From contig JAQVGD010000014.1 in the NCBI GenBank assembly GCA_028696945.1, positions 1 to 32,676 of the forward strand: a DNA stretch of 32,676 nt, read 5' to 3'. Shown piece after piece: positions 1 to 32,676 of the stretch; positions within the stretch are counted from its first letter, which is position 1; each line of letters begins with the position of its first letter. The notes below the pieces were generated by a model, which had not been told where the DNA came from, ran no database searches, and saw only the letters and a program-made list of their open reading frames with translations. The translations under genes were made by a program, and so were the position numbers. This DNA comes from Lutibacter sp. GTDB lineage: Bacteria > Bacteroidota > Bacteroidia > Flavobacteriales > Flavobacteriaceae.

Positions 1-464
1 CTAAACCCATATCTGATAGAAATTTGGCCGGGAGCAATATCCGCAATCATCTTGGGAATAAAGAAAGGATTGAATCTTGGAGTGCCATCGCCTTTGGCAT
101 AATCTAAAACTTCATTTTGAAAAGTTTCCAATCCGCCAATTCCTGCGCCCCAAATAACGCCAACTCTGTCTTTATCAACTTTCTCCAGGTCTAATTTTGA
201 ATCTACGATAGCTTCATCAGCAGCAATCATGGCATACTGGGTGAATCTGTCCATTTTACGGGCCTCTTTTCTGTCAAAAAATTGTGTAATGTCAAAATTT
301 TTGAGTTCACAGGCAAAACGAGTTTTGAACTTAGTGGTATCGAAATAAGTTATTGGAGCTGCCCCGCTAACACCGTTAGCAAGGCCGTTCCAAAAATCTT
401 CAATATTATTGCCAATAGGCGTTAATGCACCAAGTCCAGTTACAACTACTCGTTTAATCTCCAT
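1..464 (-). CDS. fabF: Beta-ketoacyl-ACP synthase II, N-terminal part (runs off window)
   Basis: This is the N-terminal 154 residues of FabF, the condensing enzyme that extends acyl-ACP with malonyl-ACP in type II fatty acid synthesis. I translated it by hand from the ATG at 464. It begins MEIKRVVVTGLGALTPIG, the classic KAS II opening, followed by FWNGLANGVSGAAPI and a VGVIWGAGIGGLETFQ segment typical of the thiolase fold. The catalytic Cys and both His residues lie beyond the window edge, so their integrity cannot be judged. It follows acpP on the same strand with an 8-base gap, the usual acpP-fabF arrangement, and probably shares the acpP promoter. The family call is firm; only completeness is unknown. 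Confidence 0.95.
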   Translation of the reverse strand, partial: MEIKRVVVTGLGALTPIGNNIEDFWNGLANGVSGAAPITYFDTTKFKTRFACELKNFDITQFFDRKEARKMDRFTQYAMIAADEAIVDSKLDLEKVDKDRVGVIWGAGIGGLETFQNEVLDYAKGDGTPRFNPFFIPKMIADIAPGQISIRYGF

Positions 465-472
465 ATTTTAAA

Positions 473-709
473 TTACTTTTTCGCAGCTTCTATGTAGCTA
501 ATTGCTTGACCTACAGTGCCAATGTTCTCAGCTTGATCGTCTGGAATTTGAATGTCAAATTCTTTTTCGAATTCCATGATTAACTCAACAGTATCAAGTG
601 AGTCTGCTCCTAAATCGTTAGTAAAGCTAGCTTCTGTTGTTACTTCATTTTCGTCAACGCCTAATTTATCTACGATAATGGCCTTTACTCTTGATGCAAT
701 GTCTGACAT
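473..709 (-). CDS. acpP: Acyl carrier protein
   Basis: A 78-residue acidic protein of normal ACP length. It carries the growing acyl chain on a 4'-phosphopantetheine arm attached to the Ser of the DSL motif, seen here in [15 protein letters not shown] in the first half of the protein. The helix II recognition surface is rich in Glu and Asp, as expected for docking to the FAS enzymes. It is the first gene of an acpP-fabF unit, and a TAnnTTTG promoter box lies about 30 bases upstream of its ATG. It is divergent from purN, the usual order in Flavobacteriia. Confidence 0.98.
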
Positions 710-739
710 AATTCTTTTATTTTAAATTTAATTACTCGG

Positions 740-767
740 CAAAAATATAAAACTTTATTTAAATCAA
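740..767 (-). promoter_or_regulatory. Bacteroidota-type promoter of acpP-fabF
   Basis: On the minus strand the -7 box TATTTTTG (740-747) fits the TAnnTTTG consensus. A TTTG -33 element (CAAA on plus at 765-768) lies 17 bases upstream. It sits 30 bases before the acpP start. Confidence 0.65.
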
Positions 768-893
768 AATCTTTTAACTCATAAAAGATAAAAACTAAGT
801 TTTAAAGATAAGCAAAGTTTTTTTATATACTCCATAATAGTTGGCTTTAATTCGTTTTATTTGTTGTTTCAAACAAGATAATAATTTGTGAAA

Positions 894-1463
894 ATGAAAC
901 GTATTGTCATACTGGCCTCAGGATCCGGAACCAATGCTGAAAACATTATTAACTATTTTAGTCACAGCGATTTAATTTCAGTGATTTATGTGCTGTCCAA
1001 TAAAAAAGATGCCAAAGTTTTAGAACGTGCCAGGCGTTTGGCAATACCAAACAGAAGTTTTGACAAAAAAGACCTTATTAATACAGATGAAGTGCTGAAT
1101 TTTTTAAAGGAAAACGCAGATTATGTTATTTTAGCCGGATTTTTATTGAAAATTCCATCGAAAATTATTGATGCTTTTCCAAATAAAATCATCAATATTC
1201 ATCCTGCCTTGTTGCCTAAATATGGTGGTAAGGGAATGTATGGAATGCACGTACACCATGCCGTTGTTAAAAACAGGGAAAAGCAGACTGGCATTACCGT
1301 TCATTATGTGAATGATAATTATGATGAAGGTGCCATTATTTTTCAAAAAAGTTTTGAAGTTTTGGAAAGTGATACGCCAGAAGATGTAGCTGAAAAAATC
1401 CATCAATTGGAATATGAATATTTCCCGAAAGTTATAGAAAAAGTAATCTTAGAAAATGGCTGA
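894..1463 (+). CDS. purN: Phosphoribosylglycinamide formyltransferase
   Basis: PurN transfers the formyl group of 10-formyl-THF to GAR in the third step of de novo purine synthesis. The N-terminal loop ASGSGTN (residues 8-14) binds the phosphate of GAR. The catalytic triad is visible as N101 and H103 in INIHPALLPKYGG and D144 in YDEGAIIF. The length of 189 residues is normal. I chose the ATG at 894, giving MKRIVILASGSGTN, over the GTG at 888, which would add only two residues. The 3' end overlaps rnhA by 8 bases, so the two are probably cotranscribed and translationally coupled. Confidence 0.95.
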   Translation: MKRIVILASGSGTNAENIINYFSHSDLISVIYVLSNKKDAKVLERARRLAIPNRSFDKKDLINTDEVLNFLKENADYVILAGFLLKIPSKIIDAFPNKIINIHPALLPKYGGKGMYGMHVHHAVVKNREKQTGITVHYVNDNYDEGAIIFQKSFEVLESDTPEDVAEKIHQLEYEYFPKVIEKVILENG

Positions 1464-1941
1464 TAAACCTAGAGTACATATTTATACAGATGGTGCCTGC
1501 AGCGGAAATCCAGGTCCAGGAGGCTACGGAATTGTGATGGAATGGGTTGGAAAACGCTATAGAAAGGAGTTTTCTGAAGGCTTTAAAAAAACCACCAACA
1601 ATCGCATGGAATTGCTGGCGGTAATTGTTGCGTTGGAGAAAATGAAAACCACGGATGTGGATATCACTATTTTTTCCGATTCAAAATATGTGGTAAATGC
1701 CATTGAAAAAAAATGGCTTTTCAGCTGGCATAAGAAACAATTTAAAGGAGTAAAAAATCCCGATTTATGGAAGCGATTTTTAGCGATTTACAATCCGAAA
1801 AACACAAAATTTGAATGGGTAAAAGGACACAACAACCACATGCAAAATGAGCGCTGTGATGTGTTGGCTGTTGAAGCGTCAAAAAAGGGAAAACTACAAG
1901 AAGATTTTGGCTATGTCAATCAGGAAAAGCCACTTTTTTAA
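1456..1941 (+). CDS. rnhA: Ribonuclease HI
   Basis: RNase HI cleaves the RNA strand of RNA-DNA hybrids, removing R-loops and primers. All four acidic catalytic residues are present: D12 (YTDGACSGNPG), E52 (NNRMELLA), D75 (FSDSKYVV) and D135 (NERCD). H125 in WVKGHNNH assists catalysis. The length of 161 residues is that of the bacterial single-domain enzyme, without the N-terminal hybrid-binding domain. The start overlaps the end of purN by 8 bases, so it belongs to the same transcript. It converges on the phosphatidyltransferase gene downstream. Confidence 0.96.
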   Translation: MADKPRVHIYTDGACSGNPGPGGYGIVMEWVGKRYRKEFSEGFKKTTNNRMELLAVIVALEKMKTTDVDITIFSDSKYVVNAIEKKWLFSWHKKQFKGVKNPDLWKRFLAIYNPKNTKFEWVKGHNNHMQNERCDVLAVEASKKGKLQEDFGYVNQEKPLF

Positions 1942-1976
1942 TAAAAAATTCTTTCGAATCTTTCAGAATAACCTCT

Positions 1977-2738
1977 TTAAAAGACTTTTCTGATGCCAAT
2001 AAAAACGATGATCATCGCGGTATATCCAATAAAAAAGGGAATGATAAATTCTGCCAATCCCAATACCAACATTACGGAAATAATGAGCAACTGAAATCCG
2101 AGCCCGAAAGTAGAAACGGCTGTCATAAACCAATTATAAAATGGTTTTCCCTCAATCGCCTTTTTATCTAGAAAATAGATAATTTTGTCAAAAACACCAT
2201 AAAGCAACTTGTAAAGCGTAAAAAGGAAATTCACATTGCGCTGATTTTCTCCTTTTAAAGCGATGGGTGTTTTATCTTCAAAAACTCGACTTGTGGTGTC
2301 GCCGTTAAACCTGTTTCTCAAAATAACATAGTAATAATTATACAAAGTTCCCTGTAACTGAACGCCTATAAAAGCAAGTAAGGCGTAGATTAAACTGGAA
2401 TTTGTGAGTTGCCAAAGTGCTAAAAAGATAAAGAAATTTAAAATAATATCGGCAATCGAGTCGAAATAGCGTCCTGTATAAGATGGCGTCTTTTTTATAC
2501 GTGCCAATTCGCCATCGGCGGCATCCAAAACAGATTTTAGAATCAGGAAAAAGGCGGCAGCCCAATAATAACCAATAAGCATACAGGCAATGGCAATTAA
2601 TCCTGAAATAATAAACCATACAGTAACTTGAACTGGTGTAATCGAAGTTTTTTTAAGCGAATTTGCAATAATTCTTGCGACAGGTCTTCCATAATCCGAA
2701 AGATCTATAAATTTGTGGTTTTTGGGTAATTTAGACAT
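1977..2738 (-). CDS. CDP-alcohol phosphatidyltransferase family membrane protein
   Basis: An integral membrane enzyme of the CDP-alcohol phosphotransferase family, which joins a CDP-linked lipid or alcohol to an acceptor alcohol in phospholipid synthesis. The full signature DxxDGxxARx8GxxxDxxxD is intact: D72, D75, G76, A79, R80, G89, D93, D97. Several hydrophobic helices flank it (about 37-69, 95-125 and 205-250). The acceptor cannot be told from sequence; it is not obviously PgsA or PssA, so no symbol is given. The 253-residue length is within the family range. It lies 46 bases downstream of the SpoU methyltransferase on the same strand. Confidence 0.88.
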   Translation of the reverse strand: MSKLPKNHKFIDLSDYGRPVARIIANSLKKTSITPVQVTVWFIISGLIAIACMLIGYYWAAAFFLILKSVLDAADGELARIKKTPSYTGRYFDSIADIILNFFIFLALWQLTNSSLIYALLAFIGVQLQGTLYNYYYVILRNRFNGDTTSRVFEDKTPIALKGENQRNVNFLFTLYKLLYGVFDKIIYFLDKKAIEGKPFYNWFMTAVSTFGLGFQLLIISVMLVLGLAEFIIPFFIGYTAMIIVFIGIRKVF

Positions 2739-2784
2739 GGCGTTTTTTATTCATAGCATTATTAATAACCTAATTCCTAGTATG

Positions 2785-3315
2785 TTAAAACCTAATTTTC
2801 TTAAACAAATCCCAGAGCACAACACCAACACTTACAGAGATATTCAAAGAATGTTTGGTGCCAAACTGCGGAATTTCAATGCAATAGTCGGAAGCTGAAA
2901 CCACTTTTTGTTGAACACCTTTTACTTCATTTCCAAATACAACTGCGTACTTCTGGTTGGGTTCTATGTTAAAATCTTGGAGCATCGTACTATTTTCAGC
3001 TTGTTCAATCGCCAATATTTTAATTTTTGATTTCTTTAATTTTTCAATCAGCACAAGCGTGTCTTCAGCATATTCCCAATCAACAGATTCGGTGGCGCCC
3101 AAGGCGGTTTTATGAATGTCCTTATGCGGCGGTTTTGCTGTTATGCCACACAAATAAATTTTCTCAATCAGAAAAGCATCGCTAGTCCTAAAAACCGACC
3201 CGATATTGTTTAAACTTCTGATATTGTCGAGAATTACAATCAGCGGAATTTTAGCCGTTTTTTTAAACGCTCCAACATCCAATCGTTCTAATTCGCTGTT
3301 TTTTAATTTACGCAT
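2785..3315 (-). CDS. SpoU/TrmH-family RNA 2'-O-methyltransferase
   Basis: A SPOUT-fold methyltransferase of 176 residues, predicted to methylate a ribose 2'-OH in tRNA or rRNA using SAM. The three family motifs are in order: motif 1 in residues 31-48 (NIRSLNNIGSVFRTSDAF), motif 2 at FGNE 127-130, and motif 3 at SLNIS 156-160, which forms the knotted SAM site. It lacks the N-terminal substrate-binding extension of RlmB, so it is closer to the short TrmH/TrmL type. The substrate is not determinable here. In many Flavobacteriia (recalled, not checked) this gene is divergent from mutS. Here the ATPase-RloB cassette lies between them. Confidence 0.88.
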   Translation of the reverse strand: MRKLKNSELERLDVGAFKKTAKIPLIVILDNIRSLNNIGSVFRTSDAFLIEKIYLCGITAKPPHKDIHKTALGATESVDWEYAEDTLVLIEKLKKSKIKILAIEQAENSTMLQDFNIEPNQKYAVVFGNEVKGVQQKVVSASDYCIEIPQFGTKHSLNISVSVGVVLWDLFKKIRF

Positions 3316-3349
3316 TGTTTATTGTGTATTTGTTTAACTGTCGAATTTT

Positions 3350-3901
3350 TCAATTTTTTAGTCCATCAAGAATTTCTATGAATTTATAAACAGTACTACT
3401 CGGATTATCATATTCTGTTAGATTTCTAGCCCTTTTTAAAGCATCATTCCTTTTTGCCTCCAATTTATCTTTAAGTTTGCTATCAATTAATCCCTTTTTA
3501 TAAGATTTATTTCTGTTTATTAATTCTTTAATACAATATGCATTATTTGTACTAGAAGTTTGATTTTTATAATGAAGTAAAAACCATAATTCTAAACAAG
3601 GATTTGAAACTAACAACATGCAATTATTTATTTTGGAAAGTCTTTGAAGCATTGTTGGTACATCCAAATCATATAATAAAAAAGTTATATCCTTTTCATG
3701 TGTTGGTTTATCTTTCTTGTAATTCTGAATATAATTTTCGGTAATATTATTACCTCCAATTCGTGGGTGTATTACAATTGATGGAATTCTATATTCTGCT
3801 TTTAACAGATTAATATAGCATTCTTCTGTTTCTCCTTCACAGAAAACGAAAAATGTCGGATTTATTTTTTTACCTTTAGGATCTCTTCTTTTTCTAGCCA
3901 T
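3350..3901 (-). CDS. rloB: RloB-family TOPRIM-like protein (putative defence effector)
   Basis: A 183-residue protein with the features of the RloB family. These are an N-terminal strand FFVFCEGETEE with candidate metal-binding E22, then LLYDLDVPT with a DxD pair (D78, D80), a layout like TOPRIM nucleases and OLD-family effectors. The segment NPCLELWFLLHY (about residues 99-110) is a strong family mark. RloB-type proteins are found with AAA ATPases in restriction loci and in AbiL-type phage abortive-infection modules; the nuclease role is inferred. It starts 6 bases after the stop of the ATPase gene, so the two form one operon. It is more AT-rich than its neighbours and uses many AAA/ATA/TTA codons, consistent with acquisition. 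Confidence 0.82.
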   Translation of the reverse strand: MARKRRDPKGKKINPTFFVFCEGETEECYINLLKAEYRIPSIVIHPRIGGNNITENYIQNYKKDKPTHEKDITFLLYDLDVPTMLQRLSKINNCMLLVSNPCLELWFLLHYKNQTSSTNNAYCIKELINRNKSYKKGLIDSKLKDKLEAKRNDALKRARNLTEYDNPSSTVYKFIEILDGLKN

Positions 3902-3907
3902 TTCATG

Positions 3908-5167
3908 CTACTTCTTAATTATTGAATGTAATTTTTCTTTTGAGTCATCAACAATAGGGATAGAGTCAAACCTTCCTTGTAAATACGCTTTTTCAAGATC
4001 CATTGTGTCTCTGAAGTCACTATAATCATATAATGAATATAAATCTGAAGCTCCATCTGCTTTTTTGTTCACAAACCAAATTTGATCTTTTCTAAATTTA
4101 TTTAAATTTAATAGATTTGTATTATGAGTAGTGAAAATTAATTGTGCTTTTTCGCTTGCATTGAATATTTGAATAATATACTCAACTATTTTTGGATGTA
4201 AACTACGTTCAATTTCATCTATTATCATTGCTTTATTATTTCTAACCACATCAAGTATTGTTAACATCAACATAAATAATTGCTTTGTTCCTTCTGACTC
4301 TTCACTATTAAAATCAAATGAAACGTTAGGTTGAAATTTATGATATGTCTTAATTTCAAGACTTTCGACTTCAGTATCCTTAAAAGTAACTTCTTCGGTA
4401 TGAATATTAGCAGTAATATTTTTTCCTTTTTCCTTCTTTAAAGTTTGTTTAAAATCTACAATATCACTATCAGCTAATTGAAGAGCCTTAAGCAACATAG
4501 TTTTATTTGACTCTATCAATTTATCAATATTTTTTACCGTATGATTAAACGGGCGTAAAATAAAATCTTTATTGAAGTAATTGAATATTTCCTTAGGAAT
4601 TTCCCTGTCCATCTGACTTGCACGTGATATGAATAAGGTTTTGTTTGATGTACTTTCAGCAACATCAAATGGTCTTTTTATAACGGAAGTTCCAAAAGAG
4701 TACTTATCTTTCTTAGTTTTCCCCACTTTTTCATTCCTTACAAAAACTTTAGCCTTTTTCCCATTTGGATAATAATAAAGGCTTTCGGTTAATATTTCAG
4801 TAAGATTTAACGAAAAGGAATAATAATATTCAATTTGGTTTATGACGAAACGAATAGAATACGTACTCGGTTTGTTGGTGTAACCATCAAATTTGAACTT
4901 TTTAAAATTAAAAATTGAACCTTCATTATTCATATGAGATTCAAAAACCATTGCATTACAAAATATTATAGTTTTTAAAATGTTACTTTTTCCTGATGCA
5001 TTAGCCCCATAAATAGCAACTGATTTTAAAACTTCAAGATCATTGTATTTAAAAATATTATCTGATAGTGATTTTGATTTTCCAGTATTAATATTTCCAG
5101 CTCTTAAGTCTAAAATAACTTCTTCATTAATTGAAAAAAAATTACTTAATTTAATTTCTAATACCAT
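3908..5167 (-). CDS. rloA: AAA/ABC-type ATPase, partner of RloB (AbiLi/RloA-like)
   Basis: A 419-residue SMC/OLD-like ATPase of the AAA_15/AAA_21 group. The Walker A is GANASGKS (54-61), an ABC-like signature region lies around SEGTKQL (291-297), the Walker B AMIIDEIE is at 313-320, and an H-loop TTHNT is at 346-350, so all ATPase elements look intact. The middle 100-260 is a lineage-specific insert with coil-forming sequence. In RloAB/AbiL-like modules and the analogous PARIS and OLD-Gabija systems, the ATPase holds the TOPRIM effector inactive until infection; that role is inferred here by homology of layout. It has its own TAnnTTTG box 28 bases upstream and is the first gene of the pair. 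Confidence 0.82.
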   Translation of the reverse strand: MVLEIKLSNFFSINEEVILDLRAGNINTGKSKSLSDNIFKYNDLEVLKSVAIYGANASGKSNILKTIIFCNAMVFESHMNNEGSIFNFKKFKFDGYTNKPSTYSIRFVINQIEYYYSFSLNLTEILTESLYYYPNGKKAKVFVRNEKVGKTKKDKYSFGTSVIKRPFDVAESTSNKTLFISRASQMDREIPKEIFNYFNKDFILRPFNHTVKNIDKLIESNKTMLLKALQLADSDIVDFKQTLKKEKGKNITANIHTEEVTFKDTEVESLEIKTYHKFQPNVSFDFNSEESEGTKQLFMLMLTILDVVRNNKAMIIDEIERSLHPKIVEYIIQIFNASEKAQLIFTTHNTNLLNLNKFRKDQIWFVNKKADGASDLYSLYDYSDFRDTMDLEKAYLQGRFDSIPIVDDSKEKLHSIIKK

Positions 5168-5195
5168 TTTATGTTTATTTTTTGTAAAATATTTT

Positions 5196-5203
5196 CAAAT
5201 ATA
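5196..5203 (-). promoter_or_regulatory. -7 box of the ATPase-RloB operon promoter
   Basis: TATATTTG on the minus strand matches TAnnTTTG exactly and lies 28 bases before the ATPase start. No clear TTG -33 element is seen at the right spacing. It indicates that the cassette carries its own promoter, separate from mutS, which diverges. Confidence 0.5.
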
Positions 5204-5380
5204 GACATTAAAATAGATATTCGTATGCTTTTACTAATAAGATTAATCTTAGAAACTATTTTTTTTAGTATCTTCTCTCTATTCTATTTTCTACATCGTT
5301 ATTTCCTTTTCTACATTCTTTATTTCTCAATCTTTCAATTTAAATGTAACTTCGCAAAACTAATGTAAATTCTTAAAAAA

Positions 5381-7987
5381 TTGACGCCAAAAATCGAGAA
5401 AGTCTCTCCATTAATGAAACAATACAATGCCATTAAGATGAAATATCCTGATGCGATGTTGTTGTTTAGGGTGGGCGATTTTTACGAAACTTTTGGGGAA
5501 GATGCTAAAAAAGCATCGCGCGTTTTAGGAATCGTCTTAACCAAACGCGGTGCTGGAAGCGAAACTGAAACCGCTTTGGCAGGATTTCCTCATCACTCCT
5601 TAAACACCTATCTTCCAAAATTGGTAAAAGCAGGAATGCGCGTGGCAATTTGTGATCAGTTGGAAGATCCAAAACTGACCAAAACCATTGTAAAACGCGG
5701 CGTTACAGAATTAATTACGCCAGGAGTTTCCTTAAATGATGAAGTTTTACAATCCAAAACCAACAATTTTTTGGCAGCGGTACATTTTGGAAAAAGACTG
5801 CTCGGTATTTCTTTTTTAGATGTTTCCACCGGTGAATTTTTAACCGCACAAGGAAACGTTGAATATATTGACAAACTGCTGCAAAATTTTAGCCCGAGTG
5901 AAGTTTTGGTTCAAAAACAACACAAAGCAAAATTCAACGAGCTTTTTGGCGACAAATTTTATAATTTTTATTTAGAAGACTGGATTTTTCAGCCTGAATA
6001 TGCCAACGAGGCTTTAACCAATCATTTCAAAGTGAAAACCCTTAAAGGTTTTGGGATTGAAGAATTGGAGGAAGGCATCATCGCCTCTGCAGTGGTGTTG
6101 TATTATCTATCGGAAACGCAACATAATAAATTAGACCATATTGCGGTAATCAATCGCATTTCCGAAGAAAATTATGTTTGGATGGATCGATTTACCATTC
6201 GAAATTTAGAGTTGTATCATTCCAATTCGCCAAATGCCGTTACCCTTTTAAATGTGATTGACAAAACCATTTCGCCAATGGGTGGCAGGTTGCTTAAACG
6301 CTGGCTGGCATTGCCTTTAAAAGACCTCAATCGCATTAAAAAGCGCCACGATATTGTAAAATATTTTATGGACAATGACGATTTTTTTGAGCTGACTACT
6401 TATCAAATAAAGCAAATCAGCGATATTGAACGATTAATTTCAAAAGTATCGGCAGGAAAAGTGAATCCGAGAGAAGTTGTTGTGCTTAAAAACTCATTAA
6501 ATGCCATCATTCCCATAAAAGAAGCTGCCGAAAAAAGCAAGAATGAAGCACTCAAAATAATTGGCGAACAGTTGCAAAGCTGCACCACCATTCGAGAAAA
6601 AATTACCAAAATATTAAACGAAGAAGCTCCAGTAAATATCAATAAAGGAAACGCTATTGCAAGCGGCGTTTCGGAAGAATTGGATGAATTGCGCGCTATT
6701 TCAACCTTAGGAAAAGGATATTTGGACAATATGCAGGCGCGGGAAATTGAACGTACAGGAATTTCTTCCTTAAAAATTTCCTTCAACAATGTTTTTGGTT
6801 ATTATATTGAAGTAAGAAATACGCATAAAGACAAAGTGCCCGAAGAATGGATTAGAAAGCAGACTTTGGTAAGTGCCGAACGCTACATCACCGAAGAATT
6901 AAAAGAATACGAAACCAAAATTTTAGGTGCTGAAGAAAAAATTGGAAAACTGGAACAGGAACTTTTTGCAGAACTGATCAGTTCGCTGATGGATTCCATT
7001 CAGCCCATTCAGCTAAACGCCCAATTAATAGGCCAAATAGACTGTTTAAGTTCCTTTGCCGAAGTGGCCAAACAAAACAATTACGTGCGTCCGCTATTGG
7101 ATGAAAGCACCGATTTGGAAATTAAAAACGGTCGCCATCCAGTAATTGAAAAGCAACTGCCAATCGGCGAGGAATATATTGCCAATGATGTTGTTTTAAA
7201 CAGAAATCAGCAACAAATTATTATGATTACTGGCCCCAATATGAGCGGTAAATCGGCCATTTTACGCCAAACTGCTTTAATTGTATTGTTGGCGCAAATG
7301 GGCAGTTACGTACCTGCACAAAATGCCCGAATTGGCGTGGTTGATAAAATATTTACACGTGTTGGCGCAAGCGATAATATTTCTATGGGCGAATCAACTT
7401 TTATGGTTGAAATGAACGAAACCGCCAGCATTTTAAACAATATTTCCGAAAGAAGTTTGGTTTTGTTGGATGAAATCGGACGAGGAACCAGCACCTACGA
7501 CGGAATTTCAATTGCCTGGGCCATTGCAGAATATTTGCATGAACATCCGTCAAAAGCAAAAACATTATTCGCCACGCATTACCACGAATTAAACGATATG
7601 ACCAATACTTTTGAACGTATCAAAAACTTTAATGTTTCCGTAAAAGAATTGAAAGACAAGGTTGTTTTTTTGCGTAAATTGGTTCCAGGTGGCAGCGAGC
7701 ACAGTTTCGGTATTTATGTGGCAAAATTGGCCGGAATGCCTTCTTCTGTTATCCACAGGGCTTCAAAAATGTTAAAGCAACTCGAAAAAAATCACACAAA
7801 CGCCAACGTAAAAGAAACCTTGAAAACGGCTTCAGAAAACGACATGCAATTGAGCTTTTTTAAACTGGATGATCCTTTGCTCGAAAATATCAAAGAAGAA
7901 ATCCTCTCCACAAATATTGATACGCTTACGCCCATTGAAGCCTTGATGAAATTGAATGAAATTAAACGGATGCTTACAAAAAAGTAA
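5381..7987 (+). CDS. mutS: DNA mismatch repair ATPase MutS
   Basis: MutS recognises mismatches and starts methyl-independent repair with MutL. The 868-residue protein has domain I with the mismatch-wedging F34-Y-E36 in [13 protein letters not shown], the connector and lever domains, and the C-terminal ATPase with Walker A GPNMSGKS (618-625). Downstream are the DEIGRGTST Walker B/signature region and the ATHYHEL H-loop. The last 45 residues form the usual tetramer/beta-clamp tail. The start is a TTG at 5381: there is no in-frame ATG between the upstream stop at 5366 and this codon. The next ATG (5414, MKQYNAIK) would cut into the conserved PLMKQY segment. It is a full-length MutS1, not MutS2. 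Confidence 0.97.
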
Positions 7988-7996
7988 ACAACTAAA

Positions 7997-8101
7997 AAGT
8001 ACTTAAAGTTAAAAAATGGAAATAGCGTTTTAGCAAATGTATCTATTGTGAATTGAGCCCTACTTAACAGCAAGTATTTTAGGTACTCCAAATTTTTTGA
8101 A
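7997..8101. repeat. Degenerate AAGTRCYTAAAGTT-like repeats after mutS
   Basis: Two relatives of one short motif lie between mutS and tatA: AAGTACTTAAAGTT on plus at 7997-8010, and, read on minus from 8101 to 8072, TTTGGAGTACCTAAAATACTT. They can pair as AGTAC..GTACT, and may act as a weak mutS terminator. A third relative lies after tatA at 8838-8863. Confidence 0.45.
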
Positions 8102-8140
8102 CTGAAAAGTTAAGATTTATTCTTTGAATCTTTTTTTAAT

Positions 8141-8148
8141 TACCTTTG
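8141..8148 (+). promoter_or_regulatory. -7 box of the tatA promoter
   Basis: TACCTTTG matches TAnnTTTG exactly, 20 bases before the tatA ATG. A TTTG sits upstream at 8123-8126, but the spacing (14) is shorter than usual. Confidence 0.5.
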
Positions 8149-8168
8149 TCATCTAAAAAATATTTAAT

Positions 8169-8717
8169 ATGTTTTTATTTATTAGCGGCGGCGAAATTTT
8201 CGTAATTCTTATAGTGGTTGTGATGGTATTTGGTGCAGATAAACTTCCTCAAATTGCACGTGAATTGGGAAAAGGAATGCGTCAAATTAAAAATGCGACC
8301 AATGATATTAAACGAGAAATACAAAACAGCGCAGAAAAAAATGATCTTGATATTGATGTTGCTGCAAGGGTAAGAAATGAGGTCAATAAAATAAAGGATA
8401 ATTTTGATGATTTCTCTAACCCAGTGAAAAAAATTAAAACCGATATTGAGAAATCCTTAAATCCTTTGAAAGATGCCGATGGAAATTTGGTGAGTTATTT
8501 CAGCAAATCCAAAGTTGACAGAAATACCATAAAAGACATTTCATCCGATATCACAGCAGATTCCTCAACTACAGCCATAGATGTTAAAAATGTTGCTGAA
8601 GAATCCGCAACGCCAACTGAAGAAGTTGAAAATGTTGCTGAGAAATCGCCAACACCAGAAAAAGAAATTAAAAATCCAAAAGAAGACCAAAACGGAACTG
8701 TTAAAAGAGAAAAATAA
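8169..8717 (+). CDS. tatA: Sec-independent protein translocase subunit TatA/TatB-like
   Basis: A Tat translocase pore-type subunit. It has a single N-terminal membrane helix (about residues 6-21), the FGADKLPQIARELGKGMRQIK hinge and amphipathic helix (about 22-42), then a long charged cytoplasmic tail. At 182 residues it is much longer than a canonical TatA (about 60-90) and nearer TatB length, so A versus B cannot be decided; Flavobacteriia often have several such paralogues. The tail ends in two near-identical 14-residue units (DVKNVAEESATPTE, EVENVAEKSPTPEK) and a partial third, encoded by 42-bp direct repeats at 8580-8621 and 8622-8663. No tatC is in the window. It is monocistronic, between mutS and a convergent methyltransferase. 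Confidence 0.88.
   Translation: MFLFISGGEIFVILIVVVMVFGADKLPQIARELGKGMRQIKNATNDIKREIQNSAEKNDLDIDVAARVRNEVNKIKDNFDDFSNPVKKIKTDIEKSLNPLKDADGNLVSYFSKSKVDRNTIKDISSDITADSSTTAIDVKNVAEESATPTEEVENVAEKSPTPEKEIKNPKEDQNGTVKREK
8580..8663 (+). repeat. In-frame 42-bp tandem repeat in the tatA tail
   Basis: Two imperfect 42-base units (8580-8621, 8622-8663) encode 14-residue acidic Ala/Pro/Thr repeats, with a decayed third start at 8664. The unit length is a multiple of three, so copy number can change without breaking the frame. Confidence 0.75.
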
Positions 8718-8837
8718 TTTTCAAACTATCTATTTAGAAATTATAATTATTCAGTATTTAAACACCAAAAATTAGGGAAACTTCAACTTTATGAATACCA
8801 AAAAACATTGCGTTTTTAAACATTCTTATTTTAACTC

Positions 8838-8863
8838 TAAGTGCTCCAAACTTTAGGCACTTA
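8838..8863. terminator. Hairpin between convergent tatA and O-methyltransferase
   Basis: A perfect 7-bp inverted repeat TAAGTGC (8838-8844) / GCACTTA (8857-8863) with a 12-base loop lies just after tatA and 5 bases before the end of the convergent gene. It probably serves as a terminator for either side. Its sequence belongs to the short repeat family seen at 7997-8101. Confidence 0.5.
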
Positions 8864-8868
8864 TTAGC

Positions 8869-9510
8869 TTATTTTACCCTGCTAATTGACAATCCATCGC
8901 GAATGGGCAGTAAAATAGTTTCAATTCTATCATCAGTATTTAACATTTTATTGAATTCAACCAATGCTTTGGTATCTTTATCATTGGGCTCAATTTCCTC
9001 AATAACTTTTCCGCTCCACAACACATTGTCCGATAAAATAACGCCACCAGAATTCATTTTTCCAATAATCATGTTAAAATAAGTACTATAATTTACTTTA
9101 TCCGCATCAATAAAGACAAGGTCAAACTTTTCGTTTAATGTTGGTAGGATGGTCAGTGCATTTCCAACCAATTGTTTTATTTGTGATGTATAAGACGATT
9201 TTTCAAAATATTTTTTTGCAAAATCTTCCAGCTCTTCATTTTTGTCAATGGTAAAAAGTGTGCCGTTTTTTTGAAGGCCTTCTGCCAGACATAAAGCGGA
9301 ATAACCGGTATAAGTTCCAATTTCCAAAATGGTTTTCGGCTGAATTAATTTGGAAATCATCGACAGAATTCTGCCTTGATAACCGCCACTCAACATCCTC
9401 GGATTTAACACTTTTTGCCAGGTTTCCTTATTTAATTTCTGTAAAAGTTCAGGTTCTTTTTGGGAATGATCCACAACGTAATTTTCAATTTTTTCGGACA
9501 AGAAACTCAT
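8869..9510 (-). CDS. SAM-dependent O-methyltransferase (family 3, COMT-like)
   Basis: A 213-residue class I methyltransferase of the cation-dependent catechol/caffeoyl-CoA O-methyltransferase group. The SAM motif ILEIGTYTGYSALCLAEGL starts at residue 61. The metal/catechol-binding acidic residues are at D135 and D137 (VFIDADK) and D161-N162 (LSDNVLWSG). The family methylates catechols and related hydroxyls; the true substrate is unknown. The gene is single, with a near-consensus TACTTTTA box just upstream on minus. It converges on tatA and precedes an ECF sigma locus on the same strand. Confidence 0.9.
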   Translation of the reverse strand: MSFLSEKIENYVVDHSQKEPELLQKLNKETWQKVLNPRMLSGGYQGRILSMISKLIQPKTILEIGTYTGYSALCLAEGLQKNGTLFTIDKNEELEDFAKKYFEKSSYTSQIKQLVGNALTILPTLNEKFDLVFIDADKVNYSTYFNMIIGKMNSGGVILSDNVLWSGKVIEEIEPNDKDTKALVEFNKMLNTDDRIETILLPIRDGLSISRVK

Positions 9511-9612
9511 TTTTTTTATTTATAAAAGTACAAAAAAAGTTTGATGGAAGCTCAAATTTTTAAATAAATAGGACTTCTTTGGCAGTCTTTATCTCAATTT
9601 TTATGTCGCCTG

Positions 9613-9870
9613 CTATTCTATTTTTGTTTTAAGTTCCCGTTCCATAAATTCTTTTTCCTCTTGGTTTAAATGGGGTGTTTTACTGCGTTCCACATCTTTT
9701 AATTTTTGGAAACAAGTGCTCATCATTTTATTTTGTTTAGAATAAAGCCCGCATTTTCTGCATAAAAATAAATGAATACTCAGTTTTATTTTTTCCCACA
9801 AGCTGGCTTCTTTGTATTGACTTTTGTCACAAATTACAGTTGCTTCATCGCAGGTTAATTTCATATTCAA
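9613..9870 (-). CDS. Small ZAS-like zinc-binding protein, putative anti-sigma factor
   Basis: An 85-residue soluble protein encoded directly after the ECF sigma gene (6-base gap). It has C7, C14 and an H33-x3-C37-x2-C40 motif (HLFLCRKC), which is the zinc anti-sigma (ZAS) pattern. No membrane segment follows, unlike many anti-sigma factors, so it would act in the cytoplasm and could be redox-sensitive through zinc loss, like RsrA/ChrR (inferred). The C-terminal third is charged and probably helical (EEKEFMERELKTK). The role rests on motif plus operon position. Confidence 0.75.
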   Translation of the reverse strand: MNMKLTCDEATVICDKSQYKEASLWEKIKLSIHLFLCRKCGLYSKQNKMMSTCFQKLKDVERSKTPHLNQEEKEFMERELKTKIE

Positions 9871-9876
9871 TGTTTT

Positions 9877-10446
9877 TTAATTTTTAAACCAATTATCTTC
9901 CATGCACTTTCTAAGCTGGGTTCTCGCTCTGTGAATAATTACCCATAGATTTGACGATGTGATTCCAAGTTCTTTACAAATATCCTCCGTTTCAATTTGA
10001 TGAATGGTTTTCATTCTAAAAACCATGGCGTATTTCTCGGGTAAATTTGCTATGCATTTTTCTAAAACTACAGCCAGTTCCTGGTTTTCTATCTTTTTTT
10101 CAATTTCGCCACTCCAATCTGTTGGGGCACGTTCTTCCAGCCATTCTCCCTCACGTTCTCCATCGGAATAAAAGTTCATGCGCACTTCAGCCTTGCTTTT
10201 TATTGAATTTATTTTTCGGTAATAGTCAACAATTTTTCGTTTCAAAATAGCGATTAACCAAGTGCGTTCGGTTGATTCTCCTTTAAAATTTTCCTTTGCT
10301 TTTAAAGCTGAAAAAAATGTATCCTGCACCAAATCTTTGGCTAAATTCCTATCATTAATCCGACTAATGGTAAAGTTAAAAAGATAATCGGCATACAAGC
10401 TGACCCATTTTTCTGGATTAAGAAGGTGTTTATCGGTTTCAGGCAT
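9877..10446 (-). CDS. ECF-type RNA polymerase sigma factor
   Basis: A 189-residue sigma-70 family protein with only regions 2 and 4. Region 2 spans about 17-80, with the DLVQDTFFSALKAKENFKG core and the WLIAILKRKIVDYYRK -10-binding helix. Region 4 (about 125-180) holds LPEKYAMVFRMK and the helix-turn-helix around TEDICKELGITSSNLWVIIHRARTQLR. A charged linker of about 45 residues separates them. The ATG at 10446 is used. Together with the ZAS-like protein it forms a sigma/anti-sigma pair. No recognisable target operon is adjacent; the O-methyltransferase downstream could be one, but this is a guess. Confidence 0.92.
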   Translation of the reverse strand: MPETDKHLLNPEKWVSLYADYLFNFTISRINDRNLAKDLVQDTFFSALKAKENFKGESTERTWLIAILKRKIVDYYRKINSIKSKAEVRMNFYSDGEREGEWLEERAPTDWSGEIEKKIENQELAVVLEKCIANLPEKYAMVFRMKTIHQIETEDICKELGITSSNLWVIIHRARTQLRKCMEDNWFKN

Positions 10447-10770
10447 TATAACGTTATTAGCTCAGTGGCTAAGGTAAATAATTTGACAGAATTATGCTAT
10501 TTTAATAAGATTACCCTTTCTGTGTTTAATGCCTGTCATCTTTTTTATCAATATCTTTTGGAATGAGCGCATAAAATTAACGGGAAATTAGAAGAAATTT
10601 CACACATAAACTCTAACAAAATCGGGTTATATTTGCAATTCGTTACCAAGCTTTTTTATGATTTTGATTTCTATTCGACTTTTATTTTTAGTCCTCATTA
10701 GTTCTCAATTTTTCTAAGTAAGTTTTATGCCCAATAAAAAGAAATGAAGTACGTTTAAAAATTAACAGCA
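10447..10770. other. Divergent intergenic region, sigma factor / M20 hydrolase
   Basis: No gene seen. It contains a consensus -7 box on plus (10628-10635) and a 17-base stretch near 10457-10475 that resembles a tRNA D-arm by chance. No TAnnTTTG box is evident for the sigma gene, which may be autoregulated by a different promoter type. Confidence 0.5.
10628..10635 (+). promoter_or_regulatory. -7 box, probable promoter of the M20-alr operon
   Basis: TATATTTG matches TAnnTTTG; no TTG -33 element is evident. It would give a 5' leader of roughly 130 bases before the ATG at 10771. Confidence 0.4.
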
Positions 10771-11925
10771 ATGGAACTAATGATAAATAAGGAATTGAAG
10801 GAAGAACTAATTACATTTCGTAAAATGCTTCATGCCAATCCGGAAGTTTCCAAAAAAGAATACAACACCGCTAACAGCGTTGCTAAATTTTTAAAATCCT
10901 GCACGCCAAGCAAAGTCATAGAAAATATTGGTGGTACAGGTATTGTGGCTATTTTTGATAGTGAAAAACCTGGAAAATCGGTCATGTTTAGGGCTGAATT
11001 AGACGCTTTGCCCATACAGGAAACAAACACTTTTAAACATGCTTCAACTATTAAAGGCGTGTCACATAAATGTGGGCATGATGGACATACCACTGTTTTA
11101 TTGGGTTTGGCTAGATTATTGTCTGACCAAAAACCAAAAACTGGAAAAATATTTTTATTGTTTCAACCTGCGGAAGAAGAAGGCGAAGGTGCAAAAACTA
11201 TATTTGCCGACTCAAAATTTGAAGATTTAAAACCCGATTATATTTTTGCTTTTCACAACCTTCCTGGATATCCTTTAAACCAAATTATAGTTAAAAACGA
11301 TTCATTTACGGCAGCAGTAAAAAGCATTATTATTAAAATTAACGGAAAAACGGCACACGCTGCAGAACCAGAAAACGGCTTAAATCCAGCACTCGCCATT
11401 GCAGAAATTTTACAGGAATCTGAAAAACTTTCCAATAATGATCCAAACAGGGAAGATTTTACGTTAATTACACCAATTCATATTGAAATGGGTGAAATTG
11501 CTTATGGAATCTCGGCAGGTTATGGGGAAATCCGACTTACTATTCGTACCTGGAACGAGAATACTATGAAAAAATTAACCGCAGATTTAATAAAGTGCAT
11601 TGAAAAAGCTTCAGAGAATCATCAAATGCCAATCACTTATTCGTGGACCCAAGAATTTTACGCAAACCAAAACGATGGTGAAGCTGTTGCTATTATAAAA
11701 GAATCCGCAAAAAGCTTGTCGTTTGATATTTTTGAACGGAAATTCCCTTTTAAATGGGGAGAGGATTTTGGCCTGTTTACGCAAAATTTTAAAGGGGCGA
11801 TGTTTGGCATTGGATCAGGCGAAAAAAGTCCGGCATTGCACAATCCTGATTACGATTTTCCGGATGAAATTTTACCTACGGCCATTCAATTGTTTCATCA
11901 AATAAGTTTACGCATTTTGTCATGA
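10771..11925 (+). CDS. M20-family metallohydrolase (N-acyl amino acid / peptide amidohydrolase)
   Basis: A 384-residue M20D-type zinc or manganese amidohydrolase (hippuricase/IAA-amino-acid hydrolase-like). Metal ligands and base are visible in CGHDGH (101-106), QPAEEEGEGA (E135-E137 region) and AFHN (H162). A dimerisation domain follows (about 175-290) and a late His near HNPDYDFP. It removes acyl groups from amino acids or cleaves small peptides; the substrate is not known. The ATGA overlap with alanine racemase (11922-11925) couples the two. This suggests a shared role in amino-acid or peptidoglycan-fragment salvage, by inference only. The alternative start at M4 would change little. Confidence 0.88.
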   Translation: MELMINKELKEELITFRKMLHANPEVSKKEYNTANSVAKFLKSCTPSKVIENIGGTGIVAIFDSEKPGKSVMFRAELDALPIQETNTFKHASTIKGVSHKCGHDGHTTVLLGLARLLSDQKPKTGKIFLLFQPAEEEGEGAKTIFADSKFEDLKPDYIFAFHNLPGYPLNQIIVKNDSFTAAVKSIIIKINGKTAHAAEPENGLNPALAIAEILQESEKLSNNDPNREDFTLITPIHIEMGEIAYGISAGYGEIRLTIRTWNENTMKKLTADLIKCIEKASENHQMPITYSWTQEFYANQNDGEAVAIIKESAKSLSFDIFERKFPFKWGEDFGLFTQNFKGAMFGIGSGEKSPALHNPDYDFPDEILPTAIQLFHQISLRILS

Positions 11926-13079
11926 AAATCTATCACACTTCACATTTAGAAATCAGCAAATCGGCACTGGAGCACAACCTTCAGTTTTTAAAAGATTATA
12001 TTGGAAAAGGCGTACAAATATCTTCCGTGGTAAAAGGCAATGCGTATGGACACGGCCTTGAAGTATTTGTTCCCCTTGCAGAACACTGCGGAATTGATCA
12101 TTTTTCAGTGTTTAGTGCCGATGAGGCTTTGCGCGTACATAACGCAAGTAGTGAAAATAGCACGGTAATGATTATGGGTTTAATCAACAATGAACAGTTG
12201 GAATGGGCTATTGAAAACAATATTGAGTTTTACGTATTTGAACTTGATCGATTGGAAAAAGCACTTCAAACAGCCCAAAGAATCGGGAAAATAGCCAAAG
12301 TTCACATAGAAGTGGAAACTGGAATGAACAGAACCGGATTTGCGATGAATCAATTGCCAGCGGTATTTCAATTATTGAAAAATAATAGTTCTTATTTGTG
12401 TTTTAAAGGACTGTGCACACATTTTGCAGGTGCGGAAAGTATTGCCAATTACTATCGAATTAAAAAACAACAACAGGTTTTTCAAAAAGCAATGAAAAAA
12501 GTAAATTCCGCAGGGTTATCAGCCGAGCAATATCACACAGCCTGTTCAGCCGCGGCATTTCGTTATCCAAAATTTCAAATGGATATGGTTAGGTTGGGCA
12601 TTATTCAGTATGGATTTTTCCCCAACAAAGAAATTTTGATTGAATATTTAACCAAAAAGAAAGTAAACAAAAACCCCTTGCAACGTCTGCTTACATGGAA
12701 AAGTCGAGTTATGGATGTTAAAAAAGTTAAAACTGGAGAATTTGTTGGCTATGGCACTTCCTACCTTGCCAACTCCGATTTAAAAATTGCCATAATTCCT
12801 GTCGGTTACGCTCATGGTTTTAGTCGAAACTTAAGCAATCAGGGCATTGTATTAATTAATGGCCAGCGTGTGAGTGTTGTTGGTACAGTAAATATGAATA
12901 TGATAACTGTAGATGTTACCCAAGTTAATTCAGTAGAAAAAGGTAATGAAGTAGTATTAATTGGGAAACAAGGCGATTTGGAAATCAGCGTTTCATCTTT
13001 TAGCGAATTTAGCGAACAAGTTAATTATGAATTATTGACGAGATTGCCCGAAAATTTACCCAGATTGGTAGTTGATTGA
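11922..13079 (+). CDS. alr: Alanine racemase
   Basis: A PLP-dependent racemase making D-alanine for peptidoglycan. The PLP lysine is K38 in SSVVKGNAYGHG, and the second catalytic residue Y296 lies in VGYAHGFSR at the C-terminal domain. The MNMITVDVT strand and the VGYGTSYLA segment (substrate carboxylate region) are also family marks. The length of 385 residues fits free-standing Alr, not the MurF-Alr fusion common in Bacteroidota, so a fused copy may exist elsewhere and this could be a second racemase. It starts inside the M20 gene by an ATGA overlap. Confidence 0.93.
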   Translation: MKIYHTSHLEISKSALEHNLQFLKDYIGKGVQISSVVKGNAYGHGLEVFVPLAEHCGIDHFSVFSADEALRVHNASSENSTVMIMGLINNEQLEWAIENNIEFYVFELDRLEKALQTAQRIGKIAKVHIEVETGMNRTGFAMNQLPAVFQLLKNNSSYLCFKGLCTHFAGAESIANYYRIKKQQQVFQKAMKKVNSAGLSAEQYHTACSAAAFRYPKFQMDMVRLGIIQYGFFPNKEILIEYLTKKKVNKNPLQRLLTWKSRVMDVKKVKTGEFVGYGTSYLANSDLKIAIIPVGYAHGFSRNLSNQGIVLINGQRVSVVGTVNMNMITVDVTQVNSVEKGNEVVLIGKQGDLEISVSSFSEFSEQVNYELLTRLPENLPRLVVD

Positions 13080-13449
13080 TAAAAATTAATCTCCTAAGGC
13101 GCAGTCTGCTCTATTTTGTTGAAAATTCGACAGCCTTCTACGTGTTTTAAATAACTGTAAATTAATGATTCAGCAATTTCTAATTTCATTTATTTTCTTT
13201 GTAATTCCAATAATTTTTCTAATTTACCCTAATAAGTTTTAATAAGGTTTGTGCAACTTAAAAATCGGAGATTTCTTGAAAGTACCATAGCGTTTATTAA
13301 ATATCTGTTGTTTGTATCAATTCAAATGTAAGTATAAATTTTATTTAAGGAATTGTAATTGGTAATGCACAGTTTGAAGATATTAAAAACCGATTCTTTC
13401 CGTAATTCCAACTAACGTCAAAACTAATTAGCACATATTCACTGTATTA
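13080..13449. other. Gene-free AT-rich spacer after alr
   Basis: No supported ORF, RNA or repeat seen in these 370 bases. It probably contains further decayed sequence linked to the transposase relic that follows. Confidence 0.4.
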
Positions 13450-13665
13450 TTAAATACGACTTCTTCAGGAGTGAGTTCGAATTTAGCAATATTTCTTTTG
13501 ATTCTTTTAGTGAGTTTCGTTTTTTTGATTTAGGAATAAATATTCTGTTGGTGTATTATAAGAGATGTTTTTGACTAACATATTCCAAATGATTACCGCA
13601 AGTTTTCTTGGAGTGGTACTTACTGCCGTAGCTTTTTCCGTTTTTGTAGTTAATTCTTTTAAAAA
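13450..13665 (-). pseudogene. IS110-family transposase relic (C-terminal end)
   Basis: Reading the minus strand from about 13665 gives TTKTEKATAVSTTPRKLAVI followed by IWNMLVKNISYNTPTEYLFL, the C-terminal block of IS110-type (DEDD/Ser) transposases. The frame then breaks. Adding one A to the seven-A run (13529-13535 on minus) continues it as KLTKRIKRNIAKFELTPEEVVF. No N-terminal DEDD domain, terminal repeats or target site are visible, and upstream sequence is also out of frame. This is a dead fragment; the 65-residue ORF over 13556-13753 is a shadow of it. Confidence 0.75.
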
Positions 13666-13733
13666 AATAAGCAGCACAAATCAAATTCATGCTACTTATT
13701 TTATCTGTATATAAATGTAAGTTAGGCAATATT

Positions 13734-14894
13734 TTAATAAGCCATTTCCACAATTTTCTCTACATCGTTTGGCGTTACATTTTGTCGTTCTCCCAAACCT
13801 TTCCAGCCGCGTTCTGTAAAACGTTTTGAAATAATTTCAGCGGTTCCTTTATAATCATTAGTATATTCAGACAAGGAAGTTTTAATGCCCAAAGAGTTGA
13901 AAAAAGTTTTGGTTTTTTCAATTCCTGCTTTCGCTTTTTCTTCTAAAGTACCATCGGTAACATTCCAAACGCGCTCGGCATATTGTGCCAATTTTTCCTT
14001 TTTATTTTCAAAATTATAGGTGTAATGGCTAGGTAAAATAATCGCTAAAGTTCTTGCGTGGTCAATACCAAACAAAGCGGTTAATTCGTGACCCATCATA
14101 TGCGTTGCCCAATCGGTAGGTACGCCTTTTTGTATCAATCCGTTTAAGGCCATTGTGCAACTCCACATAAAATTGGCTGCAGTATTATAATCGGCAGGGT
14201 TTTTCATAATTTTTGGTGCCACTTCAATTATCGTCTGCAAAATACTTTCTGCAAACCTGTCTTGCAACATCGCGCCAGTTGGATAGGTCAAATATTGCTC
14301 CATCACATGCGTAAAAGCGTCTGCCAATCCGTTTGCAATTTGTTTTTCCGGAATCGACTGCACTACTTGCGGATCTAGGATAGAAAAAACAGGAAACAAT
14401 CCCGGTCCGCCCATCACTAATTTTTCCTTAGTTTCCCTGCGGGTAATTACCGCGCCCGAATTCATTTCAGAGCTTGTTGCTGGCAAGGTAAGCACGCTTC
14501 CAAAAGGCATTCCTTTCATAGTTCTTTCGCTATTTTTTAAAATATTCCAAGGATCTTCTCCTTCATAAACTGCAGCAGCTGATAAAAATTTGGTGCCGTC
14601 AATAACAGATCCACCGCCAACAGCCAATAAAAAAGTGATGTTTTCATTTTTTATGACTTTTAGCGCATCCATTAAAACTGCATATTCTGGATTGGCGGGT
14701 ATTCCGCCAAATTCCAAGACTTCAAAATTTGCAAGTGCTGTTTTCACTTGGTCGTAAACGCCGTTCTTTTTTATGCTTCCGCCGCCATAAAGCAACAACA
14801 CTTTCGCGTTTGATGGAATTTCTTTTGAAAGCTTTTTTATTTGATCTTTTCCAAACAGTATTTTGGTCGGATTTTGAAAATCGAAATTGTTCAT
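13734..14894 (-). CDS. yqhD: Iron-containing alcohol dehydrogenase, YqhD-like NADPH aldehyde reductase
   Basis: A 386-residue group III alcohol dehydrogenase matching E. coli YqhD in length. YqhD-like enzymes use NADPH to reduce short-chain and lipid-peroxidation aldehydes. Visible marks: nucleotide loop GGGSIKKNGVYDQV from 37, AVGGGSVIDGTKF (91-103), LPATSSEMN, and the four metal ligands D192, H196 (LADAFTHVMEQY), H265 and H279 (THMMGHELTALFGIDHA). The H-H spacing of 14 is that of YqhD. It is the last gene of the TetR-led operon, 21 bases after the MDR reductase, which points to aldehyde or electrophile detoxification. In E. coli yqhD is under an AraC-type regulator; a TetR context is different. 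Confidence 0.9.
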   Translation of the reverse strand: MNNFDFQNPTKILFGKDQIKKLSKEIPSNAKVLLLYGGGSIKKNGVYDQVKTALANFEVLEFGGIPANPEYAVLMDALKVIKNENITFLLAVGGGSVIDGTKFLSAAAVYEGEDPWNILKNSERTMKGMPFGSVLTLPATSSEMNSGAVITRRETKEKLVMGGPGLFPVFSILDPQVVQSIPEKQIANGLADAFTHVMEQYLTYPTGAMLQDRFAESILQTIIEVAPKIMKNPADYNTAANFMWSCTMALNGLIQKGVPTDWATHMMGHELTALFGIDHARTLAIILPSHYTYNFENKKEKLAQYAERVWNVTDGTLEEKAKAGIEKTKTFFNSLGIKTSLSEYTNDYKGTAEIISKRFTERGWKGLGERQNVTPNDVEKIVEMAY

Positions 14895-14915
14895 TGGTTT
14901 GAATTTTAGTATTTT

Positions 14916-15911
14916 TTAAATTTTTATTAGCATTTTACCGCTGTTTTTGCCTTCAAAAAGGTCTATAAACGCTTGAGGAATTGTATCAAAACCTTCAGTA
15001 ATTGTTTCCGCAGATGTTAGTTTTCCTTCTGCCAGCCATTGTGATAATTGTTCGATGGCTGCTGGGTATTTTTCTACATAATTGAAAACTATATACCCTT
15101 GCATTAACGCACTATTTTTTATTAAAAAGGGTTGAACACTCATGCTTTTTGGCAATTCAGTACTGTTATATAATGAAATGGCTCCACAAATAACAAAACG
15201 AGCAAATTGGTTGATGTTTAATAAAACTGCATCAGAAATTGGACCACCAACATTGTCAAAATAAATATCTACACCATTTGGAGCCGCTTCTTTAATGGCT
15301 GCAGCCATATTTTTAGCAGTGTTGTAGTTAATAGCCTCATCAAACCCAAATTTAGATTTTAATAAGGCTACTTTTTCATCGCTACCAGCAATACCAACAA
15401 CTCGGCAACCTAATATTTTACCTATTTGCCCCACAGTACTACCAACAGCACCTGCGGCACCAGAAACAACAATTGTTTCTCCTTTTTTAGGTTTTCCAAT
15501 TTCTGTTAAACCTAAATATGCCGTTAAACCAGTCATTCCTAAAACGCCTAAATATGTTGAAAGTGGTGCTTTTGAAGCATCTACTTTTACCAAACCTTCT
15601 CCATTCGATTTTTGAAATTCTTTCCAAGCTAACATTCCTGAAACAAAATCACCCTTTGTAAATCCAGGATTTTTTGAGTCGATTACTTCAGCGATAATGC
15701 CTGATGTTATAGGTTTGTGAAGCTCAAAAGAAGGAATGTACGATTTTGCATCACTCATTCTTCCTCTTAAATAGGGGTCAACAGATACGTAAGTTGTTTT
15801 TAACAATAGTTCTCCTGTTGAAATTTCTTCCACCTTATCTGAAACAAATTTAAAATCTGATAACAGTGGTTTTCCAACTGGTCTTTTTTCTAATAAAATT
15901 GTTTTGTTCAT
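14916..15911 (-). CDS. MDR-family NADP-dependent oxidoreductase (CurA/LTB4-DH-like)
   Basis: A zinc-free medium-chain dehydrogenase/reductase, 331 residues. Members reduce the C=C bond of alpha,beta-unsaturated aldehydes and ketones (leukotriene B4 12-hydroxydehydrogenase, 2-alkenal reductase, curcumin reductase). Marks: N-terminal YVSVDPYLRGRM (41-52), LGMTGLTAYLGL (124-135), cofactor loop VVSGAAGAVGSTVGQ (148-162), and the YFDNVGG segment. It ends GKNSGKMLIKI, the normal C-terminus. Its place between a nitroreductase and YqhD supports a role in removing reactive electrophiles; the actual substrate is inferred. Confidence 0.9.
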   Translation of the reverse strand: MNKTILLEKRPVGKPLLSDFKFVSDKVEEISTGELLLKTTYVSVDPYLRGRMSDAKSYIPSFELHKPITSGIIAEVIDSKNPGFTKGDFVSGMLAWKEFQKSNGEGLVKVDASKAPLSTYLGVLGMTGLTAYLGLTEIGKPKKGETIVVSGAAGAVGSTVGQIGKILGCRVVGIAGSDEKVALLKSKFGFDEAINYNTAKNMAAAIKEAAPNGVDIYFDNVGGPISDAVLLNINQFARFVICGAISLYNSTELPKSMSVQPFLIKNSALMQGYIVFNYVEKYPAAIEQLSQWLAEGKLTSAETITEGFDTIPQAFIDLFEGKNSGKMLIKI

Positions 15912-15979
15912 TGTTTTAAAATGTTTAAAAGTTGAATAATTTCAACATTAATATTTCCTTTTGTATTCATAATTTTTTG

Positions 15980-16612
15980 TTATTCAATTAAAGTCACTAA
16001 ATCCTCTTTGCTTTTTCTTACTTTAGGGAGGTTTACCAACCAATCCTTATCGGCATTGCGATAGCCAATAGGAAGTAAAACCACACTTTTGAGTCCTTTT
16101 TTATGAAGCTCTAAAATTTTATCTACTGCGGCTGGGTCAAAACCTTCAATTGGTGTGGTGTCAACTTGTTCAATGGCTGCCGCAACAATGGCAATTCCAA
16201 AAGCGATATAGACTTGTTTTGAAGCGTGAACAAAATTTTCATTTGTATCTTTTTGCAGATAGGCATTCAACAACTTTTGTCGGTAGTTTTCCGAATTTTC
16301 TTTTTTTGTGTTGCGAATTTCATTTGTTAAATCGAACATTTTATTGATTCGCTCTAGCGTATAGGTATCCCAGGCGGCAAAAATCAATAGATGAGAACAG
16401 TCCGTAATTACCGATTGATTCCAAGCCACAGTTTTAATTGCTTCTTTAATTTGTTGATTAGTAATTACAATTATTTCAAAAGGCTGTAATCCACTTGAAG
16501 TTGGTGCCAACCTTACCGCTTCAATAATATTGTCAATTTTTTCTTGAGGTACTTTTTCTCCGTTCATCGCCTTTGCGGCATACCGCCAATTTAATTTGTC
16601 TATTAATTTCAT
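15980..16612 (-). CDS. NAD(P)H-dependent FMN nitroreductase
   Basis: A 210-residue nitroreductase-fold FMN flavoprotein of the NfsB type, with the N-terminal NWRYAAK arginine region that contacts FMN phosphate. Also seen are RLAPTSSGLQPFEIIVI (about 34-50), the mid-protein LLIFAAW, and the C-terminal VVLLPIGYRNADKDWLVNLPKVR tail that also binds FMN. Such enzymes do two-electron reduction of quinones and nitroaromatics. It lies in the TetR operon, 16 bases after the NAD(P)-binding protein and 68 bases before the MDR reductase. Confidence 0.9.
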   Translation of the reverse strand: MKLIDKLNWRYAAKAMNGEKVPQEKIDNIIEAVRLAPTSSGLQPFEIIVITNQQIKEAIKTVAWNQSVITDCSHLLIFAAWDTYTLERINKMFDLTNEIRNTKKENSENYRQKLLNAYLQKDTNENFVHASKQVYIAFGIAIVAAAIEQVDTTPIEGFDPAAVDKILELHKKGLKSVVLLPIGYRNADKDWLVNLPKVRKSKEDLVTLIE

Positions 16613-16628
16613 ATTTTAAGTCTGTAAT

Positions 16629-17303
16629 TTAAATGTTTTTAGTCGGCAATATTGCTAATTCCTGAATTTTATCCGATTCAATAATTTGAAGTTCTGGTTT
16701 CTCGTTTGCCAAGTACATCATCGCTTTTGCAATATTTTCGGCTTCTACGATTCGGTATTTTTTCAATTTTACCAGCATTAATGGTTGCAGTAGTTTAAAG
16801 ATTGCGAGGCCAATTTTTTCCATCGGTCTGTTTTCATCTCTGTTTCCGCCAATAATGGACGGACGTAAAATATAGGTGTGCGGTATTTTTTTCGATAAAA
16901 CCGCCTGTTCCATTTCCCCTTTGGTTTTGTTGTAAAAAATGCTGCTTTTTTCGTTGGCACCCATCGCCGAAATCACTATAAAAGTCGAAATATGGTTTTC
17001 TTTCGCCAGTTTTGCTGCCGCAACTGGAATTCCATAATCAATATTCTTATATTGTGTTTTGTCGGGTGTTTTTTTCGCCGTTGTTCCAATGCAAATAAAT
17101 ATTTCATCGGCGGTAAAATCTTTCTTAAGATTTTCTAAAGTTAAAATATCTCCAATCTTTTCAATCACTTTTGAAGAAGTATTTTCAGTTTCCTTTCTCG
17201 AAAACAGTTTAATAATGTCATACCTTTCATCGGCAATTAATTTCGATAAAAGATGTTGCCCCGTCAATCCTGAAGCACCTAAAATAATGGCAGTTTTTCC
17301 CAT
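16629..17303 (-). CDS. NAD(P)-binding Rossmann protein (atypical SDR, HTATIP2-like)
   Basis: A 224-residue atypical short-chain dehydrogenase of the NmrA/HTATIP2 type. The NAD(P) loop GASGLTG is at 9-15. The segment FICIGTTAKKTPDKTQYKNIDY and the ISAMGANEKSSIFYNKTKGEME stretch are family marks; the latter carries a Y-x3-K pair like the SDR active site. The end region with YILRPSIIGG is the substrate side. The exact reaction is unknown; members act as oxidoreductases or redox sensors. It starts 3 bases after the TetR stop, so the two are cotranscribed. Confidence 0.82.
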   Translation of the reverse strand: MGKTAIILGASGLTGQHLLSKLIADERYDIIKLFSRKETENTSSKVIEKIGDILTLENLKKDFTADEIFICIGTTAKKTPDKTQYKNIDYGIPVAAAKLAKENHISTFIVISAMGANEKSSIFYNKTKGEMEQAVLSKKIPHTYILRPSIIGGNRDENRPMEKIGLAIFKLLQPLMLVKLKKYRIVEAENIAKAMMYLANEKPELQIIESDKIQELAILPTKNI

Positions 17304-17306
17304 AAT

Positions 17307-17888
17307 TTAAATTCTAATAGCATTCCAGGCCGATTCAAACGCTTCGGTCAGATTGCCTTCGGTTAATTCAAAATCATTTCTTTGTTGCATTGTCATTAAA
17401 AATGCCAATGGATAAATAGCATAGGCATACAACAGGTATGGCGAAACGGATTTTATAATTCCTTCTTTTTGTCCGCGTTTCCACAAATCGAGCAGCGGTT
17501 GCAAGTTTTTTAAACCTTCCTGTCTGCTTTCTTCATCAATCATCGTTGATATATTGTCGCATTGCGATAAAAATTTTGCTTCTTCAACCTGATGTAATTT
17601 AAATTGCGCCATGTTCCTCCAAATCAGTTCAAAGCCTTTTTTTACAGGTAAATCTGGTAAATAATTTTTAAAAGCAGCTTCGCTAAAACTTGCTTTATTT
17701 TCGAGATACAATCGGTTTATCAAGTCCTGTTTGTTCTCAAAATAAATATAAATAGTTGCTGGCGAAACATCGGCCATTTTTGCTATTTTAGACATTGGCG
17801 CATCATGAAAACCGTTGTTATTTACCAAGTGAAGCGTTGCATTGAGTAGCGCAATTCGTTTTTCGTTACTTTTTGTTCGTTTTGCCAT
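17307..17888 (-). CDS. TetR/AcrR-family transcriptional regulator
   Basis: A one-domain-plus-ligand-pocket repressor of 193 residues. The N-terminal helix-turn-helix reads MSKIAKMADVSPATIYIYFENKQDLINRLY. The C-terminal half is helical and variable and would bind the inducer. I place the start at the ATG at 17888 (MAKRTKSNEK) and not at 17906, because the -7 box at 17917-17924 would leave only a few bases of leader before the earlier ATG. It heads a five-gene minus-strand operon of reductases and probably represses it through the palindrome at 17941-17954. Ligand unknown, likely an electrophile or quinone. Confidence 0.9.
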   Translation of the reverse strand: MAKRTKSNEKRIALLNATLHLVNNNGFHDAPMSKIAKMADVSPATIYIYFENKQDLINRLYLENKASFSEAAFKNYLPDLPVKKGFELIWRNMAQFKLHQVEEAKFLSQCDNISTMIDEESRQEGLKNLQPLLDLWKRGQKEGIIKSVSPYLLYAYAIYPLAFLMTMQQRNDFELTEGNLTEAFESAWNAIRI

Positions 17889-17916
17889 CGTTAAATTTGA
17901 ATTCATTTTTCTGTTG

Positions 17917-17924
17917 CAAAGATA
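17917..17924 (-). promoter_or_regulatory. -7 box of the tetR operon
   Basis: TATCTTTG on minus matches TAnnTTTG exactly. Its -33 region overlaps the palindrome at 17941-17954, so a bound repressor would block polymerase. Confidence 0.6.
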
Positions 17925-17940
17925 AACAAAATATTTACAA

Positions 17941-17954
17941 AATGAACGTTCATT
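17941..17954. promoter_or_regulatory. Probable TetR operator (14-bp perfect palindrome)
   Basis: AATGAACGTTCATT is self-complementary over 14 bases. It is framed by the longer arms TTTACAAAA (17934-17942) and TTTTGTAAA (17957-17965), which are complementary but offset by four bases. It lies between the tetR -7 box and the rlmF promoter, a usual place for an autoregulatory operator. TGAACGTTCA-type cores occur in other TetR sites (from memory). Confidence 0.65.
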
Positions 17955-17966
17955 CGTTTTGTAAAA

Positions 17967-17995
17967 TTGATAATCCTAAAAAATTGTTATTTTTG
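17967..17995 (+). promoter_or_regulatory. Promoter of rlmF
   Basis: TTG (17967-17969), an 18-base spacer, then TATTTTTG (17988-17995). Both elements and the spacing match the Bacteroidota consensus. It is 16 bases before the ATG at 18012 and starts 12 bases from the palindrome, so TetR binding could also affect it. Confidence 0.7.
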
Positions 17996-18011
17996 CAGAA
18001 TTATAGATATT

Positions 18012-18938
18012 ATGGGAACCAACAAAAAACCAAGCGAACTTCATCCAAACAACAAACATAACAAAGGTTATGATTTTAAGGAATTGTGTGACGCCTACCC
18101 ACCGTTGAAAGTATATGTGTTTGTGAACGTTTATGGTACTGAAACTTTAGATTTTGCGAACCAAAAAGCAGTAAAAAGTTTAAACACGGCTTTATTGTTT
18201 AAATACTATAAGGTTAAATTTTGGGAATTTCCCGATGAAAATTTATGTCCGCCCATTCCTGGCAGAGTTGATTATATCCATTATTTAGCCGATTTGCTGA
18301 ATGAATTCGGAATTTTAGAAAACGCAAAAGTATTGGATATTGGCACCGGAGCGAATTGTATTTATCCGCTTTTAGGAAATGCTGCATACAGCTGGAAGTT
18401 TGTTGGAACCGATATTGATTTGAAATCATTAGAAATTGCCAAGTTAATTATAAAAGAGAACGAACTTGACCAGTCCATTAAATTGTTGAAGCAAGCCCAT
18501 TCAACCCAAGTTTTAAAAGGAATTTTAGTTGAAACCGATAAGTTTTCAGCAGCAATGTGCAATCCGCCGTTTTATGGTTCACAAGAAGAAGCGATGATGG
18601 CCAATACAAGAAAATTAACTGGTTTGGGAAATGAAAATAATTCCAACCTGAGAAATTTTGGAGGAAAACAACAAGAATTATGGTATAAAGGTGGGGAAAA
18701 AGCATTTCTTCATACCTATTTATATGAAAGTTCTATGTTTAAAACGCAATGCTTTTGGTACAGCACTTTGGTTTCCAAAAAGGAAAATGTTGAAGGAATG
18801 TGCGATTCCCTAAAAAAATTAAAGGCAACGGATATAAAAGTTATTCCAATGCACCAAGGCAATAAAATTACCCGAATTGTGGCATGGACTTTTTTAACCG
18901 AGCAAGAACAAAAAGAGTGGAATATTCAAGAAAAATAA
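18012..18938 (+). CDS. rlmF: 23S rRNA (adenine-1618 N6)-methyltransferase
   Basis: RlmF methylates A1618 of 23S rRNA with SAM. The 308-residue product starts MGTNKKPSELHPNNKHNKGY; the HPxNKHNKGYDF block is the normal N-terminus of the family. A longer reading from TTG at 17967 is rejected because it would begin inside the promoter. The SAM motif VLDIGTGANCIYPLLG begins at 107, and the catalytic NPPF is at 184-187 followed by YGSQEEA. The end is close to the strong terminator at 18961. It is transcribed alone, divergent from tetR. Confidence 0.94.
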   Translation: MGTNKKPSELHPNNKHNKGYDFKELCDAYPPLKVYVFVNVYGTETLDFANQKAVKSLNTALLFKYYKVKFWEFPDENLCPPIPGRVDYIHYLADLLNEFGILENAKVLDIGTGANCIYPLLGNAAYSWKFVGTDIDLKSLEIAKLIIKENELDQSIKLLKQAHSTQVLKGILVETDKFSAAMCNPPFYGSQEEAMMANTRKLTGLGNENNSNLRNFGGKQQELWYKGGEKAFLHTYLYESSMFKTQCFWYSTLVSKKENVEGMCDSLKKLKATDIKVIPMHQGNKITRIVAWTFLTEQEQKEWNIQEK

Positions 18939-18960
18939 GTTTAGAATTCCATTAAAATAA

Positions 18961-18989
18961 AAAAGAGGGACGCATTGCGTCCCTCTTTT
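18961..18989. terminator. Strong bidirectional terminator, rlmF / ssb
   Basis: AAAAGAGGGACGC (18961-18973) and GCGTCCCTCTTTT (18977-18989) form a perfect 13-bp stem with a 3-base loop. The A-run and T-run at the ends give a U-tract in both directions. It lies between convergent rlmF and ssb. Confidence 0.92.
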
Positions 18990-19020
18990 CACTTTTTCAT
19001 TTCAATAGCAATTTCCCTCA

Positions 19021-19356
19021 TTATTTGAAGCCTAACAGCAACATTTCATTCACAATAATTTCGGTCACATACCTTTTAATACCATCTTTATCATCGTAGC
19101 TTCTTGAGGTCAATTTACCTTCAATGGCCACTTCTTTGCCTTTTTCCAAATATTTTTCAGCAACTTCAGCTGTTTTTTCCCAAGCTATCACATTGTGCCA
19201 TTGGGTATCCGTTACTTTTTCTCCTTTGGCATTTTTGTAGCTTTCATTTGTGGCAATAGAGAATTTTGCCAATTTTTTTCCCGATTCTAAAGTGATGATT
19301 TCAGGATTGTTTCCTAAGTTTCCAATTAACTGTACTTTGTTTCTTAACGTACTCAT
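19021..19356 (-). CDS. ssb: Short single-stranded DNA-binding protein
   Basis: An OB-fold SSB of 111 residues beginning MSTLRNKVQLIGNLGNNPEI. It carries the conserved WHNVIAWEKTAEVAEKYLEKG and VAIEGKLTSRSYDDKDG strands. The protein stops right after the OB fold at NEMLLLGFK. It has no Gly/Pro-rich linker and no acidic DDxxF-type C-terminal tip, through which normal SSB recruits repair and replication partners. A longer SSB is therefore expected elsewhere in the genome and this one is probably an accessory paralogue. It has its own TACATTTG box on minus and is divergent from the NUMOD4/HNH gene. Confidence 0.92.
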   Translation of the reverse strand: MSTLRNKVQLIGNLGNNPEIITLESGKKLAKFSIATNESYKNAKGEKVTDTQWHNVIAWEKTAEVAEKYLEKGKEVAIEGKLTSRSYDDKDGIKRYVTEIIVNEMLLLGFK

Positions 19357-19406
19357 AAGATAAGGTTTTAAATTTAGTTAAATATCATTAGTTCAATTCA
19401 ACAGGA

Positions 19407-19414
19407 CAAATGTA
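19407..19414 (-). promoter_or_regulatory. -7 box of ssb
   Basis: TACATTTG on minus matches TAnnTTTG, about 50 bases before the ssb ATG. No clear -33 element. Confidence 0.45.
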
Positions 19415-19479
19415 AGTTGGGTATTTTATGTTATTCGGTTGGTATTTAATTACTTTCGATTGTAAATATTTGTAGTCGC

Positions 19480-19508
19480 TTGTAAACGGATAATATTTAG
19501 TATCTTTG
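19480..19508 (+). promoter_or_regulatory. Promoter of the NUMOD4/HNH gene
   Basis: TTG (19480-19482), an 18-base spacer, then TATCTTTG (19501-19508): full Bacteroidota consensus. The ATG follows 23 bases later. Confidence 0.7.
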
Positions 19509-19531
19509 ATTTTAACTACTAAAAAACACAG

Positions 19532-20086
19532 ATGATTGTACATTTTAGAAATGAAATTTGGATGCCCTTTTCCAATGAAAAGTGGTGTGAAGAAGATGAA
19601 TACATGGTTTCAAACTATGGACGTGTTAAAAAGAAAAAAATTCATCAGGAAAATTGGCGGCTATCTCCAACGTCATTAATTAATGGCTATGAGTCTTTTG
19701 GCATTGTAAAAAAAGGAAAATTAAGCAAGTCGGCCTACTATGTTCACAAGGCCGTTGGCATATTGTTTTTAGAAAAAAGAGATGACCAAAAATATGTAAT
19801 TCATTTAGATTTTGATAAATTAAATAATGTTGCCGGTAATTTAAAATGGGTAAATAGAACAGAAATGTATTTACACCATAAAAAAAATCCAAAAAAAATT
19901 GCGAGAATTGGTAAAGTTACCTATTCAAAATTGAGTGAAGGCAAGGTAAGAATGATTAAAAAGAAAATGTTAGACCCAAACAGAAGAACCAGAGTACGCC
20001 TAATTGCCAAACAATTCGGCATTTCAGAAATGCAGTTATACAGAATTAAGTCGGGCGAAAATTGGGGTCATGTAATAATTGATTAA
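19532..20086 (+). CDS. NUMOD4 / HNH-type nuclease-like protein with C-terminal HTH
   Basis: A 184-residue protein. Residues 9-35 (IWMPF....YMVSNYGRVKK) are a NUMOD4 DNA-binding motif as in homing endonucleases. Residues about 70-115 look like an HNH_3 core: VHKAVGILFL, then VIHLDFDKLNN and NLKWVNRTEM. The key His and the NN pair are kept, but the usual Asn before His is Ile, so activity is uncertain. The C-terminus (about 130-180) has a Hin-like helix-turn-helix, RVRLIAKQFGISEMQLYRIKSGENWGHV. Freestanding genes of this type are usually phage or mobile-element derived, yet this one has a perfect host-type promoter. It is divergent from ssb. Function unknown. Confidence 0.75.
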   Translation: MIVHFRNEIWMPFSNEKWCEEDEYMVSNYGRVKKKKIHQENWRLSPTSLINGYESFGIVKKGKLSKSAYYVHKAVGILFLEKRDDQKYVIHLDFDKLNNVAGNLKWVNRTEMYLHHKKNPKKIARIGKVTYSKLSEGKVRMIKKKMLDPNRRTRVRLIAKQFGISEMQLYRIKSGENWGHVIID

Positions 20087-20138
20087 TAAATATTTAATAA
20101 AATGGCTAAATTAAAATCGCTGATTCAAAGCGAATTAT

Positions 20139-20274
20139 GGGCGTTTCCCCCGCCGAAAAGGCGGGGGTCGTGCTTTTCATTGCAATCCGTCATTGCGAGC
20201 AGAGCGTGGCAATCTGTTCAACATATTGCACAACAAGCTCGCAACGCCGGGATTTCCATTGCAATCACTAACGC
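20139..20274 (+). repeat. Bacteroidota intergenic repeat element (GGGCGT...TAACGC type)
   Basis: A 136-base non-coding element starting GGGCGT (20139) and ending CACTAACGC (20266-20274). It has an 8-bp GC stem CCCCCGCC/GGCGGGGG (20147-20167) around GAAAA and a GTCATTGCGAGC segment near 20190. It is much more GC-rich than its surroundings. I recognise the end sequences and the CGTCATTGCGAG core as common interspersed repeats of Bacteroidota genomes (from memory). The stem could also terminate the upstream gene. Confidence 0.65.
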
Positions 20275-20282
20275 AGCTTGAA
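20270..20282 (+). repeat. 13-bp inverted repeat, left copy
   Basis: AACGCAGCTTGAA. The exact reverse complement lies at 21109-21121, so the pair flanks the 88-bp leader copy A and the zinc-finger gene. Sequence after both copies is A-rich (AAAAcAAAAAC-like), giving weak extended similarity. Confidence 0.6.
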
Positions 20283-20368
20283 GTGAAAACAAAAACAGAA
20301 GTCAATTCAACTTTTTCAAATAGCGGTAATTATTAAAAAATAGCCAATAATAAAGATAAAAAAATGTT

Positions 20369-20456
20369 ATGAAACGAGCATATCAAATTATGATACACAG
20401 AGGAATGATTAATGGCGAACTGCATCTGTACCAACAAAAAAATAAAATATAAACAG
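20369..20456 (+). repeat. 88-bp leader element, copy A
   Basis: Eighty-eight bases from ATGAAACGAGC to AAACAG, ending exactly before the ATG of the zinc-finger gene. Copies B and C are at 29275-29362 and 29363-29450. It contains a short ORF from its own first ATG (20369-20452, MKRAYQIMIHRGMINGELHL then YQQKNKI, 27 residues). A second ATG at 20412 is in frame with the downstream gene. Confidence 0.88.
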
Positions 20457-20459
20457 ATG
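20381..20459 (+). promoter_or_regulatory. Candidate start-codon-sequestering RNA switch, copy A
   Basis: Stem 1 is TATCA (20381-20385) / TGATA (20391-20395). TCTGT at 20425-20429 can pair either with ACAGA at 20397-20401, or, as CATCTGT (20423-20429), with ACAGATG (20453-20459), which includes the start codon. The two pairings exclude each other. Folding is by eye only. Confidence 0.5.
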
Positions 20460-20804
20460 AAAAAAAAATGCCTAGAATGTGACGAGCCTTTTAGCGGAAG
20501 GGTTGATAAAAAATTCTGTTCGGATTATTGTAGAAATAGCTACAACAACAAAATTGACAAAGACAGTAAAAATTTAATTAGAAACACCAATAATTGGCTT
20601 AGGAAAAACCATAGATTGCTTTCTCAACTAAACGAAACAGGAAAAACCAAAGTTACCAAAAGAAAACTGCTGGACGGGAATTTCGATTTTAACTATTTCA
20701 CGTCAATTTATACCACAAAAACTGGAAATACCTATTTTTACATTTATGATCAAGGTTATTTGGCTTTGGAAAATGACTATTATTTGTTGATTAAAAGGGA
20801 ATAA
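20457..20804 (+). CDS. Small zinc-finger-like protein of unknown function
   Basis: A 115-residue cytoplasmic protein beginning MKKKCLECDEPFSGRVDKKF. C5-x2-C8 and C21-x3-C25 (FCSDYCRNSYNN) form a treble-clef/zinc-ribbon-like site of the kind in DUF2116-type and MYND-like small fingers. The rest is basic, then ends in an aromatic-rich strand region (NTYFYIYDQGYLALENDYYL). I recall similar short proteins across Flavobacteriia as hypotheticals. The start at 20457 keeps the finger intact; an in-frame ATG at 20412 would add 15 residues encoded by the 88-bp repeat. No function is assigned. The leader element directly before its ATG suggests translational control. Confidence 0.8.
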   Translation: MKKKCLECDEPFSGRVDKKFCSDYCRNSYNNKIDKDSKNLIRNTNNWLRKNHRLLSQLNETGKTKVTKRKLLDGNFDFNYFTSIYTTKTGNTYFYIYDQGYLALENDYYLLIKRE

Positions 20805-21282
20805 CTATCTGTCTGTTCTGATTAACATTCCGTTTCTGCGTATTTTATGCTAAAAATTAAGAAAGAAATTAAAAATCGAGAATTCAAATGAAATTTGCTT
20901 TTAACCACAAAGTAAAGAAAATTGGCAAAATACTAAATAGACTTTCGATTTAAGAAGCTTTAGAATTTGGGAATTTTTCAAAATATAATGAATTTTAAAG
21001 GATGATTCTAGCTTCTACGTCAGGAGACTTCACAAAGTGGATTTTTTACAGATGATTTGTAGAAACTCAGGATTGATTAATTTAAATTGAAATTAAGTTT
21101 TTTTTTATTTCAAGCTGCGTTTGGGGTTATTTCACCTATTTTTATTTTGTTTTGGAGTTCAGTGAGCCTTGTTTACCCTTTTACTTTTCTTGGTTTAAAT
21201 CAAATTTAATATTTAAATAAACACAAGATTATCTCATATACAAACATTAAATGACAGATTGAAACGAAAAGTACGACCAAAA
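20805..21282. other. Gene-free spacer before mgtE end
   Basis: About 480 AT-rich bases with no supported gene. It holds the right copy of the 13-bp inverted repeat (21109-21121, TTCAAGCTGCGTT). I see no promoter box or strong hairpin. Confidence 0.45.
21109..21121 (-). repeat. 13-bp inverted repeat, right copy
   Basis: Reverse complement of 20270-20282. See the left copy. Confidence 0.6.
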
Positions 21283-22638
21283 TTAAAATCCCAATATCAT
21301 TTTAGCGATCCAAAAATAAATTAAGATCCCAAATATATCATTGCTTGTGGTAATAAATGGACCCGTTGCCAAAGCTGGGTTTATGCCCATTTTGTCTAAA
21401 ATAATAGGAATAAAAGTTCCAATTATAGAGGCGATTATAATTACAGTGACCAAAGAAATGGCAACGGTAATTCCAACTTTAATGTCGAAACCCAGAAAGA
21501 ACATGCCAGCCGACATTAACAGTGCCGCAAGTGCCAAACCGTTTAACAGGCTTAATGAAATTTCTTTCAGAAGTCTTTTCCACCAAGTACCCTTTAAACT
21601 GTCATTTGCCAAACCTTGAAGGATAATTGCAGAAGATTGTACGCCAACGTTTCCTGCCATTGCCGCAATTAAAGGCGTGAAAAAGAAGAGTTCTTTGTAT
21701 TTTACCATAGCAGATGAAAATCCACCTAAAATGGAAACACTTACAAACCCGCCAAACAATGCCAGAATTAACCAAGGTAAACGCGCTCTTGTCAACTCCC
21801 AAATCGTATCATCGGCTTCAACATCCTGAGAAATCCCCGCAGCCATCTGGTAATCTTTTTCCGCTTGGTCCTTAATAACGTCAATAATATCATCAATGGT
21901 AATTCTTCCCACCAAACGACCAGCTTTATCAACTACAGGAATAGCTTCCAAATCGTATTTTTGCATGATTCTTGCCACATCTTCGGCTTTATCGTCCACA
22001 TGCACAAAAAAAACTTTTTTTATAAAAACATCTTTAATGGCGGTTCTGGTTGTAGTTGTTAACAAATCTTTTAACGACAACCGTCCTTTTAAGATGTTAT
22101 GATCATCAACCACATAAATGGAATGTACGCGGGTCACTTCCTCAGCTTGGGTGCGCATTTCTTTAACACATCTGAGCACAGTCCAATTTTCGTTTACTTT
22201 TACCAACTCTTTCGCCATTAAACCACCCGCAGAATTTTCGTGATATCGTAAAAGATCTCGAATGTCATTGGCATGCGCTTCATCTTCAATATGGGAAATT
22301 ACTTCTTCCTGTTGCAGGTCGGTAAGTTCCGCAATAATATCGGCGGCATCATCGGTATCCAATTCTGAAATCTCTTCCGCAATTTCTTTGGATGAAAGTC
22401 CGCCCAATATTTTTTCACGGGTATTTTCATCCAATTCGGTAATAATGTCTGCAGTTACATCGCTATCCAGTAATTTTATTAAATAGATCCCTTCCTCAAT
22501 GGTTAAGTCTTCGATAATTTCGGCAATATCGGCATAATGCACTTCTTCCAGAAGTCTTAAAATTGCCTCATTTTTCTCGCCAGCAATTAATTCCTGAATT
22601 TTTTCGATGTAATCTTTCGTCATTTCAAATGACATCAT
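21283..22638 (-). CDS. mgtE: MgtE-type magnesium transporter/channel
   Basis: A 451-residue inner-membrane Mg2+ channel. The N-terminal superhelical domain (to about 135) has the repeated IxELDxxxxxDIIxEL pattern. Two CBS domains follow (about 135-265; [18 protein letters not shown] and [20 protein letters not shown]) and gate the pore by Mg2+ sensing. The C-terminal five-helix membrane domain contains [19 protein letters not shown] and the pore segment [17 protein letters not shown] with its conserved Asp. The start overlaps the end of ksgA by 14 bases; starts at 22635 or 22623 are also possible. It is last in the ribosome/Mg block. Confidence 0.94.
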
Positions 22639-23401
22639 TTTCTATTTTGGAGGTCAAACTAATAAACTCTTGCACAGATAATTGTTCTGGGCGTTTGGCA
22701 AAGATAGGGTCTTCCCTTAAATTATCGGATAAATTGAGTGTTTTTAAGCTGTTTCTCATTGTTTTTCTGCGTTGGTTGAATGCGGTTTTAACAACGGTAT
22801 AAAATAATTTTTCGTTAACGGGTAAAGTATAATTTTCTTTTCTGATGAGCCTAATTACGCCAGATTCCACTTTTGGGGGCGGATCAAAAACAGTGGGCGG
22901 AACCGTAAATAAATATTCCACATCATAAAACGCCTGGGTTAAAACAGATAAAATACCATATACTTTACTGCCTTCTTTTTCCGCAATGCGTTTGGCAACT
23001 TCTTTTTGGAACATTCCTGAAAATTCAGGAATTTGATGTCTGTTTTCCAGAGTTTTGAATACGATCTGCGTGGAAATATTATAGGGGAAATTACCAATAA
23101 TTGCTACTTGTTCTCCGCCAAAATAATCGGACAGATTAATTTTAAGAAAGTCTTTTGAAATAATTTTATCAGACAAGTTTAAATAGTGGGTTTTTAAATA
23201 TTCCACTGATTCCGTGTCAATTTCAATCACGTGTACAAGCAAATCTTTTTTAAGAAGATACTTGGTTAAAACACCCATTCCTGGACCAATTTCCAACACA
23301 TTTTTATAGCCATTTTCCGTTAGGCTATCCGCAATATTTTGCGCTATTTGCTCGTCTTTCAAAAAATGTTGTCCAAGGTGTTTTTTTGCTCTAACACTCA
23401 T
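22625..23401 (-). CDS. rsmA: 16S rRNA dimethyladenosine transferase
   Basis: RsmA/KsgA dimethylates A1518 and A1519 in the 3' hairpin of 16S rRNA during 30S maturation. N-terminus [20 protein letters not shown] is diagnostic, followed by the SAM motif EIGPGMG (37-43) and the catalytic NFPY (104-107, usually NLPY). The C-terminal helical domain with [15 protein letters not shown] is complete. The length of 258 residues is normal. It lies 3 bases after the DUF4286 gene and overlaps mgtE, so the three are one transcript. Confidence 0.96.
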
Positions 23402-23404
23402 AAA

Positions 23405-23737
23405 TTAGTTTTTAACGCTCCTGCTAAATTGTTCGCTGATTATTTTTAATTCGGTTCTAAAAGTTACAAATTTACTGTTAAAAAGTTTTAATGCTTCATC
23501 ACGCAATCTTGCGGCATCTTCTTTATAATAATCCTGTAAAGTTTCAATACTATCCGTGGTATATTGCACCGAATAGGTGGTGCCGCCCATTTCTTCCTCA
23601 ATCATCACTTGGCTCATTTTGGCATAGCTGAATTTTCCGGTTGAAAGCATCTCTGGGATGTGTTTTTCCTTCATCCATTGCAGCCATTCATCGTGAATAG
23701 ATTCTTCTATATTTGTGGTAACGTTGTAGATGTACAT
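23405..23737 (-). CDS. DUF4286 family protein
   Basis: A 110-residue soluble protein, MYIYNVTTNIEESIHDEWLQ at the N-terminus. The W-x2-WMKEKHIPEML and TYSVQYTTDSIETLQDYY segments mark it as DUF4286, a ferredoxin-like alpha/beta fold of unknown function found in Bacteroidota beside ksgA. It is the first gene of the DUF4286-ksgA-mgtE unit. No catalytic residues can be named. Confidence 0.85.
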   Translation of the reverse strand: MYIYNVTTNIEESIHDEWLQWMKEKHIPEMLSTGKFSYAKMSQVMIEEEMGGTTYSVQYTTDSIETLQDYYKEDAARLRDEALKLFNSKFVTFRTELKIISEQFSRSVKN

Positions 23738-23756
23738 TTTTATAAAATTATATGTA

Positions 23757-23810
23757 GGGACAGGTCGCGACCTGTCCGTTCATTAGGGACAGGTCGCGAT
23801 CTGTCCGTTC
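23757..23810. repeat. Tandem 29-bp palindromic repeat
   Basis: Two units with a 29-base period. The first holds the perfect 20-bp palindrome GGACAGGTCGCGACCTGTCC (23758-23777). The second (23787-23806) has one change (GATC for GACC). Each is followed by GTTC. They could form strong hairpins in either transcript. Confidence 0.85.
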
Positions 23811-23887
23811 TAAAAATCTGGTCATATTACTGATTCAAAATTCATCATTCAAAATATCATTTTCCTATTTGCCACTGCCTTTTTAAG

Positions 23888-23937
23888 CTTCGGTCTCCCG
23901 ACTTCCGACTTCCGTCTTCCGACTTCGGTTTTCCCAA
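23888..23937. repeat. Degenerate outlier of the 14-bp CTTCGGTCTTCCGA repeat
   Basis: About 50 bases of CTTCGGTCTCCCGACTTCCG-like sequence, the same family as the array at 24050-24220 but scrambled. Confidence 0.7.
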
Positions 23938-23981
23938 CGCTAGCTCCAGCAGAATTTTTTCAAATAATTTCATGTTTTTTA

Positions 23982-24033
23982 CACACCCCTAACCCTCCCG
24001 CTGGAAAAGCGGGACAGGCTTCTCGAGAGGGGA
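23982..24033. repeat. Hairpin spacer with ACCCCTAACCCT...GAGAGGGG arms
   Basis: Outer arms CCCCT and AGGGG enclose an inner 6-bp stem CCCGCT (23997-24002) / AGCGGG (24008-24013) with a GGAAA loop. This is a common form of interspersed intergenic repeat in Flavobacteriia (from memory). Confidence 0.5.
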
Positions 24034-24049
24034 ATTAATTGCGGTTGCA

Positions 24050-24220
24050 CTTCGGTCTTCCGACTTCGGTCTTCCGACTTCGGTCTTCCGACTTCGGTCT
24101 TCCGACTTCGGTCTTCCGACTTCGGTCTTCCGACTTCGGTCTTCCGACTTCGGTCTCCCGTCTTCGATCTCCCGTCTTCCGACTTCTGTCTTCGGTCTTC
24201 CAACTTCCGCCTTCCGTCTT
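24050..24220. repeat. 14-bp tandem repeat array
   Basis: Seven exact copies of CTTCGGTCTTCCGA in a row (24050-24147), then a degenerate tail to about 24220 that stops 2 bases before the end of the TPR gene. The ORFs over it on both strands are low-complexity artefacts of the repeat. Confidence 0.93.
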
Positions 24221-24222
24221 CC

Positions 24223-25998
24223 CTAATTTACCGCATCACCTCTTAGTTCCCTATATTTTTTACGTGCATCTACTACATAAATGCTCGATGGATAGTCAAA
24301 TATAATTTTTTGATAGTATTCTTTTGCTTTTTCGGGATTATTTAATTTGTTGAAATACAATTCCGCCAAATAAAAATGGGCATCATCGGCTAAAATATCA
24401 TCTTTATTAAGGTTGATAATTTGCAAATAATTGTTTTCTGCATTGGTAAACTGATTTGTTTTTTCAAATAACTGTGCTTGTTTAAACAGGGCTTCATCTT
24501 CAATAGGATGTCCTTTGTATTGTTTCAAAACAAGCGTTAAAGTATCAATGGCCTGCTCGTTTTTATTTTGAAATGAAAGCAAATCGGCAACAGCATATTT
24601 TTTTAATGCCATTTTTAAACTGTCTTTTACAACATTGTCTGTAATCAATAAACTCAGTGCCAAAGCATCGTTTGCGATAAGTTGCGAGGTAGAATTTTTC
24701 AGTACTTTAAGCTGAGATTGTGCCCATTCAAAATCACCTTTAAAATAAGAAGTTTGTGCAATTTTAAATCTTGCTGTTTGTCCGATTGGTTGATTTTTTA
24801 AATCGTTTTGAACCTGCGTATAATAAATTAAAGCACTGCTAAATTTGTTTTCAAATACCAAAATATCGGCTAATTTGGTTTTTAAATAACCTTTTTGTAA
24901 TTTACTGACTGGTAAATTTAAAGCTTCTTTTAAGACCGAAATGGCTTGTTCAGATTCGTTTTTTTTGAAGGCTAAAAATTCTGCATAAATAGCTTGGATA
25001 TCCAAAGTAGCAATGTTTTTCCCATATTGCTTGAACAATTGCTGAAATTGGACTTCAACAGTTTTTGTAGGAGCATCTGTTTTAATGTTCACTTCAAGCA
25101 AATACAATTTGGCGAGTAATTCCGTTTCTAAATTTGTCGTGTTTTCCAACACATAGTTGAAGCAGTTTTTTGTGGCTTCAAAATCGTTGTTTTCAAAAGT
25201 GATTTCCCCTAGATTTATGATGCCGTTTAAATTGTCTGAATTTCTTTTGTACAATGCTTTTTCCTGAATAAATGCCTTATCATATTCTTTTTGTTGAATA
25301 AATAGCCAGCTCAATAACTCATTCCAAGTATTATTTGGATTGTTTTGGGAACGTTTTAATAAGAGTTTTTTCAGTAAAATATTGGGTTCACTTTCGGCAT
25401 CATCGGTAATAAATTTTCCGATATAATTTTTTGAGATTGGTTTGTAATTTTCATTCGTTTCAATCAGGTCTAAATGGGTATTAAACATATTTTCCAGTTC
25501 TCCCTTTTCACTGTAAATTAGGGCAATTTGAAAGTTGTAATTGGCACTTGGGCTTAATTCCATCACTTTTTTGAAGGCAAGCAATGCGTAATCAAGCAGG
25601 TAATTGTCCTGAAATGTTTTTCCGATTAAATAACCCAATTCTGGCTTTTTGTCTATAAAAAGCAAGGCTTTTTCATAATAAGAAATCGCTTTATCTGGGA
25701 AATTTTGCAATTGCTCATTATAACCCAACTCCACATACAAATATTCCTGATTTGGATAGCTTTTTAATTGTTTTACGACAACTTGATTCACTTCTTCAAA
25801 TTTTTCCAATTGTTGATAGCAGTCAATTAAAGCATTTAAATAATTGGCATTATACGGATTTTTCTCCTGTAAAGTTTTGTAAAGTGAAGCAGCTTTTTCA
25901 TATTCTCCATTCCTAAAATACTGAGCTGCCAATTGCGATTCCTGTGCATAAATTTGCAGGGAAAAACAACAAGAAAATACAAATATCAATAAGCGCAT
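24223..25998 (-). CDS. Secreted TPR-repeat protein
   Basis: A 591-residue tetratricopeptide protein with a signal peptide (MRLLIFVFSCCFSLQIYAQ, cut after about 18-20), so periplasmic or outer-membrane associated. TPR-like helical pairs run the length: an N-terminal YFRNGEYEKAASLYKTL unit, then NFPDKAISYYEKAL, and a C-terminal block FTNAENNYLQIINL and NNPEKAKEYYQKII of the YbgF/BamD-like kind. I chose the ATG at 25998. The reading from TTG at 26031 would run through a promoter box and bury the signal peptide. It is a scaffold protein; the partner is unknown. The gene end abuts the 14-bp repeat array. Confidence 0.85.
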   Translation of the reverse strand: MRLLIFVFSCCFSLQIYAQESQLAAQYFRNGEYEKAASLYKTLQEKNPYNANYLNALIDCYQQLEKFEEVNQVVVKQLKSYPNQEYLYVELGYNEQLQNFPDKAISYYEKALLFIDKKPELGYLIGKTFQDNYLLDYALLAFKKVMELSPSANYNFQIALIYSEKGELENMFNTHLDLIETNENYKPISKNYIGKFITDDAESEPNILLKKLLLKRSQNNPNNTWNELLSWLFIQQKEYDKAFIQEKALYKRNSDNLNGIINLGEITFENNDFEATKNCFNYVLENTTNLETELLAKLYLLEVNIKTDAPTKTVEVQFQQLFKQYGKNIATLDIQAIYAEFLAFKKNESEQAISVLKEALNLPVSKLQKGYLKTKLADILVFENKFSSALIYYTQVQNDLKNQPIGQTARFKIAQTSYFKGDFEWAQSQLKVLKNSTSQLIANDALALSLLITDNVVKDSLKMALKKYAVADLLSFQNKNEQAIDTLTLVLKQYKGHPIEDEALFKQAQLFEKTNQFTNAENNYLQIINLNKDDILADDAHFYLAELYFNKLNNPEKAKEYYQKIIFDYPSSIYVVDARKKYRELRGDAVN

Positions 25999-26018
25999 AA
26001 GCCAATTTTTACATTTTT

Positions 26019-26026
26019 CAAAGATA
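26019..26026 (-). promoter_or_regulatory. -7 box of the TPR gene
   Basis: TATCTTTG on minus matches TAnnTTTG, 20 bases before the chosen ATG at 25998. It supports that start over the TTG at 26031. Confidence 0.55.
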
Positions 26027-26175
26027 GCCAAACAAGTGTTAACCTTTTAATAATTAAAATTACGAAACAAAGAAAAACAGCGCATTAAATTTTATGGAAA
26101 ACGGACAATTAAATGCTTATTTTGAAGCATTGATTGAAATGAGCAATTACAAAAAACTACTGTTTACCGTTTGTG

Positions 26176-27450
26176 CTAATTGATGTATTCAAATCCGCAA
26201 TAAGGTACCAAAACTTCAGGAATTTTAATGCCTTCGGGCGTTTGGCAATTTTCCAATAAGCCTGCCAAAACACGTGGTAACGCCAATGAACTTCCGTTTA
26301 GGGTATGTGCCAGTTCAGTTTTTCCTTCTTTATTTTTAAACCGAAGTTTTAATCGGTTTGCCTGAAATGTTTCAAAATTTGAAACAGAACTAATTTCCAA
26401 CCAACGATCCTGCGCTGTTGAAAACACCTCAAAATCGTAGGTTAACGCTGAGGTAAATCCTAAATCCCCTCCACACAAACGCAATATTCGATATGGTAAT
26501 TTCAATTCCTGCAAAATTCCTTTTACGTGATTTACCATCAATTCCAAAGCAGCATAAGAATTTGACGGATGTTCAATCCGCACAATTTCTACTTTATCAA
26601 ATTGATGCAATCTGTTCAATCCACGAACATGCGCGCCATAAGAACCAGCTTCTCTTCTAAAACAAGGTGTATAAGCAGTTTTGAGAATAGGAAATTCGGA
26701 TTCCTTTAAAATTACGTCTCTGTAAATATTGGTAACAGGCACTTCAGCAGTGGGAATTAAATATAAATTATCCGTAGCGTCATGATACATTTGACCTTCT
26801 TTGTCTGGCAATTGTCCGGTTCCAAATCCCGATGCTTCATTCACTAAATGCGGCACCTGAACTTCATCATAACCGGCGGCGGTATTTTTATCCAGAAAAT
26901 AATTGATCAATGCGCGTTGTAATTTTGCGCCTTTTCCTTTGTAAACGGGGAAACCTGCGCCTGTAATTTTATTGCCCAGTTCAAAATCGATGATGTCATA
27001 TTTTTTTGCCAATTCCCAATGCGGGACAGCACCTTCGTGCAATTTCGGAATTTCGCCTTCCTGAAATATGTTGAGGTTGTCTTCTGCGGAAGCACCTTCT
27101 GGTACAATTTTGTTGGGAATATTTGGAATTAAGTACAATAATTCCTGTAATTCAGTTGTTTTTTGCTGAAGGTTTTCGGATAATTCTTTTGATTTATCTT
27201 TTAACTGAACTGTTTTTTGTTTTAAAATAGCGGCTTTTTGGGTTTCGCCTACTTTAAACAAGTCGCCAATGTCTTTGGAAAGTTTGTTGGATTCGGCTAA
27301 AACAGCATCCAATTCTGTTTGAATTGCCCTTCTTTCTTCATCAGCCAAAATGGTTTTATCCACCATTTCTTTGGCATTTTTAAAATTTCTTTTTGCCAAA
27401 CCTTTTAAAACAGTTTCCTTATTTTCTCTAATAAACGCTACCTGCAACAT
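26176..27450 (-). CDS. serS: Seryl-tRNA synthetase
   Basis: A class II aminoacyl-tRNA synthetase of 424 residues that charges tRNA-Ser. The N-terminal long coiled-coil arm (about 25-105, QTELDAVLAESNKLSKDI...) reaches the tRNA variable loop. The catalytic core has the TAEVPVTN serine site, motif 2 FRREAGSYGAHVRGLNRLHQ, and motif 3 in NGSSLALPRVLAGLLENCQ. The C-terminus IPEVLVPYCGFEYIN is normal. It has its own promoter box (27476-27483). Confidence 0.97.
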   Translation of the reverse strand: MLQVAFIRENKETVLKGLAKRNFKNAKEMVDKTILADEERRAIQTELDAVLAESNKLSKDIGDLFKVGETQKAAILKQKTVQLKDKSKELSENLQQKTTELQELLYLIPNIPNKIVPEGASAEDNLNIFQEGEIPKLHEGAVPHWELAKKYDIIDFELGNKITGAGFPVYKGKGAKLQRALINYFLDKNTAAGYDEVQVPHLVNEASGFGTGQLPDKEGQMYHDATDNLYLIPTAEVPVTNIYRDVILKESEFPILKTAYTPCFRREAGSYGAHVRGLNRLHQFDKVEIVRIEHPSNSYAALELMVNHVKGILQELKLPYRILRLCGGDLGFTSALTYDFEVFSTAQDRWLEISSVSNFETFQANRLKLRFKNKEGKTELAHTLNGSSLALPRVLAGLLENCQTPEGIKIPEVLVPYCGFEYIN

Positions 27451-27475
27451 GGTTATTTTTCCTTTAAATGAAAGG

Positions 27476-27483
27476 CAAATTTA
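27476..27483 (-). promoter_or_regulatory. -7 box of serS
   Basis: TAAATTTG on minus matches TAnnTTTG, 25 bases before the serS ATG. No clear -33 element. Confidence 0.5.
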
Positions 27484-27504
27484 AGAAATTGTAGTGAAAT
27501 GAAA

Positions 27505-28053
27505 CTATTTAGTTTCATTTGATTTGACACCAACGGTTTCATTTATGGTTGAAATAATTTGAGGCACTTCTGAAATTTTAAAATTGAAGTCTATTTTAAA
27601 GGTGTTTTTAGTGGATTTCGAGATTTTAAATTCTCCGTTTTTTATGGGATAATAACCCGTTTCGCCCTTACAGAAGCACAAACGGCCAAAGTGTAATTTT
27701 ACGTCTTGAAGCGCTTCATCAGTCAATGTTTTTTCTGAAATAGTTGCCTCTAATTCGGCAAAAACGATTTCAGAATAATTGCTGTCTTGGGTATTTGGAA
27801 TGGGATTTCTGGTGTATATATATTTAAAAATCGTTTTATTTCCTTCAGAAATTACGGGATATAAATTGCCGAATTCATCGTTTTTAAATTCCAATGAGCT
27901 GTTTGGCAGCAATTCAATGGTGCAATCGCCATTTTCTGGGCAATTTAAGGTATTTATTAAAATTGCTTCATTTACCACAAAATCAGCGGTCATGTTTTTA
28001 GTTGATTTGCACGACACAATAATTAGAAACAGCAATGGCAGTAGATTTTTCAT
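27505..28053 (-). CDS. Lipoprotein of unknown function
   Basis: A 182-residue protein with a type II signal peptide: MKNLLPLLFLIIVSCKS, with the lipobox IVSC and modified Cys at residue 15. I start it at 28053. The longer reading from 28083 would overlap ribF and put basic residues before the signal. The mature part is beta-rich with several Cys (NCPENGDC, LCFCKGETGYYP), and no domain is recognised. It lies 19 bases after ribF and upstream of serS. Its position suggests cotranscription with ribF. Function unknown. Confidence 0.8.
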   Translation of the reverse strand: MKNLLPLLFLIIVSCKSTKNMTADFVVNEAILINTLNCPENGDCTIELLPNSSLEFKNDEFGNLYPVISEGNKTIFKYIYTRNPIPNTQDSNYSEIVFAELEATISEKTLTDEALQDVKLHFGRLCFCKGETGYYPIKNGEFKISKSTKNTFKIDFNFKISEVPQIISTINETVGVKSNETK

Positions 28054-28072
28054 TTGTTTTATTTTTTTGTAT

Positions 28073-29014
28073 TTAACGTTCAAACAGCGTACCGTTTATA
28101 ATCTCTAGCGATTTTTGTTTGTCTTTTTCCAATTGATTTGTCAGTTCTTCAACAGAGTTAAATTTTTGTTCATCTCTTAAAAATTTCAACACATCAATTT
28201 GAATTTTTTTGCCGTATAAATCTTTGTTGAAGTTGAAGAAATGAATTTCAATGGTTTGATGTTTTCCCTTTACCGTTGGGTTATATCCAATATTCATCAT
28301 ACCAAAAATGGTTTCATTTTCCAATTCGGATTTAACAATGTAAGAACCAGTTTTAGGCAATAATTTATAAGGTTCTTCAATAAATAAATTTGCGGTTGGG
28401 AATCCAATTTTCTTTCCTAATTTTTTTCCTTTTACAATTTTTCCTGTAAGCATAAAATGATAACCCAAAAAGCGGTTTGCTTCCTCAATATTACCAAGCT
28501 CAATGGCTTTTCTAATTTTTGTTGAACTGATGGTAATATGATCAATTTCTTGTTGGGAAATTTTGTTCACTTCAAAACCAAAAATCTTTCCATACTCCCT
28601 TAATTGATCAAAATTACCTTCCCTATTTTTTCCGAAGCGATGGTCGTAACCAATGATTAGATTAGAAATATTTAGGCGGTCAACCAGCACGTTTTTTACA
28701 AAATCCAATGCTGTTTTTTCGGCAAAATCCTCTGTGAACTTATGTATTACCAAGGTGTTCAATCCAGTTTTTTTTAACAATTCAATGCGTTCCTCAATGG
28801 TATTAATCAATTTAATATGGGAATCTTTCTGTAAAACCATTCTTGGATGTGGAAAAAAAGTCAATAAAACCGAAGAAGCATTGTTTTTTTTTGCGCTGCC
28901 GATTAGGTTCGACAAAACTTTTTGATGACCGATATGTACGCCATCAAAGGTTCCAATGGTAACAAAAGTTTTGTTTTTTGATGTATAGTCAGCTAAATCG
29001 GTATAAATTTTCAA
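28073..29014 (-). CDS. ribF: Bifunctional riboflavin kinase / FAD synthetase
   Basis: RibF makes FMN then FAD from riboflavin. The N-terminal FAD synthetase domain has GTFDGVHIGH (21-30), the FFPHPR segment, GYDHRFGKNREG and ISSTKIRKAIELG. The C-terminal riboflavin kinase domain has KKIGFPTANL, GMMNIGYNPTVKG and IEIHFFNFNKDLYGKKI. The 313 residues match the bifunctional form. A TATTTTTG box lies 30 bases upstream. Its coenzymes would serve the FMN nitroreductase of this window, but nothing links them directly. Confidence 0.96.
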   Translation of the reverse strand: MKIYTDLADYTSKNKTFVTIGTFDGVHIGHQKVLSNLIGSAKKNNASSVLLTFFPHPRMVLQKDSHIKLINTIEERIELLKKTGLNTLVIHKFTEDFAEKTALDFVKNVLVDRLNISNLIIGYDHRFGKNREGNFDQLREYGKIFGFEVNKISQQEIDHITISSTKIRKAIELGNIEEANRFLGYHFMLTGKIVKGKKLGKKIGFPTANLFIEEPYKLLPKTGSYIVKSELENETIFGMMNIGYNPTVKGKHQTIEIHFFNFNKDLYGKKIQIDVLKFLRDEQKFNSVEELTNQLEKDKQKSLEIINGTLFER

Positions 29015-29044
29015 TTTGAAAAGAGGTTTGGTTATGTATGGTTA

Positions 29045-29052
29045 CAAAAATA
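29045..29052 (-). promoter_or_regulatory. -7 box of ribF
   Basis: TATTTTTG on minus matches TAnnTTTG, 30 bases before the ribF ATG. No clear -33 element. Confidence 0.5.
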
Positions 29053-29103
29053 CTTTAATTAATTAAAATGTGATTGATGTGCGTAATTAATTTGGTATTA
29101 TAA

Positions 29104-29134
29104 TTGTGCACAACAGATTATCAATCTATATTTG
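29104..29134 (+). promoter_or_regulatory. Probable promoter of the metalloprotease gene
   Basis: TTG (29104-29106), a 20-base spacer, then TATATTTG (29127-29134). Transcription from here would give a leader of about 310 bases that carries both tandem 88-bp copies before the ATG at 29451. Confidence 0.6.
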
Positions 29135-29274
29135 TGAATTTAGAACATGCTTTTTTCAAAATAATATAAAAATAAACATCACAGAAATTTGGTGCAACCA
29201 ACGCGAAATTTGCCTGAAAACAGGATATAACTGGTAAATTACAAAGCATCCTTAAAAATAAATTATAACGCTAT

Positions 29275-29362
29275 ATGAAACGAGCATAACAAATTTTGAG
29301 ACACAGCAGAATGATTAATGGCGAACAGCAGCTGTACCAATAAAAAAATAAAAATTAAACAG
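29275..29362 (+). repeat. 88-bp leader element, copy B (internal, degenerate)
   Basis: First of two tandem copies. Its short ORF is broken by TAA at codon 5. Relative to copies A and C the segment ACAGA is ACAGC (29303-29307), and TCTGT is GCTGT (29331-29335), a paired change. The start-codon-type pairing loses one base pair, and stem 1 (TAACA/TGAGA) is disrupted. Confidence 0.88.
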
Positions 29363-29450
29363 ATGAAACGAGCGTGTCAAATTTTGATACACAGAGGAAT
29401 GATTAATGGCGAACTGCATCTGTACCAATAAAAAAATAAAAATTAAACAG
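29363..29450 (+). repeat. 88-bp leader element, copy C
   Basis: Second tandem copy, ending exactly before the protease ATG. Nearly identical to copy A 9 kb away. Its short ORF (29363-29431) reads MKRACQILIHRGMINGELHL then YQ, 22 residues. The in-frame ATG at 29406 would add 15 residues to the protease. Confidence 0.88.
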
Positions 29451-29453
29451 ATG
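29375..29453 (+). promoter_or_regulatory. Candidate start-codon-sequestering RNA switch, copy C
   Basis: Stem 1 is TGTCA (29375-29379) / TGATA (29385-29389) with one G-U pair. TCTGT (29419-29423) can pair with ACAGA (29391-29395), or within CATCTGT (29417-29423) with ACAGATG (29447-29453), covering the protease start codon. Same layout and spacing as copy A. Confidence 0.5.
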
Positions 29454-32400
29454 AAACAACGTTACAAAAAACGATTCCTTTTAACATTATCCTTTTGCCT
29501 TCTAATTTTCGCTGTTTCGGCGCAAAATTCCGATGATTTATGGTCTAAAAGCAATAGCCTTCAAAAAAGTAATTCTAAAAAATTAGCGAGAAAATCCATT
29601 CCGAATAAATTTGAGAGCTATGAGCTAAATTTAAACCAACTTAAAAGCAAGTTAAACAAGGCACCAAAGCGAAAAGAGAATTTAGATAAATCAAGCACTG
29701 TTTTAAGTTTTCCTAACGAAAACGGGAAATTGGAAAAATACCAAATTTTTGAAGCTTCCATCATGGAAGAAGGTCTTCAAAAAGAATATCCGAATATCAG
29801 GTCTTATGTTGGAAAAGGAGTGGACAATCCAGGTTCTGTAATTAGATTCAGCATAACGTCACTAGGTTTGCATGCGATGGTTTTGAGAAATGAAGAAGGA
29901 AGCGTTTATATTGATCCAACTACTGAAAACAGTAATTCTTATATGGTTTATTCCAGCAAAAGTTTACCTTCCATAGAACCTTTTGAATGTAAATTTGATG
30001 AGGTAAATACTTCTCAAAAAACGAGTGCAACAACTGCTGCGGCGAAATCTGATAATGCCAATGATGGAAAATTGAGAACTTTTAGGCTGGCTATTGCCAC
30101 AACTGGTGAATATTCTCAGTTTCATTTAAATAGGCAGAATATTAGTTCTTTAGCTCCAGACACCGAAAAAAAAGCAGCAGTTTTATCAGCAATTGTTACA
30201 ACGATGACAAGAGTAAACGGCATTTTTGAAAGAGATGTTTCACTAACCATGCAGTTGGTTGCTAACAACACGGAAATTATTTTTTTGGATGCCGCTACCG
30301 ATGGTTTTACAAATAATGATTCAAGTAAACTAATCGAGGAGAGCCAAACAATAATTAATTCTGTTATTGGAGCTGCCAATTATGACATTGGGCATACATT
30401 TAGTACAGGAGGCGGAGGTTTGGCAACCCTAAACGCCGCGTGTAATACAAGTTATAAAGCCAAGGGAATTACAGGGTCTTATAGTCCAATTGGTGACGCT
30501 TATGACATCGATTATGTTTCACATGAAATGGGACATCAGTATGGCGCAAATCACACTTTTAATGGTGATGCAGGAAATTGTGCAGGTGGCAATAGAAACT
30601 TAGGGACTGCAGTAGAGCCCGGAAGCGGTTCAACTATAATGTCTTATGCTGGACTTTGTGCACCACAAAATGTTCAAAATGATGCCGATGCCTATTTTCA
30701 TTTGGTAAGTATTCGGGAAATGTGGTCAAATATTTCAGCAGGAAATAGTACTTGTGCGGCTATTTCTGTGACAGGAAATAACGCCCCAACCTTAAATGAT
30801 ATTCCAAATTATACCATTCCGAAATCTACACCTTTTGTTTTAAATGCCAATGCATCAGATAGTAATGGAGATAGCTTAACCTATACTTGGGAGCAATTGG
30901 ATACCGAAATCGCTATCCATCCATTGGTTTCAACAGCCACTGGAGGTCCAGCTTTTAGATCAATTATGCCAAGTGTTTCTCCAAAACGTTATTTTCCAGA
31001 TCAAAAAACTGTGAATTTGGGGAATTTGTCGAATACTTGGGAAGTCTTGCCGTCTGTTGGCAGAACCATGAAATTTGGGGTAAATGTGAGAGACAATAAT
31101 AGTGTTGGCGGACAAACAGCCAGCAAGGAAACAACCGTTACGGTTGCCGGAGATACTGGTCCGTTTAAAGTTACCTCACAATTGACAGAAGTAACCTGGG
31201 CTGTCGGAACTTCTCAAACAATCACTTGGGATGTAGCCAATTCAAATTCAGTACCAGTAAATTGTTCTTTTGTAAATATTATTTTGTCTATCGATGGAGG
31301 TTTAACCTTTCCAATAACCTTGGCATCAAATATTTCAAATGATGGCTCTCATGATATAATTGTTCCACATATTGCAACCACTAAGGCTCGTATTAAAGTA
31401 GAAGGTTCGGGAAATATTTTTTATTCGGTAAACACCAAAAATATTACCATTCAAACTTCTGAATTTATTATGAATTTTGCCGCCTATTCTAAAAACGTGT
31501 GTATCCCAAACAATGCCGTTTATACCTTTACCTACAATACTTTTTTAGAATTTAATGAAACAACTACCTTTTCTGCTACTGGAAATCCAGCAGGTTCAAC
31601 GGTTACTTTTAACCCAGCCACCGCAACAAGCGATAATACAAGTGTTCAAGTGACAATTAGTGGAATTAACATTGTAGGAAATTATGATATATCAATAAAG
31701 GGAACATCAACTTCCGCTACAAAAACAACAAGTATTAATTTAGGTGTTTATGGCGCAACGGTTAATGCACCATTATTAGTTTCTCCTGCCAATAATGAAA
31801 TTGATGTATTAAATCCATATTATTTGAATTGGAATGATGATATAAATGCCACAAGTTATGATGTTCAAATCTCTGAAGATTCTGGTTTTGGCAACATATT
31901 AGAATCTGCCAATGTAAACATAAATACCTATACACCTCAAAATTTACAGTTGAAGACAGTTTATTATTGGAGGGTAAAATCTAAAAACGATTGCGGAGAG
32001 AGCGCCTTTTCAAGCATATTTAAATTTACAACTGAAAATGAAGTTTGCGATACAAATACTGCATTGAATGTGCCCAAAGATATCCCAGATTACAGTGCCA
32101 TAGGAGTTTCTTCAACGATAAGTATTACAACTAATAAAATTATTAGAGATGTAAATGTTACTGTAAATATTACGCATGAGTGGGTTGGGGATTTGGATTT
32201 AACATTAATAAGTCCTAGCGGAAAATCAGTACTCTTATCTTCCAATAATGGAGATGACGGAACAGGTTATTCAAATACTGTTTTTGATGATGATGCTTTA
32301 AACCCAATTAGAAATGGAGATGCTCCTTTTACTGGAACATTTAGTCCAGAAGGATCGTTGTCGAATTTTTATGATGAAGAATCTTTTGGTTTATGGACTT

Positions 32401-32676
32401 TAAAAGTTGTGGATATAGGGCCTGGAGATATTGGTACAATTAATAGCTGGAGTCTTGAAATTTGTGGAGTGCTTATTACAAATATTGATGACGATGACAA
32501 TGATGGTGTTAAAAACGACGAAGATTTATGTCCAAATACAACACCAGGCGCTTTGGTTGATGCATCAGGCTGCTTTACTTTATTGGCAAATAATTTTACG
32601 GTGGAAACAATCAGTGAAACCTGTCTAGGCAAAAACAATGGGCAGATTAAAATTACGGCGCAATCTTCATTAAATT
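29451..32676 (+). CDS. Secreted reprolysin-like metzincin protease with FN3 and P-domain (runs off window)
   Basis: The first 1,075 residues of a large exported zinc protease, open to the window edge. The signal peptide is MKQRYKKRFLLTLSFCLLIF followed by AVSA/Q, cut after about residue 24. A propeptide-like region to about 200 precedes the catalytic domain with HEMGHQYGANH (zinc ligands H358, H362, H368, base E359) and Met-turn IMSYAG at 397. Then come beta-sandwich repeats, an FN3 domain (about 773-862), a proprotein-convertase P-domain (about 865-1005, EWVGDLDLTLISPSG) and a Ca-binding DDDDNDGVKNDEDLCP repeat near 1011. Such proteins normally end in a type IX secretion sorting domain, not visible here. 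The start at 29451 is fixed by the signal peptide. Two 88-bp leader copies sit directly upstream. Confidence 0.92.
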   Translation, partial: MKQRYKKRFLLTLSFCLLIFAVSAQNSDDLWSKSNSLQKSNSKKLARKSIPNKFESYELNLNQLKSKLNKAPKRKENLDKSSTVLSFPNENGKLEKYQIFEASIMEEGLQKEYPNIRSYVGKGVDNPGSVIRFSITSLGLHAMVLRNEEGSVYIDPTTENSNSYMVYSSKSLPSIEPFECKFDEVNTSQKTSATTAAAKSDNANDGKLRTFRLAIATTGEYSQFHLNRQNISSLAPDTEKKAAVLSAIVTTMTRVNGIFERDVSLTMQLVANNTEIIFLDAATDGFTNNDSSKLIEESQTIINSVIGAANYDIGHTFSTGGGGLATLNAACNTSYKAKGITGSYSPIGDAYDIDYVSHEMGHQYGANHTFNGDAGNCAGGNRNLGTAVEPGSGSTIMSYAGLCAPQNVQNDADAYFHLVSIREMWSNISAGNSTCAAISVTGNNAPTLNDIPNYTIPKSTPFVLNANASDSNGDSLTYTWEQLDTEIAIHPLVSTATGGPAFRSIMPSVSPKRYFPDQKTVNLGNLSNTWEVLPSVGRTMKFGVNVRDNNSVGGQTASKETTVTVAGDTGPFKVTSQLTEVTWAVGTSQTITWDVANSNSVPVNCSFVNIILSIDGGLTFPITLASNISNDGSHDIIVPHIATTKARIKVEGSGNIFYSVNTKNITIQTSEFIMNFAAYSKNVCIPNNAVYTFTYNTFLEFNETTTFSATGNPAGSTVTFNPATATSDNTSVQVTISGINIVGNYDISIKGTSTSATKTTSINLGVYGATVNAPLLVSPANNEIDVLNPYYLNWNDDINATSYDVQISEDSGFGNILESANVNINTYTPQNLQLKTVYYWRVKSKNDCGESAFSSIFKFTTENEVCDTNTALNVPKDIPDYSAIGVSSTISITTNKIIRDVNVTVNITHEWVGDLDLTLISPSGKSVLLSSNNGDDGTGYSNTVFDDDALNPIRNGDAPFTGTFSPEGSLSNFYDEESFGLWTLKVVDIGPGDIGTINSWSLEICGVLITNIDDDDNDGVKNDEDLCPNTTPGALVDASGCFTLLANNFTVETISETCLGKNNGQIKITAQSSLN

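Follow-up and report, generated by a model that had tools for sequence, protein, structure and literature searches.

A repeat of about 90 bases immediately upstream of ATGAAA in Lutibacter and other Bacteroidia, a candidate non-autonomous mobile element

The window, i.e., the whole stretch of 32,676 nucleotides analyzed here (positions 1 to 32,676 of the forward strand of contig JAQVGD010000014.1, Lutibacter sp.), contains three copies of an 88-nt repeat, all on the plus strand and each followed directly on its 3' side by ATGAAA. Copy A (20369–20456), a single type I unit of 88 nt, directly abuts the ATG at 20457; its right boundary CAG and the target ATGAAA occupy 20454–20462, and this ATG is the probable start of a 115-amino-acid protein. 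Copies B (29275–29362) and C (29363–29450), which are also type I units of 88 nt, form a tandem pair reported by Tandem Repeats Finder at 29275–29457 (period 88, 2.1 copies). The boundary CAG and ATGAAA of copy C (29448–29456) mark the start of a gene for a reprolysin-like metallopeptidase with a P-domain, as identified by Pfam. Copies A and B are 93% and 91% identical to copy C, respectively, and the sequence of copy A is identical to that of a unit on another contig of the same genome (C45, locus L066). An earlier note on this DNA had described three 88-base copies running to the next ATGAAA, the near-identity of the distant copies A and C, and a tandem pair before a protease gene, all of which were confirmed. 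Its zinc-finger assignment for the product following copy A was not, as no Pfam match at E ≤ 0.01 was found for the 115-residue protein.

Within the copies, a hexamer CATCTG complementary to the boundary CAG|ATG is located at 20423–20428 in copy A, supported by covariation over 69 units, and at 29417–29422 in copy C, assigned by position and covariation; copy B carries CAGCTG (29329–29334), with one mismatch to the boundary. The left half of copy C includes the region of a bulged hairpin (GTGTCAAATTTTGATACACA, 29374–29393) that covaries class-wide and more weakly within the family. Other repeats are present in the window. The segment 20178–20240, just 5' of copy A, carries CGTCATTGCGAG, a string also found downstream of a Y1-type gene in L188. 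Positions 23747–23817 contain the palindrome GACAGGTCGCGACCTGTC twice; as it also adjoins a Y1-type gene on a different contig (L176), it looks like the REP family of that gene. A tandem array of 12.4 copies of a 14-base unit, ACTTCGGTCTTCCG, spans 24049–24221.

Full-length units were collected from stretches of the window genome, from the named records, from part of the Y1 loci, and from loci found in the genus search; this gave 254 units, or 244 after deduplication (227 type I and 17 type II). Among the 244, the commonest length is 88 nt, and 216 units measure 87–89 nt, the rest being 85, 86, 90, 91, or 98–113 nt long. The strict 88-base length proposed earlier thus holds for the three window copies, but in general 88 is just the commonest value between 85 and 113 nt. 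The right boundary is exact. From 135 array-terminal units in the window genome and related genomes, 124 were scored, nine at contig ends and two duplicates being set aside; [ACG]TG abuts directly in 123 of them and ATGAAA in 116, while in the single exception an ATG lies two bases farther on. A frame, defined as at least 60 codons or at least 30 running to the end of the stretch, is opened by the abutting codon at 94 of the 124 array ends, and eight of the 30 without such a frame then carry a partial or type II unit. In a logo of 115 downstream flanks, from which array ends followed by another unit were removed, positions 1–6 are conserved at 97–99% and little information is present from position 7 on. 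The target is the hexamer ATGAAA, with nothing beyond six bases. At the gcvT loci and the DUF302 site described below, as in the logo, the 3' junction lies at this short specific target with no staggered duplication, and a six-base duplication would be indistinguishable because the other side of the unit also carries ATGAAA. The consensus ends, ATGAAACGAGC and TAAACAn, form no terminal inverted repeats of the kind found in a MITE of a DDE transposon.

Units in the inspected arrays are arranged head-to-tail, not as inverse pairs, and several contigs of the window's assembly end inside such arrays. Type II units (ATGAAACGCCTAC...AATAGCAA) occur among type I units at L059, L078, L082, L086, L087, L089, L094, and other loci, and are often followed by a type I unit beginning ATAAAACG. 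At L067, L071, L082, L090, and L093, arrays sit within a different dispersed repeat, always at the identical position (TTTGTAGAAAA|units|ATGAAAAATTT). No exact empty copy of this carrier was found, and a 22-base pattern of the junction led to one place, with two mismatches; the carrier repeat and the units may move together.

The window genome contains at least 101 matches to copy C at E ≤ 0.001, either single or in head-to-tail arrays, a figure for which 40 of 128 first-look candidates were scored. This number excludes chance for the 88-nt repeat and shows that it is not a leader confined to two genes. Five unit sequences, that of copy A among them, recur unchanged on at least two contigs of the genome (eight recurring sequences were counted, three of those within one array). 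In the genus Lutibacter, matches were found in 29 of 38 genomes, with per-genome counts that are lower bounds, and the named records with the core pattern, among the matches listed, are mostly Lutibacter metagenome assemblies. With a cutoff of E ≤ 0.01, a sequence-only model built from 40 units (R1) detected the element in 115 of the 249 Flavobacteriaceae genomes, and 65 units from this search were inspected individually. Applied to 295 Bacteroidia genomes, the same model had matches at E ≤ 0.001 in 28, of which 26 belong to 16 other families. By rule, the layout CATnTG...A-rich...CAn'|ATGAA is present in eight of nine class-level loci, two of which (L328 and L332) represent the same unit and gene. 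One genome has an identical 89-nt unit at two loci with different flanks (L289 and L290). In the phage and plasmid collections, no match to the unit was found at E ≤ 1e-5.

Sites in the window and in 100 loci were classified from a simple ORF call. The 89 occupied ATGAAA sites comprise 69 start, 18 intergenic, and 2 genic sites, as against 114, 130, and 922, respectively, for unoccupied ATGAAA; 2 of the 20 occupied non-start sites actually lie within arrays. Most occupied sites are gene starts, the rest being non-start. Among occupied sites, starts are in 4.4-fold excess over intergenic positions (p = 9e-8), and therefore starts are either preferred or favored afterwards. The near absence of within-gene insertions would be expected if selection removes them. 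One unit splits a gene: at L095:2098–2184 it interrupts a DUF302 gene, and joining its flanks yields an uninterrupted frame that encodes the DUF302 domain.

The same site with and without units is seen at gcvT, which is present in 35 of the 38 genus genomes, 30 loci being read. Six loci carry units at one and the same point, flanked by a common upstream region and a common ATGAAA: G000 has five unit starts, counted by motif, and an assembly gap; G014 has two units; and G011, G030, G032, and G034 have one each, with an additional type II-like stretch by eye in G030. The junction has no unit in 19 loci, three of which read ATGAAG; unscored are L304 (G015), with only two bases upstream, and four loci where the start rule failed. 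On the gcvT tree, occupancy needs three changes when G015 is excluded, all forced by well-supported branches, and four, three of them forced, when G015 is included and counted as empty. One sister pair consists of G034 with a unit and G031 without. A single gain followed by two clean losses may account for the pattern on the tree. Units within one array tend, by eye, to share variants, from which it follows that arrays grow or homogenize locally, and this is what would result from nothing more than old local duplication and unequal recombination, the location at start codons being due to chance or drift. However, such a history would have to accommodate dozens of unrelated loci, an exact target, occupied and empty sites, and a split gene; it is already disfavored and has very little probability left.

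RNAalifold, applied to 40 units, proposed a sole pairing, that of the internal hexamer with the boundary. In this stem, CATnTG pairs with CAn'|ATG, i.e., with the three terminal bases of the element followed by the ATG of the target. Over 69 units, 97.1% of the cells of the six-pair stem are paired, compared with 5.8–53.6% for slid versions, and the fourth pair is GC in 42, CG in 20, AU in 2, UA in 1, UG in 1, and unpaired in 3. The covariation score was reached by 0 of 500 shuffles, and the count of pairs changed on both sides by 16 of 500. In the 244 units, mainly from Lutibacter, CATCTG faces CAGATG in 117, fully matched, and CAGCTG faces it in 74, leaving a mismatch opposite the A of ATG.

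A single covarying hairpin emerged. This bulged hairpin of the left half covaries in a class-level alignment of 28 sequences, which was chosen and read before the structure was named; 16 of the 28 lack the third pair. Support is weaker within the family: 72.4% of the hairpin's cells are paired, 55 of 68 lack the third pair, and shuffles do as well on two of five measures (pairs changed on both sides, 484 of 500 as high; pair types, 362 of 500). A folding-energy signal for the left region is confined to 18 class-level units, with mean z values of −1.53 and −1.46; the corresponding means were −0.15 and −0.35 for 64 family units and close to 0 for 84 Lutibacter units. Extra palindromes beside CATnTG occur in longer units only, at L095, L277, L280, L281, L336, and L338, and their sequence differs by genome.

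A covarying stem that takes in the start codon, together with the open frame at three quarters of the array ends and the excess of starts among occupied sites, is also what a selected cis-regulatory RNA leader would produce. CAUnUG would then pair with CAn'AUG and mask the start codon, leaving the A-rich ribosome-binding stretch as part of the loop, and translation of a mini-ORF from the unit's own AUG could shift the balance. This is unlikely on several counts. The downstream genes show no common theme by eye, units stand before non-start ATGAAA and within a gene, close relatives lack the unit at gcvT, and the start-codon mismatch affects 74 of the 244 units. The mini-ORF is not conserved: across 227 type I units, it has 14 codons in 72, 4 in 61, and 27 in 21, and 21 have no ATG; a peptide encoded by it was rejected for the same reason. 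Predicted RNA folds of the window copies show no marked excess over shuffles (z −0.57, 0.02, and −1.18); the fold of copy C (z −1.18) includes both the left hairpin and the boundary stem, and that of copy B is without the start-codon stem. No Rfam family accommodates the unit. A known RNA was likewise rejected as a candidate, with no match at the gathering score in the window, where the earlier note had recognized no riboswitch either, and only far sub-threshold matches.

Of the selected or mobile regulatory leader put forward in that note, the mobile part is retained, and the regulatory part is not, given the absence of a gene theme, the non-start sites, the empty sites, and the variable mini-ORF. 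The note had expected many matches before start codons with covarying stems, and both were found; instead of matches confined to one genome, random placement, and no covariation, there are matches across Flavobacteriaceae, array ends at ATGAAA, and a covarying stem. Regulation of the two window genes is possible but unsupported, and units may still affect the genes that carry them.

Collectively, the unit has the traits of a mobile element, namely, high copy number, an exact right boundary, a six-base target, occupied and empty sites, a split gene, class-wide spread, and a covarying pairing. The preferred reading, with a probability of roughly 0.55, is that the unit, some 90 bases long, is a non-autonomous mobile element that inserts directly on the 5' side of ATGAAA and is perhaps moved in trans by a Y1 transposase. 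In the proposed mechanism, an HUH/Y1 single-strand transposase of the IS200/REP type would act in trans on the strand 5'-TTTCAT|element...TTTCAT|, and the internal CATnTG would serve as a guide-like sequence for boundary and target. As the unit begins with ATGAAA and ends A-rich, insertion at a start codon would swap the ribosome-binding region and leave the protein untouched; such insertions would survive, and those within genes would be lost. Arrays might grow through insertion at the ATGAAA of older units or through recombination between units. The same product, with ATGAAA at both ends, head-to-tail arrays, and clean presence or absence, would be expected if the unit circularized and a tyrosine or serine site-specific recombinase inserted it by crossing over within a common ATGAAA core, much as integron cassettes are inserted. 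Recombinases of these two types usually need arms flanking the core. No such arms are apparent at the target side, because conservation there stops at six bases, and a recombinase of this kind seems distinctly unlikely.

For a non-autonomous element moved in trans, Y1 genes are the candidate mobilizers. Within the genus, Y1 genes (PF01797) are present in 20 of 38 genomes, namely, in 13 of the 14 with at least 20 listed unit matches versus 7 of the 24 others. Across Flavobacteriaceae, 97 of 249 genomes have a Y1 gene, and its presence is associated with at least 1, 4, or 8 unit matches with odds ratios of 2.2, 2.8, and 3.6 (p = 0.004, 0.002, and 0.003), as compared with 1.2, 1.1, and 0.9 for the IS110 control (PF02371); these tests ignore phylogeny, and the copy counts are the matches listed, i.e., lower bounds. 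In 9 of 27 family genomes with at least 8 unit matches, there is no Y1 match. Reverse-transcriptase genes (PF00078) gave odds ratios of 1.3, 1.9, and 1.9 at the same thresholds (p = 0.40, 0.07, and 0.12), none significant. This bears on insertion of an RNA copy, in which a reverse transcriptase would prime on TTTCAT-3' annealed to the AUGAAA downstream of the unit in a transcript. Since units precede coding sequence and share its orientation, a transcript would be expected to carry AUGAAA beside the unit; with no significant association between such genes and unit number, this route is improbable.

Regarding the candidate Y1 mobilizer, no Y1 gene flanked by units on both sides was found in 87 Y1 loci, which overlap in part and do not cover all Y1 matches. 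A unit on one side is present at L181, L188, L358, L370, and L372; that of L188 ends at the GTG start of a Y1-type gene and was taken as one more insertion rather than as evidence for a linked Y1 gene. Most of the 27 Y1 loci read by eye (13 and 14) have other palindromes beside the gene, and no gene-bearing IS200/IS605 element sharing the unit's ends was found in the Y1 loci or the partial unit matches inspected. A 196-amino-acid Y1 protein (L185) was rejected as the mobilizer: it matches 5 of the 38 genus genomes, does not track copy number, and is represented in the window genome by weak pieces only. In several genomes, among them G000 (C233, L177), Y1_Tnp matches lie inside open frames of about 620–1290 codons, a possible fusion. 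TnpA-REP genes are mostly single-copy and near their own REPs, according to the accessible part of one source (PMC8266576), and the accessible part of another (PMC6006769) reports a subclass in Bacteroidetes whose structures are atypical. On these grounds, a Y1 partner with unusual substrates is plausible, although unproven.

Comparison with known systems reveals both likenesses and differences. Like REPs of the REP/TnpA-REP system, as described in the accessible text of PMC8266576, the units are short, numerous, and mostly intergenic repeats, REPs being considered Y1-mobilized in trans, as the units may be. A bulge in the stem is conserved among E. coli REPs, by the same text (PMC8266576); the left hairpin of the unit, supported at class level and less so in the family, has a frequent mismatch at its third pair. 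REPs carry a conserved tetranucleotide, most often GTAG, before the palindrome; no conserved GTAG is present in unit consensus A1 or A3. Unlike REPs, the units have a boundary at ATGAAA, are arranged head-to-tail rather than as inverse pairs, and have no adjacent transposase gene that could be found. The accessible text on IS200/IS605 elements (PMC6006769) describes a one-sided short target at one end, a target-like terminal sequence, and an internal guide pairing with the cleavage site. The unit resembles these, its putative guide pairing being one that covaries in sequence alignments. However, IS200/IS605 elements have a hairpin at each end in that text (PMC6006769), as opposed to one covarying hairpin in the unit. 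The unit also differs from these elements and their short derivatives (PATEs) in that it has no transposase and no gene-bearing relative with the same ends was found, as well as in its six-base target and its placement at start codons. The BrickBuilt MITE of Porphyromonas gingivalis, also a member of the Bacteroidia, likewise occurs dispersed in the genome and contains tandem repeats, but the portion of its description consulted (PMC4596501) gives a 23-nt repeat, inverted leader and tail ends, and a distance of 49–591 nt from genes, whereas the unit is at start codons. TAACTGA direct repeats are also tandem, just upstream of start codons, and found in a few Bacteroidetes as well; in the available section of PMC4679880, they have a seven-base unit and no element boundary or structure like that of the ~90-base unit. 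The unit may work in the manner of REP or IS200-type elements, yet by the tests made it is not a member of either.

In most class-level subfamilies, the internal segment takes the form TTnCATn'TG, and it is possible, although doubtful, that this one segment is complementary to both the left end and the right boundary with its target. The element would then name its own target by pairing, aimed at start codons throughout Bacteroidia. The right-boundary half of this proposal is supported by covariation. For the left-end half, complementarity was seen by eye in several subfamilies and is not above shuffles: the left-end pairing (P1) had 75.9% of cells paired versus 75.6% in shuffled controls (226 of 500), and its covariation score was reached by 108 of 500. 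If the proposal is true, changing the internal segment should redirect insertion.

No published description of an element that targets ATGAAA was recognized in the literature searched, most subscription journals lying outside it. The units would thus constitute a class-wide and apparently undescribed family of mobile elements that lands at the start codon and supplies a new A-rich stretch while the protein remains intact. In some genomes, units have changed the 5' leaders of dozens of genes, and the unit makes it possible to ask directly whether an element that carries no enzyme has its target set by a short internal sequence.
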